Origin: Nibricoccus aquaticus
GTDB lineage: Bacteria > Verrucomicrobiota > Verrucomicrobiia > Opitutales > Opitutaceae
Assembly (NCBI RefSeq): GCF_002310495.1
Contig: NZ_CP023344.1
Coordinates: 3,427,501 to 3,491,500, forward strand
Direction: 5' to 3'
Length of the DNA stretch: 64,000 nucleotides
This document shows, one piece after another, positions 1 through 64,000 of this stretch (positions within the stretch are counted from its first letter, which is position 1; each line of letters starts with the position of its first letter). The position numbers and the translations under genes are program-made. The notes beneath the pieces were generated by a model. The model made no database searches. It saw only the letters and a program-made list of their open reading frames with translations, and was not told where the DNA came from.

Positions 1-68
1 TTGTTCGGAATACCGGTCGACGTGGTGTGGTCGTGGTGGTGATCGATTGGGCCGGCGTGGCTGCTCAT
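1..68 (-). CDS. ctaE: Cytochrome c oxidase subunit III, N-terminal fragment
   Basis: Only the first 22 codons are in the window. An ATG at 66-68 (minus) opens a His-rich N-terminus, MSSHAGPIDHHHDHTTSTGI, followed by PN. It starts 56 bases after the end of ctaD on the same strand, where subunit III normally follows subunit I, and a His-rich hydrophilic N-terminus is common in bacterial subunit III. No strong ribosome binding site is visible. The identity rests on position and on the His-rich start, because no membrane segment of the protein lies inside the window. Confidence 0.55.
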   Translation of the reverse strand, partial: MSSHAGPIDHHHDHTTSTGIPN

Positions 69-124
69 ATCGGAAGAGGTGTAAGCTGAGTAGGAAGTGT
101 GAGGGAGTAAGCGTTGGTGTGGTC

Positions 125-2077
125 TTAGTGCTTACCGTAGCTGCCGGACTTGTCGTCGTCTTCGGAGGGATGGACGTGGTAACCGCCGGGGCCTTCGAGG
201 GCCCAGAAGTAGATGCCGAGGAACATGACCGTGCCGCCGCAGATGGCGCCGACGAACTTGTGATTCACGAAGAACAGGCCGCCGATGAGCAGGCCGATGG
301 CAGTCATCAGCGGGAACCAGGACTGGCTGGGCATGTGGACGCCGCCGTGAGCTTCGTCTTCCTTGGCGTGAGCGGACTTTTCCTTGGCGATCTCTTCCTT
401 GTGGTGTTTTTCGTACCAGAAGGCGTCGCGGGCGTGGACGGTGGGGGTGACGGCGAAGTTGTATTCAGGCGGCGGGTTCGGGATCGACCATTCGAGGGTG
501 CGGCCATCCCATGGATCGCGGCCGGCTTTTTCACCTTTGAAGTAGGTGTAGAGCATCACGGCGAAGTAGATGCCGATACCGCAAGCGAGGATGAAGGCAC
601 CGACGGTGGCGATGAAGTTGGCGTCGTTCCAGCCCATGTTGCCGTCGTACACGGCGGTCCGGCGGGGCATGCCGTTGAGGCCGAGGAAGTGCATCGGGAA
701 GAAGGTGATGTTGAAGCCGGCGAAGATCACCCAGAAGGAGAGCTTGCCCCAGAATTCACCGATGCGGCGGCCGAAGATGAGCGGGAACCAGTAGTGGATG
801 CCGGAGAGCAGGCCGAAGACGGCGCCGCCGATGAGCACGTAGTGGAAGTGGGCGACGACGAAGTAGGAGTCTTGCTGCTGGGCATCGGCGGGAGCGGCCG
901 AGTGCATGATGCCGGAGAGACCGCCCATGAGGAACATCCAGACGAAGCCGAGGGCGAACATCATGGGAGTGCGCATCTGGAGGTGGCCGCCCCACATGGT
1001 GCCGATCCAGTTGAACATCTTAACACCCGTCGGGACAGCGATGGCCATCGTGGCGAGGGAGAAAGCGGCGGTGGCCATGGTGCCCATGCCGGTGGTGAAC
1101 ATGTGGTGGGACCAGACGCCGAAGCCGAGAAAGCCGATGGTAGCGCCCGAGAAGACGATGATCGGGTAACCGAAGAGAGGCTTGCGGGAAAAGGTCGGGA
1201 GGATTTCAGAGACGATGCCCATCGCTGGAAGGATGAGGATGTACACCTCGGGGTGACCGAAGACCCAGAACAAGTGTTGCCAGAGAATGGGGAGGCCGCC
1301 GTTGGAGACTTCAAAGAAGTTGGTGCCGAAGGAGCGGTCCATCATAAGCTCGACGAGCGCGATGGTGATGGCGGGGAAGGAGAGGATGATGAGGAACGCG
1401 GTGATGAGCGTCATCCACGTGAAGACCGGCAGGCGCATCATCGTCATGCCGGGGGCGCGCATGTTGATGATCGTGATGATGAAGTTCATCGAGCCGACGA
1501 CCGAGGAGACGCCGAGGATCTGGAGGCCCATGACCCAGAGGTCGGTGGACATGTCGGCTTTAAATTGGTTGGAGAAGTCGGTGGAGGTGAGCGGGGCGTA
1601 GCCGAACCAGCCGGCGTCGGGGAGGCCGGATTTCACGAACCAACCGACGTTGAGAACAATAGCGCCAGCAAGGAAGACCCAGAAAGCGAAGCCGTTAAGC
1701 CGCGGGAAGGCGACGTCGCGAGCGCCGATCTGGAGCGGCATGATGTAATTAAAGAACGCGGCCGAGAGGGGCATGACGGCGAGGAAGATCATCGTCGTCG
1801 CGTGCATGGTGAACATCTCGTTGTAGAACTGATGCGAGATGAAGGTGTTGTTGGGCACCGCGAGCTGGATGCGGATGATCAACGCCTCGATACCGCCGAC
1901 GAGGAAGAAGAGCAGTGCGGAGATGCCGTACATGATGCCGACACGTTTGTGGTCGACGGTGGTGAGCCAGCTGACGATGCCGGTCTTGGCGGTCGGGCGG
2001 GTGAAAATCCACGGGCGTTTTTCGACGGCGTGGCCGGCTTCTTTGCCGGTGAAATGACTTTGGGCGGCTGCGTCCAT
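125..2077 (-). CDS. ctaD: Cytochrome c oxidase subunit I (caa3/aa3 type)
   Basis: Catalytic subunit of the terminal oxidase in the inner membrane; it reduces O2 to water and pumps protons. The 650-residue product has the full set of heme-copper ligands: His92 (FTMHATT) and His412 (AHFHY) for the low-spin heme, His410 for the high-spin heme, and His275, His324 and His325 (GHPEVY, SHHMF) for CuB. Tyr279 of HPEVY is in the cross-link position. Beyond the usual twelve helices there is a charged linker rich in Lys, Glu and His, then about two more hydrophobic segments and an acidic tail, the extended form seen in many caa3 oxidases. It lies 66 bases downstream of ctaC and 56 bases upstream of subunit III, in one operon. 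Confidence 0.97.
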   Translation of the reverse strand: MDAAAQSHFTGKEAGHAVEKRPWIFTRPTAKTGIVSWLTTVDHKRVGIMYGISALLFFLVGGIEALIIRIQLAVPNNTFISHQFYNEMFTMHATTMIFLAVMPLSAAFFNYIMPLQIGARDVAFPRLNGFAFWVFLAGAIVLNVGWFVKSGLPDAGWFGYAPLTSTDFSNQFKADMSTDLWVMGLQILGVSSVVGSMNFIITIINMRAPGMTMMRLPVFTWMTLITAFLIILSFPAITIALVELMMDRSFGTNFFEVSNGGLPILWQHLFWVFGHPEVYILILPAMGIVSEILPTFSRKPLFGYPIIVFSGATIGFLGFGVWSHHMFTTGMGTMATAAFSLATMAIAVPTGVKMFNWIGTMWGGHLQMRTPMMFALGFVWMFLMGGLSGIMHSAAPADAQQQDSYFVVAHFHYVLIGGAVFGLLSGIHYWFPLIFGRRIGEFWGKLSFWVIFAGFNITFFPMHFLGLNGMPRRTAVYDGNMGWNDANFIATVGAFILACGIGIYFAVMLYTYFKGEKAGRDPWDGRTLEWSIPNPPPEYNFAVTPTVHARDAFWYEKHHKEEIAKEKSAHAKEDEAHGGVHMPSQSWFPLMTAIGLLIGGLFFVNHKFVGAICGGTVMFLGIYFWALEGPGGYHVHPSEDDDKSGSYGKH

Positions 2078-2143
2078 GATTGGGAAAGGTGTGGGCGAAA
2101 AGGGAGGCGAGGCGGGTGACCGGAAAAGGCGGAGCGGGGAGGC

Positions 2144-3421
2144 TTACTTGAGACTGTGGAGGTAGGCGACGAGGGCGCGGGCTTCGTCGTCGTTCACTGT
2201 GATGTTGTGGCCGGTGACGGTGTTGGTGTCGTGATCGACTTTCGCGTAGCCGTTCATGCCGCCGGTGAAGCCGCGGTACATCTTGTTGCCGGGTTTTACG
2301 CCGTTGGGATCGGTGAGCCAGCGATGAAGATTTTCAGGAGTGTTTTCGAGGAGGCCGCCGGCGATGGTGGTGCGGGAGCCGACGTGGGTGAGATCGGGGA
2401 CGATCGGGTTGCCGGCAGCCGGCTGATCACCGCGGACGGCGTGGCAGCTGTTGCAAGTTTTGGCGGTGAAGATTGCCTTACCCTTGTTGACGAGCTCCAG
2501 CTCGGCGCTGCCTACCTCAGGGAGTTGCTGGGCGGTCCATGCTTTGAAAGGGTCGGCGTCGAATTTTTCGGACCAGCCGGGGGCGTTACGTTTGTTTTCG
2601 AGCGGTTTGTAGCTGGCGAATTGGATTTTCGCGTTCTCTGTGGTGACGGGTTTGCCGGGAAGTTTTTGGTGGGCTACCCAGGCGGCGAAATCAGCTTCGT
2701 TGAGGGCGATGACGCGGAAGCGCATGACGGCATGGGACTCGCCGCAGTACTCGGCGCACTGGCCCCAGAAGTAGCCGGGTTCGTCGGCTTTGAGCCAGAG
2801 GTGGTTGGCGCGGTTGGGCATCATGTCCACTTTACCGGCGAGCTTCGGGACCCAGAAGCTGTGGATGACGTCGAACGTGCGGAGGTTGACGCGGACGGCG
2901 CGGCCGGCGGGGATGACGAGCTCATTGGCGAGCGTGAGTGGAGCGTCGGCGACGAGTTCGCGGGGGTATTCAAACTTAAACCACCATTGGTAGCCGATGG
3001 CGTTCACCTCGTAGGCGGTGGCTTTTTCTTCCTCGGGTACGTCGTAGGTGTACCAGATGTGGTGGAGGGTGGGGATGGCGATGAAGACGAGGGCGATGAC
3101 GGAGAGGGCGATGAGGCCGAGCTCGATGAGGGGGTTGCCGTGGCCTTGGGGTGGAACGGGTGCGTGTTCGTCGGCGTCGTTACGAGCTTTGAATTTGAGC
3201 GTCGCGTAAGTGAGGATGCCCGCGACGAGGACGAAGATGATGCCGGTGACCCAGAGTGTGACGTAGAAGACGTCGAGCTGGGCTTTGGCGACGGGGCCCT
3301 TGGTGTCGAAGGTGGATTGAGGGCCGGTGAGCCAGCCGCCGGTGATGAGCGGGAGGCAGGCAACAGCAAGGGCGGTCAGGCCGCGACGGGCGAAGGTGCG
3401 CAAAGTGGACGAGGCGATCAT
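2144..3421 (-). CDS. ctaC: Cytochrome c oxidase subunit II with fused cytochrome c domain
   Basis: Electron-entry subunit of the oxidase. After a signal-like N-terminus there are two membrane helices (about residues 52-74 and 99-118). The periplasmic cupredoxin domain carries the CuA ligands His187, Cys222, Glu224, Cys226, His230 and Met233 (GQCAEYCGESHAVM). From about residue 305 a class I cytochrome c domain is fused at the C-terminus, with heme-binding CNSCH at 323-327 and Met381 or Met389 as possible axial ligand. This fusion marks the oxidase as caa3 type, able to take electrons from soluble cytochrome c. The product is 425 residues, and ctaD follows after 66 bases. Confidence 0.96.
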   Translation of the reverse strand: MIASSTLRTFARRGLTALAVACLPLITGGWLTGPQSTFDTKGPVAKAQLDVFYVTLWVTGIIFVLVAGILTYATLKFKARNDADEHAPVPPQGHGNPLIELGLIALSVIALVFIAIPTLHHIWYTYDVPEEEKATAYEVNAIGYQWWFKFEYPRELVADAPLTLANELVIPAGRAVRVNLRTFDVIHSFWVPKLAGKVDMMPNRANHLWLKADEPGYFWGQCAEYCGESHAVMRFRVIALNEADFAAWVAHQKLPGKPVTTENAKIQFASYKPLENKRNAPGWSEKFDADPFKAWTAQQLPEVGSAELELVNKGKAIFTAKTCNSCHAVRGDQPAAGNPIVPDLTHVGSRTTIAGGLLENTPENLHRWLTDPNGVKPGNKMYRGFTGGMNGYAKVDHDTNTVTGHNITVNDDEARALVAYLHSLK

Positions 3422-3581
3422 GTGTGTCAGCTAAAGCGATAAACGCGCCGGCAGTGGCGCGCACAGGTTGCGGGCGAGCGTTTTCAGCGTGGCATCTATT
3501 TCAAGTCCTAAAACGCCCCGGAGCGACAGTGTGTCTAATGCGAGCGATCAGATGGTTGTGCATTTATTGATCTTACCTCTG
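3422..3581 (-). other. Gap between the DUF420 gene and ctaC
   Basis: A 160-base gap inside the otherwise tight cta operon, less GC-rich than the genes around it. It could hold an internal promoter for the structural oxidase genes. I could not pick out a convincing -35/-10 pair and see no gene or clear hairpin. Confidence 0.3.
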
Positions 3582-4040
3582 TCAGGAGCGGGTGGCGGGC
3601 CACCATTGGTAGAGGAAAAAATAAACGAGCACGCCGGTGACGGAGACGTAGTACCAGATGGGGAATGTCCACCGGGCCCAGGCGCGGTGGCGTTCGATCT
3701 GGCCTTTCAGGGCGAAGTAGAAGGTGCGGGGAACGAGATAGGCGATGGCGATGGCGAGGAGGATGTGAGAGATCAGCATCACGCGATAAATGGTTTTTAT
3801 CGCGCCTTCGCCGCCGAATTCGGTGTGCAACGCCTCGCCGGGGCCGGCGGCCATGCCTTTGAGGACTTTGTGGCTCACATAACCAACGAGGAAGACGGCG
3901 GAGACGATGCCGGCGGATAACATGCTGGCGCGGTGCGCGGGGATGTTTTTCCGCATGATGAAGAAAAAGCCCGAGGTGAGGCAGATCGTAGCCAGGCCGT
4001 TGAGGGCGGCGTTAAGGGCGGGGATGTCGTGGATCGTCAT
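3582..4040 (-). CDS. DUF420 membrane protein, oxidase-operon accessory
   Basis: A 152-residue protein with four or five hydrophobic segments. The conserved His residues at helix ends (for example near FLVGYVSHKV and LISHILLA) and the C-terminal IWYYVSVTGVLVYFFLYQWW segment match the DUF420 family, whose members (CtaM/YozB type) sit beside ctaA/ctaB/ctaC and are needed for heme-copper oxidase maturation in Firmicutes. It lies between ctaB and ctaC in the same orientation, which supports an assembly role. The exact biochemical function is not established, and a role in copper or heme delivery here is inference. Confidence 0.85.
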   Translation of the reverse strand: MTIHDIPALNAALNGLATICLTSGFFFIMRKNIPAHRASMLSAGIVSAVFLVGYVSHKVLKGMAAGPGEALHTEFGGEGAIKTIYRVMLISHILLAIAIAYLVPRTFYFALKGQIERHRAWARWTFPIWYYVSVTGVLVYFFLYQWWPATRS

Positions 4041-4106
4041 GCGGATGCGTGGTCGGAGCCGGAAGCGGCTGAGCAGGAAGCGAGCGAAGCGGCGCGTGAG
4101 ATGCGC

Positions 4107-5036
4107 TTAGAAAATCCAACGGTCGGCGACGAGGGCGGCGAGTTGGAGCGGGAGCCAGATGATGGAGGCGTAGAAGAGTTTGCGGGCGGTCTTTTCGCGG
4201 TCGGCCGGGCGGGTGAAGGCGATTGCCCGTACGATGAACCAAAGGCCGAGCACGAGGGTGACGGCGAGGTAGTAGTTACTCGTGAGACCGAGGAAGCTGG
4301 GCGCGGCGGTGACGGCGACGAGGACGAAGGTGTTGATGAGGGACCAGGCGGCGACCTTGCCGCCGGCGGCGTCGCGGACAGGGAGCATCGGGAAACGGAC
4401 GGTGGCGTAATCGGCGCGGTAGATCCAGGCGATGGCCATGAAGTGCGGGATCTGCCAGAAGAGGAGAATGCCGAAGAGAATCCAGCCGAGGGCGTTTTCG
4501 CGGGTGCTGGAGGCTGCCCAGCCGATGAGCGGAGGGAATGCGCCGGCGACGGCGCCGATCTCGGTGGACCAGCGGGACCAGCGTTTGGCGGGGGTGTAGA
4601 ACGCGAGGTAGCTGACGATGGTGGCGAGGGCGAAGAAGGCGGCGAGGCCGTCGACTTTGAAGAAGAGCATCCAGAGACCGGCGGCGCACATGGTCCAACC
4701 GAGGATGAAGGCGGAGCCGGTGGGGACTTTGCCGGACGGGATGGGGCGGTCGGCGGTGCGCTTCATGAGCGCATCGGTGTCGCTCTCCATCCATTGATTG
4801 AGGGCGGCGACGCCGCCGGCGCAGAGCGAGGTGCCGAGTAACAAGAACCAGAATACATGGGCGTCCCACGGCGGGGTGGTGGCGAAGTAGCCGACGAGGG
4901 TCGTGATGACCGACAACATACTCAGCCGTGGCTTGGTGAGCTCGAGGTAGTCGTGGAAGCGGGCTTTCTCCGTCTTGGGCGCGGGCGAAGCGGATGCCGA
5001 TGCGGCGGGGGCGGGCGTGGAGAAATCGCGGCTCAT
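4107..5036 (-). CDS. ctaB: Protoheme IX farnesyltransferase (heme O synthase)
   Basis: UbiA-family polytopic membrane enzyme that adds a farnesyl tail to heme B to give heme O, precursor of the heme A used by the oxidase encoded downstream. The 309-residue product has the signature NQWMESDTDALMKRTADRP, containing the Asp residues that bind Mg-diphosphate. A second polar loop (around YTPAKRWS) is typical of heme O synthases. It starts 12 bases after ctaA ends, so the two are very likely cotranscribed. Confidence 0.95.
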   Translation of the reverse strand: MSRDFSTPAPAASASASPAPKTEKARFHDYLELTKPRLSMLSVITTLVGYFATTPPWDAHVFWFLLLGTSLCAGGVAALNQWMESDTDALMKRTADRPIPSGKVPTGSAFILGWTMCAAGLWMLFFKVDGLAAFFALATIVSYLAFYTPAKRWSRWSTEIGAVAGAFPPLIGWAASSTRENALGWILFGILLFWQIPHFMAIAWIYRADYATVRFPMLPVRDAAGGKVAAWSLINTFVLVAVTAAPSFLGLTSNYYLAVTLVLGLWFIVRAIAFTRPADREKTARKLFYASIIWLPLQLAALVADRWIF

Positions 5037-5048
5037 GGGCGGTGCGCG

Positions 5049-6068
5049 TTACGAGGAGGCGCGGGAAGGTTCGCCGAAACGGGTTTCGACTTCGCCTTCG
5101 ATGACGCCGCGGTGGAGCCACCACGTGAGAAGAAAGGTCGTCGCGAGGACGCACGCGCCGACGGTGACGTGGGCGGTGGTGTAGTTGACGCCGCGTTGGG
5201 TCCAGATGACGGAGATGCCGAGGGCGATCTGGAGCGCGAGCAGGCAGATCATGGCGAGCGAGAGATTTTTCACGGCGCTGCTGGAGGCGCGGTCGCGCCA
5301 GACGGCGGCGACGAGCCAGCCGAGGACGAACGTGAGGATGACGGCCAGGATGCGGTGGGCGAAATTGAGAGCGACCTGGTAGTTCCAGTATTGGGGGAGC
5401 CAGTCGCCGGCGGGGGTCGAATGCGGGAAGGTCGGGATGGCGAGGCCGGCGTTGTTGTGACGCATGGAGGCGGCGATCACGAGCTGGACGATGACGAGTG
5501 TGGTGGCGAGGCGGGCGAACTGGCGGAGGCGCGGTTCGGTCGGCTCGACCTGGGGTTTCGACTCGATCCAGCGTTTCGAGAGGGCGGCGGCGATCGCGAA
5601 TAGGATGCAGACGTAGAGGTGGGCGAGGATGCCGTGGGGGATGCGGAGCATTTGCCCGAGGGTCATCTCGAAGCCGGGGACGTCGATGGAGTCGAGGAGG
5701 ACGCGTTTGCCGCCGAGGACGCCTTGAATGATGACAATCGCGAGTGCCCACCAGGCGAGTTTGCGGAGCCAGCCGCGGGAATCTGTGCGGCCGACCCAGA
5801 CGGCGAGCGCGATGGTGATGAAGCCCATGATCATGCCGCTGAGCCGGTGCGAGTGCTCGGCAAACATGTCGGGGTTCACGAGCCAGCCGTGGGGGTTGAC
5901 GGAACCGTTGGAGAGAGGCCAGTCGGAGAAAGCCATGCCGGCGCCGATGGTGGTGGTGAGAGCGCCGAGCGTCACGAGCACGAAGACCCAAGCGCTGCCG
6001 AGGGCGGCGAACCACGCTAGGGCGGGACGGTAGGCGGTGGTGCGATGATCGAGTGCGGACGTGGACAT
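5049..6068 (-). CDS. ctaA: Heme A synthase (COX15/CtaA family)
   Basis: Membrane monooxygenase converting heme O to heme A. The 339-residue product has about eight helices in two homologous four-helix halves. Conserved His residues include EHSHRLSG in the first half, IPHGILAHLY in the middle and FAHRILAV plus TAHVTVGA in the second half, which would ligate the catalytic and accessory hemes. It is first in the minus-strand cta operon. The 86-base gap to the divergent sco-like gene should contain the operon promoter. Confidence 0.94.
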   Translation of the reverse strand: MSTSALDHRTTAYRPALAWFAALGSAWVFVLVTLGALTTTIGAGMAFSDWPLSNGSVNPHGWLVNPDMFAEHSHRLSGMIMGFITIALAVWVGRTDSRGWLRKLAWWALAIVIIQGVLGGKRVLLDSIDVPGFEMTLGQMLRIPHGILAHLYVCILFAIAAALSKRWIESKPQVEPTEPRLRQFARLATTLVIVQLVIAASMRHNNAGLAIPTFPHSTPAGDWLPQYWNYQVALNFAHRILAVILTFVLGWLVAAVWRDRASSSAVKNLSLAMICLLALQIALGISVIWTQRGVNYTTAHVTVGACVLATTFLLTWWLHRGVIEGEVETRFGEPSRASS

Positions 6069-6098
6069 GAGGCGGGCTTCAGGAAAAAAGAAGCGCGG

Positions 6099-6143
6099 AC
6101 CCTACCGGGCGCAAAGCCTTTGACAAATCTTTCCCCGGGGAAA
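6099..6143 (-). promoter_or_regulatory. Candidate divergent promoter/operator between ctaA and the SCO gene
   Basis: On the minus strand, TTGTCA (6121-6126) and TAGGGT (6099-6104) are 16 bases apart and could drive the cta operon. On the plus strand the same bases give TTGACA at 6120-6125, a perfect -35 hexamer, though no good -10 follows. Next to them is a perfect 14-base palindrome, TTTCCCCGGGGAAA (6130-6143), placed where a regulator could act on both directions. This is a prediction from sequence pattern only. Confidence 0.35.
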
Positions 6144-6154
6144 TCGGTAGGCGG

Positions 6155-7048
6155 ATGCGTTTTTCCCGAGTCTGGTTATCGAGCCTGGTGGTGTTGGTAG
6201 CGTTGAGCGCGCCGGCGTGTTCGAAGCGCGGGGAAACGTCGCCGGCGGTGCAGGCGGAGAAACGTTATCCGCTCACAGGTGAGATCCTCGCCGTGGATGC
6301 GGACAAGAATGTGCTGCGGGTGAAGCACGAAAAAATCGAAGGCTACATGCCGGCGATGACGATGGAGTTTCTGGTGTCGCTCGGTGACGCGAAGCTGGCG
6401 AAGGCGGGGCAGCGGATTCGCGCGGAGATGGTGGAGCAGGCGGACGGAGAATTCCGGCTGGAGAAAATCTGGCCGGCGTCGACTGCGGAGGTCGCGAAGA
6501 TCGAGGCGGCGGCGAATGCGCTGACGCAGGAAACGGTGGCGATGGGGCGCGGGGCGTATCGAGAAATCGGGGAGCGGGCACCGCAGTTTTCGTTGTTCGA
6601 TCAGGACGGGCGGGTGGTGGAGAGTCAGCGGTTTCGCGGGAAGCAGGTGATGATTTGTTTTATCTTCACGCGGTGTCCGGTGGCGAAGATGTGTCCGGCG
6701 GCGGTGGCGCGTTTCCAGCAGACGCAGAAGCTGGCGCGCGAGGCGGGGGTGACGGATCTGGAGCTGATCTCGTTCTCGCTCGATCCGGAGTATGACACGC
6801 CGGGGATTTTGAAGGAGTACACGATCCAGCGCGGGATCGACACGAGTAATTATTCGTTTCTCACGGGGCCTCAGATGGCGATCAAGAGCCTGCTGCAGCA
6901 ATTCGGAATTTTGACGGAGATGCAGGGGGATCTGCTCAATCACACGGCGGCGACGTTGTTGCTGGATGGGACAGGGCGGATCATCCACCGGGCGGATGGG
7001 AGCGAGTGGGATGTGCAGGATTTTGTGGGGAGGATGAAGAAGTCGTGA
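6155..7048 (+). CDS. SCO-family protein with N-terminal copper-binding domain
   Basis: Likely a copper chaperone for the CuA centre of the divergently encoded oxidase. The 297-residue product begins with a hydrophobic signal ending in APAC (Cys22, possible lipoprotein). Residues 38-107 look like a CusF/CopK-type copper domain, with His58 and the Met-rich MPAMTM at 65-70. Residues 140-297 are the thioredoxin-fold SCO1/SenC domain. Its two Cys, C174 and C180 in FTRCPVAKMCP, are five residues apart rather than the three of classical SCO (CxxxC). His263 in NHTAATLLL occupies the third copper ligand position. The next gene overlaps it by four bases (GTGA). Confidence 0.88.
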   Translation: MRFSRVWLSSLVVLVALSAPACSKRGETSPAVQAEKRYPLTGEILAVDADKNVLRVKHEKIEGYMPAMTMEFLVSLGDAKLAKAGQRIRAEMVEQADGEFRLEKIWPASTAEVAKIEAAANALTQETVAMGRGAYREIGERAPQFSLFDQDGRVVESQRFRGKQVMICFIFTRCPVAKMCPAAVARFQQTQKLAREAGVTDLELISFSLDPEYDTPGILKEYTIQRGIDTSNYSFLTGPQMAIKSLLQQFGILTEMQGDLLNHTAATLLLDGTGRIIHRADGSEWDVQDFVGRMKKS

Positions 7049-8061
7049 GCGGGCGTGTGAATGATGGTGAAACGACTGCTACGGTTTTGCGGGGTGGGGG
7101 CACCCCGCCTACAGCTCGGCAGTGGAGGCAGATCGCGTTGATCACGGCCGGGGCGGTGGCGTTGTACGCGGGATTTCGCGTGCTGCCGACGGGGACGAAT
7201 TTGAATCACATCGATTTTCGCACGGGCGGAAGTCCGGGGAGCCTGGAGATGTGCGATCCGTCGAATCCGCAGTTCATCCCGGTGATGGCGGTGCGTTCGC
7301 CGGTGAGCATGACGATCGCGACGGAGGGCGCGGCGGCGCAGGCGGGACGGGAAGTGCGTGGAGTCGCGAGACTGGCGACGGCGAGCGGGAAGGCGATCGG
7401 GCCGGTTGATCTCGCGGTGATGCATACGCGCAAGCTGCACCTGCTGGTGGTCGATCCGTCGCTGGGGGATTATCAGCATCTGCATCCGGAGCCGGGGGCG
7501 AAGGATGGGGAGTGGGTTTTTGCGTTCACGCCGAAGAGCGGCGGGCTGTATCGGATTTTTGCGGACTTCACGCCGACGGCGACGGGGCGCGGGCTTTATG
7601 CGGGAGCGGATCTGGAGGTGGCGGCTGCTTCGGGTGAGCGCGACGCGGGTGTGATGGCGACGGTTTTGCGGGGTGTGGGCACCCCGCCTACAACGGAGGC
7701 AGCGGAGGGGATGCGGGTCGTGCGGGACGGGCATGTGTTTGCGTTGAAGGTGGAGGGCGGTGAGTTGCGGGCGGGGGTGGTGGCGGATCTGGCGTTTACG
7801 ATCACGCGGGCGGATGGGGGCGAGGTGGCGTTGGAGCCGGTGATGGATGCGTATGCGCATCTGGTGGCGTTCGACGAGGGGCGGAGCGGGTTCGCGCATT
7901 TGCATCCGAACGAGGGCGATCTTTCGAGGCGGCCGGATGCGAGGGAGCCGCGGCTGACGTTTAAGATCACGATCCCGCAGCGCGGGCGTTATGTGATCTG
8001 GGCGCAGGTGAATCTCGGCGGGGTGGAGCGGTTTGTGCCGTTTCCGGTCGAGGTAAAGTAG
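7045..8061 (+). CDS. Membrane-anchored protein with two HLHP motifs, SCO-linked
   Basis: Unrecognised family. A GTG start at 7045 overlaps the stop of the SCO gene (GTGA) and has a GGGGAGGA site upstream, indicating translational coupling. The 338-residue product has one membrane helix (about 28-45) and then two similar extracytoplasmic domains, each containing a His cluster: QHLHP at 144-148 and AHLHP at 284-288, both followed by a beta-rich stretch (GLYRIFADF, GRYVIWAQV). The His pairs and the neighbour suggest copper handling in oxidase assembly, which is inference. Two near-identical peptides, ATVLRGGGTPPT (12-23) and ATVLRGVGTPPT (205-216), are encoded by copies of a palindromic DNA element. 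Confidence 0.75.
   Translation: MSGRVNDGETTATVLRGGGTPPTARQWRQIALITAGAVALYAGFRVLPTGTNLNHIDFRTGGSPGSLEMCDPSNPQFIPVMAVRSPVSMTIATEGAAAQAGREVRGVARLATASGKAIGPVDLAVMHTRKLHLLVVDPSLGDYQHLHPEPGAKDGEWVFAFTPKSGGLYRIFADFTPTATGRGLYAGADLEVAAASGERDAGVMATVLRGVGTPPTTEAAEGMRVVRDGHVFALKVEGGELRAGVVADLAFTITRADGGEVALEPVMDAYAHLVAFDEGRSGFAHLHPNEGDLSRRPDAREPRLTFKITIPQRGRYVIWAQVNLGGVERFVPFPVEVK
7081..7114 (+). repeat. Palindromic dispersed element, in-frame copy 1
   Basis: The core GCGGGGTG / CACCCCGC is a near-perfect stem (7089-7109) flanked by ACGGTTTT on the left and CTACAG on the right. It lies inside the coding region at 7045-8061, keeps the frame and encodes ATVLRGGGTPPT. Its closest relative is the copy at 7660. 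Confidence 0.75.
7660..7694 (+). repeat. Palindromic dispersed element, in-frame copy 2
   Basis: Same orientation, flanks and length as the copy at 7081. It has ACGGTTTT, then GCGGGGTG, a short loop, CACCCCGC and CTACA, and again it keeps the frame (ATVLRGVGTPPT). It falls in the linker between the two HLHP domains, where an insertion should be tolerated. A related stem occurs at 33661-33685. Confidence 0.75.
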
Positions 8062-8210
8062 GCGTGGGGACAGCGCGTTTTGCTGGTCAAAAAGCTGTAC
8101 ACTTGGGCGAGGTGGTCAGCGGTGACTTGAATGCAGGGGCGGGCGTGTCGATTTTTTGGGCGTCGTCAGATCCAGCGCGTCACGGGACGGGCGGGACAAA
8201 ACGATACGCC

Positions 8211-8591
8211 ATGGAAAATCTACACTTTGTCTTCGCCGCTTCGCCCGCATTGCCCACCGCCGTTTCGCCTTTGTCGGAAGTGATCGCGTGGAGTTTGTGG
8301 CGCGCGACGCAGGCGAATGTGCGCGATCTGCTCTTCGAGGAATCGGAGCGCGGGCTGTGCGTGAAGCATTTTGTTGAAGAGAAGATCACGTCGCGTTGCT
8401 CGTACGTGGAGGTCGCGTGTTTCCCGCATTTGCGTGGAGCGCCTTTGCACGATCTGCCGTCGAAGGGCGGCGGCACGGCGATCAGTGGCGCGAGCCGCTG
8501 GCGGCTTCGTTTCTGGACGGGGCAGAAGAGCGAGAATGGTCCAGCTCCGGCGTGTACGCTGGTGCAGCTGGTGCCGTTTGCGGAAGTGTGA
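8211..8591 (+). CDS. Hypothetical protein
   Basis: A 126-residue open frame from an ATG at 8211 (MENLHFVFAA). Codon use matches neighbouring genes, with mostly G or C at third positions. The sequence has no signal peptide, membrane helix or motif I recognise; it holds scattered Cys and Trp residues. The opposite strand is also open over much of this stretch (8180-8788) but reads as low-complexity Arg/Ser/Pro protein, so I prefer this strand. It starts about 150 bases after the HLHP-protein gene and may not belong to that operon. Confidence 0.5.
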   Translation: MENLHFVFAASPALPTAVSPLSEVIAWSLWRATQANVRDLLFEESERGLCVKHFVEEKITSRCSYVEVACFPHLRGAPLHDLPSKGGGTAISGASRWRLRFWTGQKSENGPAPACTLVQLVPFAEV

Positions 8592-8656
8592 GCGCGAAGG
8601 ATTGAGCGAGCGGGAAGGCGGCTTGCGGCGGGAGGCGGTTTGCGCACGGTGGGCGC

Positions 8657-9205
8657 ATGAAAATCGGAAGCGCTGTGCTCGGAACGGGGGAGAAGCTTTT
8701 GGATCGCGCGTTGTGCGTGGGCGGAGCGGTGATTTTTTCGCAGGCGCCGGAGTTCATGCAGCAGTATTTGCAGCGGCTCGGCGGGCATCTAGATGAGGCG
8801 CGGCGGCAGTTGGAGCAGTTTAAGAAAGTGGCGGCGCAGTCGGGGATTTCGCTGGAGCAGTTCATCGCGCAGACGAATGCGAACTCGGATACGGCGGTGG
8901 CGAAGCTGGGCGGCGTGATGAGCGAGGCGAGTGTGCGGGTGGAGCATCTGGAGACGGCGCAGGCGGCGATCGCGGGGGCGTCGCCACTGACCCGGCCGTT
9001 TGCGTTTTTGCAGCACGTGGATGCGGAGATCGCGAACGCGACGTGGAGTTTCTACAAGCCGGCGGTGCCGACGACGATTGAAGGGGCGCTGTATGCACTC
9101 GTGGGAATGGCAGTGCTGCTGGGGATTTATTATGGGCTGATCAAGGCGCCGTGCTCGCGGTTTATCGCACGGCGGCGGGCGAAGACTGCGGTGCAGGCGG
9201 CGTGA
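8657..9205 (+). CDS. DUF2937 family protein
   Basis: A 182-residue protein with a hydrophobic N-terminus (residues 12-29), a central helical, Gln- and Ala-rich region (about 30-110) and a C-terminal membrane helix (about 136-156, ALYALVGMAVLLGIYYGLI). The pattern FMQQYLQRLGGHLDEARRQL followed by a late SFYKPAVPTT motif and a terminal helix matches DUF2937, a family of unknown function. It probably sits in the inner membrane with a coiled-coil domain on one side. It appears monocistronic. Confidence 0.75.
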   Translation: MKIGSAVLGTGEKLLDRALCVGGAVIFSQAPEFMQQYLQRLGGHLDEARRQLEQFKKVAAQSGISLEQFIAQTNANSDTAVAKLGGVMSEASVRVEHLETAQAAIAGASPLTRPFAFLQHVDAEIANATWSFYKPAVPTTIEGALYALVGMAVLLGIYYGLIKAPCSRFIARRRAKTAVQAA

Positions 9206-9291
9206 GCAGGCCAGCATCGAAGCGGGTGCGTCGAGATTCCTGATTGTGGCGGGCCTGACCTGCGCTAGGACAGAGCGCACGTTACCATCCC

Positions 9292-11253
9292 ATGGGTTCT
9301 TCTCGCAATGTCATCCCCGACCGCATCGCTGACGCGCTGCGGCGTTTCCCTCCTTTCTCGATGCTGCAAGCCAGCGAAGTTTCCGCGCTCGCGGCGGAGG
9401 CGGATGTGTGGGTGGTGCCGTCGGGAGACAATGTGTGGAAGCAGGGCGACCGGCCGGGGAACGAAGTGCTGTTTCTCGCGCAGGGGCGCGTCGAGTATGT
9501 GTGGAATAACGAGGGCCGCAGCGATCGCGTGGATGTGCGCGATGTGGGCGATGTGCTCGGGCTGAGCGCGCTGATGCGCAGCGAGCCGTTCCGTGTCACG
9601 GCGCAGGCGGTGGAGGACAGTTTGTTTTACGGGCTGCCGTGGGAAAAATTCAAACCGTTGCTGGAGCACAACGACGCGGCGCGGAACTATGCGCGGCGGC
9701 ATATGTTCTGGGCGGTGCGCGTGGGGAGCCAGATCGAGTATTCGGAGCCGACGGAGTCGAGCGTGGCGGGGCGGGCGAAGAATATTTTGCAGGCGCATCT
9801 CGACGGCGCGCAGATCGTGCAGCCGAGGCCGCTGGAGCGGTTGCTGGTGTGTCCGCTGAACGCGACGGTGGAGGAGGCGGCGACGTTGATGTCGAGCAAG
9901 CGGCTGCCGTCGATTCTGGTAGTCGATGATGAGCGAAGGCCGTTGGGAATCGTGACGAGCAACACGCTCGTGAAAAACGTGATCGTGGACGGCATGGATA
10001 AGAAGGCGCCGGTCTCGAAGATTATGGCGAAACCGGTGTTCACGGTTTCACCGCATTCGTCGGCGACGGCGGCAATCCTGACGATGTTACGCGAGCGTAT
10101 CGGGCAAGTGGTCGTCACGGAAGACGGCACGCCGAAGACGAAGGCGCTCGATGTCTGCACGCACAAAGATCTGCTGGCGCAGAGCGGGCATCATCCGGCG
10201 GGGTTGTTGCGCGAGATCCGATACGCGAAGTCGGATGCGCGTTTCCGTGAGCTGTGCGACGAGATCGAGGCGATCGCGCGGAGTTATTTGGAAGCGGGGG
10301 TGTCGGCGATCTACCTTGGGCAGATTTGCGCGGAGCTGTACGATGAACTTTTGCAGCGGATGCTGACCCTCGCGATCGATGAACTCGAAGACGATGGCGT
10401 GAAGCTGCCGAAAGTGGACTGGGCCTGGATGTCGGTCGGCAGCGACGGGCGGCGCGAGCAGGTGCTGCGGACGGACATGGACAACGCGATGGTTTTCGCG
10501 GCGAGCGGATCGGCCGAGGAAGACGAACGGGCGCGGGGGATTTTCACGCAGCTGGCGACGATCGTCGTGAACAAATTGGTGGGGGCGGGATTCGCGCGCT
10601 GCCAGGGCGGCGTGATGGCGCTGAATCCGCGCTGGTGCCGCACGGACAAGGAATGGATCGAGGAGATTCAAGGCGTGGATGCGTTCACCGATGGCGACGG
10701 GTTATTGCGCGCGCTGGTGCTGTTTGATCTGCGGTTCGTCGCGGGCGAGCGCGAGCTGTGCGACAAGTTGAGAGAAAAAATCTATGCGAGCGTGGGGGCG
10801 AATCTGCCGCTGCAACAACGGCTGGCGGAGCTGATCGTGGATTCGACGCCGCCGCTGAATTTCATCGGGCGGCTGGTGGTGGAGGCGTTTGGTGGCGGCG
10901 ACGAGGAGTTTGATTTGAAGTCGCGCGGGATGGCTCCGCTGCGGGATGCGGCGCGCCTTTTCTCGCTGCACTATAAACTCAACCGGCGCTACTCGACGGG
11001 CGGACGCTGGGATGAGCTGCGGCGGACGGTGCCGGAGCGCGCGGAGATGGCGGGACTGGCGCGCGAGGCTTATGAGTTTTTGCTGCGGTTGAGAAATCTC
11101 AACGGGCTGCGGCGGGGCGATTCGGGGCGTCACCTCGACCCGGCGAGTCTGACGAAGCTGGAGCGCGCGCAGCTCGGGAATGTTTTCGATGTGGTGCGCA
11201 CGGTGCAGCAGGCGGTGAAGCTGGAATTTCAGGCGGAGGCGAAGCGGTTATGA
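9292..11253 (+). CDS. cNMP-binding / CBS / DUF294 nucleotidyltransferase protein
   Basis: A 653-residue multidomain signalling protein. Domains in order: cyclic-nucleotide-binding-like beta-barrel (about 15-140), a pair of CBS domains (about 178-300), a DUF294 nucleotidyltransferase-like domain (about 330-470) and the DUF294 C-terminal helical domain. The nucleotidyltransferase motif SVGSDGRREQVLRTDMDNAM (about 380-399) keeps the GS and DxD-type residues (Asp395, Asp397) expected for metal binding. The family is related to GlnD-type sensors, but its substrate is not known. It overlaps the exonuclease gene by four bases (ATGA at 11250). In many bacteria this pair lies beside acetate or cation symporters; none is in this window. 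Confidence 0.9.
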   Translation: MGSSRNVIPDRIADALRRFPPFSMLQASEVSALAAEADVWVVPSGDNVWKQGDRPGNEVLFLAQGRVEYVWNNEGRSDRVDVRDVGDVLGLSALMRSEPFRVTAQAVEDSLFYGLPWEKFKPLLEHNDAARNYARRHMFWAVRVGSQIEYSEPTESSVAGRAKNILQAHLDGAQIVQPRPLERLLVCPLNATVEEAATLMSSKRLPSILVVDDERRPLGIVTSNTLVKNVIVDGMDKKAPVSKIMAKPVFTVSPHSSATAAILTMLRERIGQVVVTEDGTPKTKALDVCTHKDLLAQSGHHPAGLLREIRYAKSDARFRELCDEIEAIARSYLEAGVSAIYLGQICAELYDELLQRMLTLAIDELEDDGVKLPKVDWAWMSVGSDGRREQVLRTDMDNAMVFAASGSAEEDERARGIFTQLATIVVNKLVGAGFARCQGGVMALNPRWCRTDKEWIEEIQGVDAFTDGDGLLRALVLFDLRFVAGERELCDKLREKIYASVGANLPLQQRLAELIVDSTPPLNFIGRLVVEAFGGGDEEFDLKSRGMAPLRDAARLFSLHYKLNRRYSTGGRWDELRRTVPERAEMAGLAREAYEFLLRLRNLNGLRRGDSGRHLDPASLTKLERAQLGNVFDVVRTVQQAVKLEFQAEAKRL

Positions 11254-11933
11254 GCTGGTTCTTCGGACGGAAAAAACTGGAGCCGTTTCTCCAGGCGTAC
11301 ATCGACGGGACTGAAAAAAAGGTGGCGGAGAAAACGCTGCTGCCCGACATGCGTTTCGTGGCGCTGGATGCGGAGACGACGGGCTTCGACACGGGGAAGG
11401 ACCGGATGCTTTCGCTGGCGATCATCGAGGTGAAGGGCGGGCGGTTGCAGGTGGCTAGCTCGACGGCGTGGCTGATTTATCAGGCGACGGCACCGATGAG
11501 CTCGGCGGTTTCGGTGCATGGTATCCTGCCGTCGGAGACGGCAACGGGACGGCTGGAGGCGGATATTTTGAGGGATTTGCTGCCACGGTTGCAGGGGGCG
11601 GTGCTGGTGGGGCATCACGTGGCGTTTGACGCGACGATGATCACGGCGGCGTTGAAACGGCACTACGGAGTGGCGCTGCGGAATCCGCTGCTGGACACAG
11701 CGAACCTGGCGATGATCGCGGTGGATGCGTTTGCGAAAACGGGTTATCCGGGGCAGCGGGCGCCGTCTCTCGACGAAGTGTGCGCGCAATGCGGCATCCC
11801 ACCGGTGGAGCGGCACACGGCGGAGGGCGATGCATTCACGACAGCGATGTTGTTTCTGACGTTGTGCGCGCGGCTGCAGAGGAATCTGGGGCGGCCCCTG
11901 AAGGCGGGAGATTTGCCGCTGACGCGCGTGTGA
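11250..11933 (+). CDS. 3'-5' exonuclease, DnaQ/epsilon-like (DEDDh)
   Basis: A 227-residue protein with all DEDDh catalytic residues: Asp40 and Glu42 (VALDAETTGF), Asp127 (GHHVAFDATM), and His189 plus Asp194 (ERHTAEGDAF). This predicts single-strand 3'-5' exonuclease activity. It lacks the polymerase-binding tail of the replicative epsilon subunit and resembles the epsilon-like exonucleases encoded next to DUF294 proteins. Start and upstream stop overlap (ATGA), so translation is probably coupled to the upstream gene. Confidence 0.9.
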   Translation: MSWFFGRKKLEPFLQAYIDGTEKKVAEKTLLPDMRFVALDAETTGFDTGKDRMLSLAIIEVKGGRLQVASSTAWLIYQATAPMSSAVSVHGILPSETATGRLEADILRDLLPRLQGAVLVGHHVAFDATMITAALKRHYGVALRNPLLDTANLAMIAVDAFAKTGYPGQRAPSLDEVCAQCGIPPVERHTAEGDAFTTAMLFLTLCARLQRNLGRPLKAGDLPLTRV

Positions 11934-11939
11934 GGGAGC

Positions 11940-11980
11940 TTGTGCAAATGAGGCGCACGAGAAACGTGCGAATTGCACAA
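11940..11980 (+). terminator. Two-tier inverted repeat after the exonuclease gene
   Basis: Outer arms TTGTGCAA (11940-11947) and TTGCACAA (11973-11980) enclose a perfect inner hairpin CGCACG-AGAAA-CGTGCG (11954-11970). It begins six bases after the exonuclease stop codon. There is no T-tract, so it could be a factor-assisted terminator, an mRNA 3' stabiliser or a protein site. Confidence 0.4.
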
Positions 11981-12018
11981 ATTTGGTCTCAGAGGAATTG
12001 CATGTCGCAGCTTTTGAG

Positions 12019-12043
12019 CCTTAGAAAACTTCTAGGTTTTTTT
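12019..12043 (+). terminator. Probable Rho-independent terminator
   Basis: A short stem, CCTTAGAA paired with TTCTAGG with one bulged T, is followed directly by seven T residues (12037-12043). It sits in an AT-rich island between the exonuclease gene and the Ala/Asn-rich protein gene and would end transcripts of the DUF294/exonuclease operon. Confidence 0.45.
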
Positions 12044-12157
12044 GCTAAGCGAGTTCTTAAGTATTCTGATTGGCAGTTGATTACGAATTAAAATGGCTCA
12101 TGCGAAGCCGCAGTAGGAACGGGATGTGATGAATGGTGTGCTGAAAGGCATACCACC

Positions 12158-12955
12158 ATGAAAAATACAAAAACTCCCCGTCAGCTTCTTGTTTTGTCCC
12201 TCGTCACCCTTCTCGCTCCCGCCGCTTGGGCGCAGGTCGGCGGTACGGTTAACGCCACCACCAACGCTGCGACTAATGCCGCAGCTAACGCGAACGCCGC
12301 CGCCCAGCGGCAAGTCGCGGCTCCTGCTGCTGCCACCTCAGCTGGTGTTACCGCTGGTGCTCAAAATGCAGCTAACGCTGCCACCCGCCCAGTTTCGGGC
12401 GCAGTTAACGCTGGCGTGAATGCCGGTGCGAACGCCGGCGCGAATGTGAATGCGACGCGTCCGCTGCAAAGCGGTGCGGCGGTTAATTCGTCCGTGACTG
12501 GTAACGTAGCCCCCGCTGTGCAGACGAGCAGTGGTATGGTCACTGGTACCGCAGGCGGCACGATCGGAGCGTCGCTCAACACGGCTGAAACGACCGCGCA
12601 GATCCGCCAGGCGGGTGTTGAAACGCGTAAGGCAGTTTTGACTACAGTCGATTCCCGGATCGATGCCACGGAGAAGTCGGTTGATCGTCTCCAGCGTTCG
12701 GCCCGCCGCCTCGAAGGCGATATTCGCGACCGCGCCAATGCGGCCATCGACGATGCCAAGGCCAAGGAAAAGACCGTGCGCGGCAGCTTGAAGGCTGCGC
12801 GTAAAGCGGGTGCTGAAGAATGGTCTGAGGCGCGTGAGCGTCTCGCTGCTGATTACGAAGCTTATTCGCAATCGGCCGCGAGTGCGGAAGCCAGCATCGG
12901 CTCGCTCGAAACACGTGGCACCGCTCAGAGCACGAGCTCAGCTGTGCGCGAATAA
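12158..12955 (+). CDS. Secreted Ala/Asn-rich low-complexity protein with coiled-coil tail
   Basis: Unrecognised. The 265-residue product starts with a clear signal peptide (cleavage near AWA-Q, residue 25). Residues 26-140 are strongly biased to Ala, Asn, Thr, Gly and Val, with runs such as NAGVNAGANAGANVNA. Residues 145-265 are a charged helical region likely to form a coiled coil (DRLQRSARRLEGDIRDRA). Codon use differs from neighbours, with more GCT, CGT, AAC and GTT, a pattern often found in highly expressed genes. An AT-rich upstream region and a strong hairpin downstream suggest an independent unit. A structural or surface role is possible but unproven. Confidence 0.7.
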   Translation: MKNTKTPRQLLVLSLVTLLAPAAWAQVGGTVNATTNAATNAAANANAAAQRQVAAPAAATSAGVTAGAQNAANAATRPVSGAVNAGVNAGANAGANVNATRPLQSGAAVNSSVTGNVAPAVQTSSGMVTGTAGGTIGASLNTAETTAQIRQAGVETRKAVLTTVDSRIDATEKSVDRLQRSARRLEGDIRDRANAAIDDAKAKEKTVRGSLKAARKAGAEEWSEARERLAADYEAYSQSAASAEASIGSLETRGTAQSTSSAVRE

Positions 12956-13005
12956 AACAAACGATCCTCCAGATCACTTCACTAACACGCCTGTTCTACG
13001 CGACT

Positions 13006-13036
13006 GGCCCGTCCGGTGTTTCCCGCCGGACGGGCC
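13006..13036 (+). terminator. GC-rich hairpin after the Ala/Asn-rich gene
   Basis: Perfect 11-base arms GGCCCGTCCGG (13006-13016) and CCGGACGGGCC (13026-13036) with a 9-base loop, about 50 bases after the stop codon. There is no T-run, so termination is likely but not certain. It also lies 30 bases before the next start codon and could act as a leader hairpin. Confidence 0.5.
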
Positions 13037-13066
13037 GATTGGCGGACAGCCATTTTCCCACTTCTT

Positions 13067-14008
13067 ATGATCTCCCCACGCACGTTTATCGCCTTTGCGG
13101 GCGGCATCACATTCGCCGGAGCTTTGCTGGCACAAACGACAGCTACTTCTGAAAACAATAACACTACCGAGGCTGCGCCTTCATCGGTTGAGTCCGCCGC
13201 ACCGGCGGAGGTGGTTGGGCCGGTCAACAGCATGCAGGTTGGGACGGGTTTCGATTACAGCCGCGGCTCTTATGGGTTTGCTGAAGACACTGAGGTTTTT
13301 TCCGTACCGCTGCTGCTCACGTACAACGTGGAAAAGTGGGTGCTGCGCGCGAGCGTTCCCTATCTCAAGATCAAGGGGCCTGCCGATGCAGTTGGGACAA
13401 CAGGTGCGAGCGGTGGCGGCGGAAGCGGATCGAGCAGCGGTTTATCGGGTGTTGTGCCGGGGCTGCCTGGATCGACATCTGGAGGCACAACGAGTGCGAG
13501 CACGCCGGCCCGGCCTGTTTCCAATTCTGAATCGGGAATTGGCGACGTGATGCTCGGCGCGACGCGCATGTTGGGTCCGGTGATCGGACCGGTGCAGGTC
13601 GATCTGACTGCCCGGGTGAAGCTACCGACTGCGGATGAAGCCAAAGGGCTTGGTACTGGCGAAACGGACTACTACGCGCAGGCGGATTTTTATTATGCGG
13701 GCCAGACGTTCATTCCGTTCGCGACGCTGGGATACCGGTTCATGACGGACAGCGATCTCTATGCATTAGAGAATGGCGCGTACGCGTCGTTGGGCTCTGC
13801 TTATCGTTTAACCGATACCACACGCGCGGGAGTCTCGCTCGACTGGCGCCAGAAGATTGTGGACGGCGGGGACGATGCGACGGAAGTGTCGGTCTTTGTG
13901 GCCCACGATTTCAGCCCACGCTGGAATTTGATTCTGTACGCACTCACCGGCTTCACCGACGCGAGTCCCGATTTCGGCACGGGTGGCAGTGTGAGTTATC
14001 GTTTCTAA
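13067..14008 (+). CDS. Outer-membrane beta-barrel protein, MetA/transporter-like
   Basis: A 313-residue protein starting at the ATG at 13067, which opens a signal peptide (MISPRTFIAFAGGITFAGALLAQ). After it come alternating beta strands, a GIGDVMLGATR motif (typical of the phenol-degradation MetA-like / putative transporter family) and a C-terminal SYRF with terminal Phe, as expected for assembly by the BAM complex. A Gly/Ser/Thr-rich insert (about 107-150) probably forms a surface loop. It would form a small outer-membrane channel of unknown substrate. It ends in a good terminator, and codon use resembles the preceding gene. Confidence 0.75.
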   Translation: MISPRTFIAFAGGITFAGALLAQTTATSENNNTTEAAPSSVESAAPAEVVGPVNSMQVGTGFDYSRGSYGFAEDTEVFSVPLLLTYNVEKWVLRASVPYLKIKGPADAVGTTGASGGGGSGSSSGLSGVVPGLPGSTSGGTTSASTPARPVSNSESGIGDVMLGATRMLGPVIGPVQVDLTARVKLPTADEAKGLGTGETDYYAQADFYYAGQTFIPFATLGYRFMTDSDLYALENGAYASLGSAYRLTDTTRAGVSLDWRQKIVDGGDDATEVSVFVAHDFSPRWNLILYALTGFTDASPDFGTGGSVSYRF

Positions 14009-14048
14009 ATTTTTAAGACTTCCGGGGTGGTGCCCGGTTAGGGAAACC

Positions 14049-14089
14049 AAGCCGCGTGGCCTTCGGGTTGCGCGGCTTTTCCTTTTTTT
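14049..14089 (+). terminator. Rho-independent terminator
   Basis: Arms AAGCCGCG (14049-14056) and CGCGGCTT (14071-14078) form a stem followed by TTTTCCTTTTTTT. It lies 40 bases after the outer-membrane protein gene. In the reverse direction the T-tract is poor, so it mainly serves the plus strand. Confidence 0.85.
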
Positions 14090-14133
14090 CGCAGCGCGAG
14101 CGCGAGGTTATTTAGGCGTGGATCGGAGGCGGT

Positions 14134-15252
14134 CTATTTCGATCTGCTGCGGAGATTCATCACACGAGCGAGCTCCTCGTGAATGGGTTTATAGTCGGGG
14201 TTGGACTGGAGGTGATAACGAAGAATTTTTTCGGCATCCAGCAGGCGATTTTGCCGTACCGCGAGCCGTGCTGCCGTGAGCAGGAACTCCGGAATCGTCG
14301 GGAAGATCGTGGCGGCTTCAAAAAGGATGAATTCCGCCTCTGGGAAATTGCCGTGTCTGCACGCTTGCTGCGCGCGGTCCATCCAGACGCGCGGGGAAGA
14401 GCCGAAGGGAATCGCGGTGCGGTGCGCGTACGCCTCGATGTACTCCGCGTGGGTGAGATACGCCGAGCGATAACGCCAGCGCTGGTCGGGACGGCACCAG
14501 CAAAGGGCGAAGTGGGAAATGACCTGGGGATGCAGGGGGATTTCTTCGTCTCCGAAAATATCGTAGCGAATTTTGAGGTCAGCGCTTGGTGTGAGGTCTG
14601 GCGTGGTACCGAGGAGAAACGCGAGGACGTGACGGTAGAGCACGTCGAACAGGTGGCGGTTGGGGTGATTGATCGTGGCGAAAAGCTGGCGCTGGCGGAA
14701 CGAGGTTTCGAGCAGTGGAGCGACCGCAAAATCCGACTGAAGGTCGTTGTGGCGGAGCTCGGCAAAGCTGCGCTCCAGGAGGCGATCAAGTGGGAATAGT
14801 TTTAGAAGGTCGGTCTCCAAGTATCGCCGACCAATCTCTGCGGCGGGAATGCCCTGATTCAAAAGCCGGAGCACCAGGCTGTCGCCGTACGGATAGCGGC
14901 CATAGGGCATGCCCTCTTCGGGCTGGTTGCGTGGATCGCTGCAATGAAGAGGCCAGAGAAATTTGAGCGACAGCGCGGGATAACGAAATTGGCGGCAGTC
15001 GGGCTGCAGGTGCTCGATGAAGTCCGGCGCAGGAAACCCCGCGGCTGTCTGCCAGATCACCGCATCGAGGGATCGCAGATAATCATTATCGGCGAGCGGA
15101 TTGCCTGGGGGTGGATCGCCGAAGCTTAAGACGTTTTGAATATCGAAATGCGACGTGACGGCGGGATTTGCCTGGAGCTGTTGAAACACGCCCACGCTCT
15201 GGCAATTGCCGTAGAGAAGAACCCTGCGCTTTGGAGAGGAGGAGTCGGACAT
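14134..15252 (-). CDS. WcbI-like polysaccharide biosynthesis protein with helical tail
   Basis: The N-terminus VLLYGNCQSVGVF (GNCQ at residues 15-18) and the later INHPNRHLFDVLYRHVL motif match the WcbI family, putative acyl/acetyltransferases that bind CoA and act in capsule biosynthesis. The domain covers about residues 8-290. The last 80 residues are helical and TPR-like (PEFLLTAARLAVRQNRLLDAEKIL). It is third in a minus-strand unit after an acyl-AMP ligase and an acyl carrier protein, 11 bases after the ACP gene. It may therefore use an ACP-bound acyl group, which is inference. No glycosyltransferase genes are adjacent. Confidence 0.75.
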   Translation of the reverse strand: MSDSSSPKRRVLLYGNCQSVGVFQQLQANPAVTSHFDIQNVLSFGDPPPGNPLADNDYLRSLDAVIWQTAAGFPAPDFIEHLQPDCRQFRYPALSLKFLWPLHCSDPRNQPEEGMPYGRYPYGDSLVLRLLNQGIPAAEIGRRYLETDLLKLFPLDRLLERSFAELRHNDLQSDFAVAPLLETSFRQRQLFATINHPNRHLFDVLYRHVLAFLLGTTPDLTPSADLKIRYDIFGDEEIPLHPQVISHFALCWCRPDQRWRYRSAYLTHAEYIEAYAHRTAIPFGSSPRVWMDRAQQACRHGNFPEAEFILFEAATIFPTIPEFLLTAARLAVRQNRLLDAEKILRYHLQSNPDYKPIHEELARVMNLRSRSK

Positions 15253-15263
15253 CGGCCGGGCGA

Positions 15264-15515
15264 TTAGCGGCGTTGGGAGGTGACGTCGGCGATGAGGTCA
15301 ACGAGGTCGCCCACGTTTTTGAGCGCCAGCGTACGATCAACCGGAAGGGTGCAGGCAAAGGCATCCTCGAGCGCGATGAGGATGATCGTGTGAGACAGAG
15401 AATCCCATCCGCGGACCTGCATGGCTTTGGTGTCACGTGTGAGAACGACTGGGCCTGATTGCAGGGCATCGCTGACGATGGCTGAAACGCGGGCTAGGAT
15501 TTCATCGGAGTTCAT
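15264..15515 (-). CDS. Acyl carrier protein
   Basis: An 83-residue acidic helical protein with the phosphopantetheine site GWDSLSH (Ser39). Length and fold match a stand-alone ACP. Its ATG overlaps the stop codon of the acyl-AMP ligase gene by four bases (15512-15515), so the two are translationally coupled and almost certainly partners: the ligase would load a fatty acid onto this ACP. It is not the housekeeping ACP, because no fab genes are near and the sequence lacks the usual IDSLDTVE stretch. Confidence 0.92.
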   Translation of the reverse strand: MNSDEILARVSAIVSDALQSGPVVLTRDTKAMQVRGWDSLSHTIILIALEDAFACTLPVDRTLALKNVGDLVDLIADVTSQRR

Positions 15516-17176
15516 GGCGAAGCTGGGGGCTGGGTCTGGCCGGAGAGCTGGCGTTGGTATTTGAGAAGATTTTCCGCGCGGCTGATTTTCCCGCTGGTGG
15601 TTTTCACCAGCCAGCCGGCGGCCACCAAGGCGACGTCATAGGGAAGAAGGCCCGCCTGGTTAAGCAGAGTTTGTTTGATCGAATCCGAAAGCGCGGAGGT
15701 CTGCGCAGTCGTCTCCGCAACAATGACGATTTCCTCACTGCCGACTGCGGCGCGATAAAGACCGAGGGCAACGACGCGGCCGGGATGGACGCCCTCGACC
15801 TGACTGACGAGGTGCTCGATGTCGTGCGCGTAGTAGTTGCGGCCATGGACAATGATGAGGTCGTTGGTGCGGCCGGTGACATAGAGCTCGCCCTCGTGTA
15901 TGAATCCGAGGTCGCCGGTGTGATACCAGCCGCCGCGCAGTTTACGGGCGGTCTCTTCGGGGAGGTGATAGTAGCCTGAGAAAAGATAATCGCCGGCGAG
16001 GGCAATTTCACCGACGCGATTTTCGGGAAGCACGTCGCCCGCCTCGTCAACGATGCGAAGTTGAAGCCCGGGGAGGACGGCTCCGTTGGAGAGAAACCGT
16101 TGGTGCTGTTTATCGGTCGCGACGAGTTCGATGCTGCGGGCCGTGCGGAGTTTTTCGGAGCACACGGCAAGCACGCCGGGCGGGCGAGCGAGAGCGGTCT
16201 GGGTAACGGCGAAAACGGTTTCCGCCATGGCGTAGCACACGTGGAAGTTTTCGCGGCGAACGCCATATGCGGAGAATTTCAGAGTGAAGGCTTCGAGCGT
16301 TTCGGCGCGGCAGGGTTCAGAGCAATCGATCCATGCGCGCATCGATGAGAGATCGAGCGTGGGCGCGGGGCGAACGGTGCGGCAGAGATGTTGAAAGGCA
16401 AAGTTGGGCTGCCAGCAGAGTGTCGCGCGGTACTTTTGAATAGCGTCGAGAAGCAGGCGTGGAGCGGCCACCCACTCAAAAGGGTCCAGCATGACGACCG
16501 GGGTTCCGGTGACTAGTGGCGTGAGGAAACACGCGATCAATCCCATGTCGTGATAAAGTGGCAGCCATGACGCGATGACGTCCTTGGAGGGATCGAGACG
16601 CAGCGCGCTGGAATAAACCTCTATCTGGCGAAGGATCGCGCGATGGCTCAGCGCGACGCCTTTTTTCAGACCAGTCGTGCCTGAGCTGTGCTGAAGGAGG
16701 GCGACCGATTCATCGGTGATCGGCGGGATCGGAACCGGGACGGATGATGAAACCTGTGCGACATCCTCGATGGCGAGAAGCCGCAAGGAAAGCCCGGGGA
16801 TGTTTTCGTGGATCAGAGTTTCATACTCTCGCGTGGTGAGGAGGGCACCGGCGCCGATGCGCGCGAAGAGCTTTTGGTGCGAAGACCAATAGAGCCCCTG
16901 CTCCTGCTTGTCGGTGCGCGGGGGCATGAACGATGGGATCACGCCGGCGAGCATGGCGCCCATGAACGACGCGAAGAGATCGGTTGAGTGAGGCAGTACG
17001 ATGAGGACCACTTCGCCCGGTTGAAGACCGCTCTGCCTATAAAAACGGGCATACCGCTGCGATGAGTGCCAGAGATCGGCGTAGGTCAGTTCGGTTTCCC
17101 GGCCTCCTTGAAGAAAGCGGCAAAACAGCCGCTGAGGATCGGACGCAAAACGTGAAAGCGGATTTAGTAAGGACAC
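15512..17176 (-). CDS. Fatty acyl-AMP ligase (AMP-dependent synthetase family)
   Basis: The 554-residue enzyme activates a carboxylic acid as acyl-AMP. Visible motifs are the P-loop LLQHSSGTTGLKKGVALSH (about 160-178), the A8-type YHTGDLGF and the C-terminal TTSGKISR containing the catalytic Lys. The overall layout resembles FadD32/FAAL-type ligases that pass acyl chains to an ACP instead of CoA, which fits the overlapping ACP gene. Translation starts at a GTG (17174-17176). It leads a three-gene minus-strand unit with the ACP and a WcbI-like protein and faces a divergent dehydrogenase gene across 161 bases. Confidence 0.9.
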   Translation of the reverse strand: MSLLNPLSRFASDPQRLFCRFLQGGRETELTYADLWHSSQRYARFYRQSGLQPGEVVLIVLPHSTDLFASFMGAMLAGVIPSFMPPRTDKQEQGLYWSSHQKLFARIGAGALLTTREYETLIHENIPGLSLRLLAIEDVAQVSSSVPVPIPPITDESVALLQHSSGTTGLKKGVALSHRAILRQIEVYSSALRLDPSKDVIASWLPLYHDMGLIACFLTPLVTGTPVVMLDPFEWVAAPRLLLDAIQKYRATLCWQPNFAFQHLCRTVRPAPTLDLSSMRAWIDCSEPCRAETLEAFTLKFSAYGVRRENFHVCYAMAETVFAVTQTALARPPGVLAVCSEKLRTARSIELVATDKQHQRFLSNGAVLPGLQLRIVDEAGDVLPENRVGEIALAGDYLFSGYYHLPEETARKLRGGWYHTGDLGFIHEGELYVTGRTNDLIIVHGRNYYAHDIEHLVSQVEGVHPGRVVALGLYRAAVGSEEIVIVAETTAQTSALSDSIKQTLLNQAGLLPYDVALVAAGWLVKTTSGKISRAENLLKYQRQLSGQTQPPASP

Positions 17177-17337
17177 AATCGGCGGCGGGGTTTCGAGTGC
17201 CGGATACTGACCCGAAGAAGTATACGCTGGGCTTTGAAGTTAAACGCAAGCTGTGCGACGTATGAGTGACTGGCGTTCTGGCAGCGGAGCGGGGAGTTGT
17301 GTTGGATGGGGCGATGTGTTGAAACGTGCGGCTTCGC

Positions 17338-18429
17338 ATGTCCCACGCGCCCATCATTCCGCACGAAGTTGTTTCGCTGGCTGATTACGAGCCGCTGGCG
17401 CGGGCGCGGATTGAGGCGGGGGCGTGGGAGTATATCGCGGGCGGGGCGGCGGATGAACTCACGCTGCGGGAGAACCGGGCGGCGTTTGATCGGGTGAAGA
17501 TTTTGCCGCGCGTGCTGGAAGACATGGCGGGCGCAAACACGCGGGTGGAGCTGCTCGGGCGGACGTGGGAGACGCCGATTTTTTTGGCGCCGGTCGCTTA
17601 TCAAAAACTCGCGCACGCGGATGGGGAAATCGCGACGGCGTTGGGTGCGGCGGCGATGAAGACGGGAATGATTTTGAGCACGCAGGCGGGGGTGAGCGTG
17701 GAGGATTTTGGGAAGAGCGCGCAGGGGCCGTGGTGGTTTCAGCTGTATATCCAGCATGACCGCGCGTTCACGAAAGCGCTGGTGCAGCGGGCGGAGGCGG
17801 CGGGGGCGGAGGCGCTGGTCGTCACGGTGGATGCGCCGGTGCATTTGCGGAATCGCGAGCAGCGGGCGCGGTGGCGGATTCCGGCGGAGGCGGAGCCGGT
17901 GAATCTGCGCGGGCTGGCGGCGGCTCCGGCGCGCGGGGCGGATGAAGAGAACTCGATTTTCAATGCGGCAGGGTTGGCGCTGGCGGCGACGTGGAAGGAT
18001 GTGGAGTGGCTGCGCTCGTTCGCAAAGGTGCCGGTGATCTTGAAGGGGATTTTGTCCGCGGATGACGCTGAGCTGGCGGTGAAGGCGGGCGTGGCGGGCG
18101 TGATTGTTTCGAATCATGGTGGGCGGACGCTCGATACGGTGCCGGCGACGATCGACGCGCTGCCGCGCGTGGTGGAGCGCGTGGCGGGGAGAGTGCCGGT
18201 GCTCATGGATGGCGGCGTGCGGCGGGGGACGGATGTATTCAAGGCGCTGGCACTGGGGGCGAATGCGGTGTTGATCGGGCGGCCTTATGTGTGGGGGCTG
18301 GCGGCGGCGGGGCCGGTGGGCGTGGCGCATGTGTTGCGGATTTTGCGCGCGGAGCTGGAAGTGGCGATGGTGCTGGCGGGGTGTCCGACGGTGGGGCGGA
18401 TCACGAAGGAGGCGTTGTGGAAGCCGTGA
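17338..18429 (+). CDS. FMN-dependent alpha-hydroxy acid dehydrogenase/oxidase
   Basis: A 363-residue TIM-barrel flavoprotein of the lactate/glycolate/mandelate family. Features: an IAGGAADELTLRENRAAF N-terminal segment, the FMN-binding QLYIQHDR, catalytic His in VSNHGGRTLDT and phosphate-binding MDGGVRRGTDVFKALALGA. It oxidises an L-2-hydroxy acid to the 2-oxo acid; the exact substrate cannot be read from sequence. The start is the ATG at 17338. The RlmN start overlaps its stop (GTGA, 18426-18429). Residues match the peroxisomal-oxidase-like branch (soluble), with no membrane-anchoring insert. Confidence 0.92.
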   Translation: MSHAPIIPHEVVSLADYEPLARARIEAGAWEYIAGGAADELTLRENRAAFDRVKILPRVLEDMAGANTRVELLGRTWETPIFLAPVAYQKLAHADGEIATALGAAAMKTGMILSTQAGVSVEDFGKSAQGPWWFQLYIQHDRAFTKALVQRAEAAGAEALVVTVDAPVHLRNREQRARWRIPAEAEPVNLRGLAAAPARGADEENSIFNAAGLALAATWKDVEWLRSFAKVPVILKGILSADDAELAVKAGVAGVIVSNHGGRTLDTVPATIDALPRVVERVAGRVPVLMDGGVRRGTDVFKALALGANAVLIGRPYVWGLAAAGPVGVAHVLRILRAELEVAMVLAGCPTVGRITKEALWKP

Positions 18430-19559
18430 GCGCGGATGCGAAGATGGAAGCGAACGCGGAGTCGCGGCGGACGCTGTCGGATTTGTCGGTGGGCGAGCTG
18501 GAGGCGTGGCTGGCGGAGAGCGGGTTCAAGGCGTCGCACGCGGAGGCGTTGTTGCGGGCGTATTATGAAAGCGGCGACGAAGCGGGCTGGGGAGAGATGC
18601 TGTTGCCGCGTGGGCTGGTGGAGAAGTTGCGCGGGGAGTTTTTGGTGAACCGGCCGGAGCAAGTGGCGCGGCAGGTGGCGGAGGATGGAACGACGAAGCT
18701 GCTCTTGAAGCTGCGCGACGGGCGGACGGTGGAGACGGTGATGATGACGGATTTTCGCGAGGACCGGGTGGCGGGTTGCGTGTCGTCGCAGGTGGGGTGC
18801 GCGATGGGATGCGATTTTTGCGCGACGACGAAGACGGGCTTTGAACGGAATCTGACGACGGGGGAAATCGTGGAGCAGTTTCTGGCGTTAAGGCGCGAGG
18901 CGGCGGCGGTGGGGAAGAACGTGCAGACGCTGGTGTTCATGGGCATGGGCGAGCCGATGCTGAATCTGGACAACGTGCTGGAAGCGGTGCGGCGGATCGC
19001 GCCGAACGAACTCGGGGCGCTGGGGTGGCGGCAGATCACAGTTTCGACGGTGGGGATCGTGCCGGGGATCGAGAAGATGATGGAGGCGAATTTGAATATC
19101 CATCTGGCGGTGTCGTTGCACGCGCCGGATGACGAGACGCGGGCGAAGTTGCTGCCGATGGGGAAGCGTTTTGGCGTGGAGGAAATCCTGGCGGCGGCGG
19201 ACCGGTATCAGGCGAAGACGGGGCGGCCGGTGACGATCCAGTATTGTTTATTGAAGGGCGTGAATGATTCGCCGGAGCAGGCGCGGATGCTGGCGGAGCT
19301 GGTTGGCGCGCGGCGGATGCACGTGAATTTGCTTTGGTATAATCCGACAGGGCTGAGCTTGAAGGGCGTGGCTTACGAGCGGGCGGAGTCGGAGGCGGGC
19401 GAGGCGTTTGTGGCGGTGCTGCGCGAGCGGGGTGTGGTGGCGCATTTCCGTCGGCCGCGCGGGCGGGACATCGATGCGGCGTGCGGGCAGTTGCGGAGGC
19501 GGGCGGCGGGCCAGGACGTTGGAACAACGGAGAGTGGCGCGGGGTCGGAACGGGCATGA
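18426..19559 (+). CDS. rlmN: 23S rRNA / tRNA adenine-C2 methyltransferase RlmN
   Basis: Radical-SAM enzyme methylating A2503 of 23S rRNA and A37 of some tRNAs. The cluster motif is QVGCAMGCDFCATTKTGF (CxxxCxxC). MGMGEPMLN, the SAM-binding STVGIVPGI and the late DIDAACGQLR Cys complete the family signature. The likely start is a GTG at 18426 overlapping the upstream stop; an ATG at 18444 is the alternative. The N-terminal helical domain (about 10-75) is the RNA-binding part. A short C-terminal extension rich in Gly, Ala and Thr follows the Cys motif. The next gene overlaps by four bases (ATGA at 19556). Confidence 0.95.
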   Translation: MSADAKMEANAESRRTLSDLSVGELEAWLAESGFKASHAEALLRAYYESGDEAGWGEMLLPRGLVEKLRGEFLVNRPEQVARQVAEDGTTKLLLKLRDGRTVETVMMTDFREDRVAGCVSSQVGCAMGCDFCATTKTGFERNLTTGEIVEQFLALRREAAAVGKNVQTLVFMGMGEPMLNLDNVLEAVRRIAPNELGALGWRQITVSTVGIVPGIEKMMEANLNIHLAVSLHAPDDETRAKLLPMGKRFGVEEILAAADRYQAKTGRPVTIQYCLLKGVNDSPEQARMLAELVGARRMHVNLLWYNPTGLSLKGVAYERAESEAGEAFVAVLRERGVVAHFRRPRGRDIDAACGQLRRRAAGQDVGTTESGAGSERA

Positions 19560-20272
19560 AAACCCAGGTGTTGGCGGCGTGTTTTGCGGCGACGGCCGCG
19601 GTGGCCGGCGGGGCTTTTGCGGCCGAGTCGGCGGTGGAGGGCGTGATGGAAGCGGAGTTTGTCGAGGTGCCGGCGGTGGAGAAAAAGAGCGCGGCGAAGA
19701 TCGAGGCGGTGGCGAAGAAACCGGTGGAGGGATTTTGGGCGAAGCTGACGCCGGAGGAGCGGGCAGCGGTGGGCGTGGAAAAACTTTCGGAAGCGCAGCG
19801 GGCGGCGCTGGAGGCGATGATCGCGAAGGAAGTGAAGCTGGCGCGGCAGGGGAATGTGCGGGGATTCGCGGGGACGTTTATCAGCCGGCGGACGGACGAG
19901 GAGCGGGTGGCGGCAGGGCTGGGGATTTTAACGACGGGCGAGAAATATCAACTGGACCGGCAGGTATCGCGCGCGCTGGCGGCGACTCCGGCGCAGCCGC
20001 CGGTGTTGATCACGCGGCCGCCGTCGGAGGCGGACTTGTTGCTGAAGACGAGGTCCGATTGGGAGACGCACGGGTTCGTGCAGCTGGAGTACGGATTTGG
20101 GAGTGGGGACCGCGAGTACAAGGCGGCGACGCTGGGCGTCGAGCAGGTGAATGTGAAGACGGGGACGGCGTTTAACTTTGCCTACACCGTAGCGGAGGGC
20201 GACGGGCTGTGGTGGAATCGCGGGTACGGGATGGGCTGGCGGGGGCGGCCTTATGGGCCGTGGCGGTATTGA
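19556..20272 (+). CDS. Secreted protein of unknown function
   Basis: A 238-residue protein whose ATG overlaps the rlmN stop. It has a signal peptide (MKTQVLAACFAATAAVAGGAFA) and then an Ala/Lys/Glu-rich helical region (about 25-110). The C-terminal part is rich in Gly, Tyr and Trp and ends in GYGMGWRGRPYGPWRY. I recognise no domain. The placement behind rlmN may reflect only transcriptional packing. The Gly/Tyr/Arg-rich tail could be a surface or nucleic-acid contact segment; neither is supported beyond composition. Confidence 0.75.
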   Translation: MKTQVLAACFAATAAVAGGAFAAESAVEGVMEAEFVEVPAVEKKSAAKIEAVAKKPVEGFWAKLTPEERAAVGVEKLSEAQRAALEAMIAKEVKLARQGNVRGFAGTFISRRTDEERVAAGLGILTTGEKYQLDRQVSRALAATPAQPPVLITRPPSEADLLLKTRSDWETHGFVQLEYGFGSGDREYKAATLGVEQVNVKTGTAFNFAYTVAEGDGLWWNRGYGMGWRGRPYGPWRY

Positions 20273-20797
20273 GGGATGCGGAGGAAGCGGAAGGGGCTGG
20301 GATGAGGGGGGGGGGGGGTTAACCGCGAATGGACGCCAATGGACGCGAATGTTTCGGAGGGGGAGGCTGAGGCAGCGCGGGTGGTTTTCGGAGGAGAGTT
20401 TTTTAACCACAGATTGCGCGGATGGGCACGGATGACGGAGGCGGAATGGGGGATTTCGGAGACGGAATTTTTTTAACCACTGATGGGCGCTGAGGGACAG
20501 TGATGTGGGGGCGGGGAATCGGGATCGCGGCGGGAAGGGGAGGCGGAGGGACGGAATTTTTGGATAGGATTAAGAGGATGAACAGGATTGGGGAGGGCGC
20601 GGTGGGGGATGGGAATTATGGATGCCACGCGTTCACGGGCGGGACTACGGAAACAGCGGAGCCGGCCAGAGGCCGGCGCTCCCAAGGGGGCCGCGCGCGA
20701 TAGTGCGCGGCGGCGCGGAGTGACGAGCGTGGACGACACGGAGTTCGTCCCTCCACAGGGGAGGCAGTGGAGGGGCGGCGTCGCGCGAGCGCGAGTG
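20273..20797. repeat. Repeat-filled intergenic region (525 bases)
   Basis: No gene seen. In order it holds a run of 13 G (20306-20318); an AACCGCGAATGGACGC unit with a second GGACGCGAAT (20319-20350); a TTTTTTAACCACAGATTG unit (20399-20434); a TTTTTTTAACCACTGATGGG unit (20468-20505); a GGATAGGATTAAGAGGATGA unit (20558-20592); a GCCGGCCAGAGGCCGGCGCT palindrome (20661-20684); and a GGACGA...TCGTCC palindrome (20731-20750). All the AACC-type units point the same way. The region lies between convergent gene ends. Confidence 0.8.
20661..20684 (+). repeat. GC-rich palindromic element, intergenic copy
   Basis: GCCGGCC-AGA-GGCCGGC followed by GCTCCC. The same sequence recurs inside the ABC ATPase gene at 31652-31674, showing that it is a dispersed element. 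Confidence 0.75.
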
Positions 20798-22114
20798 CTA
20801 CTTGATGAGGGCCTGGTAGGTGAGGCGTTTGATGAGGTGGTTGAAGTTGGAGCCGCCGGCGGGGCGGAGTTGCGTCATGAAAATAATCACGAGGCGTTCT
20901 TTGGGATCGACGATGTACTCGGGGAAGTAAGCGCTGCCCCAGCCGTAGGAACCGACGGTGCCGATTTCGCCGGTCTTGCCGAGGTCGGTGCTGACCCAGA
21001 AGCCGAGGCCGAAGCCGTCGCCTTCGCCGAGGAACTTGTCGCCGGTGTGGTTGGCGTGCATGAGCTCGACCGTCTTGGGGGCGAGGAGGCGGACGCCGTC
21101 GAGTTCGCCGTTGTTGAGGAGCATCTGGAGGAAGCGGGTGTAGTCGCTCGTGGTGGAGAGGAGGCCGGCGCCGCCGGAGAAACATTTGCGGGGGCCGTGG
21201 ATGAAGTCGCTGGTGGCGGCGGTTTCTTTGAGGACGAGCTGGTCGTTCTCGATGCCGTAGACGTTGGCGAGGCGCGGGGCTTTTTCCGGCGGGAGGAAAA
21301 AGTGGGTGTCGCGCATGGCGAGGGGCTTGGTGATGCGTTCTTCGACGAACTGATCGAGGGGTTTTCCGGAGATGACTTCGACGAGGCGGCCGAGAACGTC
21401 TGCGGCATAGCCGTATTGAAACTGTTCTCCGGGGTGGCCGTGCAGCGGGAGAGTGGCGAGGCGGTTGACGATCTGCTCGAGGGTTTCGTTTTTGCCGAGG
21501 AGGTACCAGTCGGTGAGGCCGGCTTGTTTATAAGCGTCGGCGGCGAGTCCGTTGCCGTAGGTGAGGCCGGCGGTGTGGGTGAGGAGGTCGCGGATGGTGA
21601 TGGGGCGTTTCGCTTTTTCGGTGACGTATTTCAGATCGGCGGGGGAACCGGCGGGCGGGGCGATGGCGACGACGGAGTTTTTGAAGGCGGGGAGGTATTT
21701 GGAGACGGGGTCGTTGAGGCGAAAGCGGCCCTCTTCGTAGAGCATCATGACGGCGGTGGTGGTGATGGCCTTGGACATGGAGGCGATGCGGAAGATGGCG
21801 TCGGCGCGCATGGGCTGGCGGTTTTCGACGTCCTGGAGGCCGTAGGTTTTGAAGACGACGGGGCGGCCGTCGCGGGCGACGTACATGATGCCGCCGGCGA
21901 GGCGGTGGCGGGCGATCTGGTCTTCGATAGCGGTATCCAGGCGTTGGAGGCGGGCGGGGGAAAAGCCGGCGGCGGTGAGGGCGGCGTCGGTCGTGGCGGA
22001 AGCGGGGGCGGTGGTGTTGACGGGATCGGCGGCGCGGAGGGAGAGCGCGGGGACGACGAGGGTGAGAGCGAAGGCGAGCGGGGCGAGGGAGCGGGCGGGG
22101 CGGGGGAGTTTCAT
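20798..22114 (-). CDS. Secreted serine hydrolase, class C beta-lactamase family
   Basis: A 438-residue protein starting at the ATG at 22112-22114 with a signal peptide (cleavage near LRA-AD, residue 29). Catalytic Ser112 and Lys115 lie in SMSK; the second motif appears as YGYAADVLG, and HTAGLTYG and FSGGAGLLST follow the family pattern. Members include esterases, D-aminopeptidases and beta-lactamases; the sequence does not settle which, and esterase or peptidase activity is as likely as drug hydrolysis. The downstream gap is filled with repeats. Confidence 0.88.
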   Translation of the reverse strand: MKLPRPARSLAPLAFALTLVVPALSLRAADPVNTTAPASATTDAALTAAGFSPARLQRLDTAIEDQIARHRLAGGIMYVARDGRPVVFKTYGLQDVENRQPMRADAIFRIASMSKAITTTAVMMLYEEGRFRLNDPVSKYLPAFKNSVVAIAPPAGSPADLKYVTEKAKRPITIRDLLTHTAGLTYGNGLAADAYKQAGLTDWYLLGKNETLEQIVNRLATLPLHGHPGEQFQYGYAADVLGRLVEVISGKPLDQFVEERITKPLAMRDTHFFLPPEKAPRLANVYGIENDQLVLKETAATSDFIHGPRKCFSGGAGLLSTTSDYTRFLQMLLNNGELDGVRLLAPKTVELMHANHTGDKFLGEGDGFGLGFWVSTDLGKTGEIGTVGSYGWGSAYFPEYIVDPKERLVIIFMTQLRPAGGSNFNHLIKRLTYQALIK

Positions 22115-22211
22115 GTCGGGTGGGAAGATGTGCGGGTGGGCGCGGGAGGGACGAGAGAAAGTTTTTCGCAAAGTGAGATGGGCGTGAATGAGCGGGACGA
22201 GGGATTCGGAG

Positions 22212-22243
22212 TTTGGACAGGATTAACGGGATTAACAGGATTC
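22212..22243 (+). repeat. GGATTAAC-type degenerate tandem repeat
   Basis: TTTGGACAGGATTAACGGGA then TTAACAGGATT: roughly 9-base units of GGATTAACA. The same family occurs at 20558, 26275, 27916, 32652 and 61704, always in this orientation. It lies between divergent genes (20798-22114 minus, 22326 plus). Confidence 0.75.
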
Positions 22244-22325
22244 CAGAGGAAGAAAGCAGGGTGCGGGGAGAAGAAGGCTTTCATCGTTGGCTTGCCCGTG
22301 GGTGGCGGGTGCGTGTGCTGGGCGG

Positions 22326-22781
22326 ATGACGATCCGTGGTGTTATTTTTTTGATGACGATGCTGAGCGTGGTGCTGCTTGCCGGGTGCGCGAGCTACACG
22401 GCGCAGGTGGAGCCGGGGGCGCAGTTTTCCAAGTACCGGCGTTTTTGGGTGAAGAGTAATCTGGACGATAACCACGGGCTGGACCGGTTGCTGGTGCAGG
22501 CGTTGAAGGCGCGGGGGTATGAGGCGGAGCATGGGCCGCTGACGATGATGCCGCGTGAGGCGCAGGCGGTGGTGAGTTATCGGGACCGGTGGACGTGGGA
22601 TTTTAAGAATCACATGACGAGTCTGGAGGTGACGGTGCAGGATGTTCGGAGCGAGCGGCAGGTGGCGGTGGCGACGTTTGTGGGGCCGGCGTCGATGACG
22701 ATCACGCCGCTGGAAGTGGTGGAGCGACTGGTGCGCGATTTGGAGAAGGCGACGCCGAAGGTGTTTGAGGCACCGTTGTGA
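22326..22781 (+). CDS. Lipoprotein, DUF4136-like
   Basis: A 151-residue protein starting at ATG 22326. It has a lipoprotein signal ending in the lipobox LLAGC (Cys about residue 20). The mature part has the pattern of DUF4136-type lipoproteins: an early FSKYRRFWV strand, a LVQALKARGYE helix, a central VVSYRDRW strand and a late VERLVRDLEKA helix. It is probably attached to the outer membrane, facing the periplasm. Function unknown. Confidence 0.75.
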   Translation: MTIRGVIFLMTMLSVVLLAGCASYTAQVEPGAQFSKYRRFWVKSNLDDNHGLDRLLVQALKARGYEAEHGPLTMMPREAQAVVSYRDRWTWDFKNHMTSLEVTVQDVRSERQVAVATFVGPASMTITPLEVVERLVRDLEKATPKVFEAPL

Positions 22782-23059
22782 ACGGTGCGTGGGTTTTTTA
22801 ACCGCGAAGGGACGCGAATTTTTTTGGAGGGGAGGAAGGAACGGCGCGGGAAATTTTTTTTCGGGTGCGCGGAAAATTTTTGAAGACGTATGGCGAACGG
22901 CGTCGTATAGTCTGGCGTCAACGAAGCCGTCTGAGCGCACTGCGCGGCGGTTTCATTCATACATACGTGTGACGTTTCGGTGAGATTCCCTGCGCTTGAT
23001 GAGCGAGGTGAGGTCCCGGGCGGTCGCATCCAGCCAACCAAGAAAGGAAATAGTCCGTC
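22782..23059. other. Gap with one repeat and possible leader of the MscS gene
   Basis: 278 bases. A TTTTTTAACCGCGAAGGGAC repeat unit lies at 22795-22818, followed by AT-rich patches. A TATAGT hexamer at 22907-22912 could be a -10 box, but no -35 is correctly spaced. No coding frame is supported. Confidence 0.4.
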
Positions 23060-23689
23060 ATGCAGAACATCGACCTGTCGTTTATCCAAGAAATCCTCCC
23101 GCAGCTGATGGCGGTGATGCCCCTTTTAATCGGAATCGTGGTCGCAGCCTTTGTGCTGAGTTTCGTCTCGGGCCGCGGGCTGCAGTTGCTCGCGGATCGG
23201 ACGAGTCTGACGGATCACGATGTGGCGCCTTTCCGGCGGATTGTGAAGTGGTTGATCCGCGGGGTGGCGCTGGTGCTGATGTTGAGCGTGCTGGGATTTA
23301 ATCTCGGCGGGTTGTGGGCTGTTTTCTCGACGGTGCTGGCGATGATCGCGATCGGCTTCGTGGCTGTGTGGAGCGTGCTGAGCAATGTCTCCTGCACGGT
23401 GATCATGTTGATCGCGCGGCCGTTTAATATCGGCGATGAAATCGAGGTGGCGGGAGAGCCTATCTGCGGGCGCGTGGTGGATTTGAACTTCGTTTATACG
23501 ACGCTGAGAGATGCGGATGGGCGGCTGATTCAGATCCCGAACAATCTGTTTTTCCAGAAGGTCATGAAGCGGCGGGTGAATCCTGTTCCGGTCACGCTGG
23601 CAGCGCAGCTTTCCAGCCGTCAGCGGGCGGAACTCGATGTGATGGCGAGCATCCGTCCGGCGGGCGGGCGCATGGTCGGCGGCGGTTGA
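23060..23689 (+). CDS. Small-conductance mechanosensitive channel (MscS-like)
   Basis: A 209-residue inner-membrane protein with three hydrophobic segments (about 15-37, 65-84 and 90-125). It then has the MscS beta domain: ARPFNIGDEIEVAGEPICG and TTLRDADGRLIQIPNNLFFQ, the family hallmark. The C-terminal alpha/beta vestibule domain is short compared with E. coli MscS (286 residues), so it is a minimal form. It would release solutes on osmotic downshock. AGGAAA in the 15 bases before the ATG could be its ribosome binding site. The gene stands alone. Confidence 0.9.
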   Translation: MQNIDLSFIQEILPQLMAVMPLLIGIVVAAFVLSFVSGRGLQLLADRTSLTDHDVAPFRRIVKWLIRGVALVLMLSVLGFNLGGLWAVFSTVLAMIAIGFVAVWSVLSNVSCTVIMLIARPFNIGDEIEVAGEPICGRVVDLNFVYTTLRDADGRLIQIPNNLFFQKVMKRRVNPVPVTLAAQLSSRQRAELDVMASIRPAGGRMVGGG

Positions 23690-23704
23690 GTGATCGTATT
23701 ACCG

Positions 23705-24046
23705 TCAGCCGAGTGGGTGGGATTTTTCGATCCACTCGGTGATGGGGCGGTTTTGGGCGAGGTGTTCGGAGACGATGCGTTCGCAGCGTTCGGGGGTGAC
23801 GCGGCCGTACCAGATGCCTTCGGGGTAAACGACGAGCCAGGGGCCGCCGCTGCAGACGCGGAGGCAGGCGGCTTTGGTGCGGAGGGCGGGGATGGCGAGG
23901 TGCTTGAGGCGGGCTTTTAGGAATTCCCAAGTGACGAGGCCGTCGGTCGTGGAGCAGCAGTCGGGGCCGACGCAGAGAAAGACGTGGCGGCTAGAGGCCT
24001 CGATGTTCATTTTGGCGAAGCCGGCGGAGACGATGGGGTCGGGCAT
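23705..24046 (-). CDS. [2Fe-2S] ferredoxin, thioredoxin-like type
   Basis: A 113-residue protein with the thioredoxin-like 2Fe-2S pattern: Cys25 in HVFLCVGPDCC, Cys30/Cys31, then Cys61 and Cys65 in AACLRVCSGGP, followed by VVYPEGIWYGRVTPE. This matches stand-alone (2Fe-2S) ferredoxin-domain proteins related to NuoE and the Azotobacter Shethna-type ferredoxin. It probably transfers single electrons in the cytoplasm; the partner is unknown and no redox operon surrounds it. Confidence 0.88.
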   Translation of the reverse strand: MPDPIVSAGFAKMNIEASSRHVFLCVGPDCCSTTDGLVTWEFLKARLKHLAIPALRTKAACLRVCSGGPWLVVYPEGIWYGRVTPERCERIVSEHLAQNRPITEWIEKSHPLG

Positions 24047-24364
24047 GGAGGAAGAGTGAATGGAGAAGGGTGAATAGTGAAAGGGGGAGGATTTTTTAAC
24101 CGCGTTGCCGGGCTTAGCGACAGTCCGCGAATGGACGCGAATTTCGGAGAGATGAGTAGGGAGGAGATTTCGGAGGGGAGTTTTTAACCACGGATTGCAC
24201 AGATGAGGAAGGATAGCGGAAGGGGGCGGGACATTTTGGAGACGGGAATTTTTTAACGATCAAGGGCGCTGAGGGCGGAAGGGGGTGGAGAAAAGGGTGG
24301 CAACCTGGGTGGGCGTGGGCACGTCTGTGGAGGAGCGTGTCTGGAGTCGGGCGCGTGAATTTTT
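24047..24364. repeat. Repeat-filled divergent gap
   Basis: No gene. It contains TTTTTTAACCGCG at 24092-24104 with a GCGAATGGACGCGAAT tail (24127-24142), TTTTTAACCACGGATTGCAC plus AGATGAGGAAGGATAG (24181-24216), and a truncated TTTTTTAACGATCAAGGGCG unit (24249-24275). These are the same families and the same orientation as at 20.3 and 27.8 kb. The spacer between units often reads CGGAGGGG. Confidence 0.75.
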
Positions 24365-26092
24365 ATGTCGAAGCCATCAAAACCATCGCTCGTGCCGGCA
24401 CTCGTGTGCGGGTTGTTGCTGTTGGTGGCGGTGTGGTTTTTTGGCGAGTGGCGGAGCGGAGCGCGGAAGAATCAAGCGGAGGATCGTAGGAGCGTGGCGG
24501 AGCGGAAGAGCGGAGAAGAAGGCGCGGCAGGCGAGGTGGAGCGTGCGGTGGGGGCCGATGAGCGGGAGGGGTTGGCGCGGCTGGCGGCGCGGGAGAGGAC
24601 GGAGGCGGAGTGGCGGGATTTGCTGCGGAGGCGGCTGGAGCGGCGGACGGCGCGGGAGAAGGAGGCGATCGTGATTTTCAAGGACGATGAGGCGTATCGG
24701 AAATTCCAGGCGCGGGCGCGGGCGGCGGGGTTTTTTATTTTGCGCGAGAGCGCGAAGCTGCGGGCGGCGCGGGTGCGCTATGACACGATCGCGGCGGTGC
24801 AGCAGGAAGTATTTCAGCATGTGCGGGACTACGAGGAGATCGGGGCGAATGCGTTTGTGGACCGGCCGGTGAGGCCGGTGATCGAGGAGGACGGGCGGGC
24901 GCTCGCGGTGAGGGGGGAGTTGTTGCGCGTGCTCGGGGTGGGCGCGGCGGTGGATCGGAGTCAGTGGGGGCGCGGGGTGATCGTGGCGGTGCTTGATAGC
25001 GGGGTGGCGGGGGACGCGGCGTTTGGGAGCGGGCGGTTGCGGGCGGTGGATGTGGGGCTGGGGTTGTCGCCGGGAAGTGGAGACGACGACGGACATGGGA
25101 CGGCGGTGGCGTCGATCATCGCGGCGGGCGCGGGCGAGGTGGCAGGCGTGGCACCGGCGGCGCAGGTCGTCAGCGTGCGCGTGACGGCGGAGGATGGGCG
25201 GAGCGATGTGTTCACCGTTTCGGAGGGGATCGTGGCGGCGGTGGATGCGGGGGCGAAGGTGATCAACATCAGTCTCGGCGGTTATGATACGAGCGTGCTG
25301 CTGACGCGGGCGGTGGATTATGCGGAGGCGGCGGGGGCGGTGATCGTGGCGGCGTCGGGTAATGACCGAATGACGATGCTGGCGTGGCCGGCGGCAGAGG
25401 CGCGGGTGATTTCGGTGGGCGCGACGGATGCGGCGGGGCGACTGGCGGGATTTTCGAACGTGGGCGAAGGACTCAAGATGACGGCGCCGGGTGTGGGGGG
25501 GCGCGCGGCGTGGTTGGGTGGAGAGCGGGTGTTGTTTAGCGGGACGTCGGCGAGCGCGCCGGTGGTGTCGGGCGCGCTCGCGGCGGTGATGTCGCAGAAG
25601 GCGGGGCGGAGCGGGCGGGAGGCGTGGGAGATTTTAGCGGCGCGGAGCGACGATGCGGGCGCGCCGGGGACGGATGCTGAGTATGGCGCAGGGGTGCTCG
25701 ATCTGGGGTGGGCGATGGAGGGGAATCCGGCTCGGGTGGACCTGGCGGTGTCGAGTCACTGGATCGAGCGGACGGCGGATGGTGCAGCGGGCGTGAGTGT
25801 GGTGGGCGGGGCGTCGGGCGCGGGTGAGGTGGTGGATGTGGTGGTGCAGAACCGCGGGGGATTTGCGGTGGCGGGGGCGGTGCTGGAGATCGAGGCGGGC
25901 GGGGTGAAGTCGCGGCAGGTGGTGCCGGTGATCGCGGCGGGGGCGAGTGCGGTGCTGAAAGTGCCCGTGGATCGGATACGGGTGGACGCGGAGGGGCACT
26001 GGGTGTTGCGGACGGTGGTGGTGGCACCGGGCGGGATGAGCGATGCGGTGCCGGAGAATAATGAGCGGGTGAGCGGGTTGCGGGTGAAGTAG
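24365..26092 (+). CDS. Subtilisin-like serine protease (S8), membrane-anchored or secreted
   Basis: A 575-residue protein with an N-terminal hydrophobic segment (about 8-26) and a charged linker. A propeptide/I9-like domain follows (about 98-165: IVIFKDDEAYRKFQARARAAG). The peptidase domain has the catalytic triad Asp211 (AVLDSGVAG), His244 (DGHGTAVAS) and Ser395 (FSGTSASAPV), with oxyanion Asn in AASGN. Residues about 455-575 form a beta-rich, CARDB-like domain (VVDVVVQNRGGFAVAGAV). It probably acts in the cell envelope. Both flanks are repeat-filled gaps, so it appears monocistronic. Confidence 0.92.
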   Translation: MSKPSKPSLVPALVCGLLLLVAVWFFGEWRSGARKNQAEDRRSVAERKSGEEGAAGEVERAVGADEREGLARLAARERTEAEWRDLLRRRLERRTAREKEAIVIFKDDEAYRKFQARARAAGFFILRESAKLRAARVRYDTIAAVQQEVFQHVRDYEEIGANAFVDRPVRPVIEEDGRALAVRGELLRVLGVGAAVDRSQWGRGVIVAVLDSGVAGDAAFGSGRLRAVDVGLGLSPGSGDDDGHGTAVASIIAAGAGEVAGVAPAAQVVSVRVTAEDGRSDVFTVSEGIVAAVDAGAKVINISLGGYDTSVLLTRAVDYAEAAGAVIVAASGNDRMTMLAWPAAEARVISVGATDAAGRLAGFSNVGEGLKMTAPGVGGRAAWLGGERVLFSGTSASAPVVSGALAAVMSQKAGRSGREAWEILAARSDDAGAPGTDAEYGAGVLDLGWAMEGNPARVDLAVSSHWIERTADGAAGVSVVGGASGAGEVVDVVVQNRGGFAVAGAVLEIEAGGVKSRQVVPVIAAGASAVLKVPVDRIRVDAEGHWVLRTVVVAPGGMSDAVPENNERVSGLRVK

Positions 26093-26430
26093 GCGGCGCT
26101 GGGTGGAGTTGGCTGGAGATGCGGGGAACTATGGAAGCGTTTTTAACTGCGAATGGATGCGGATTTTGGAGGGGAGGCGGATGAGATTTCTGAGGGAAAT
26201 TTTTTACCCACGGATTGCTCGGATGGGCACGGATCGGGATGATCGCGGAAGCGCTGAAGAACGGGGGCGAAATTTTTTGGACAGGATTTCGGGATTAACA
26301 GGATTAGAATGCGCTCGGTGGGATGTGTGCGGAGCGGCTGGCATTGGGTAGTGAAGGAGGGGCGATGGATTAACGGAAGGGCGCAACAGAGGCGTTGCCA
26401 AATGGCGGGCGGAGAAAAACGGTGGAGCCG
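26093..26430. repeat. Repeat-filled gap upstream of metY
   Basis: It holds TTTTTAACTGCGAATGGATG (26139-26158), TTTTTTACCCACGGATTGCT with CGGATGGGCACGGAT (26200-26234) and TTTTTTGGACAGGATTTCGG with GATTAACAGGATTAG (26273-26306). After them, 26370-26430 is the metY leader: a small GCAAC...GTTGC hairpin (26375-26390) and no recognised riboswitch. No gene. Confidence 0.75.
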
Positions 26431-27729
26431 ATGAAAACCCACGGCCTCGGTACTAAAGCCCTTCACGCCGGCCAGCAGCCGGACCCCACGACCGGTTCGC
26501 GCGCCGTTCCGATCTACCAGACGACGAGCTATGTTTTCCGCGACACCGAGCACGCCGCGAATCTTTTCGCGCTGAAAGAACTCGGAAACATCTACACGCG
26601 CATCATGAATCCGACGACGGATGTCTTCGAGCAGCGCATGGCAGCGCTCGAAGGCGGCAGCGGCGGGCTGGCGCATTCGTCGGGGCAGTCGGCGATCACG
26701 GATGCGATTTTGAACATCGCGGGAGCGGGCGATCATATCGTGTCGGTCGCGCAGCTCTACGGCGGCACGTACAACCTGTTTCACTATACGCTGCCGAAGC
26801 TGGGCATCGAGGTGTCGTTCGTGGACGCGGGCGATCCGGACGCATTTCGCCGGGCGCTGAAGCCGAACACGAAGGCGTTTTACGGCGAAGGGCTGGGAAA
26901 TCCGGCGTTGAATATTTTCCCGTTCGAGGAGGTCGGGAAGATCGCGAAGGAGGCGGGCGTGCCGCTGATCATCGACAACACGTGCCTGTCGCCGATGTTG
27001 AACCGGCCGTTTGAGTGGGGCGCGAATGTGGTCGTGCATAGCTCGACGAAGTACATCGGCGGGCACGGCACTTCGATCGGCGGCATCGTCATCGATGGCG
27101 GCAATTTCGACTGGAGCCGCGGACGGTTCCCCGGGTTTACGCAGCCGGACCTGAGTTATCACGGGCTGGTTTATTGGGACGCGTTCAAGAGCTTCGCGCC
27201 GGCGGGCGGGGCGAACATCGCGTACATTTTGAAGATGCGGTTGCAGCTGTTGCGCGACGTGGGCGCGTGCCTCTCGCCGTTCAATGCGTTCATGATGCTG
27301 CAAGGGCTGGAGACGCTGCATCTGCGCATGGCGCGGATTTGCGAGAATGCGCAAAAGACGGCGGAGCTGCTGGCGGCGCACGACAAGGTGACGTGGGTCA
27401 ATTATCCCGGCTTGAAGACGAGCAAGAACCACGCGGCGGCGAAGAAGTATCTGAGCGGCGGGTACGGCGGGTTGCTGGGCTTTGGTGTGAAGGGCGGGTT
27501 CGACGCGGGGAAGAAGGTGATCGAGTCGCTGAAGCTGTTCAGCCATCTGGCGAACATCGGCGACGCGAAGTCACTCGCGATCCATCCGGCGAGCACGACG
27601 CATTCGCAGTTGTCGGCGGACGAGCAAAAGGCGTCGGGCGTGTCGGCGGATTATCTGCGGTTGTCGCTCGGGATCGAGGACTTCGCGGACCTGCAGGCGG
27701 ATCTGGAGCAGGCGCTGGCGAAGGTGTGA
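26431..27729 (+). CDS. metY: O-acetylhomoserine sulfhydrylase (MetY-type PLP enzyme)
   Basis: A 432-residue member of the Cys/Met-metabolism PLP family. It joins O-acetylhomoserine with sulfide to give homocysteine for methionine synthesis. Key sites: [20 protein letters not shown] near the N-terminus, [12 protein letters not shown], the PLP Asp in IIDNTCLSP, and the Schiff-base Lys at about 207 in [16 protein letters not shown]. The length and the HGTSIGG sequence point to the O-acetylhomoserine branch rather than cystathionine gamma-synthase. The start at 26431 follows a GGTGGAG site. It stands alone between repeat-filled gaps. Confidence 0.93.
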
Positions 27730-27813
27730 GTGAGAAAGGCGGGCGGGCGGGTTTGCGGGCTGGGGCGCTGGTGTGAGCTGGCGCCTCAGCGCGGGGAGGA
27801 GGATTTGGGAGGA

Positions 27814-27945
27814 GTTTTTTAACTGCTAATGGACGCTAATTTTCGGAGGGGAATTTTTAACCACGGATTGCACAGATGAGGAGGGATAGCATAAGGGCGG
27901 AAGAGCGGAAATTTTTTGGACAAGATTAACTGGAGAGACAGGATC
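27814..27945 (+). repeat. Repeat cluster after metY
   Basis: Three families in tandem: TTTTTTAACTGCTAATGGAC (27815-27840), TTTTTAACCACGGATTGCAC with AGATGAGGAGGGATAG (27854-27889) and TTTTTTGGACAAGATTAACT with a degenerate GAGACAGGAT (27912-27943). The order AACCGCGAATGGACG, AACCACGGATTGC, GGACAGGATTAAC is the same as upstream of metY. The gap 27730-27969 has no gene. Confidence 0.75.
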
Positions 27946-27969
27946 GGGAGGATGTTTGAGGGCGGGAGG

Positions 27970-28566
27970 TTAGGGAGTCGCGGGGAGTTCGGCGAGGGAG
28001 CGGGCGGGGCGGAGTTCGCGGGAGGCGGCTTCGTCGAGGAGGCGTTTTGTTTTTCGTTCAGAGATGCGCTTCACGGTGATCTCGCGGAAGAGGTTCATCT
28101 CGTCGCCACAGCCGCGGATGATGAGGGTGACGGGTTCGCCGGCTTTGCCTTCCATCAGGAGGTTTCTGAGTACGTGATTATCCAGCGTGGTGACGTCGAT
28201 GCCGTCGATGGCCAGGATCTGGCCACCATTTTTGAGGGCTACGATTTCAGGAGCTGGAATATTCCACCATACAAAGGCTTCGCGTTGTTTACCGCGGCGG
28301 TCAGCGACCCACATGGGGACTTTCTCCTTTTTGGGGCTAACCTTTGCGATGATGGGAGGGAAAAGTATCGAGCCGGTGAAACGGTTAGATACCCAGACGA
28401 AGGCAAATGGGACCGAGCCGGGTGGGCTGTCGGTGACGACGAGTTGATCGAGTTCTACGTCGGGGGATTTGGCGGGGGCGGAGTCTTTTTCTTTGGCGGA
28501 GAGGGGGAGTGTGAGCGCAAGCGCTAGCAGAAGAAGGAGCGGCGAGCGGGGGCGTGAAACGAGCAT
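27970..28566 (-). CDS. Secreted PDZ-like protein
   Basis: A 198-residue protein from the ATG at 28564-28566, with a signal peptide (PLLLLLALALTLPLSA). The stretch GGQILAIDGIDVTTLDNHVL followed by LLMEGKAGEPVTLIIRG reads as a PDZ-type peptide-binding core (about residues 112-155). The region before it is beta-rich. The C-terminus is charged and Leu/Arg-rich (LLDEAASRELRPARSLAEL). It has no catalytic residues of a protease. Likely a periplasmic adaptor; partner unknown. Confidence 0.65.
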   Translation of the reverse strand: MLVSRPRSPLLLLLALALTLPLSAKEKDSAPAKSPDVELDQLVVTDSPPGSVPFAFVWVSNRFTGSILFPPIIAKVSPKKEKVPMWVADRRGKQREAFVWWNIPAPEIVALKNGGQILAIDGIDVTTLDNHVLRNLLMEGKAGEPVTLIIRGCGDEMNLFREITVKRISERKTKRLLDEAASRELRPARSLAELPATP

Positions 28567-28708
28567 GAGTGAAAGCGAGGAGGCGGAGGGGAGTCGCGGT
28601 GAGGAGATAGGTCCGATGGGGCGCATGGGACGGATGGAACGTGTGGATGAGGATGGATGACCTCTGCGGAGCGGTGCTTGTTCTTTGAGGAAGCGGTGCG
28701 AGCGGGGG

Positions 28709-29585
28709 CTATTTGGTTTTGGGCAGGTGGCGGGCGAGGGTGTCGCGGGCGGGGCCGGGTGGGAGGCTGTCGTGGAGCGGGGCGATGAGGTGGGTTTCGC
28801 CGAGGATTTTGGCGAGGCGCCAGAATTTGGCGGCGGCGATGCCGCTCTTCGGGTTGGCGCGGGTTTTTTGTTCTTCGCGCTCCATGAACTCGCGAGTGGT
28901 GGCCCGGGCGGGTTCGTAGAAGGGGCGAAGTTCTTCGAGGAATTTGATGACGTCCCAGGCGGAGACGCGGTCTTTTTCCTTTTTGGCCTTGGTGCTGGAG
29001 GTGTCGCCGATGGCTTCGAGGTAGAGCCAGCGGGCTTCGGTGAGGGCGGCGGCGTAGTCGCCGGCGTCGAAGAAGGCGCGGGCGAGTTTGAAGCGGCTGA
29101 GAGGATCGTCGGGGCGGGTGGCGGCGCGGAGCTTGGGGAGGAGGGTGAGGCTTTCGACGATCTCGGTGCGGATGGCGGAGGGTTTCTCGCAGTTGACCCA
29201 GTAGCGGCGGGCGGTGCCGTCGGGGTAGAGCCAGACGAGGGTGGGGACGTGGAAGATTTTGTAGCGCTTGGTGAGGTCGGGCGCGGCGAGGACGTCGATC
29301 CGGAGGGCGAGGGAGTGGTCGTTGAGGGCGGCGAGGACGGCGGGATCGGAGAAGATCTCGGGGAGGACTTCGCGGGCGCGTTCGCTCCAGTGGCCGTCGA
29401 AGAAGAGGAGGAGGGGTTTGTTTTCGGCTTTGGCGCGGGCGAGGGCTTCGTCGTGGGAGACGGCGAGGAAGGGGGGGGGACGTCTCGGATGTTGAGGATG
29501 CGCGGGCGGTGGTGGTCCCAAAGGACGTTGCCAGCAAAAGGAACGGGAGGACTGCGCGATGGAGGAGGGAAAGCGGGCGATGCAC
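28709..29585 (-). CDS. Secreted thioredoxin-fold protein, interrupted by a frameshift at a 9-G tract
   Basis: The signal peptide (from a GTG at 29583-29585: VHRPLSLLHRAVLPFLLLAT) and the mature domain are in different frames. They meet at a run of nine G at 29471-29479 (nine C in the coding strand). With eight C the frame would read on as SETSPPFLAVSHDEALARAK. The mature part (to 28709) has a thioredoxin-like core, KPLLLFFDGHWSERA and FHVPTLVWLYPDGTA with the cis-Pro, but no CxxC: the site reads WSER. A helical, TPR-like half follows. It is a pseudogene, a phase-variable gene or a homopolymer sequencing error. Confidence 0.7.
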
Positions 29586-29638
29586 AGAGCGTTGAATTTT
29601 TCAGCCGTGGGCTAATGTCCGGTTTTCCGGGCGTGAAA

Positions 29639-31309
29639 TCAGGGGGTCTCGCGAGAAGAGACTGCGGGTTCCGTCCATCGGGTGGCGGGGAAAGTGATCG
29701 AGCGGGTGAAAGTGCCGACGAGTGGGGCGATGACTTTGACGAGATCGTAGTCGGCCAGTTCGGACTCGCTGATGTTTTTGGGAAATACCACGCGGATCAG
29801 GCGGCGACGCACGCCGTCGACGGAAAGTGTGGCATCGATATACATGCTTTCGGCTGTCAGCAGGGAGCCGTTGCTGCGGGATACGAGGAAGTAGGCGCGA
29901 CGGGAAGTAGTGTCGTTGCGATAGAGGTCGCTCGAGTTGATGTGGTAGGGGCCGTCGGAATCATACTCGGCGTAGGAATCGTCATGGCTGAGCAGGTAGG
30001 AAGGGGTAATTTCATCGAGGGTAAGGGCAAAGCGTTGGGAGGCGGTAGCAGCTTCCTCGGAGCCGTTGGTGCCATCGGGGGAGCCGTAGATTGAGCTGGT
30101 GAAGCTTCTAGTCGCCGCAATGCGGACATGATAAGGTCCTCGTGAGCCGGCTGCTCCTGTAACTATAGGGAGGGTAACGACCGTCTCCGGGCGGCGGAGC
30201 GCGAACATGAAAGCGACCTCGAATGAGCCGGGAATTTCGGGCGGCGTTTCGTAGTTTCGATCGAAGATGAGGAGCTTGTCGGTGCTGGCGTAGGATTCCG
30301 GGTGCTGCGGTTGGGAAAGCGGGACGTGGCGTTCGTGGAGAATGAGCGGGAGTTTCTGGCTGAATCGGGAGCCTACAATCTGGACAACGTGGCCGGCAGG
30401 GATGGGGCCGAGCGTGAGTTCAGACGAGAGAGCGGGAATGTTTTTGGTGCGCGGTTGTACGCGGCTGGCGCCCGAGATTCGCTGGCGATGGAAGTCGGAG
30501 ATCGGGAGGCTGGCTGACGCGGAGACGGCGGGATTGGTGGCGAGAGTTGGGAGGGACGTGATTTCTTTGAAGAGAGGCAGGCTCCAGGCAGCATAGAGAC
30601 CGAGGCAAAGCGCGACTAGTCCTCCGGCAAAAACGAGGGTGCGACGGGTGTTGCGGGTGAAATATTGATGAACGATCAGCACCGGGAGAACGATGAGCGC
30701 GACGATGAGTTCGAGGCGTTCCCGTGTATACTCGCCGGCGCGTGACGGAAGCTTCAGCCACTGGTCTATTAAAATGGCGTGGGCGGCGGTCAACGCGAGC
30801 GTGGTGATGAGGGCTGTCAGGATGAAGGAGCCGACGTTGCGGGTCAGCAGAGCGAAGCAAAACGCGGCGAAGGCGACGCCGGCCTGACGCCCGGCCATTG
30901 GAGGGAATTGCGTGGTGATGTCGGCAATGCGGTAGTGTTGCGCGAGCCACCAGCCGACTTGTACGGCAAATGGAATGACAAGCAGGGTGATCGTGAAGGT
31001 GATGAACTTGCTGGCGAGCAGGCGACGGCCGGAGATCGGCCGGGTGAGCCAGAAGGAGCGGTCGCCGATAACCGGATCTTGATGGACGAGCGCGGCGGCG
31101 ATCAGAGCGGTGGCGAAAAGTGAGAGGCCGAGAAAAAGATTATCGATCAGCTCGGCGCGATTCCAGAGCTCGGCGAGACGGGTGCGCTCAGGATCGAATC
31201 CCGGCGCGTAAAAATTCGCGTAGCGGGCAAGCGTCGCGCCGACGAGGAGGGCGAGCCAGGGCCAGAGACGACGGAGGTCTTTTTTAACGATGTGCCAGAG
31301 GAGATGCAT
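29639..31309 (-). CDS. ABC-2 type permease-like membrane protein
   Basis: A 556-residue protein with about six hydrophobic segments in the first 290 residues, including a start typical of ABC-2 permeases (HLLWHIVKKDLRRLWPWLALL) and RSFWLTRPISGRRLLASKF. A large, soluble, beta-rich domain fills the C-terminal half (about 300-556). It lies 88 bases downstream of an ABC ATPase gene, which follows a GntR regulator, so it is probably the membrane part of that exporter. The substrate is unknown; regulators of this type often control cell-envelope stress exporters. Confidence 0.72.
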   Translation of the reverse strand: MHLLWHIVKKDLRRLWPWLALLVGATLARYANFYAPGFDPERTRLAELWNRAELIDNLFLGLSLFATALIAAALVHQDPVIGDRSFWLTRPISGRRLLASKFITFTITLLVIPFAVQVGWWLAQHYRIADITTQFPPMAGRQAGVAFAAFCFALLTRNVGSFILTALITTLALTAAHAILIDQWLKLPSRAGEYTRERLELIVALIVLPVLIVHQYFTRNTRRTLVFAGGLVALCLGLYAAWSLPLFKEITSLPTLATNPAVSASASLPISDFHRQRISGASRVQPRTKNIPALSSELTLGPIPAGHVVQIVGSRFSQKLPLILHERHVPLSQPQHPESYASTDKLLIFDRNYETPPEIPGSFEVAFMFALRRPETVVTLPIVTGAAGSRGPYHVRIAATRSFTSSIYGSPDGTNGSEEAATASQRFALTLDEITPSYLLSHDDSYAEYDSDGPYHINSSDLYRNDTTSRRAYFLVSRSNGSLLTAESMYIDATLSVDGVRRRLIRVVFPKNISESELADYDLVKVIAPLVGTFTRSITFPATRWTEPAVSSRETP

Positions 31310-31316
31310 GGATGAA

Positions 31317-31352
31317 ATTTTTAACCGCGAATAGACGCTGATGGACGCGAAT
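31317..31352 (+). repeat. AACCGCGAATAGACGC repeat unit
   Basis: TTTTTAACCGCGAATAGACG followed by CTGATGGACGCGAATAAG, in the gap between the ABC permease and ATPase genes (both minus). It is in the same orientation as the other copies, here opposite to the transcription direction. Confidence 0.7.
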
Positions 31353-31397
31353 AAGAAGAAGCGGCGGGGGTGAGCTTGCTGAGCGAAAGTAACGAAG

Positions 31398-32405
<1,008 letters not shown>

Positions 32406-32724
32406 AAGAGCAAGTGGGGTTTAACCGCGGAGGCGCGGAGGACGCGGAGTTTTTTGGGAAGAGAGCGGAGAGCGGTGCGGGTGTGGGTGAAAAGGGGGGG
32501 GGCGCGAATGGACGCGAATATCGGAGTGGGCGGATGTCGGAGGGAGATTTCGGATACGGAGTTTTTTAACTACTGATGGGCACTGAGGCGCACTGATGTC
32601 GGAAGGGGGGTGAAGGAAATCCGAAGGCCGAATGACGGAGGGGCGGAATTTTTGGACAGGATTTGGCGAGGAGCTGGCGGGCGGGAGAACGAGTACGAGT
32701 AAGAGAACGATTTTCGGGGGCGGG
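32406..32724. repeat. Repeat-filled gap between the GntR regulator and ABC ATPase genes
   Basis: No gene. It contains a TTTAACCGCGGAGGCGCGGA repeat with GGACGCGGAG (32420-32449), a run of nine G (32494-32502), GCGCGAATGGACGCGAAT (32502-32519), TTTTTTAACTACTGATGGGC with ACTGAGGCGCACTGATG (32562-32598) and a truncated TTTTTGGACAGGATTTGG (32649-32666). This breaks the otherwise contiguous regulator/ATPase unit by about 320 bases. Confidence 0.75.
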
Positions 32725-33108
32725 TTATTTGCCTTTGAACTTTTTCCAGTGGCGGGTGAGGGCGGATTGGACTTCGTCGAGGGGGAGGCCGAGTTTGCGG
32801 GCTTCGACGACGAGGCGTTCGATTTCGTCGTCGAGGAGCTCGGTTTTGGCTTCGCGCGAACCGGCAGAGGATTCGGCGACGGTGGTGCCGACGGCGGGCG
32901 TCGAGATCAGGACGCGTTCGGCGACGAGGGCGGCGGTGATCTTGTGCGCGGTGTTGGGGTTTATTTTCAGTTCCTGGCTGAGCGCGCGGACGGAGGGGAA
33001 GGCGTCGCCGGGGCGGAGTTGGCCGGCGACGACGGCTTTCTTCACCGCGAAGATGACCTGCTCGGTGATGGGCAGGCCGGGCTTCAGTTCGATGGAGAAG
33101 GGGAGCAT
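32725..33108 (-). CDS. GntR-family transcriptional regulator, YtrA type
   Basis: A 127-residue regulator: a GntR winged-helix domain (about 8-75; LRPGDAFPSVRALSQELKIN, then NTAHKITAALVAERVL) plus a short helical dimerisation tail, the size of the YtrA subfamily. Members of that subfamily repress the ABC exporter genes transcribed with them, and here an ATPase and a permease gene follow. A perfect inverted repeat, GTACTA-N7-TAGTAC, lies 63 bases upstream of the start codon and is the likely binding site. Confidence 0.9.
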   Translation of the reverse strand: MLPFSIELKPGLPITEQVIFAVKKAVVAGQLRPGDAFPSVRALSQELKINPNTAHKITAALVAERVLISTPAVGTTVAESSAGSREAKTELLDDEIERLVVEARKLGLPLDEVQSALTRHWKKFKGK

Positions 33109-33170
33109 GGCCGAAGAGGGAAAGGTGAAGGGGGAAGAGTGAAAGCTGCGGGGCGGCTGAGTGTTTGTCT

Positions 33171-33189
33171 GTACTATTTGAACTAGTAC
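33171..33189 (-). promoter_or_regulatory. Predicted operator of the GntR (YtrA-type) regulator
   Basis: GTACTA (33171-33176), seven bases, TAGTAC (33184-33189): a perfect dyad upstream of the regulator gene. A further GTGGTACGGGGTA lies next to it. Its size and position fit autoregulation by a YtrA-type protein. The promoter itself is not clear; TTGCAT at 33204-33209 on the minus strand may be its -35. Confidence 0.6.
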
Positions 33190-33274
33190 GGGTGGTACGG
33201 GGTATGCAAGCGGAATTGGGGGAAAGGAGTGTGGTAGAATGGGCGAATGCGGTTTTAGGGATGCGCTTTGCCCG

Positions 33275-33302
33275 GTAGCCGCGTCTTAAATGACGCGGCT
33301 AC
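33275..33302. repeat. Perfect palindrome GTAGCCGCGTC/GACGCGGCTAC
   Basis: Eleven-base arms (33275-33285 and 33292-33302) with a six-base loop TTAAAT, between the GntR operator and the small membrane protein gene. It resembles the other short GTAG...CTAC-ended palindromes of this window and is probably another dispersed element; no second copy is in view. Confidence 0.55.
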
Positions 33303-33353
33303 AATCGGAGGTTTGACGGAAAATTTTCAGGGCGGTGTGCCGATGAGAGAAGG

Positions 33354-33584
33354 GTGACGATTTTCTTTAATCTCTTGTTCGATCATCTGGTCCGGCATTT
33401 CGGACGGATTGGCGGGTTCGCGTTGTTTGGCTTTTTCTTCAGCTCGGCGTTTTTGCTGCCGTGCTGTTATCTGGAGCTGATCTCGACGAAGGCGGCGTTG
33501 ATCGAGGTGCTGATGGCTACGGTGTGGATGGCGGCGGCGAGTCTGGTGTTGCTCGTGCTGCGGGGCGAAGAGGGCGAGGAGTGA
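33354..33584 (+). CDS. Small membrane protein
   Basis: A 76-residue open frame from a GTG at 33354. It has two hydrophobic segments (FALFGFFFSSAFLLPCCYL and LIEVLMATVWMAAASLVLLVL) and a charged GEEGEE end. Codon composition fits real coding sequence. No ribosome binding site is well placed, so the start is uncertain. Function unknown. The opposite strand is also open but reads as Arg/Gln-rich filler, so I prefer this strand. Confidence 0.5.
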   Translation: MTIFFNLLFDHLVRHFGRIGGFALFGFFFSSAFLLPCCYLELISTKAALIEVLMATVWMAAASLVLLVLRGEEGEE

Positions 33585-33630
33585 CGCTGAGCGCGTACGG
33601 AGGAAGATGTGGGGAAAAAACGGACGGCGG

Positions 33631-33690
33631 CGCACGGCGTGCGCGCCCTACAGGGGCGGTGCGGGGTGGGTGCACCCCGCCTACAGCGTT
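33631..33690. repeat. Two adjacent palindromic elements at the end of the DRTGG gene
   Basis: The first is GCGCACGGCGTGCGC followed by GCCCTACAGG. The second is GCGGGGTGGGTGCACCCCGC followed by CTACAG (33661-33686), the same family as the in-gene copies at 7081 and 7660. The minus-strand stop codon of the gene at 33681 (TAG) is the conserved TGTAG edge of this element. Confidence 0.7.
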
Positions 33691-34850
33691 TTGAGGAGGC
33701 GCTTCAGGTCGACGTGTTCGGTGATGAGTTTTTTGATCACGGGGATTTTGTCGGTGTCCTGTGGCTGGGTCTTCACGGTCATGTCGTTGATCTTGGACGT
33801 GACGGTGTAGCTGTCGGCTTTGGCGGAGATGACGGGGATCTCGGTTTGGGCCAGGAGTTCGAGGAGCTTGGGGTGGGGCGGGGTGTCGTCGGTGAGGATG
33901 AGGCCGGCGATGGTTTTCTGGCCGGAGATCCGTGCGCTGGATACGGCGGCGAGGATGATGTCGTCGCGGTCGCCGGGGGTGATGATGACGACTCCGGGCT
34001 GGAGGTAATCGACGACGGATTTGGCGGTCATGGCGCCGACGATGACGCGTTCTGCGCGTTGTTTGGTGGCGGTGGCTTTGCCGTTGAGCCACTGGCCGTC
34101 GATTTCTTCGGCGATCTGCGAAAGGCTGGGGCGGGAGAGGACGCGCTGGATGGGAAGGACGCCGAGCAAGGGGACGCCGAGGCGGTCGAGGCCGAGGCCG
34201 GCGTATTCCTGGATGAGGCCGATTTTGTCGTGCTCCACTTTGTTCAAGATGGCGCCGATGACTTCGACGCCGGCTTTGTCGAAGAGGGCTTTGTTGAGGG
34301 CGATCTCGTCGATGGGGCGGCCGATGCCGCCGGGGGTGACGATGATGACTTTGGCTTTGAGGAGCTTGGCGACGCGGGCGTTGGAGAGGTCGAAGACGGA
34401 GCCGACGCCGGCGTGGCCGGTGCCTTCGATGAGGGTGAAATCTTTTTCCCAGGAGACGCGGTCGAAGGCGCGGCAGATTTTATCCTCGAGCTCGGCGAGC
34501 ATGGTATCCGGCTGCTTGAGGAAGCGGCGGGTGAAGGTGCCGTCGATGGTGACGGGGCTCATGCTTTCGAGGGGGACGTGGACGTCGTAGATGGTGTCGA
34601 AGAGGTAGGAATCCTCGTCCACCTGAAGGCCCTGGATGTTCACGAAGCGCTGGCCGACGGGTTTGATGAAGCCGACTCTTGGATACAGGGATTGGAGGGC
34701 GGCGTAGAGGCCGAGGCAGGTGGTGGTCTTGCCGTCGTTCATGCGGGTGGCGGCGACGAAGACGCGTTTGACCTCGGTGTTGGTCGGCTCGGTGAGGAGG
34801 GGGAAGGCGGGCTGGCGGAAGGGGTTTTGGGTGAAGTCGGGCGGAGTCAT
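33681..34850 (-). CDS. BioD-like ATPase with DRTGG domain (Pta N-terminal half)
   Basis: A 389-residue protein matching the regulatory N-terminal part of long phosphotransacetylases. Residues 25-240 form a dethiobiotin-synthase-like P-loop NTPase (AATRMNDGKTTTCLGLYAAL, LIEGTGHAGVGSVFDLSNA). Residues 250-370 form a DRTGG domain (ERVIVGAMTAKSVVDYL, VVIITPGDRDDIILAAV). The catalytic phosphotransacetylase is encoded separately 224 bases upstream on the same strand, so the two halves found fused in E. coli Pta are split. It probably senses nucleotide or metabolite state to control acetyl-phosphate metabolism. Its TAG stop lies inside a dispersed palindrome. Confidence 0.85.
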   Translation of the reverse strand: MTPPDFTQNPFRQPAFPLLTEPTNTEVKRVFVAATRMNDGKTTTCLGLYAALQSLYPRVGFIKPVGQRFVNIQGLQVDEDSYLFDTIYDVHVPLESMSPVTIDGTFTRRFLKQPDTMLAELEDKICRAFDRVSWEKDFTLIEGTGHAGVGSVFDLSNARVAKLLKAKVIIVTPGGIGRPIDEIALNKALFDKAGVEVIGAILNKVEHDKIGLIQEYAGLGLDRLGVPLLGVLPIQRVLSRPSLSQIAEEIDGQWLNGKATATKQRAERVIVGAMTAKSVVDYLQPGVVIITPGDRDDIILAAVSSARISGQKTIAGLILTDDTPPHPKLLELLAQTEIPVISAKADSYTVTSKINDMTVKTQPQDTDKIPVIKKLITEHVDLKRLLKTL

Positions 34851-34929
34851 CGAGCGAGGAGTGAAGGGCGAAAAGTGAAGAGTGAAAACCGGATGACGAC
34901 TTAGGTTTTAACGGGACCGGATGCAGATT

Positions 34930-35060
34930 TCGGAGGCGGAGTTTTTAACCACAGATGGCACAGCTGGGCACGGATGAGGGAGAAGGATTCGGACGAGAAC
35001 GATGGCGGATAGATGCGAATCGTGGCGTAAAGCCGCTCCTCCAAGGGGAGGAGTCGCGCG
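34930..35060. repeat. Repeat remnants between the split pta genes
   Basis: TTTTTAACCACAGATGGCAC with AGCTGGGCACGGATGAG (34942-34978), then a GTGGCGTAAAGCCGCTCCTC motif (35027-35046) followed by a CTCCAAGGGGAG dyad. The last two belong to the small palindrome class. No coding potential. Confidence 0.6.
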
Positions 35061-35073
35061 AGTGCACGCCTGC

Positions 35074-36105
35074 TCAGGCGCCGCCGTAGAGGAGTTTGCG
35101 GTCGATGGCCTGGCAGCCGACGATGGCGGCGGCGCCGAAGACGTCGTGCGCGCTGGAGCCGCGGCTGATCTCGGCAGCGGGGCGGCTGAGGCCGGTCATG
35201 ATCTGGCCGAAGGAGTTCGCGCCGGCGAGAATGTGGACGAGTTTGAAGGCGATGTTGCCACTGGCGAGATCGGGAAAGATCAGGACGTTGGCGCGGCCGG
35301 CGACGGGGCCGGTGATTTTTTTGTTCGCGGCGGCGGCGAGGTCGAGGGCGGCGTCGACCTGGAGTTCGCCGTCGATGTCGATGTCGAGGCCCGCGGCGGT
35401 GGCTTTGGCGCGGGCGAGTTCGGTCGCGGTGCGGATTTTCGCGAGCGACGGGTGTTTGGAGTCGCTGTGCGAGGCCCAGCTGAGGAGGGCGACGCGGGGT
35501 TTTTCGTTGGTGAGGTGGCGGGCGATGACGGCGGTCGTCAGGGCGATGTCGGCGAGTTGCTCGGCGGTGGGTTCGGGGATGACGCCGCAGTCGGCGAAGA
35601 AGAGGGAGCCGTCGGAGCCGACTTTTTTCTCGTCGAAATCAATGACCATGAGCGAGGCGACGTTTTGGGCGTGCTCGTGTTTGGGGATGATCTGGAAGAG
35701 GGGGCGGAGGGCGCTGGAGGCGGTTTGCGTGGCGCCGCCGACGAGGGCGTCGGCCTGGCTGTTGGCGACCATCATCGTGGCGAAGTAGTTGGGGTCGCGG
35801 AGGAGTTTGCGGGCTTCGTCGAGGGTGACGCCTTTGGCGCGGCGGAGTTCGACGAGCTGGGTGGCGAAGGTTGCGAAGTCTTCGCTGTGTTCGGGGTCGA
35901 TGATCCTCATGCCCTGGAGGTTGAGATCGAGGCGGGCGGCGGAGGCTTTGATGGCGGCGCGTTCGCCGAGGAGGATAGGGGCGCCCATGCGGCGGGTGAC
36001 CCACTGGCGAGCGGCTTGAAGGATGCGCGGATCGTTACCTTCCGGAAACACGATGCGCTTCGGGTGGCGCTGGAGCTTCTCGATGAGTTTCGGGACGATG
36101 GGCAT
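35074..36105 (-). CDS. pta: Phosphate acetyltransferase
   Basis: A 343-residue short-form enzyme interconverting acetyl-CoA and acetyl phosphate. Family sites: RIVFPEGNDPRILQAA at the N-terminus, DALVGGATQTAS, FADCGVIPEPTAEQLADIA, LSWASHSD, DGELQVDAALD and the late NVLIFPDLASGNIAFKLV plus GQIMTGLSRPAAEISRGSSA. It lacks the N-terminal NTPase/DRTGG part, which the downstream gene supplies. No acetate kinase gene is in view. Confidence 0.95.
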   Translation of the reverse strand: MPIVPKLIEKLQRHPKRIVFPEGNDPRILQAARQWVTRRMGAPILLGERAAIKASAARLDLNLQGMRIIDPEHSEDFATFATQLVELRRAKGVTLDEARKLLRDPNYFATMMVANSQADALVGGATQTASSALRPLFQIIPKHEHAQNVASLMVIDFDEKKVGSDGSLFFADCGVIPEPTAEQLADIALTTAVIARHLTNEKPRVALLSWASHSDSKHPSLAKIRTATELARAKATAAGLDIDIDGELQVDAALDLAAAANKKITGPVAGRANVLIFPDLASGNIAFKLVHILAGANSFGQIMTGLSRPAAEISRGSSAHDVFGAAAIVGCQAIDRKLLYGGA

Positions 36106-36261
36106 GACGCGGCGAAGGTGGGGAGGCGGAAAAGACGCGTCAATGGCGGTTCAGGAGGACCGGACTGTTGGGGAAACGCGGTGGCGGCGAGCGCCGGATC
36201 ATCCTTCTGAGGAGGGATTCCCTCTCTTTCGTGGAAGTCGGCGTTCCGCCGCGCCTGCGAC

Positions 36262-37392
36262 TCAAGTGGCAGGAAGCGTGAACGAGAACTTCGATCCTCG
36301 CGGGGATAAGTTCTCGGCGGTGATGGAGCCATGGTGAGCCTCGATGATTCGTCGACTGATCGCGAGACCGAGGCCGGTGCTTTTTTCTCCACCGGTCGCT
36401 TTGGCGGAAAGGGTGCCGAACTCTTTGAACAGCTTGTGGCGTTCGGATTCGGGGATGCCAGGGCCTTCGTCTTCCACGGAAATAATATGAGTCCCGCCTG
36501 CTATGGTGTGCGTGACCTTAACGGTGGAACCTTGAGGAGAATATTTGACGGCGTTGCTGATCAGGTTGTCGACGACCTGTCTGATTTTACCTTCGTCGAT
36601 TCGGAGAGTCGTGGATCCCGATTTCGGCTGATGGAGAATCTGCGTCTTTTTACGGCTGGCGTTAATGCGGGCGGTATAGACGGATCGCACTATAAGGGCG
36701 TTTAAATCACCGGGGGCGAAATTGATTTTGAGCACGCCTGCTTCGATGGAGGAGACGTCGAGCAGTTGATTGACAAGTTCGAGCAGGTTACTGCTTTCGC
36801 TATTGATGAGTTTGATGCAGTCGAGCAGTTCGCTTCCGACAGGGCCAAAGGCGCCGTCAGACATCAGTTCGGTGAGTCCGCAGATCGAGCCGAGTGGGTT
36901 GCGAATGTCGTGGGCGGCCATGCCCAGGACCTGGTTTTTCCGCTGGTTGGCGACGGCGAGCTGTTTGATCAAATTCCGGTTGGAAATGTGGGTGTGGATA
37001 CGCGCGAGGGCTTCGCTCTCGGAGACGGGTTTCGTCAGATAGTCGACGCCGCTATTGGCGAAGCCGGCTACGATGTCGTCGGTCGAGTCCCGTGAGGTGA
37101 CGAAAATGACAGGGGGTGCCTCGTCGCCGAGGGTGCGCTTGATTTCGGTGGAAGTTTTGAAGCCGTCGATGCCCGGAAGGGTGACGTCGAGAAGGACCAG
37201 ATCTGGTTTCTCATTTGCGATCCGCAGTAATGCTTCTTCGCCCGAACCTGCTTGGGAAACCTGATATCCGTGTGACTCCAGTAATCCCGTAACGACGATC
37301 GTGTTCACGGAATCGTCATCCACGATCAAGATGTGTCCTTTTGGAGCGGAGGGGAGATCCAGGGAAATGGGATGAGAGATCGGTAAAGGCAT
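36262..37392 (-). CDS. Response regulator receiver-histidine kinase hybrid
   Basis: A 376-residue cytoplasmic protein. An N-terminal receiver domain (about 18-135) has phosphoacceptor Asp69 (VLLDVTLPG), the acidic DDD at 25-27 and Lys121. A HisKA domain has phospho-His161 (MAAHDIRNPLGS). A HATPase domain follows, with N box NLISNAVKYS and G boxes (DEGPGIP, STGLGLAIS). There is no membrane segment or sensor domain, so it probably receives phosphate from another kinase. The giant hybrid kinase gene lies divergently 210 bases away, a likely partner. Confidence 0.92.
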   Translation of the reverse strand: MPLPISHPISLDLPSAPKGHILIVDDDSVNTIVVTGLLESHGYQVSQAGSGEEALLRIANEKPDLVLLDVTLPGIDGFKTSTEIKRTLGDEAPPVIFVTSRDSTDDIVAGFANSGVDYLTKPVSESEALARIHTHISNRNLIKQLAVANQRKNQVLGMAAHDIRNPLGSICGLTELMSDGAFGPVGSELLDCIKLINSESSNLLELVNQLLDVSSIEAGVLKINFAPGDLNALIVRSVYTARINASRKKTQILHQPKSGSTTLRIDEGKIRQVVDNLISNAVKYSPQGSTVKVTHTIAGGTHIISVEDEGPGIPESERHKLFKEFGTLSAKATGGEKSTGLGLAISRRIIEAHHGSITAENLSPRGSKFSFTLPAT

Positions 37393-37602
37393 GGGCTGCG
37401 CCCGGGCTCGGAGTGGAGAGATAACGAGCCGTCTTGAAGGAGGTAATCGTCACGGCACCGGTAAACTTCATTGTAAATTGTCCGCAGACGGCAGGGGGTG
37501 GCGTGACTGCCATCCGGATTTTGCATGGAGGAACTGAGGGCTGGGAGTAGAGTGCGGCTAACGAATTTCCGGCATGTGCCGATTGACCGGATGGAACACC
37601 CC

Positions 37603-40600
37603 ATGCGCAGCCATTTTTTGCATTCATACCGCCGGTTACCTTCGATCTTTCAAATGGGGGTTATGTGGGGAGGGCTCGCGGTGGTCTATCTGGCGCTGGC
37701 CCGGCTTGGGTTGATGGCGGCGAGTGTGCATGGGAACGTTTCCCCTGTGTGGCCGGCGAGCGGGCTGGCGATGGGCGCGCTGATTTGTAGCGGACTGCGT
37801 TGGTGGCCGGGGGTGGCGTTGGGGGCGTTCGTGGCGAACGCGTTGACGTCGATTTCCCTGGTTGCCGCGGCGGGTATAGCCTTGGGCAATACGCTGGAGG
37901 CGGTCGTGGGAGCCTGGATAGTCCTGAAGATCGGGCGTGGAACCAAGGGCGAGGCTTCGATCGGAATGTCGGCGGCGCTGGGCGTCGGGTCTCTGGTGGG
38001 ACCGGTGATCAGCGCATCGGCGGGAGTCTTGGTTCTATGGATCTCGGGAGTCGTGCCCGGCTCGCTGTTGACCACTTTGTGGAAAACGTGGTGGGTGGGC
38101 GACGTGCTGGGGAGCTTGCTGGTGGCTCCGGCGATTCTCGCGCTCAGGGAAGCCCTGGGCGCACCTGCTGGCCTTGGGGGAATAGATTTACGAAAAGCGG
38201 TGGGATTGACCGGGCTCTCACTCGTGATTGGCGGAGCGGTTTTCGGGGTCCACGGTGGCAGCGCGTTTCTGTTTGGGGTGTTCCCGCTTCTTCTCGTCGC
38301 GTTGAGCTGGTTTGGATCGCCGGGGGTGAAGGTAGTTGCGCTGGGGATCTCCGCTTTAGGCGTGACGGCGGCGTACTTTGGCACGGGGCCATTTGTGGAT
38401 GGAACGCTCAACGAAAATCTTATCCATCTTCAGATCTTCCTGAGCTCGGTTGCGTTGACGGCGCTCATCCTGCCGACGTTTGTGCGGCCGGGAAATTTCA
38501 CACTGCCGTTTCTGGTGATGCTGGCAGGATGGAGTTTGAGCGGGTGGATGTTTTCTTCGCTGGAGGATGCAAGGAGCCGCATCGACGAGGCTCGTTTCGA
38601 TGCGCAAATCCAGGAAGCGATCGAGAAAATCGACCGGCGGGTGGAGCACTACGAAAGCGCGCTACAGGCGGGCGTAGCGCTTTTCGGCGCATCCAACGAG
38701 GTGAGTCGTGCTGAGTGGCGGGCGTTTGCGCAGGCAATAAAATTGCGGGAGAAATTCCCCGGGGCGCTCGGCATCGGGGTGATCTTTATTGTGAAACCGG
38801 ACGGCGAAGCGGCGTTTTTAAATGCAGTTCACGCGGATGGCGCGCCGGGTTTTGGGTTCAAGAGTGTACCGACAGCCACCCGGCCCGTCGGCGGACCGGA
38901 AGAGCCGGTTCGTTATGCGATCACCTATTGTGAGCCCGCGGATACCAATGCGCTGGCGATCGGTCTCGATGTGGCGACGGAAGCGAATCGCAAAATGGCG
39001 GCGGAGGTGGCGCGTAATTCGAACTCGGCCCGATTGACACGGCGAATCCAACTGGTGCAGGACCACGAAGTCCGGGCTGGAGCGTTGATCTTTAAACCTT
39101 TTTTCCGGAACGGGGCGGTGATCGATACGGTGGAGCAACGGCGGGCGGAATGCCTAGGTTGGGTTTATGCGCCGTTGATCACGGAGACGGTTCTCCAGAA
39201 CGTTTTGAAAACCGGAGGGAGCGAGGTCGACTTCAGTTTTTTTGATGGTCAGTCGACGCGTCGGGAGGACCTGCTGTTCGACACCCGCGAGGGGAACTAT
39301 CCGGCGACAGTGCCGAAGATCGAACGCAGCAGTGTCATCGAGCTGGCGGGACAGACTTTCACCCTGGGCTGGCGTCGATCGCCGGCGTTTGTGGCTTCTG
39401 ATAACTCAGCGCCTTTGTGGGCGGGGACGAGCGCGGCTTTCGTTTCAGTGCTGGTCGCGGCACTGGTGATGAGCCTGCAATCAACGGGGGCGAAGGCCCG
39501 TGCAGTTGCCACGCAGCGCGCGAGTGAGCTGGAGATCGCAAACACGCGCTTGAAGGCGGAGGTGAGCGAGCGCGAGCAGGCGGAGAACTCGTTACGCCGG
39601 TCGAATCATTTGAAGCGCGCGATTCTTGAGAGCGCGAGCTACTCGATTATTTCAACCGACCCGAAGGGATTGATCGTCACCTTCAATGCCGCGGCTGAGC
39701 GGATGCTGGGATATGACGCGGAAGAAATGGTGGGGAAGTGCACGCCTGCGATCATCCATGAGCCGAGTGAAGTGGTGGCGCGGGCGGAAGTCCTCACGCG
39801 GGAACTTGGGCGGACGGTTGCGCCGGGGTTCGAGGCGTTTGTGGCGAAGGCCCAGGTGGTGAATCTCGACGAGAATGAATGGACCTACATCCGCAAGGAC
39901 GGGACGAGGCTGCCGGTGCTGCTTTCAGTCACGGCGCTGCGTGGCGAATCGGGGGAGATCACTGGCTATCTGGGGGTGGGACAGGATCTCACCGCGAAGA
40001 GAGCGGCGGATGCGCGGATGAAAGCCCTGCTGGATGAGCTGGCGCAGCAGCGGTTCGCCGTCGATCAACACGCCATTTTCGCGGTCACAGACGTGAAGGG
40101 CACGATCGCCTACGCGAACGATTTATTTTGTGCGATCAGCGGGTTCAGCCGGGAGGAGCTGATTGGCCAGAATCACCGGTTGCTCAATTCGGGGGCTCAT
40201 CCAAAAGAATTTTTCCGGGCGATGTACCAGACGATCGCCCAAGGGAAAGTTTGGCAGGGGGAAATATGCAATCGCGCGAAGGACGGCCATCTTTACTGGG
40301 TGGATTCGACGATTGTGCCGTTGCTGGGAGAGGATGGTAAGCCTGTTCAGTACGCGGCGATCCGGACGGATATCACCGAACGGAAGAGAACGGAGGAAGC
40401 GATCAATCAGAGCGAGGAGCGCATGCGGTTATTTGCGGAACATGCGCCAGCCTCGGTCGCGATGTTTGATCTGGAGATGAAGTATCTAGTGGTGAGCAAA
40501 CAGTGGCTGATCGATTACAAGCTGGAAGGTCAGGCGATCCTGGGGCGGTCCCATTACGAGGTCTTTCCCGAGATCGGGGATGATTGGAAAGCCATTCATC

Positions 40601-42738
40601 GTCGCTGCATGGGCGGCGCGGTGGAGTTAAATGCGGGCGAGCGATTTGACCGCATCGACGGCAGTTCCCAGTGGCTGCGGTGGGAGGTGCGTCCTTGGTA
40701 TAAATATAATCAAGAAATTGGAGGCATCGTGATGTTCACCCAGGACATCACGGACAGAAAGCAGCTTGAGATCAGCCTGGCCACGGCGCGCGATCAGGCG
40801 TTGGAAGCGTCGCGGTTGAAGTCGGAGTTTCTGGCAACGATGAGCCATGAGATTCGCACGCCGATGAATGGAGTGATCGGGATGTCCGAGCTCCTGCGGC
40901 GAACCGCGTTGGATCAAAAGCAAAAGGAGATGGCGGACGTGATCATCCACAGCGCCGACAATCTCCTCGTGATCATCAACGACATTCTCGATTTCTCGAA
41001 GATCGAGGCGGGGAAGTTCCGCATCGATGCGATGGATTTCGATTTGCGGGATGCGCTTGAGGAGACGGCGGCGCTGCTCGCACCGCAGGCGGATCGAAAG
41101 AGGCTGAAATTGATGGTGGATATCGATGCGGCGGTGGCCGGTGGAGTGACTGGAGACCGCAATCGTATCCAGCAGATCGTCACCAATCTGCTGGGTAACG
41201 CGCTCAAGTTCACGGAGCGCGGGCAGGTGGTGTTGAAGGCAACGGCGGTCGCATCACCGAGGAACGGATTGCACGTACGCATTTCGATCACGGACACGGG
41301 GATTGGCATCCCGGAGTCGGCGCGGGCGCATCTCTTCCAGCCTTTTGTTCAGGCGGATGGATCGACGACGCGGCGTTTCGGTGGAACGGGTCTTGGCCTG
41401 GCGATTTGCGGGCAACTGGTGTCCTTGATGGGAGGGACCATTGGGTTCGATAGTGTGGAAGGGGCCGGATCCTGTTTTTGGTTCCAGCTCGATCTCCAAC
41501 GCGCGAGTGTGCCGGCGAGCGAAGCCGAGGAAACCATTCCTGAGGGCACCCGGGTGCTCGTGGTAGATGATGATGAGAATAACCGGATCATACTGACGCG
41601 CCAACTTAGCGAAATGGACGTGGTGGTGGATGCAGTGCCTGACGCGGAGAGTGCGCGGGCGAGTTTGCGTAATGCCGCAGGAGGAGAGCATCCCTATTCT
41701 GTCCTGCTACTTGATTGGAACATGCCGGGGGAGGGCGGGTATTTGCTCGCGCAATCGATCCGAAAAGATCCGGAGATTTCCGGTACGCGGATAGTCGTGC
41801 TGACCTCGTCAAATCCGGAAGTGGAGCCGGAGACATTGGCTCAGTTGGATTTCAGCGCGGTGTTGAACAAGCCCATTCGCAGCGTGCAGCTGCGGCGGAG
41901 TCTGGTGCGCGCGCTTGGCCGTTCCGAGACACAGGCGCCCTTTCCCATCGCTGAAGCGGCCGTGGGAAAGCGGCTGCGATTGTTGGTAGCAGAAGATAAT
42001 CCGACCAATCAACTTGTCGCCCAAATGATGCTGGAGCAGATGGGGCACACGGTTGAATTTGCGGTAAACGGGCAGGAAACCATCAGGCAGCTCGTGCGTT
42101 CGGATTTCGACGCGGTTCTGATGGACTGCCAGATGCCTGTGATGGACGGGTATGAAGCGAGCCGCCGCATCCGAGCGGGCGAGGCGTCTCCTCAGGCGGT
42201 GAAGCTTCCGATCATCGCATTGACTGCGTATGCCATGCCCGACGACCGGGCCAAGGCGCTCGCGGCAGGAATGGATGATTATGTCACCAAGCCGATCGAT
42301 CCGGAAGTGCTCGAGAAAGCGTTTGCACGCTGCGGCCTGTTAAGGGCGGACAGCGAACAAGCCCAGCCGGCGAACCCGGTGTCTGTGCAAAAAGCCGGGC
42401 GGGATACGCATGATCATTTCGATCCGGAACGACGCCGCCAGCTGGAGAAAATCAAGACACCGGATGGTATCTCGCTTTGGGAAAAGGCACTGGCGATGTT
42501 CATGAAGGACATGCCTGGCCGGGTAGAGGCGTTGAGTGGTTTCGTTGAAGCTCATCAGGCGGAAAAAGTCGCTGTGGGTGCCCACACGATACGCGGCAGC
42601 GCGGCGAACTTGGGCGCGACGGGTCTGCAAAACGCGGCGAAAGAACTCGAAAGCGCGGCGCGTGCGGACGAGTGGGACAGAATACGGGAGGGAGTTTCCG
42701 GTGTTCTTATCGAGTGGAAATTGTTGGCCGGGGACTAA
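37603..42738 (+). CDS. Giant hybrid histidine kinase: MASE1-CHASE-PAS3-HK-REC2-HPt
   Basis: About 1,711 residues. Order: MASE1 membrane domain (about 15-290), periplasmic CHASE domain (330-560), one more helix (about 605-625), three PAS domains (about 665-790, 815-930, 935-1060), and HisKA with His1082 (FLATMSHEIRTPMNG). Then come HATPase (1180-1300), receiver 1 with Asp1371 (LLLDWNMPGEGG), receiver 2 with Asp1508 (LMDCQMPVMDGYEASRRI) and HPt with His1661 (GAHTIRGSAANLG). This is a complete internal His-Asp-His phosphorelay sensing an external ligand. I chose the ATG at 37603 just before MASE1; in-frame ATGs at 37525 and 37591 are alternatives. Its output regulator is not adjacent. Confidence 0.93.
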   Translation: MRSHFLHSYRRLPSIFQMGVMWGGLAVVYLALARLGLMAASVHGNVSPVWPASGLAMGALICSGLRWWPGVALGAFVANALTSISLVAAAGIALGNTLEAVVGAWIVLKIGRGTKGEASIGMSAALGVGSLVGPVISASAGVLVLWISGVVPGSLLTTLWKTWWVGDVLGSLLVAPAILALREALGAPAGLGGIDLRKAVGLTGLSLVIGGAVFGVHGGSAFLFGVFPLLLVALSWFGSPGVKVVALGISALGVTAAYFGTGPFVDGTLNENLIHLQIFLSSVALTALILPTFVRPGNFTLPFLVMLAGWSLSGWMFSSLEDARSRIDEARFDAQIQEAIEKIDRRVEHYESALQAGVALFGASNEVSRAEWRAFAQAIKLREKFPGALGIGVIFIVKPDGEAAFLNAVHADGAPGFGFKSVPTATRPVGGPEEPVRYAITYCEPADTNALAIGLDVATEANRKMAAEVARNSNSARLTRRIQLVQDHEVRAGALIFKPFFRNGAVIDTVEQRRAECLGWVYAPLITETVLQNVLKTGGSEVDFSFFDGQSTRREDLLFDTREGNYPATVPKIERSSVIELAGQTFTLGWRRSPAFVASDNSAPLWAGTSAAFVSVLVAALVMSLQSTGAKARAVATQRASELEIANTRLKAEVSEREQAENSLRRSNHLKRAILESASYSIISTDPKGLIVTFNAAAERMLGYDAEEMVGKCTPAIIHEPSEVVARAEVLTRELGRTVAPGFEAFVAKAQVVNLDENEWTYIRKDGTRLPVLLSVTALRGESGEITGYLGVGQDLTAKRAADARMKALLDELAQQRFAVDQHAIFAVTDVKGTIAYANDLFCAISGFSREELIGQNHRLLNSGAHPKEFFRAMYQTIAQGKVWQGEICNRAKDGHLYWVDSTIVPLLGEDGKPVQYAAIRTDITERKRTEEAINQSEERMRLFAEHAPASVAMFDLEMKYLVVSKQWLIDYKLEGQAILGRSHYEVFPEIGDDWKAIHRRCMGGAVELNAGERFDRIDGSSQWLRWEVRPWYKYNQEIGGIVMFTQDITDRKQLEISLATARDQALEASRLKSEFLATMSHEIRTPMNGVIGMSELLRRTALDQKQKEMADVIIHSADNLLVIINDILDFSKIEAGKFRIDAMDFDLRDALEETAALLAPQADRKRLKLMVDIDAAVAGGVTGDRNRIQQIVTNLLGNALKFTERGQVVLKATAVASPRNGLHVRISITDTGIGIPESARAHLFQPFVQADGSTTRRFGGTGLGLAICGQLVSLMGGTIGFDSVEGAGSCFWFQLDLQRASVPASEAEETIPEGTRVLVVDDDENNRIILTRQLSEMDVVVDAVPDAESARASLRNAAGGEHPYSVLLLDWNMPGEGGYLLAQSIRKDPEISGTRIVVLTSSNPEVEPETLAQLDFSAVLNKPIRSVQLRRSLVRALGRSETQAPFPIAEAAVGKRLRLLVAEDNPTNQLVAQMMLEQMGHTVEFAVNGQETIRQLVRSDFDAVLMDCQMPVMDGYEASRRIRAGEASPQAVKLPIIALTAYAMPDDRAKALAAGMDDYVTKPIDPEVLEKAFARCGLLRADSEQAQPANPVSVQKAGRDTHDHFDPERRRQLEKIKTPDGISLWEKALAMFMKDMPGRVEALSGFVEAHQAEKVAVGAHTIRGSAANLGATGLQNAAKELESAARADEWDRIREGVSGVLIEWKLLAGD

Positions 42739-42808
42739 TTTATCTCTGTGCGCGGTTTGTGTCCAAGGGGCACCCAGGCGAGCGCGCCTTACGATCTTGC
42801 TAAGGAAA

Positions 42809-44389
42809 ATGGGCGCCGTGAGAACTGCGGGAGTGTCGAAAAATCTGAAGAACATCAGCGTAGTGGCGTCGTTGACTATGGTGTCGCGTGTGCTCGGGCT
42901 GATCCGGGATATTTTGAGCGCCAACATTCTTGGCGGCGGAGTTTTCAATTCCGCTTTTGTGACGGCATATAATTTGCCCAATCTGTTTCGGCGATTGCTC
43001 GGCGAGGGTGCATTGTCGGCGGCGTTTGTGCCGACCTTGCACGCGGAATTGCGAGAACGGGGCAAGGAAGGGGCATTTGCGTTGCTCAACAATGTGGTGA
43101 GCTGGGTCGCGGTGACAACGAGCGTGCTGGTCGTGGTGACGATGTCGGTATGCAGTCAATCGCGGCACATCACGGGGCAGGATCCCAAGTGGTATCTGAT
43201 GGCTGATCTGACGGTGATTTTGTTTCCGTACATGGCGTTTGTGTGCGTGGCGGCGGCGTTGAACGCGGCGCTTAACGTGATGGATCGCTTCACGGAGCCG
43301 GCGCTTTCACCAATCTGGTTGAATCTTGCGATGATCGCTTCACTGGGGGGCGCGGCATGGCGGTGGAGCGAATCCGATCTGGGGCAGGTTTACTGGCTGT
43401 GCGGCGGTGTGCTGGTGGGCGGGCTGCTACAGATGATTTCACCGACGATCGTCTTGATGCGGGAAGGCTGGCGGCCGCGTTTCGATCTGAGCATCTCGTC
43501 CGGCGTGCGCGAGATCACGAGGCTGATGGCACCGGAGCTGTTTGGCGTAGCGATTTATCAGATCAATATCTTCGTCTCGCGGCAGCTCTCGTTTTCCATC
43601 GATGAATCTTCGGCGTCGGTTTTTTTCTATGCGAATCGCCTGATGGAACTGCCGATCGGTGTCTTCGCGATCGCGGTTTCGACGGTCGTGTACCCGTTGA
43701 TTTCGCGGCATGCCGTTGAGGGGAAATTCGCAGAGATGGCGGATGATTTTCGCAAAGGATTGCGGTTGATTTTGCTCATAAACATTCCGGCCGCGGTGGG
43801 GCTGGCGTTGCTGGCGGAGCCGATCATCCGGCTGTTGTTCGAGCATGGGAGATTCACAGCCGAGAACACGCGGGCGATGGTGCCGCTGCTGCAATTGTTC
43901 ATGGTGGCGATGCCGTTTTTCTCGGTGGTGAGCATGTCCACGCGAGGATTCTACGCGCTGCGGGAAACCAAGACGCCGGTGCGGATCGCAGCGGTGAGTT
44001 TTGTAGTAAACATCATTCTGAGCCTCACGCTGAAGGATCGTCTCGGGACGAGCGGACTGGTGCTGGCGAGCACCGTGGCGATTGTTTTGCAGACGGTTTT
44101 GCTGCAACGGGCGCTGACGCTCCGGCTGCCGGGGATGAATTTCGCACCGCTCTGGAAAACAGTGGGCAAGATCGTGCTCGCGGCGTTGGGACTGTTTATT
44201 GTCGTCGGTGGCTGCTGGTGGCTATTGCGGCGTGAAATGCCGGGATCTCCGGTTGCAGATTTGATTGCCGTCTGCGGACTGATTCCGGTGGGCGCGGGTA
44301 TTTATATGGTCTTGGTGATGATGCTCCGGATTGAAGGGCGAGAGGAGATTGCAGATCTGGTGCTGCGCAAGATTCGGAAGAAGGCATGA
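42809..44389 (+). CDS. murJ: Lipid II flippase MurJ (MviN)
   Basis: A 526-residue polytopic protein (about 14 helices) of the MOP exporter superfamily, flipping lipid II for peptidoglycan synthesis. The N-terminus SVVASLTMVSRVLGLIRDIL and NLPNLFRRLLGEGALSAAFVP are hallmark MurJ sequences. The start at 42809 has a TAAGGA site; longer upstream frames overlap the kinase gene end and are rejected. It lies 70 bases after the kinase gene on the same strand and 24 bases before a symporter gene. Confidence 0.95.
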   Translation: MGAVRTAGVSKNLKNISVVASLTMVSRVLGLIRDILSANILGGGVFNSAFVTAYNLPNLFRRLLGEGALSAAFVPTLHAELRERGKEGAFALLNNVVSWVAVTTSVLVVVTMSVCSQSRHITGQDPKWYLMADLTVILFPYMAFVCVAAALNAALNVMDRFTEPALSPIWLNLAMIASLGGAAWRWSESDLGQVYWLCGGVLVGGLLQMISPTIVLMREGWRPRFDLSISSGVREITRLMAPELFGVAIYQINIFVSRQLSFSIDESSASVFFYANRLMELPIGVFAIAVSTVVYPLISRHAVEGKFAEMADDFRKGLRLILLINIPAAVGLALLAEPIIRLLFEHGRFTAENTRAMVPLLQLFMVAMPFFSVVSMSTRGFYALRETKTPVRIAAVSFVVNIILSLTLKDRLGTSGLVLASTVAIVLQTVLLQRALTLRLPGMNFAPLWKTVGKIVLAALGLFIVVGGCWWLLRREMPGSPVADLIAVCGLIPVGAGIYMVLVMMLRIEGREEIADLVLRKIRKKA

Positions 44390-44413
44390 GAATGGCTGAG
44401 AACGTGTGATCCC

Positions 44414-45382
44414 ATGAAGTTTAAATTTGATTGGTTTCTCTGGGGCATGGTGGTCGCGGTGGCGCTCGCGTGGTTGATTCCCGGGCCGGGTGCGCATGGC
44501 GGGTGGTTGCATCCGGAGCTGCTCAACAAGGCGGGCGTGGCGGTGATTTTTTTTCTGAGCGGCGTGTCGCTGTCGTTTGCGGCGATGAAGGCGGGGGCTT
44601 TGCGGTGGCCGGTGCATGTGGTGGTGCAGACGACGACGTTTTTGATTTTTCCGTTGGTCGGGGTGGCGTTGCTGTGGCTGACTGATCGGTGGATTTCGCC
44701 GGAGCTGAACGTAGGCTTTTTCTTTTTGTGCGCGTTGCCGTCGACGGTGTCGTCGTCGGTCGCGATGACGGCGGCGGCACGGGGCAATGTGCCGGTGGCG
44801 GTTTTTAATGCGACGCTCTCGAGCCTGATCGGCGTGATCGTGACGCCGTTATGGATCAGCTGGCGGCTGCACACGGAGGGCGGTGGCGTGGATCTGGGGA
44901 AAGTTATCCTGGATCTGATGCTCTGGCTCGTGCTGCCCTTGGTGCTTGGGCAGCTGGCGCGGCCGTGGCTGGCGGAGTGGGCGAAGCGCAACAAGAAGTT
45001 CATCCATGTGGTGGATCGCGGGACGATCCTGCTGATCATCTACACGTCGTTCTGCGATTCGATCGCGCGCGGCGTTTGGTCGGGGCAGGGGCTGAGCGTG
45101 GTGGCGATCGCGGTCGTGGGATCGCTGATACTGTTTTTCGTGGTGCTGTGGATCGTGGAGGCGATCGCGAAGATGGCGGGGTTCAACGTGGAGGACCGGA
45201 TCGCGACGGTGTTTTGCGGATCGAAGAAGACGATCGCGTCGGGTGTGCCGATGGCGCAGCTGATCTTCGCGGCGGATCCGCGGCTCGGGGTGATTTTGCT
45301 GCCGTTGATGATCTATCATCCGCTGCAACTGGTGATCTGCGGTGTGCTGGCGGGGCGGTGGGCGAAGCGGCCGGGGGTGTGA
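44414..45382 (+). CDS. Bile acid:sodium symporter family protein (SBF-like)
   Basis: A 322-residue membrane protein with about ten helices. The motifs VIFFLSGVSLSFAAMKAGA, ALPSTVSSSVAMTAAARGN (crossing region) and VFCGSKKTIASGVPMAQLIF match the SBF-like branch of the BASS family. It is probably a Na+-coupled organic anion transporter; the true substrate is unknown. It begins 24 bases after murJ and may be cotranscribed with it. Confidence 0.9.
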   Translation: MKFKFDWFLWGMVVAVALAWLIPGPGAHGGWLHPELLNKAGVAVIFFLSGVSLSFAAMKAGALRWPVHVVVQTTTFLIFPLVGVALLWLTDRWISPELNVGFFFLCALPSTVSSSVAMTAAARGNVPVAVFNATLSSLIGVIVTPLWISWRLHTEGGGVDLGKVILDLMLWLVLPLVLGQLARPWLAEWAKRNKKFIHVVDRGTILLIIYTSFCDSIARGVWSGQGLSVVAIAVVGSLILFFVVLWIVEAIAKMAGFNVEDRIATVFCGSKKTIASGVPMAQLIFAADPRLGVILLPLMIYHPLQLVICGVLAGRWAKRPGV

Positions 45383-45451
45383 AGGGCGGTGGTAGAGCGG
45401 AGCGCCAAGAGCGCGGTTGAAGTTTCGTGACGGACGTTTCCTGATCGCGCC

Positions 45452-46105
45452 ATGTCCGATGCGTTGTCTCCCGAATCACTGGTCGCGGCTCTCAACTGGC
45501 GTTATGCCACGAAGAAATTCGATCCGGTGAAGAAGATCCCGGGCGAGGTCTGGGAGGCGCTGGAGCAGGCGTTGATCCTGGCGCCGTCGTCAATGGGGTT
45601 GCAGCCGTGGAAGTTTTTCGTGGTGACGAATCAGGCGGTGAAGGAGCAGCTGGCGGGAGCTTCGTACAAGCAGAGCCAGATGGCGGATTGCTCACATGCG
45701 GTGGTGTTCGCTGTGCATAAGAACATCGGCGGGGCGCATGTGGAAAAATATCTGGAGCGGGTGTCGGCGGTGAAGGAGGTGACGCGGGAATCGTTGGAAG
45801 GATTTGGGAAGATGATCGCGGGGAATCTGGCGAACGCGGCGAAGGCGGGGCGGCTCGATGCGTGGCAGACGCACCAGATCTACATCGCGCTGGGGCAGTT
45901 CATGACGGCGGCGGCGTTGCTGGGGGTTGATACGTGCCCGATGGAGGGAATCGAGAATGCGCGGTACGATGAGATCCTGGGGCTGAGCGGTGGGGACTAT
46001 GCGACGGTGGTGGCGTGCCCGGCGGGTTACCGGGCGTTTGGGGACAAGTATGCGGCGGTGAAGAAGGTGCGGTTCGAGGCGAAGGATGTGATCGTGCGGG
46101 TGTGA
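45452..46105 (+). CDS. Nitroreductase family NAD(P)H-dependent oxidoreductase
   Basis: A 217-residue flavoprotein of the NfsB-like type. Recognisable parts: ALNWRYATKKFDPVKKIPGE near the start (FMN phosphate Arg), ILAPSSMGLQPWKFFVVT, and DTCPMEGIENARYDEILGL plus VVACPAGYRAFGDKYA near the end. It would reduce nitro compounds or quinones. It lies 69 bases after the symporter gene. I see no dedicated regulator. Confidence 0.92.
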   Translation: MSDALSPESLVAALNWRYATKKFDPVKKIPGEVWEALEQALILAPSSMGLQPWKFFVVTNQAVKEQLAGASYKQSQMADCSHAVVFAVHKNIGGAHVEKYLERVSAVKEVTRESLEGFGKMIAGNLANAAKAGRLDAWQTHQIYIALGQFMTAAALLGVDTCPMEGIENARYDEILGLSGGDYATVVACPAGYRAFGDKYAAVKKVRFEAKDVIVRV

Positions 46106-46385
46106 GGCAGGGTCGGAGGAGTCGCTGGGAAGCCAGGAAAGGCTGGCGGCGAGGGAGATTTTAGGAAAAAGGCAGGGTTATACGCGGCATGAAAGCGAGA
46201 GCAGCTGCTTGGGGGAGAGTGGTTAGTGAAGATGTTGGGCGAGGGCGGAGATGAGGAGCGCGAAGTTTTTCAATGAAATGCGACTGAATCTCGATTTCGG
46301 TCTTTTCAAGGCAAGGAAAGGTGGTTGTGTGTGTGGCGAACTCGCAGACCGGCAGGCGTCGGTCGGCACCAAAACTGAACTCACC
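46106..46385 (+). other. Leader region of the TonB-type gene
   Basis: 280 bases with no supported gene, although the TonB-family reading frame stays open upstream to 46251 without a good start. A weak dyad GAAAT...ATTTC (46275-46298) is too degenerate to call an iron box. No terminator is visible after the nitroreductase gene. Confidence 0.3.
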
Positions 46386-47219
46386 ATGAACGTCGCAGAA
46401 ACGAGCTTAAGCGCACCGCAGGCGGGCGTGCGCCGGAAGCAGTCCAGCAGGACGACGGGTGCCGAGGCGCGTTTTTTTTGGGCGAAGATTGAGACTGAGT
46501 CTGAGGTTCGCGGCACGTGGAAATATCCGGAGGTGAAGGCGGACAAGGTGGGTATGTGGGTAGCGCTGGGCATCGCGGTGGCGGCGCACGCGATTTTTTT
46601 CTTTGGCTTTGGGAAATCGAAACCGGTGGCGGCAGTGGTCGCGCCGGCGGAGGTGACGGAGGTGGCGTTGTTTGATGTGCCGGTGCCGGAGGAGGAGTTG
46701 GTGGCATCGGATAGCGCGGCTAGTGAGAACACGGAGGCTTCGGCGGGAGTGGATGTGCCGACGCTGCCGGACACGCCGGCGATGGTGAATCTGGGGGATT
46801 TCGTGCAGGCGGTGCAGCTGGGCAACATGCTGCCGCGCGCGGATCTGAGCGGGGCGAGCCTGTCGCAGATCCCGGGAAATTTCCGCAGTGGCGGCGCGGG
46901 AGGTAGCGGGAGCGGTTTTGGCAGTGTCTTCGCGCTCTCGGATCTGGATCGCGCGCCGACGCCGACGTACCGGCCGTTGCCGACGATCCCGCGGCATCTG
47001 CTCACTGCGGCAGCGGGTGTGAGCGTGACGGTGGAGTTTGTGGTTTCCGCCAAGGGTGAGGTGATGAACCCTCGGGTAATCAGCTCGGATAATCAGCGGT
47101 TCGACGATGTGGCGCTCAATGCGGTGAAGCGCTGGAAGTTCAAGCCGGGGTTCCGTCAGGGGCGGACTGTGAACGTGAGCATGAGTCAGGCGATCGACTT
47201 CAAGGTATCGGGAAGTTGA
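46386..47219 (+). CDS. TonB family energy-transducing protein
   Basis: A 277-residue protein. The N-terminal part is cytoplasmic with a membrane helix at about 57-77 (VGMWVALGIAVAAHAIFFFG). A long acidic/Pro linker (80-200) follows, and then the TonB C-terminal domain (about 200-277): VTVEFVVSAKGEVMNPRVIS, NAVKRWKFKPGFRQGRTV. It would couple the proton motive force to outer-membrane receptors. No ExbB/ExbD or receptor genes are adjacent. An AAAACTGAACTCACC leader precedes the ATG at 46386. Confidence 0.88.
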   Translation: MNVAETSLSAPQAGVRRKQSSRTTGAEARFFWAKIETESEVRGTWKYPEVKADKVGMWVALGIAVAAHAIFFFGFGKSKPVAAVVAPAEVTEVALFDVPVPEEELVASDSAASENTEASAGVDVPTLPDTPAMVNLGDFVQAVQLGNMLPRADLSGASLSQIPGNFRSGGAGGSGSGFGSVFALSDLDRAPTPTYRPLPTIPRHLLTAAAGVSVTVEFVVSAKGEVMNPRVISSDNQRFDDVALNAVKRWKFKPGFRQGRTVNVSMSQAIDFKVSGS

Positions 47220-47279
47220 GGACGGCGGCGGGCGGGCGGATTGGCGCGGGCGCGGAGAGGCGGCGGGTGGCTGGGGCGC

Positions 47280-48044
47280 TCAGTATTTTCTCAGGCCGGT
47301 TTTTTCGGCTAGGAGGCGGAGGAGGAAGAGCGGGTTGTTTTTGAAGTAGCGCGAGGCGAGGCGGCGGGGTTCGGTGCAGAGACGGAAGAGCCATTCGAGG
47401 CCAGAGCGTTGCATCCAGCGCGGGGCCTGGCTGACGCGGCCGGAGAGAAAGTCGAAGGCGGCGCCGATGCCGAGCATGACGCCGGCGTCGAGGCGTGGGG
47501 CGAAGGCGGCCATGAATTTTTCCTGCTTGGGGGTGCTGAGGCCGACCCAGAAGAAGGACGGGCGGAGGGCGCGGATTTTCGTTTCGAGGGCGGAGGCTTC
47601 GTCGGGCGTGAGTTCGCGGAAAGGCGGTGTGTGGGTACCTGCGATGCGGAGGCCGGGGAAGCGGGCGGAGAGTTTTTGAGCGAGGGCGTCGGCCGTGCCG
47701 GGGGCGGCGCCATAGAGGAAGTGGGTAAGCTCGGTGCCGGCGGTGGCGGCGCAGACTTCTAGGAGAAGGTCGGGGCCGTACACGCGGGTGATGGCGCGAT
47801 GGCCGGCGCGGCGGCCGAGCCAGACAAGCGGCATGCCGTCGGGTGTGGTGAGGTAGGAGTTATTGAGCGTGGCGAGATGGGCGTGATCGCGGCGGGCGCA
47901 GGAGACGCTGTTGACGTCGCAGAAACACACATATGCGGCGGGCGGGCGTTCGCGGGCGGCGGAGATGACGAGGTCGCGGGCTTGCGCGAGGGAGAGGGCG
48001 CTGACGCGGACGCCTAGGACGGGGTAGCGTTCGGGTAGTGCCAT
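47280..48044 (-). CDS. WecB/TagA/CpsF family glycosyltransferase
   Basis: A 254-residue GT26 enzyme that transfers ManNAc-type sugars to undecaprenyl-linked acceptors in surface polysaccharide synthesis. Sites: NNSYLTTPDGMPLVWLGR (with the catalytic Asp), VYGPDLLLEV, LYGAAPGTADALAQKL and SFFWVGLSTPKQEKFMAA. It is soluble or peripheral to the membrane. It overlaps the end of the ABC permease gene by 31 bases, so it is probably in that operon, which may be an envelope exporter. Other polysaccharide genes are not in view. Confidence 0.92.
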   Translation of the reverse strand: MALPERYPVLGVRVSALSLAQARDLVISAARERPPAAYVCFCDVNSVSCARRDHAHLATLNNSYLTTPDGMPLVWLGRRAGHRAITRVYGPDLLLEVCAATAGTELTHFLYGAAPGTADALAQKLSARFPGLRIAGTHTPPFRELTPDEASALETKIRALRPSFFWVGLSTPKQEKFMAAFAPRLDAGVMLGIGAAFDFLSGRVSQAPRWMQRSGLEWLFRLCTEPRRLASRYFKNNPLFLLRLLAEKTGLRKY

Positions 48045-49542
48045 GACGGGAGTGGTTTTTCGTCAGCGATCTCCTCGATGTGGACGAAGGTGAAGCAGGC
48101 GATGACGCCGAGGGCGGTCGCTCCGAGCAGGAGGATGCCGATGAACCAGAGCGTGCCGTGGGCGACGAGGGAGATGCCACCGGAGGCGCCGATCAGGAGA
48201 ATGCCCACGAGGATGTTGCGGGTGATGGAGGTGCGGCGGCGGTTGCGGTTGAGCAGGTCTTTGCGCGGTGTGGGGGAGATGCGGGCGACGGAGAGCCAGG
48301 CGCAGCCGGAGGCGGTGACGGCGCCGGTGATGAAGGCGAGCAAGGCGAGCCACGGGCGGCCGAAGGCGGCGATAACGAGGCAGAGGATGAGCGAGGCGGC
48401 GAGCGGGAGAGCCATGCCGGCGGCCATTTTGGCGAGGCGGAGGCGGGTCTCAGGCGAAGGGCTCATGCGGATGAGATCGAGACAATCCTCGCCGGTGGCG
48501 GCGACGTCGGCGAGCAAGGTGGAGAACTGGACGGCGATGACGACTGCGACAGGGGCGAGGATGACGGTGCCGCCGAACTGGCGGAAGGCGAGGAACGCGG
48601 GGAGAATGTACATGAGCGACGGGAGCGTCTGCGAAAGCAGGAGCGGGTCGCGGACGATGAGGCGTAGGTCTTTGAAGAAGGTGGCGCGGGCGAGGCCCTG
48701 GGAGAAGCGGTAGGTTTTGCCGCCGGTGCGGGGTGCGCGGGAGGGTTTCACGCCGGATTCCTGGAGGCCGGTGAGGAAGGTTTTGGCGAGCTGGCGGGCG
48801 GTGAGGAAGGCGATGAGCGCGGTGACGGAGGCGAGGATGAGAAGCTCGGAAGGTTCACCGCGGCCGGAGCGGGCGAGGTGGGAGAAGCCGAGCCAGTCGG
48901 CGGTGGTGCGGAGGGCGGACCAGAAGGCGATTTTGTCGGCGCGGGGGAAGTAGTTCTGAATTTGAAACGTGAGGTAAACTGACGCGCCGAGGAAGGCGGC
49001 GAGGATTTGAATCCAGACGCGGGCGCGGCGGGTGCCGAGAAGACGGACGAGGGCGAGGGTGAGCCAGACACCGGCGCAGGCGGCGATAATGGAGAGGGAA
49101 ATCCAAGTGACGTATCCGAAAAGGTACATCGGGGAGAAGCCGATGATCACGCCGTTGAGCAGTGGCAGGAGAAGCAGGCTGGCGCCGATGAACGCGCCGG
49201 TGGACATGACGGCGATGCGGGCGAGGAGGATGGCGCGGGTGCTGACCGGAGAAGAGAGAAGAAGATCGAAGTCGGCGCGCTCGAAGAAGAGGCCGATGGC
49301 TTGGTTCATGGAAGCACCGAGCATGAGGAAACCGAAGAAGGCCCAGAGGCCGGCTTCGAGACCGAGCGGGGGCGTCTGCTGCAGGTGGGTGAAAAGGAGA
49401 ATGCTGATCGCGTGGAGGACCAGCAGTGCGAGGGCGAGGAGGGTGGCGCTAGTGGCGATCTTGAGTTTGCCCGTGCGGAGCTCGCGCCAGAGAAGGCGGA
49501 GGTCGTTGCGCAGGATCAGGCGGGTTTGTCTGAGCAACGCGC

Positions 49543-49546
<4 letters not shown>
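48014..49546 (-). CDS. ABC transporter permease, ABC-2 exporter type
   Basis: A 510-residue membrane protein with about twelve hydrophobic segments and a start typical for the putative ABC exporter group (LLRQTRLILRNDLRLLWREL). A cytosolic loop follows the central helices (RAPRTGGKTYRFSQGLARATF). Its start overlaps the stop of the ATPase gene by four bases (49543-49546), so the two form one transporter. The substrate is unknown. Confidence 0.85.
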
Positions 49547-50367
<821 letters not shown>

Positions 50368-50410
50368 TGCGGTGAGGAAGGCGTGCGGGGCACGGACGCG
50401 CAACGCTGTT

Positions 50411-51052
50411 TCAGAGGTGTTTCGCGAGGGAATCGAGGGTGATTTCGGCGAGGGAGGTGACGCGGAGGCTGGCGTGGGGGAAGACGTGGTGGTGGGTCGA
50501 GGGATTGGGCGCGACGACGACGAAGAGTCCGGCGCGCTTAGCGGCTTCGCTGCCGGGCGGGGAGTCTTCAAAGGCGACTGATTCGTGCGGGGCGGCGCCG
50601 AGTGCGGCGAGTGCGGAGAGGTAGACCTCGGGCTCGGGTTTGCCGCGAGAGACGTCGTCGCGGCAGCGGATGATGTCGAACGAATCGAAAAGACCGATAC
50701 GCTGGAGGTGGCTGTCCACCCAAGAGTGCGGGGAGTTGGAAGCGATGCCGAGGCGGACGTTGTGGGCGCGGGCGGTGGCGATGAGGTCGAGGACGCCGGG
50801 AAGGATGGGTTGGGCGTGGAGGCGTTCGCGGCGGAGATCGCGATGTTGTTTTTCGAGGGCGGCGCGGTCGGCGGCGGGGCCGAAGGCGATCCAGGGATCG
50901 AAGGCGATGTCGGCGTGGCCGACGACGCTGAGCGCATGGGCGCGTGAATACGCGACGCCGGCGCGCTCGTGGACCTCGACCCAGGCGTCGACGATGGGGG
51001 TCTCGGTGTCGATGATGAGGCCGTCGAAATCGAAGACGAGGGCGCGGATCAT
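50411..51052 (-). CDS. HAD-superfamily phosphatase / beta-phosphoglucomutase-like
   Basis: A 213-residue protein with the HAD motifs: nucleophile Asp8 and acid Asp10 in FDFDGLIIDTE, Ser in GIASNSPHSW, Lys and Asp/Glu in GKPEPEVYL and VAFEDSPPG. The small helical cap places it with beta-phosphoglucomutase-like phosphatases. The substrate is probably a sugar phosphate. Its ATG overlaps the stop of the PNPOx-like gene (ATGA, 51049-51052). Confidence 0.92.
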   Translation of the reverse strand: MIRALVFDFDGLIIDTETPIVDAWVEVHERAGVAYSRAHALSVVGHADIAFDPWIAFGPAADRAALEKQHRDLRRERLHAQPILPGVLDLIATARAHNVRLGIASNSPHSWVDSHLQRIGLFDSFDIIRCRDDVSRGKPEPEVYLSALAALGAAPHESVAFEDSPPGSEAAKRAGLFVVVAPNPSTHHHVFPHASLRVTSLAEITLDSLAKHL

Positions 51053-51618
51053 CGGGCTGGTTGCGGGTGAGGAGCAGCGGCGAGCGTGGTGGGCAGGCCG
51101 TCGATGCTGTTGGCGTTTTTCTCGGCGCGGTAGGTGGCGAGACCTTCGGGGCCTTTGCGATTGGACCAGTCGAGCAGCGTGTCGCGCGAGCCGGTGTATT
51201 CGAAGAACGGAACGCCGAAGCCGCAGGAAGTCTGGACGGATTCGATGTCGATGATGATGAGCTGGCGTTCGCCGGCGAGCGGCGGGCCGAAGAGCGGGCG
51301 GAGTTGTTTCCAGTCGTCGTGATGCGGCTGGACGGAGCGGCCGCGGCCGTAGAGGCGGAGGATGAGCGGATCGCCTTCGACGGCGCAGAACATGACGGTG
51401 GCGCGGCCGTTTTGGGCGAGGTGGGCGGCGGTCTCGGCACCACTGCCGGTGAGGTCGAGGTAGCCGGCGCGCGATGGGGTGAGGACGCGGAAGGAGTCGT
51501 AGCCTTTGGGGGAGACGTTGACGCGGCCAGAGTCGGGTGCGGTGGCGATGAAATAGATTTTCTGCCGCGCGATGAAGTCGCGGTGAGCAGGTGTGAGCTG
51601 GTCAAAGAATTTGCCCAT
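51049..51618 (-). CDS. Pyridoxamine 5'-phosphate oxidase-like flavin protein
   Basis: A 189-residue protein of the split-barrel PNPOx-like fold: an N-terminal FIARQKIYFIATAPDSGRVN strand set, GYLDLTGSGAETAAHLAQNG and VMFCAVEGDPLILRLYGRG. It lacks the PdxH substrate motif and is the general PNPOx-like group, which binds flavin or F420. Function is uncertain, with a redox role likely. It is translationally coupled to the HAD gene. Confidence 0.82.
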   Translation of the reverse strand: MGKFFDQLTPAHRDFIARQKIYFIATAPDSGRVNVSPKGYDSFRVLTPSRAGYLDLTGSGAETAAHLAQNGRATVMFCAVEGDPLILRLYGRGRSVQPHHDDWKQLRPLFGPPLAGERQLIIIDIESVQTSCGFGVPFFEYTGSRDTLLDWSNRKGPEGLATYRAEKNANSIDGLPTTLAAAPHPQPAR

Positions 51619-51759
51619 GACGGCGGTTATCAGAGCAGCGAGCGGGCGGGGCGCAAGGACGGCGGGGAGTTTATGGGGACCATGGCCCAGGAGGCGTCAT
51701 GGAACAGTGTTGTAGAGGCGCGCTGGACGGCGGGGAGGTTTCCAGTACGGTGCGAGCTC

Positions 51760-53652
51760 ATGCGTCCCAACCTCCGTTCGCTCACGATCCCCGTTATTTC
51801 AATCGCTCTCATGACTGCCTCTGTTTCCGCCAAGCCCGAGACCCGCAACCGCGCCGAGATTCCAGCCGAGTATAAATGGGATTTCACGCCGATCTACGCG
51901 AGCTGGGAGGCGTGGGAAGCAGGGATAAAAGACATGGAGGCGAAGATGGACGCGTTTCCCGCGCTGAAGGGCACGCTCTCGGGGGGGCCGGATGCGGTGG
52001 TGAAGGCGTACCAGCTTTTCGACGAGATCGGGCAGTTGCAGTACCGCGTGTTTCGTTATCCGCAGCTGCAGCGCGACGTGGACATGCGCAACAACGAGAT
52101 CGGCGGGAAGCTCCAGCGCGTGCAGGCAATCTTCGCGAAGTTCGGGACGGCGACGTCGTGGTTCACGCCGGAGTTGCTGACGATCCCGCAGGCGACGATG
52201 GAGAAGTGGATCGCGGAAACGCCTGCGCTGGCACCTTACAAGTTTCCGATCCTGGATAATTATCGCCAGCAGGAGCACGTGCTCGATGAGAAGGGGGAGC
52301 GGTTGTTGTCGTTTGCGTCGCGTTTCAGCCAGGTGCCGCGGGAGACGTTTCAGGAGTTGAGCACGAGCGACATCAAGTTCCCGACGGTGACGCTCAGTGA
52401 CGGGAAGGAAGTGAAGCTGTCGCCGGGCGCTTATCAGCATGTGCTGCAGACGAACCGTAATCAGGCGGACCGGAAGCTGGCGTTCGAGACGTACCACAAG
52501 ACGTACGAGGCGAACATCAACACGTACGCGGCGATCTACAACGGTGTGCTCCAGCGCGACTGGTTTTCGGCGCAGGCGCGAAACTATCCGACGACGCTCG
52601 ATGCGGCGCTGGACGGGAATGCGATTCCGAAGGCGGTGGTGGAAAACCTGATCGCGACGACGCGCGCGGGGACGGAACCGTTTCGCCGGTACATGCGACT
52701 GCGCAAGAAGCTGCTCGGGCTGGAGACGTACAACCCGTTCGATAACGCGATCCCGATTTATGACGTGGAGAAGAAGTACCCGTACGAGTTGGCGACGGAG
52801 CTGGCGTTGAAGTCGGTCGAGCCGCTCGGCGCGGAGTATGTGGAGAAGTACAAGAAGTTCGTCTCGGGCGGGCGCATCGATGTGTACGAGAATGAGGGGA
52901 AGCGGAGCGGCGCCTATTGCGCCGGCGTTTATGGCGTGGGGCCGTATCTGCTGCTCAACCACAATGACACGCTGGACTCGGTCTTCACGTTTGCGCACGA
53001 GGCGGGCCATGCGATGCACACGGTGCTTTCGTACGAGTCGCAGCCGTTCGTGACGTCGGACTACACGATCTTCGTGGCCGAGGTGGCTTCGACGACGAAC
53101 GAGCGTTTCCTGCTGGAGCAGTTTCTCGCGACGACCACCGATCCGAAGGAGCGCTTCGTGCTGCTCCAGCATGCGGTGGACGCGATCGTGGGGACGTTCT
53201 ACACGCAGGTGATGTTTGCGGATTATGAGTTGCAGGCACACCGGCTCGTCGAGGAGGGGAAGCCGGTGACGGCTGAGGTGCTGAGCGGCATCTACAAGCA
53301 GCTGCTCAAGGATTATTACGGCGATGCGGCGAACATCGAAGAGCTCTATCGGGTGACGTGGGCGCGCATCCCGCATTTCTTTAATTCGCCCTACTATGTC
53401 TATCAGTACGCGACGTGCTTTGCGTCGTCGGCGCAGATTTTCAAGACGCTGACGACGGGCAGCGCGGAGGAGAAGAAGGCGGCGACGGAGCGTTATCTGA
53501 CGCTGCTGCGCAGCGGTGGAAACGATCATCCGATGGAGCAGCTCAAGAAAGCCGGCGTCGATCTGACAAAGAAGGAAACCGTGCAGGCGGTGGTCGAGCA
53601 GATGAACGAACTGGTTGCCCAGCTAGAAGCGGAGGCGGCGAAGATCAAGTGA
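51760..53652 (+). CDS. pepF: Oligoendopeptidase F (M3B metallopeptidase)
   Basis: A 630-residue zinc peptidase with the HExxH site HEAGH (413-417) in TFAHEAGHAMHTVLS and the downstream Glu in FVAEVASTTNERFLLEQFL. The N-terminus has a signal-like stretch (VISIALMTASVSAKP), unusual because most PepF enzymes are cytosolic. The start at 51760 was chosen because the frame upstream overlaps the PNPOx-like gene in antisense. It degrades oligopeptides of about 7-20 residues; a periplasmic location is inferred. It ends at a strong terminator. Confidence 0.93.
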   Translation: MRPNLRSLTIPVISIALMTASVSAKPETRNRAEIPAEYKWDFTPIYASWEAWEAGIKDMEAKMDAFPALKGTLSGGPDAVVKAYQLFDEIGQLQYRVFRYPQLQRDVDMRNNEIGGKLQRVQAIFAKFGTATSWFTPELLTIPQATMEKWIAETPALAPYKFPILDNYRQQEHVLDEKGERLLSFASRFSQVPRETFQELSTSDIKFPTVTLSDGKEVKLSPGAYQHVLQTNRNQADRKLAFETYHKTYEANINTYAAIYNGVLQRDWFSAQARNYPTTLDAALDGNAIPKAVVENLIATTRAGTEPFRRYMRLRKKLLGLETYNPFDNAIPIYDVEKKYPYELATELALKSVEPLGAEYVEKYKKFVSGGRIDVYENEGKRSGAYCAGVYGVGPYLLLNHNDTLDSVFTFAHEAGHAMHTVLSYESQPFVTSDYTIFVAEVASTTNERFLLEQFLATTTDPKERFVLLQHAVDAIVGTFYTQVMFADYELQAHRLVEEGKPVTAEVLSGIYKQLLKDYYGDAANIEELYRVTWARIPHFFNSPYYVYQYATCFASSAQIFKTLTTGSAEEKKAATERYLTLLRSGGNDHPMEQLKKAGVDLTKKETVQAVVEQMNELVAQLEAEAAKIK

Positions 53653-53695
53653 TCCGGCCTGTTCAGCGGTGCGGTGTGATTGCCGCGCTGTGCTG

Positions 53696-53735
53696 AAAAA
53701 AGCCCGCGACTCTCGGTTAGAGCGCGGGCTTTTTA
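53696..53735. terminator. Bidirectional Rho-independent terminator
   Basis: Arms AGCCCGCG (53701-53708) and CGCGGGCT (53723-53730) are flanked by AAAAA on the left and TTTTTATT on the right. It can end both pepF (plus) and the convergent gene at 53770 (minus). Confidence 0.9.
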
Positions 53736-53769
53736 TTCGAGAGCGTGAAGGCGGTGCGCGGGATCTGGC

Positions 53770-55602
53770 TCAGGATTTTCCGGGGGCGGGGATCTGGGCT
53801 TTGAGGCGGGTGAACTGGCCGCGCTGGGCTTCGGAGGTGGCGATTTTTTCTCCGTACGAAGCGAGGGCGATGACGGCTTCGTGATTACCGAGGCGAAGGT
53901 TCAGGGCGGCGGTGTAGTAAACGAGGGCGGCGTCGCGCGGGAAGAGTTTCAGGCCGTGGGCGAGGGTGGTGAGTTCCTCGGCTTCGGGCGGGGTTTCTTT
54001 CAGAACCCAAGTGTTGGCGATGAGGCGGAAGGTGTCGGGGAGCGGCGGGGACAAGGTCCGGGCCTTGGCGAGGAGGTCGAGGATTTCGCCGGCTTGTTTG
54101 TCGCTGAGTTTACCCTTGGGGCCGGCGGGCTTGGAGGAGGCTGCGTCCAGACGGAGCTGGGCGAGATCGGTGAGGACGGAGGGGCGGGTGGTTTTGGGGG
54201 CGGCGGCGGCGAGGAATTTTTCGGCGCGAGTGCGGTCGCCGCCGGCGAGTTCGGCCTGGCCGAAGGTGCCGAGGAACTGGGGGTCGCGTTCGCCGCGGAT
54301 GTAGGCGGCGATGGCGGTGGGGCGGAGCACGGCGGGGATGCCGGCGAGGCGGAGGGCGTCGCCCTTGATGCGTTCGGATTCACCCTCGGTGGCGTCGCGC
54401 ATCTCGGGTGGCGGAAGATCGAGGCGGGCTTTGCCTTTGACGAGGTGTTGCTCGGCTTTGTAGGCGGGGGCCTGGATGTAGGCGGAGAGTTCGACGAGGA
54501 ACTTGTCGTAGGATTTGCCGTAGCATTCCTCGAAAATCTCCGGGGTGAGCGGGGCTTTTCTAGCGCGGGCGAGGAGTTTCTCGAAGGAGGCTTTGTTGGA
54601 TTTTTTCCAACCGTAGAGGTTGATGTGGAGGAAGGCGGCGCACTGCTTCGCCCAGAAGTTGTAGCCAACGGAATTGAGAGTGGCTTCGTCGCCGCGTTTG
54701 ACGCCAAAGAACTCGTCGAATTTGAGCAGCTTACGCTGGCTAAGGGCGTAGTTAAACTCGGGATCCTCGCTGGAGGCGCCGGGGCCGTAGCTGAACTGGA
54801 CCCCGGGGTTGGAAACATTGCTACCTCCATTGTTCGAGGTAGGCACGTCGATGAGCTGGCCGATGATGATTTCGCGCTCGTTGACCTTCATCTGCATGAC
54901 GATTTGAGCGATGCCCTCTTCGAACCAGACTGGAGGCGGGGGACTTTCTCGGGAGAATTGATAGCGCACGTACTCGCGGCAGAGTTGCTTGTAGTGGTTA
55001 ATCTCGAATGCGTTGTTGGCTGAGAGATCACCCTCAGTCGCGCCGGACTCTCCCATACGACTCTGAGCGATGGAGTATTGAAGGTTCATCGGACCTGAGC
55101 TGCCATCGGCGGTAATGTCGGTGGAGGTGACGCTTTTCAGGGCGAGATCTACGAGAATGAATGCTTGTTCACGCCCGTTGAGGAGGATGGTAGGTTTGGT
55201 GCGGGCAGCGCCGGTTTTGCCGTCGGTGACGAACTGGTCGAAGGATTTTCCTTTTCCGCAGAGGATGATGGCTGAGGGAGGCGCGGGGCGTTTTTCCATG
55301 GGGTAGGCCTTATCAAGGGCGATGCGGAAGATCTCAAAATCGCGGATGAGGCGCTGGGTCTCGCGGTCGGAGGCGTCAGAGATGACCTCGAAGCCGAGGA
55401 TCTCGGTGTAGCGCCACTTGTCGGGCGCGGGGAGCTCGCGGGTGTCGGTGACCTGGAGTGTGGGCAGCTCGACGAGGGGGGCGGAGGCTGTGGGTTTGGC
55501 GGCCTGGCCGAAGGCGGCTGGCAGCAGGAATGAAGTGATGACAACGAAAAGCGCGGTGAGCGCGCGGGGAGTTGCGATGCGAGGAACGCGGGGAGTACGC
55601 AT
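53770..55602 (-). CDS. Secreted protein with degenerate gluzincin-like region and TPR-like tail
   Basis: A 610-residue protein with a signal peptide (ALTALFVVITSFLLPAAFGQA). Residues about 60-330 look like a gluzincin peptidase of the DUF1570 type: the CREYVRYQF segment (208-216) stands where HExxH would be, followed by PPPPVWFEEGIAQI with the WFEEG (226-230) that normally gives the third zinc ligand. The two His are missing, so it is probably not an active peptidase. The C-terminal half (about 380-600) is helical, TPR-like. Its role may be binding or chaperoning. It converges on pepF, with a shared terminator between. Confidence 0.7.
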   Translation of the reverse strand: MRTPRVPRIATPRALTALFVVITSFLLPAAFGQAAKPTASAPLVELPTLQVTDTRELPAPDKWRYTEILGFEVISDASDRETQRLIRDFEIFRIALDKAYPMEKRPAPPSAIILCGKGKSFDQFVTDGKTGAARTKPTILLNGREQAFILVDLALKSVTSTDITADGSSGPMNLQYSIAQSRMGESGATEGDLSANNAFEINHYKQLCREYVRYQFSRESPPPPVWFEEGIAQIVMQMKVNEREIIIGQLIDVPTSNNGGSNVSNPGVQFSYGPGASSEDPEFNYALSQRKLLKFDEFFGVKRGDEATLNSVGYNFWAKQCAAFLHINLYGWKKSNKASFEKLLARARKAPLTPEIFEECYGKSYDKFLVELSAYIQAPAYKAEQHLVKGKARLDLPPPEMRDATEGESERIKGDALRLAGIPAVLRPTAIAAYIRGERDPQFLGTFGQAELAGGDRTRAEKFLAAAAPKTTRPSVLTDLAQLRLDAASSKPAGPKGKLSDKQAGEILDLLAKARTLSPPLPDTFRLIANTWVLKETPPEAEELTTLAHGLKLFPRDAALVYYTAALNLRLGNHEAVIALASYGEKIATSEAQRGQFTRLKAQIPAPGKS

Positions 55603-55724
55603 GGTGAAAGAGGAGCTGGGGCCCTGCCCGGGGTTGATGGCGGAAAAACTGGACGAGAGGTTTGCCCCGGCAATGGGAAACTAACACGAAGCGGCGGGTG
55701 GATGTTACGCGTGCGGTGGAGAAA

Positions 55725-56741
55725 TCAGCCTTTGGCGATCTGGCGGTAGGCGCGCGGGGGGTGGCCCATGATGCGGCGGAAGGTGCGGGTGAAGTAGTAA
55801 GGATTGGGGAAGCCGGTGCGGGCGGCGATGAGGGCGATGGAATCGGTGGTCGTGTCGAGGAGCTGGCAGGCGCGCTGGATGCGGAGGCGGATGAGCCAGT
55901 CGATGGGGGCGTAGCCGGTGTGGCGTTTGAAGAGCGCGCAGTAGTGAGGGACGGAAACGGCGGCGAGCTGGGCGAGTTCTTCGAGGCGGATGGATTGGGC
56001 GAGGTGGGTGCGCATCCAGTCGGCGGATGCGGCGACGCGTTCGTCGGCGGTGCGGTCGTGGGGAGTGGAGGCAGAGGGACTGCGCTGGGTGAGGAGAGTG
56101 AGGGCAGTGCGGAGAGAGGCGGAGGCGGCGACTAGGTTGGGGAGGGAGTAGCCGCGTTCGAGGATTTGCCAGAGGTGGCCGAGCTGGAAGACCGGGGAGA
56201 GGGTGGTAGCGGTGGCTGTGGTGGTTAGCAGGGAGGTGAAGAGGCCGCCTTCGGGCGTGAATTGGAGGAGATCGCGCCAGGCGTCGGTTTCGGTGCCGGT
56301 GAAGTGGGCCCATTCGATGGTCCAGGCGGTGTCGTCAGCGGAGCCGTAGGCGTGGGGGCGGTGGGCGGGTAGCCAGGCGAGGGAGCCGGGGGAGAGGGTG
56401 TGGGTTTTGCCGGAAAGTTCGACCCAACCTTGGCCGGCGGTGCAGAGGATGAGGAGCGAGGTGGCGGCGCCTTTGGAGCGGCGGACGAGGTGGTTGATTG
56501 CGCGGGGGAAGACTCCGGCGTCGGTCACGAGGAGGCCGCGAAGGAGCGGGTGCTTTTCGACGGAGCGGCGGATGGTGGATGGGAGGATGACGAGGTGCTG
56601 GTCGCGGAAACCTTCGGGGATGCCGGTGCGGGTGGTGATGCGGGCGTTGGTGGATGGATGCGCGGCAGGAGCGGGGGCGGGAGCGCGGGCGGGCTGCTTG
56701 GGGGGCATAAGATCGTGCAGGTTTTTCAGGATTGGTTGCAT
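55725..56741 (-). CDS. AraC-family transcriptional regulator
   Basis: A 338-residue regulator. A cupin-like sensing domain (about 70-185; LCTAGQGWVELSGKTHTLSPG) is followed by two C-terminal helix-turn-helix motifs (about 235-335), ending in GFPNPYYFTRTFRRIMGHPP. Divergent, 59 bases away, is the DUF5107-TPR gene; in carbohydrate loci such an AraC regulator usually activates the neighbouring catabolic genes. The sugar ligand cannot be inferred. Confidence 0.92.
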   Translation of the reverse strand: MQPILKNLHDLMPPKQPARAPAPAPAAHPSTNARITTRTGIPEGFRDQHLVILPSTIRRSVEKHPLLRGLLVTDAGVFPRAINHLVRRSKGAATSLLILCTAGQGWVELSGKTHTLSPGSLAWLPAHRPHAYGSADDTAWTIEWAHFTGTETDAWRDLLQFTPEGGLFTSLLTTTATATTLSPVFQLGHLWQILERGYSLPNLVAASASLRTALTLLTQRSPSASTPHDRTADERVAASADWMRTHLAQSIRLEELAQLAAVSVPHYCALFKRHTGYAPIDWLIRLRIQRACQLLDTTTDSIALIAARTGFPNPYYFTRTFRRIMGHPPRAYRQIAKG

Positions 56742-56769
56742 TGTCGAGAGGGCGGAGCGGGCATAGTAT
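56741..56769 (+). promoter_or_regulatory. Predicted promoter of the DUF5107 gene
   Basis: TTGTCG (56741-56746), 17-base spacer, TAGTAT (56764-56769), 31 bases before the ATG at 56801. The -35 box abuts the start codon of the divergent AraC gene. Each hexamer matches the sigma-70 consensus at four of six positions. Confidence 0.45.
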
Positions 56770-56800
56770 CGGGCAAGTCCGAGATTAACCCTGAATCGCC

Positions 56801-59800
56801 ATGAGTTCCGTCACCGTTCGCCGAGAGAGTGTTGTTTTCCCGACTTATCTGCCGGCGGCGGCGGACAAAAATCCGATGTTTTTGGAGAAGCGCGTTTATC
56901 AGGGGAGCAACGGGAAGGTTTATCCGCTGCCGTTTACGGATCGGATCGCGTTGGAGAAAATGGAGCAGGCATGGGACGCGGTGTGGGTGGAGAATGCGTT
57001 CATCCGTGTGATGATTTTGCCGCAACTGGGCGGACGCATCCATGTGGGCGAAGACAAGACGAACGGGTACGATTTTTTCTACCGTCAGAATGTGATCAAG
57101 CCGGCACTAGTTGGGCTGGCGGGGCCGTGGATCTCAGGTGGAGTGGAGTTTAACTGGCCGCAGCATCACCGGCCTTCGACGTTCATGCCGGCGGATGTGG
57201 AGATCGAAAAGCATCCGGATGGCTCGGTGACGGTGTGGTTGAGCGAGCATGAGCCGATGAACCGGATGAAAGGGATGCACGGCGTGTGCGTGCATCCGGA
57301 TAAATCCTACATCGAGCTGAAGGCGCGCGTTTATAACCGGACGGCGATCGTGCAGACGTTTTTGTGGTGGGCGAATGTGGCGACGCGTGTGCATGAGCGT
57401 TACCAGTCGTTTTTCCCGCAGGATGCGACGTACGTGGCGGATCATGCGAAGCGGGCGATGAGCGAGTTTCCGCTGTGCGCGGGGAGTTATTACGGGGTGG
57501 ATTATGCGGCGCGGGCGAAGGGTGGCGTGGCGGCGGAGGAGCGGCCGACGGAGTTTGTGCCGGGCGGGGATTATCCGGCGAACGATCTGAGCTGGTACGC
57601 GAACATTCCGGTGCCGACGTCGTATATGTGCATGGGGACGGAGGCGGACTTTTTTGGCGGGTACGATCACGCGCGGGAGGCGGGCGTGGTGCATGTGGCG
57701 AATCATCACATCTCGCCTGGGAAGAAGCAGTGGACGTGGGGGAATCAGGAGTTTGGGTACGCGTGGGATCGGAATCTCACGGACAGCGACGGGCCGTACA
57801 TCGAGTTGATGGCGGGCGTGTACACGGACAATCAGCCGGACTTTTCGTTTTTGATGCCGGGGGAGACGAAGACGTGGAGTCAGTTTTGGTATCCGATTCA
57901 GAAGATCGGGCCGGCGCAGCAGGCGACGGTGGACGCAGCGGTGAGTCTGCGCGTGAAAGGACAGAGGGTGCGGGTGGGTGTGGCGGTTTCTGCGGAGCGG
58001 GAGCGTGTGTGCGTGCGGCTGGAGGCGCAGGGGCGCGTGGTGAAGCGGCGGTCGAAAGCGGAGGGGAGTCTGGTGATTGCGGAGTGGGTGCGGGATTTGG
58101 CACCGGGCGCGCCGTTGGTGGAAGAAGTGGCGCTGCCGCGTGGTGTGAAAGAGGCGGAGCTATGCGTGAGTGTGCGCGCGGTGGAGGGGCGGGAGTTGGT
58201 TTCTTATTCGCCGGTGAAAGATGAGAAAAAATCTGTGCCGCCGGCGGCGACGGAGCCGGGGTTGCCGGCGGAGATAGCGAGCAATGATGAGTTGTATGTG
58301 ACGGGACTGCATCTGGAGCAGTATCGTCATGCGACGCGGATGCCGGAGGATTACTGGCGGGAGGCGTTGCGGCGAGATGCGGGGGACAGTCGGTGTTTGC
58401 TGGCGATGGGGAAATGGCATTTGCGGCGCGGGGAATTCGGCGAGGCGGAGAAGTTTCTCCGCGCGGCGGTGGAGCGGCTGACGTTGCGGAATCCGAATCC
58501 GTACGACGGCGAAGCGTATTATCAGCTCGGGTTGGCGCTGCGGTTTCTCGGACGGGATGACGAAGCTTATGCGGCGTTTTATAAGGCGACGTGGAATCAG
58601 GCGTGGCGGGCGGCGGGGTATCACGCGCTGGCGGAGATCGATTGTGTGCGGGGTCAGTGGGAAGCGGCGCGCGATCATCTGGAGCGGGCGTTGCGGATGA
58701 ACGCGGATAATTTGAAGGCGCGGAATTTGCGCGTGCTCGTGCTCAGGAAGATGGGGCGTGGCGAAGAGGCGGAGGTGATTTTGAAGGAGACGCGGGCGCT
58801 TGATCCGCTGGATTGGTGGGCGCGGGAAATCGCGGGCGAAGCGCTGACGTGTGATACGCAGGTGCGGCTGGATCTGGCGCTGGATTACGCGCGCGCGGGG
58901 TTTGTGGCGGAGGCGTTAAGTGTGCTTGCGGACGCGAGGCCGGAGGTAGGGAGCGGGACGGAGCCGTTGGTGAGTTATTACCGGGCGTGGTTGCTCGAGC
59001 GAAGCGGCGGTGAGCGGGCGGAGGTTTTGCGGTATCTGAAGGCGGCGGCGAAGGCTTCGCCGGATTATTGTTTTCCGGCGCGGCTGGAGGAGATCGGGAT
59101 TCTGGAGTTTGCTATGGCGAACAATCCGAAGGATGCGCGGGCGCCGTATTATCTGGGAAATTTGTTTTATGACCGGCGGCGTCATGTGGAGGCGATCAGG
59201 CTGTGGGAATGGTCGGCGAAGCTGGATGCTTCGTTTTCCGTGGTGTGGCGGAATCTGGGGATCGGGTATTTCAATGTTTCGAAGAAGCCGGTGGCGGCGC
59301 GGCGGGCGTATGAGCGGGCGTTTGAGGCGAATCCGGGGGATGCGCGGTTGTTGTACGAGCGGGATCAGTTGTGGAAGCGGATGGGCGTGGCGCCGGCGAA
59401 GCGGTTGCGGGAGCTGGAAAAGTTTCCGGCGCTGACGGGGCTGCGGGATGATTTGTCGGTGGAGTTGTGCGCGCTGCTGAATCAGGCGGGGCGGGCGGAG
59501 GCGGCGCGGGCGATTTTGATGACGCGGCGGTTTCAGCCGTGGGAAGGCGGCGAGGGGCAGGCGCTCGTGCAGTTCACGCGGGCTCAGGTGTTGCTGGGGC
59601 GGGCGTCGTTGGATGCTGGAGACGCCGAGAAGGCGTTGAGCTTGTTGATGGAGGCGCTGCGTCCGCCGGAGAGTTTGGGGGAGGCGAGGCATTTGCTGGC
59701 GAACGCGAGCGACGTGCAGTTCTGGCTGGGCGAGGCGCTGGCGTCGGCTGGGAGGAAAGAGGAGGCGTGCGCGCAGTGGGCGAAGGCGGCGTCGGCGCGC

Positions 59801-60160
59801 GGGGATTTTCAGGAGATGAGTGTACGGGCGTTTTCCGAGATGACGTATTACTCGGCGCTGGCGCTGGCGCGGCTGGGGAAGAAGGCGGCGGCGAAAAAGT
59901 TGCTGGGTGAGTTGCGCGAGTATGCACGGGAGCTGGCGGGGCGGGAGGCGCGCATCGACTATTTCGCGACGTCGCTGCCGACGATGTTGTTGTTCGAGGA
60001 CGATCTGACGGCGCGCCAGCGGCGGGCGGCGGCGTTTATGGAGGCGCAGGCGGACGTCGGACTCGGAGAGCGGGGGACGGCGCGGAGGAGGCTGGCGGGG
60101 ATTCTACGCGAGGAGCCGTCTCATGCGCTGGCGGCGGATTTGTTGCGCGAGTTGGGGTGA
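56801..60160 (+). CDS. DUF5107 domain protein with long TPR region
   Basis: A 1,119-residue protein. The N-terminal about 400 residues match DUF5107, a sugar-mutarotase-like beta-sandwich (IRVMILPQLGGRIHVGEDK, SGGVEFNWPQHHRPSTF, TFLWWANVATRVHERYQSFF). From about 510 to 1110 there is a long array of TPR-like helical repeats (for example YYQLGLALRFLGRDDEAYAA). No signal peptide is visible, so it is likely cytoplasmic. DUF5107-TPR proteins are found in carbohydrate-use loci; the activity is not firmly known, and binding or processing of a sugar is inference. AraC regulator and Gfo/Idh neighbours agree with this. Confidence 0.9.
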   Translation: MSSVTVRRESVVFPTYLPAAADKNPMFLEKRVYQGSNGKVYPLPFTDRIALEKMEQAWDAVWVENAFIRVMILPQLGGRIHVGEDKTNGYDFFYRQNVIKPALVGLAGPWISGGVEFNWPQHHRPSTFMPADVEIEKHPDGSVTVWLSEHEPMNRMKGMHGVCVHPDKSYIELKARVYNRTAIVQTFLWWANVATRVHERYQSFFPQDATYVADHAKRAMSEFPLCAGSYYGVDYAARAKGGVAAEERPTEFVPGGDYPANDLSWYANIPVPTSYMCMGTEADFFGGYDHAREAGVVHVANHHISPGKKQWTWGNQEFGYAWDRNLTDSDGPYIELMAGVYTDNQPDFSFLMPGETKTWSQFWYPIQKIGPAQQATVDAAVSLRVKGQRVRVGVAVSAERERVCVRLEAQGRVVKRRSKAEGSLVIAEWVRDLAPGAPLVEEVALPRGVKEAELCVSVRAVEGRELVSYSPVKDEKKSVPPAATEPGLPAEIASNDELYVTGLHLEQYRHATRMPEDYWREALRRDAGDSRCLLAMGKWHLRRGEFGEAEKFLRAAVERLTLRNPNPYDGEAYYQLGLALRFLGRDDEAYAAFYKATWNQAWRAAGYHALAEIDCVRGQWEAARDHLERALRMNADNLKARNLRVLVLRKMGRGEEAEVILKETRALDPLDWWAREIAGEALTCDTQVRLDLALDYARAGFVAEALSVLADARPEVGSGTEPLVSYYRAWLLERSGGERAEVLRYLKAAAKASPDYCFPARLEEIGILEFAMANNPKDARAPYYLGNLFYDRRRHVEAIRLWEWSAKLDASFSVVWRNLGIGYFNVSKKPVAARRAYERAFEANPGDARLLYERDQLWKRMGVAPAKRLRELEKFPALTGLRDDLSVELCALLNQAGRAEAARAILMTRRFQPWEGGEGQALVQFTRAQVLLGRASLDAGDAEKALSLLMEALRPPESLGEARHLLANASDVQFWLGEALASAGRKEEACAQWAKAASARGDFQEMSVRAFSEMTYYSALALARLGKKAAAKKLLGELREYARELAGREARIDYFATSLPTMLLFEDDLTARQRRAAAFMEAQADVGLGERGTARRRLAGILREEPSHALAADLLRELG

Positions 60161-60293
60161 GAGGGGCGTGTGGCGGGAGGGTGGGCGGATTGTCCGAGTG
60201 GATTTCTTCGGGACATGTTGACCGTCCGAAAGGCGGTGCATCGACCCTGATTTAACGGGGCGTTGTTACAGACCTTCACACCCAACCCTGTAC

Positions 60294-61649
60294 ATGAGCA
60301 AAAAACGTCACGCGTTCGTTGGCACCGGCGGTCGCGCCATCAGTTTTATGGAGCCTTTGGTCACGACTTATCGCGACCAGCACGAACTCGTGGGCATCTG
60401 CGACATCAGCCCGGCGCGCATGGCGTACTACAACGAACTGCTCACGAACGACTGGAAGTCGCAGGCGGTGCCGACGTACACGGCGGATCGTTTTGACGAG
60501 ATGCTGCGGGAGCAGAAGCCGGATGAGATTTTTGTGTGTTCGAAGGATTCGACGCATCACGACTATATCGTGCGCGCGCTTCATGCGGGCTGCGATGTCG
60601 TCACGGAGAAGCCGATGACGACGGATGCGGCGAAGTGCCAGGCGATCCTCGATGCGGTGAAGGCGACGGGAAAGAAAGTGCGCGTGGCGTTTAACTATCG
60701 CTGGGCGCCGTTTCGCACGAAGGTGAAGGAGCTGATCGCGACGGGCGTGATCGGAAAAGTTCACTCGGTGAATCTGGAGTACCTCCTCGATACGAGTCAC
60801 GGCGCGGACTATTTCCGGCGCTGGCATGCGACGGCGGGGGATTCGGGGACGTTGCTCGTTCACAAGAGCACCCATCATTTTGACCTGGTGAACTGGTGGC
60901 TCGATGCGATCCCGCTGCAGGTGTTCGCGTACGGCGATCTGGTTTTTTACGGGAAGCAGAATGCGATCGCGCGCGGCGATGAGGCGCTGACGAAGTACGC
61001 GCGCTACACGGGAGAGGCGGCGGCGAAGGGCGATCCGTTCCGGCTGGATCTGGATGAGAGCGAGCCGTTCCGGAAGATTTACCGGGCGGGCGAGAAGGAC
61101 TCGGGGTACATCCGGGACCAGAATGTGTTTCGCGAAGGCATCGATATTTATGACCAGATGTCGCTCAACGTGCGCTATCGCACGGGGCAGGTGCTGACCT
61201 ACTCGCTGGTTTGCTACAGTCCGCGCGAGGGGATGAGGGTGACGTTTAATGGGGACCGTGGGCGGATCGAGTACCACGAGTTCATTGGTTCACACATGAA
61301 TCGCGCAGTGCGCCCGAAGGATTTCAAGCTGGAGATCAAGCCGGGGTCCGAGCCGGAAGGTGAGTGGATCAAGGTGTATCCGCATTTCCAGACAGGTTAT
61401 GTGGTGCCGGTGGATGTCGAGGTCGGGCTGCCGCATGGCGGGGCGGACACGATTTTGAACGAGCACTTTTACGGCGAGCAGAACGCGCCTGCGGACAAGT
61501 GGGGACGCACGGCCGGGCATGAACAGGGGGCGGCGTCGGTGCTCGTGGGCGTGGCTGGCGTGGAGTCGATCAAGCGCAACCAGCCGGTGAATGTGAGCGA
61601 TCTCGTGACGTTGAAACCGGGTGCGACGAAGTTGTCGGAGCTGGTTTGA
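60294..61649 (+). CDS. Gfo/Idh/MocA family oxidoreductase
   Basis: A 451-residue NAD(P)-dependent sugar oxidoreductase. The Rossmann motif is at the N-terminus (FVGTGGRAISFMEPLV) and VTEKPMTTDAAKCQAIL carries the conserved EKP Lys. The catalytic domain includes KSTHHFDLVNWWLDAIP with the conserved Asp/His. No Tat signal peptide is seen. It likely oxidises a hexose or modified sugar as part of the locus opened by the DUF5107 gene, 133 bases upstream. Confidence 0.93.
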   Translation: MSKKRHAFVGTGGRAISFMEPLVTTYRDQHELVGICDISPARMAYYNELLTNDWKSQAVPTYTADRFDEMLREQKPDEIFVCSKDSTHHDYIVRALHAGCDVVTEKPMTTDAAKCQAILDAVKATGKKVRVAFNYRWAPFRTKVKELIATGVIGKVHSVNLEYLLDTSHGADYFRRWHATAGDSGTLLVHKSTHHFDLVNWWLDAIPLQVFAYGDLVFYGKQNAIARGDEALTKYARYTGEAAAKGDPFRLDLDESEPFRKIYRAGEKDSGYIRDQNVFREGIDIYDQMSLNVRYRTGQVLTYSLVCYSPREGMRVTFNGDRGRIEYHEFIGSHMNRAVRPKDFKLEIKPGSEPEGEWIKVYPHFQTGYVVPVDVEVGLPHGGADTILNEHFYGEQNAPADKWGRTAGHEQGAASVLVGVAGVESIKRNQPVNVSDLVTLKPGATKLSELV

Positions 61650-61700
61650 ACTGAAGTGTGAGCGCGGTGGCGGGAGGGGGCGCGGGTCGGCGGAGTCGGA

Positions 61701-61735
61701 GTTTTGGACAGGATTAAGAGGACTAACAGGATTGG
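61701..61735 (+). repeat. GGATTAAC-type repeat after the Gfo/Idh gene
   Basis: GTTTTGGACAGGATTAAGAG followed by GACTAACAGGATTGG: the same family and orientation as at 22212 and 26273. It lies between convergent gene ends. Confidence 0.7.
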
Positions 61736-61761
61736 CGAAAACCACTCGCTGGCGCTCGTGG

Positions 61762-63189
61762 CTACGGGTGGGTTTCGGCGGCGTAGGCGCTGGCTAAGAG
61801 GACGACGGGGTGGATGAATTGGAGCGGATTGGCGGAGTGGGCTTCGCCGGCCTGGAGGTGGAGGGAGCAGCCGGGATTCGCGACCGCGACGATGGGTGCG
61901 GCGGTGGCGCGGAGGTTGTTGAGTTTGCGATCGCGGAGCCACCCGGCGGTCTTGGGTTGGGTGATGGAGTAGATGCCGGCGCTGCCGCAGCACCAGGTGG
62001 GCTCGGCGGATTCGCGGAGTTCGATGCCGGGGATGGCGCGGAGGATGGCGCGGGGTTGGGCGGAGATTTTCTGGCCGTGGCAGAGGTGGCAGGCTTCGTG
62101 ATAGGTGACGGGCGTGACGGTTGGCGCGGGTGATTTTTCGCGGCCGTCGATGGACGAACGGAGGAGGTTTAAGGGATGATTCGGAACTGCGGTGGATGTG
62201 CGGGCGGGTGGCTGAGGGTGACGGAAATTTATTTCGACGAGGTATTCGGAGATGTCGCGGAGTTTGCGGGACCATTCGGCGGCGCGTTGAGCGTAGGCGG
62301 GATCGGTGGCGAGGAGGCGGTCGTAGTGTTTGAGGTGGGAGCCGCAGCCGGCGGCGTTGGAGATGACGGCGTCGAATTGAGAGAGGTCGACGGCATCGAG
62401 TTGACGGCGTGCGAGGGTGGCGGCTAGGTCGAGTTCGCCGTTGTGCGCGTGGAGGGAGCCGCAGCAGGACTGGGCGCGGGGTGTGTGGACTTCGCAGTTG
62501 TTGGCGAGGAGGACGTCGGCGGTGGCGCGGTTGATGTCGGAGAAGGCGATGTCTTGAACGCAGCCGGTGAGGAGGAGGACGCGGCGGAATGGTTGAGCAG
62601 AGGGTGAAGCCGATGCAGAGGCAGACTTGGCAGTTTTGGCAGAGGAAGGTGTTTCGACTTTCGCGATGAGCGAGTCGGAGAAGCGGCGCTGGATGGTGGG
62701 CGTGGAGGGTTCGGCGACGCGGATCGAAGTGGGGAGGAGTTTTGTGAGGCGGAGGGCTCGGGCGAGGGATTGGAGGCCGGTGACCTGGTAGAGCCAGAGG
62801 AGGCGTCCGGCGAAGCGGAGGAGACGCGGCTTCATGAAGAGCTGTTTCATGGTGAGCCAGCGGACGAAGTCGCGTCGCGGGGTTTTGACTACGCCACTTT
62901 GTTCGACGTGGGCGCGGGCGTGTTCGAGGAGGTTGGTGTAATCAACGCCGGCGGGGCAGGCGGTGGTGCAGGCGAGGCAACCGAGGCAGTAGCTCATTTC
63001 CTCGGCGAAGTTCGGCGTGGTTTCGAGTTCGCCGTCGGCGATGGCGCGCATGAGGGAGATGCGGCCGCGGGGGGAGTTTTTTTCCCGGCCTGTTTCAGCA
63101 TAGGTGGGGCAGGTGGGCAGGCACATGCCGCAGTGCATGCATTGCTGGAGGACGGAGTAGTCGAGGGACTGAAGCGGAGATTGTTTCAC
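61762..63189 (-). CDS. glcF: Glycolate oxidase iron-sulfur subunit
   Basis: A 475-residue protein with two [4Fe-4S] ferredoxin motifs (CMHCGMCLPTCPTYAE near residue 17 and CLGCLACTTACPAGVDY near 68) and the paired CCG motifs (SCCGSLHAHNG and WCCGSAGIYS) of GlcF/heterodisulfide-reductase-type subunits. It passes electrons from the flavin subunit GlcD to the quinone pool during oxidation of glycolate (or a related 2-hydroxy acid) to the oxo acid. The frame starts with a GTG (63187-63189) lying at the edge of a repeat. GlcD is encoded immediately upstream, 78 bases away. Confidence 0.93.
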   Translation of the reverse strand: MKQSPLQSLDYSVLQQCMHCGMCLPTCPTYAETGREKNSPRGRISLMRAIADGELETTPNFAEEMSYCLGCLACTTACPAGVDYTNLLEHARAHVEQSGVVKTPRRDFVRWLTMKQLFMKPRLLRFAGRLLWLYQVTGLQSLARALRLTKLLPTSIRVAEPSTPTIQRRFSDSLIAKVETPSSAKTAKSASASASPSAQPFRRVLLLTGCVQDIAFSDINRATADVLLANNCEVHTPRAQSCCGSLHAHNGELDLAATLARRQLDAVDLSQFDAVISNAAGCGSHLKHYDRLLATDPAYAQRAAEWSRKLRDISEYLVEINFRHPQPPARTSTAVPNHPLNLLRSSIDGREKSPAPTVTPVTYHEACHLCHGQKISAQPRAILRAIPGIELRESAEPTWCCGSAGIYSITQPKTAGWLRDRKLNNLRATAAPIVAVANPGCSLHLQAGEAHSANPLQFIHPVVLLASAYAAETHP

Positions 63190-63253
63190 GCAAAGGCGCC
63201 AAGGCGCAAAGAAGCAGGGGAGTGGGTTTTCTTGGCGGCTTTGCGCCTTGGCG
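63187..63253. repeat. Inverted pair of a CGCAAAG-type repeat between glcD and glcF
   Basis: CGCCAAGGCGCAAAG (63197-63211) and its exact reverse complement CTTTGCGCCTTGGCG (63239-63253) flank a 27-base spacer. The left copy extends as TTTCACGCAAAGG into the glcF start codon. The pair can fold into a 15-base stem in the glcD-glcF mRNA. Confidence 0.8.
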
Positions 63254-63267
63254 AGAGAGACATTGTT

Positions 63268-64000
63268 TTAGTCGAAGATTTTTCCCGGGTTCAGCAGGGC
63301 GTCGGGGTCCAGGGTGTGTTTGATGGCTTTGAGGAGAGCGTGGCTGGATTCGCCGAGCTGTTGTTTGAGGAAGGGTTTTTTGGCGAGGCCGACGCCGTGT
63401 TCGCCGGTGATGGTGCCGCCGAGGGCGAGGGCGGCGTCGACGATCTCGGCGATGGCGTGGTGGACGCGTTCCATTTCGGCCGTGTTGCGCTCGTCGGTGA
63501 GAATGGTCGGGTGCAGGTTGCCGTCGCCGAAGTGGCCGAAGACGGCGATGTCGAGGGTGTGCTTCGCGGCGATGTGTTGGACGGAGCGGATCATCTTCGC
63601 GAGTTCGCTGCGGGGGACGGTGACGTCTTCGAGGATGGTGGTGGGTTTGCGGCGGGCGAGGGCGGAGAAGGCGCTGCGGCGGGCGAGGGCGAGTTGTGCG
63701 GATTCGGCGGCGTCGCGCGCGCGGCGGACCTGGAGTGCGCCTTGGGAGCGGGCGAGGTCTTCGATGCGCGTGGCTTCGTCGGCTGCGGCAGCGGGATGAC
63801 CGTCGGTCTCGATGAGGAGGAGGGCCTCGGCGTCGTTGGGGAGGCCGACTTTGGCGTAGGCTTCGACGCAGGCGATGGTGGTGCGGTCGAGGAACTCGAG
63901 GGTGCAGGGGATGATTTTGGCGGCGATGATCGCGGAGACGGTTTCGGCGGCGGCGTCCATTTGAGAGAACGTCGCGAGGAGCGTCTGGCGGGCGGCGGGT
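63268..64000 (-). CDS. glcD: Glycolate oxidase flavin subunit, C-terminal part
   Basis: The frame runs off the window edge; 243 residues of the C-terminal domain are seen. PAARQTLLATFSQMDAAAET, then TVSAIIAAKIIPCTLEFLDR, and late IAVFGHFGDGNLHPTIL with GEHGVGLAKKPFL match the FAD-linked oxidase C-terminal domain of GlcD/D-lactate-dehydrogenase-type enzymes, including the GHFGDGNLHP metal/active-site motif. It is encoded just before GlcF in the same orientation. The FAD-binding half lies beyond 64000. Confidence 0.93.
   Translation of the reverse strand, partial: PAARQTLLATFSQMDAAAETVSAIIAAKIIPCTLEFLDRTTIACVEAYAKVGLPNDAEALLLIETDGHPAAAADEATRIEDLARSQGALQVRRARDAAESAQLALARRSAFSALARRKPTTILEDVTVPRSELAKMIRSVQHIAAKHTLDIAVFGHFGDGNLHPTILTDERNTAEMERVHHAIAEIVDAALALGGTITGEHGVGLAKKPFLKQQLGESSHALLKAIKHTLDPDALLNPGKIFD

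Follow-up and report, generated by a model that had tools for sequence, protein, structure and literature searches.

We take Opitutus terrae to be a member of the same bacterial family as Nibricoccus aquaticus, the genome studied here. Intragenic GTAG REPs were published in 2013, and O. terrae has the highest number of them according to the examined part of that paper (Di Nocera et al. 2013, PMC3733652); its REPs are described there as bearing a GTAG or GTGG tag, as occurring in single, paired and intragenic copies, as being carried by genes for uvrA, DNA ligase and RNA helicase, and as supplying TAG stops. We saw much the same: a REP is carried by uvrA in one relative (G112) and by a helicase gene in G000, and a REP supplies a TAG stop in the DNA analyzed below. 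By its description, GTAG-20 of O. terrae (mostly GTGG) is a candidate for the same family. The choice of reading phase and the orientation by replichore were found here and do not occur in the examined text of PMC3733652.

For the REPIN/RAYT system of Pseudomonas fluorescens SBW25, singlets are read as remnants of doublets in the part of the source consulted (Bertels and Rainey 2011, PMC3116915). Inverted doublets and REP-flanked RAYTs occur in our material too; unlike in SBW25, copies are mostly singlets, a sizeable share is intragenic, and a matching RAYT was not found in the genome. Rickettsia palindromic elements (RPEs) are palindromic repeats lying in frame in unrelated genes, as far as the consulted parts of two papers go (PMC10969869, PMC3733652), with a length of about 150 bp in one (PMC10969869) and a CGTC tag in the other (PMC3733652). 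The REP described here also inserts in frame into unrelated protein genes; it works like an RPE in its manner of insertion, and we do not class it as one. A literature search found no same-frame rule in Rickettsia. As for the single-strand transposition of IS200/IS605, the likeness is a weak match of the RAYTs to the IS200/IS605 model; unlike IS200/IS605, this REP has no autonomous element that a RAYT-clade profile search of this genome could find. That selfish DNA can add peptides to proteins as translated mobile hairpins is known, though little studied; our analysis contributes this REP family and its RAYT clade, a preference in reading phase, a rule of orientation and recurrent copies at the same sites.

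The window, a stretch of 64 000 nt within the 4.73-Mb single contig of the genome, contains a gene whose GTG start overlaps the stop of the SCO gene and whose reading frame is open (Table 1). Two copies of a 35-nt unit, differing at 2 positions, lie in this gene in the same orientation and in frame; 100 dinucleotide shuffles of the window gave 0 matches to the unit. Each unit sits in an in-frame stretch of 36 nt, coding for 12 residues. The initial annotation had placed two near-identical elements of about 34 nt at 7081 and 7660; their likeness, frame and orientation were borne out, while the size and the starting positions had to be corrected.

Table 1. Positions of the host gene, its repeats and a further REP in the window
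Feature	Position	Strand	Description
Host gene	7045..8061	+	338 aa; a predicted TM-like helix at 24-46, and two beta-sandwich domains with a linker between them
Repeat unit, copy 1	7079..7113	+	Inside in-frame stretch 7078-7113, residues 12-23 = ATVLRGGGTPPT
8-nt flank ACGGTTTT	7081..7088 (second at 7660-7667)	+	Upstream of both elements
REP copy 1	7089..7112	-	GTAG + GCGGGGTG-CCCC-CACCCCGC; GTAG at 7109-7112
Repeat unit, copy 2	7658..7692	+	Inside in-frame stretch 7657-7692, residues 205-216 = ATVLRGVGTPPT
REP copy 2	7668..7691	-	GTAG + GCGGGGTG-CCCA-CACCCCGC; GTAG at 7688-7691
Third REP of the family	33661..33684	-	Provides the TAG stop codon of a minus-strand gene that ends there

The element proper takes up 24 nt of the minus strand: a GTAG tag, an 8-bp stem and a 4-nt loop. 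A stem had been noticed in each copy from the outset; it is predicted on both strands of both (-16.3 to -17.4 kcal/mol, z -1.9 to -2.8), with 3 to 13 of 200 shuffles being as stable as the window copies. The GTAG stands directly before the palindrome, as in REPs of the GTAG type, where this tag or one much like it immediately precedes a palindrome of 20-40 nt. A REPIN consists of two inverted REPs in one hairpin; the window copies are single direct repeats 579 nt apart, and of the suggested ‘REP/REPIN-like’ character only the first half applies. We consider it probable (roughly 0.85) that each repeat is a single GTAG-type REP, with a core of 24 nt, which entered the gene by insertion and is now translated along with it. 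Next to the third REP lies a GTAG palindrome of another type (33629-33651; minus-strand sequence GTAGGGCGCGCACGCCGTGCGCC).

Since the 8-nt flank was absent from every other copy compared, being common to the two window copies only, we think that one window copy was probably derived from the other, or both from one source. The 16-nt string ACGGTTTTGCGGGGTG was present in 3 of 319 loci, all three being the place in the host gene itself; in a comparison of flanks in 1891 pairs, two other pairs had 8 nt in common, both of TAACGCC type. The host gene would have received one insertion in the tail before the TM helix, with the linker copy probably derived from it or from the same source. The predicted N-terminus of the protein assumes the GTG start; translation could instead begin at an in-frame TTG within the unit (7087), with most of peptide 1 retained.

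No family of NCBIfam or Pfam matched the host protein at the thresholds used. An AlphaFold model made from 25 sequences (mean pLDDT 81) showed two sets of strands besides the helix (24-46). For residues 201-220, pLDDT was <50, and blocks 1-10 and 11-20 averaged 51 and 55 (∼53 for residues 1-20); both peptides fall mostly within these low-confidence parts of the model, which we take as flexible. A fold search returned generic tandem beta-sandwich matches only, with TM-scores of 0.18-0.24 by query among the 50 listed; therefore we claim no function for the protein. A promoter and terminator scan of 6900-8300 gave nothing above shuffles.

Further copies were abundant in the genome. The pattern GCGGGGTGNNNGCACCCCGCCTAC had 41 matches at ≤2 mismatches (26 exact, 9 with one, 6 with two), and its backward reading had 0 in the same genome; a sister family, mostly GGAG-GCGCGGTGCCCTCACCGCGC, in which a stem pair is compensated, had 19 matches at ≤1 mismatch. 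These 41 + 19 copies are dispersed and mostly intergenic, often near gene 3′-ends. With both families taken at ≤5 mismatches, at least 68 copies were present in the stretches examined (copies elsewhere in the genome are outside this count), and 12 of 66 copies were inside predicted genes. Alignment of 62 copies (≤3 mismatches) showed TTCCGAT to be conserved just before the tag, with little conservation past the stem, where some copies have a TTAACG-like remnant. Inverted pairs exist as well, for example at 2277797/2277846 in the genome and in L221 of the relative G023. Across the family, the element at ≤1 mismatch was found in 28 of 150 genomes (own included) and in 15 of 49 genera, with a maximum of 90 matches in G023. 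A third stem variant, GGAGGCGCGACGCCCTCGTCGCGC, has two identical copies, at genome positions 295973 and 3018658; the latter is inside a DUF3418 gene, 207 nt from another REP.

Three RAYTs of the genome scored above the NCBIfam cut-off. Their loci (L031, L032 and L033, at genome positions 425827, 2305928 and 2828279) each have a different GTAG-containing palindrome on both sides; further REP families, not included in our counts, do exist in this genome. The REP of the host gene was absent from all three loci. Among 14 REP-rich relatives, 13 had RAYT matches, 12 of them above cut-off, for a total of 73 matches; in the 30 loci that were read, this REP was present on both sides of the RAYT in four (L196, L199, L202, L211) and on one side in L194 and, weakly, L191. 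In a RAYT tree, the four doubly flanked RAYTs fell into one clade (support 0.97), together with that of L194 and two without REP flank (L195, L217); genomes of the REP-flanked clade are G112, G036, G048 and G140, and the three RAYTs of our genome were outside. A profile of the clade, run against our genome, found only these three other RAYTs (65, 64 and 44 bits).

Because no RAYT of the flanked clade was found in the genome, movement there either belongs to the past or took place in trans; the REPs of this genome look like orphans now, going by RAYT sequences. The initial annotation had proposed recent insertion of a mobile type rather than protein repeats, and had asked for a RAYT gene elsewhere in the genome. 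Mobility agrees with the ∼60 copies and with the REP-flanked RAYTs of relatives; for want of a clade RAYT, no movement in this genome itself, of whatever age, was observed. RAYTs were indeed present, none of them from the clade that this REP flanks in relatives. We infer that a RAYT of the G112/G036/G048/G140 clade mobilized the element as single-stranded DNA.

In stretches from six genomes, 35 of 194 REPs were inside predicted genes, and these in-gene copies prefer one reading phase per direction: the numbers in phases 0/1/2 were 20/0/2 for forward and 0/2/11 for reverse copies. When pairs and tandems were merged by locus (by hand, with two doubtful gene-start cases dropped: L238, phase 0, and L294, phase 2), forward copies had 17 loci in phase 0, 0 in phase 1 and 1 in phase 2 (L291), p = 1.5e-5; reverse copies were distributed 11 versus 2 (p = 0.02), or 8 versus 1 with REPIN partners removed (p = 0.04). 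The p-values are binomial, against equal use of the two phases that are open for the common sequence, with L291 outside the first test. The relatives contributed 26 of 41 matches (G048), 24 of 90 (G023), 19 of 22 (G049), 16 of 20 (G112) and 14 of 15 (G027). The same phases were used by REPs at the N-termini of host-gene orthologues (L079, L115, L139, L221), which stand outside the counts. These counts are small and depend on gene calls from a two-class codon model in which exact starts are not given; the model clipped the start of the window gene, and the REPIN of G023 (L221) was absent from its in-gene set. A gene finder with one codon class was dropped: the SCO gene escaped it, and its calls were almost all on the C-rich strand.

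The favored readings are rich in Gly and Pro (VGGVPSPR forward, RGEGTPPT reverse); other phases read like RRGALTP or GVRAPRLH. The phase bias could stem from target choice rather than from selection on the peptide, if the transposase picked targets with codon periodicity. Codon composition is periodic, and the target specificity of this RAYT may follow it; however, TTCCGAT before the tag is also there at intergenic copies and, because of this, is a part of the element and not a coding target, and both directions converge on Gly/Pro-rich readings though their phases differ. We hold target choice to be a serious competitor and still rather unlikely. On our reading, the insertions that persist inside genes would be those whose added length is a multiple of three, at a flexible site, in the Gly/Pro-rich phase rather than in more Arg-rich ones. 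The peptides most likely act as inert spacers. The initial idea of ‘peptide-coding modules’ describes the elements well in that other conserved genes contain in-frame peptides of the same kind; a selected function does not follow, as we saw only tolerance and a preferred phase.

Orientation of the copies was compared with GC skew. In the sampled stretches the skew has one sign change close to 2.28 Mb and another somewhere from 4.33 to 4.72 Mb, and a single stretch, at 1.88 Mb, goes against this pattern. The asymmetry is very pronounced, in most stretches around -0.3 on one side and +0.27 on the other, and the genes form two codon classes by G or C in the third position. A search for 16S rRNA in this genome gave no match, and RpL2 together with GC skew was used for the direction of replication; genes such as RpL2 generally run with the replication fork, and the minus-strand position of RpL2, at 1279280, is what an origin near 2.28 Mb would lead one to expect. 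The REP orientation follows the replichore, or the local strand asymmetry. Assigned by position (with boundaries of 2.282 and 4.5 Mb, set after viewing copies and skew), 59 loci at ≤3 mismatches included 55 with the tag on the C-rich strand, 2 contrary ones (295067, 4020354) and 2 inverted pairs; by local skew of the surrounding 3 kb, which needs no boundary, 55 of 57 agreed, with 1878602 and 4020354 contrary. For the 57 single-orientation loci, p = 2e-14 by either measure. The comparison was extended to another genus: in G048, where many copies are clustered, 33 of 35 agreed with local skew, the two exceptions being next to a RAYT or having 4 mismatches. The 5 single copies of G112 all agreed, pairs being neutral. 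A literature search over the starts of abstracts found no earlier report of REP orientation by replichore.

One could argue that a neighboring gene sets the orientation, with REPs past stop codons being kept as RNA hairpins and the replichore rule being secondary. Many copies do begin tens of bases past a stop codon on the GTAG strand, and for 47 of 62 that strand bears a gene or, no more than 200 nt away, the end of one; nearby predicted coding DNA is tilted to the GTAG strand in one replichore (54 versus 30 kb), the tilt being hardly present in the other (63 versus 57 kb), and copy 295067, an exception by position, follows a same-strand gene at a distance of 15 nt. On the other side, 13 of the 15 copies with no nearby gene on the GTAG strand follow the replichore by position, the other two being an arm of an inverted pair and 4020354; 11 of these 13 are beside or inside an opposite-strand gene, and both window copies run against their gene. 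We find it unlikely that neighboring genes explain the rule. On our reading, insertion would have taken place at replication forks with a fixed polarity, from which the orientation rule would result; many insertions survive just past stop codons. If true more widely, this rule would be a genome-scale trace of single-strand, fork-coupled REP movement. One could speculate further that the element's sequence is shaped for harmless translation, with a Gly/Pro-rich spacer phase in each direction, and that it spreads in coding and non-coding DNA by fork-coupled single-strand insertion, reseeding the same tolerant sites across genera; we consider this extension doubtful.

The host gene was present in 119 of 150 genomes of the family, own included. 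Orthologues were aligned for 81 loci (52 + 29 from two sets, with some genomes in both, and L125 and L127 partial). The variable stretches of the alignment are the N-terminus before the TM helix and the linker, which are the mostly low-pLDDT stretches holding the peptides; these sites had been proposed as tolerant to insertion. The N-terminus contains a REP or REPIN in four other genomes: a single GGAG REP reading RGGGTPPP in L139/G108, a whole, decayed REPIN in L079, a REP in the opposite direction followed by a second, different palindrome in L115, and a whole REPIN reading VGGVPPPR...RGEGTPPT in L221/G023. The last locus is one of 14 regions picked because nearly all their genomes carry this REP; the N-terminus in the other 13 had no REP. 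These N-terminal REPs may be separate insertions or old common ones. No clear REP was seen in the linker of orthologues; a weak REP-like stretch in the linker of L094/L136, with 3 edits and no proper loop, was taken as chance.

We also considered whether copies inside genes serve adaptively, as linker modules to the benefit of the host protein. REPs are found repeatedly at matching places of given genes across genera, and 2 of the 4 REP loci in 458 kb fall in an N-terminal zone of 8.8 kb (49 orthologues; Fisher p = 0.002), a zone that was defined after the matches had been seen, with one of the outside loci being a weak match and with 49 of 52 loci used (L113, L125 and L127 left out). However, the sites are variable or low-confidence stretches, as neutral tolerance also predicts, and most orthologues do without the insertions; we judge an adaptive role to be improbable. 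That the two peptides are an internal protein repeat kept for function, with the likeness to REPs secondary, would agree with their same frame, same orientation and common 8-nt flank, one copy probably coming from the other, but is very improbable given that the genome has ∼60 copies in other places, mostly outside of predicted genes, and that neither exact 12-residue peptide was present in any of the 81 orthologue loci. Insertion of REPs is the reading that we retain; neither outcome that the initial annotation had named as speaking against it, the same peptides in orthologues of distant genera or a want of further copies, was found.

Other genes of this genome contain in-frame forward copies: those for a VWA protein (GGAVPSPR), its VWA neighbor (SDVGGVPSPR), a BatD-domain protein (SDGGAVPSPR), a U32 peptidase (SDGGAVPPPR), KdpB (SDVGGVPPPR) and ModA (SDVGGVPSPR). 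The alignment of KdpB to its E. coli counterpart covers residues 13-700 and shows 12 inserted residues at the REP peptide; in ModA, the last 10 residues are the REP peptide, past the end of homologues. Copies in the opposite direction are in genes for HrpB helicase, a DUF3418 protein and one protein with no Pfam match. In the other five genomes, the hosts include DNA polymerase III alpha, RecD2, UvrA, Mfd-like helicase and RsmB, as well as 2-oxoacid dehydrogenase E2, E1-E2 ATPase, YfbK-type and SpoU-type proteins; host names absent from the Pfam answers are presumptive, being our own reading. The aligned place of insertion is the same in two genera each for the BatD protein (G000, G049) and the SpoU-type protein (G048, G112), and some intragenic loci, these two among them, may share ancestry. 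Such copies offer a natural experiment, open to counting, on the acceptance by proteins of a fixed insert of ∼12 residues; the sample is a few dozen in-gene copies in six genomes, with a preferred reading phase and in conserved proteins such as KdpB, DNA polymerase III alpha, UvrA and RecD2.

Three neighboring Bat-type genes at genome positions 43835-49518 (L002, L034, L035) have one in-frame REP each; one of these belongs to the GTAG family, the other two to the GGAG family. In G048, two loci (L243 and L235) have two direct in-frame REP copies in one gene, 75 and 54 nt apart, an arrangement that looks like the window gene in miniature.
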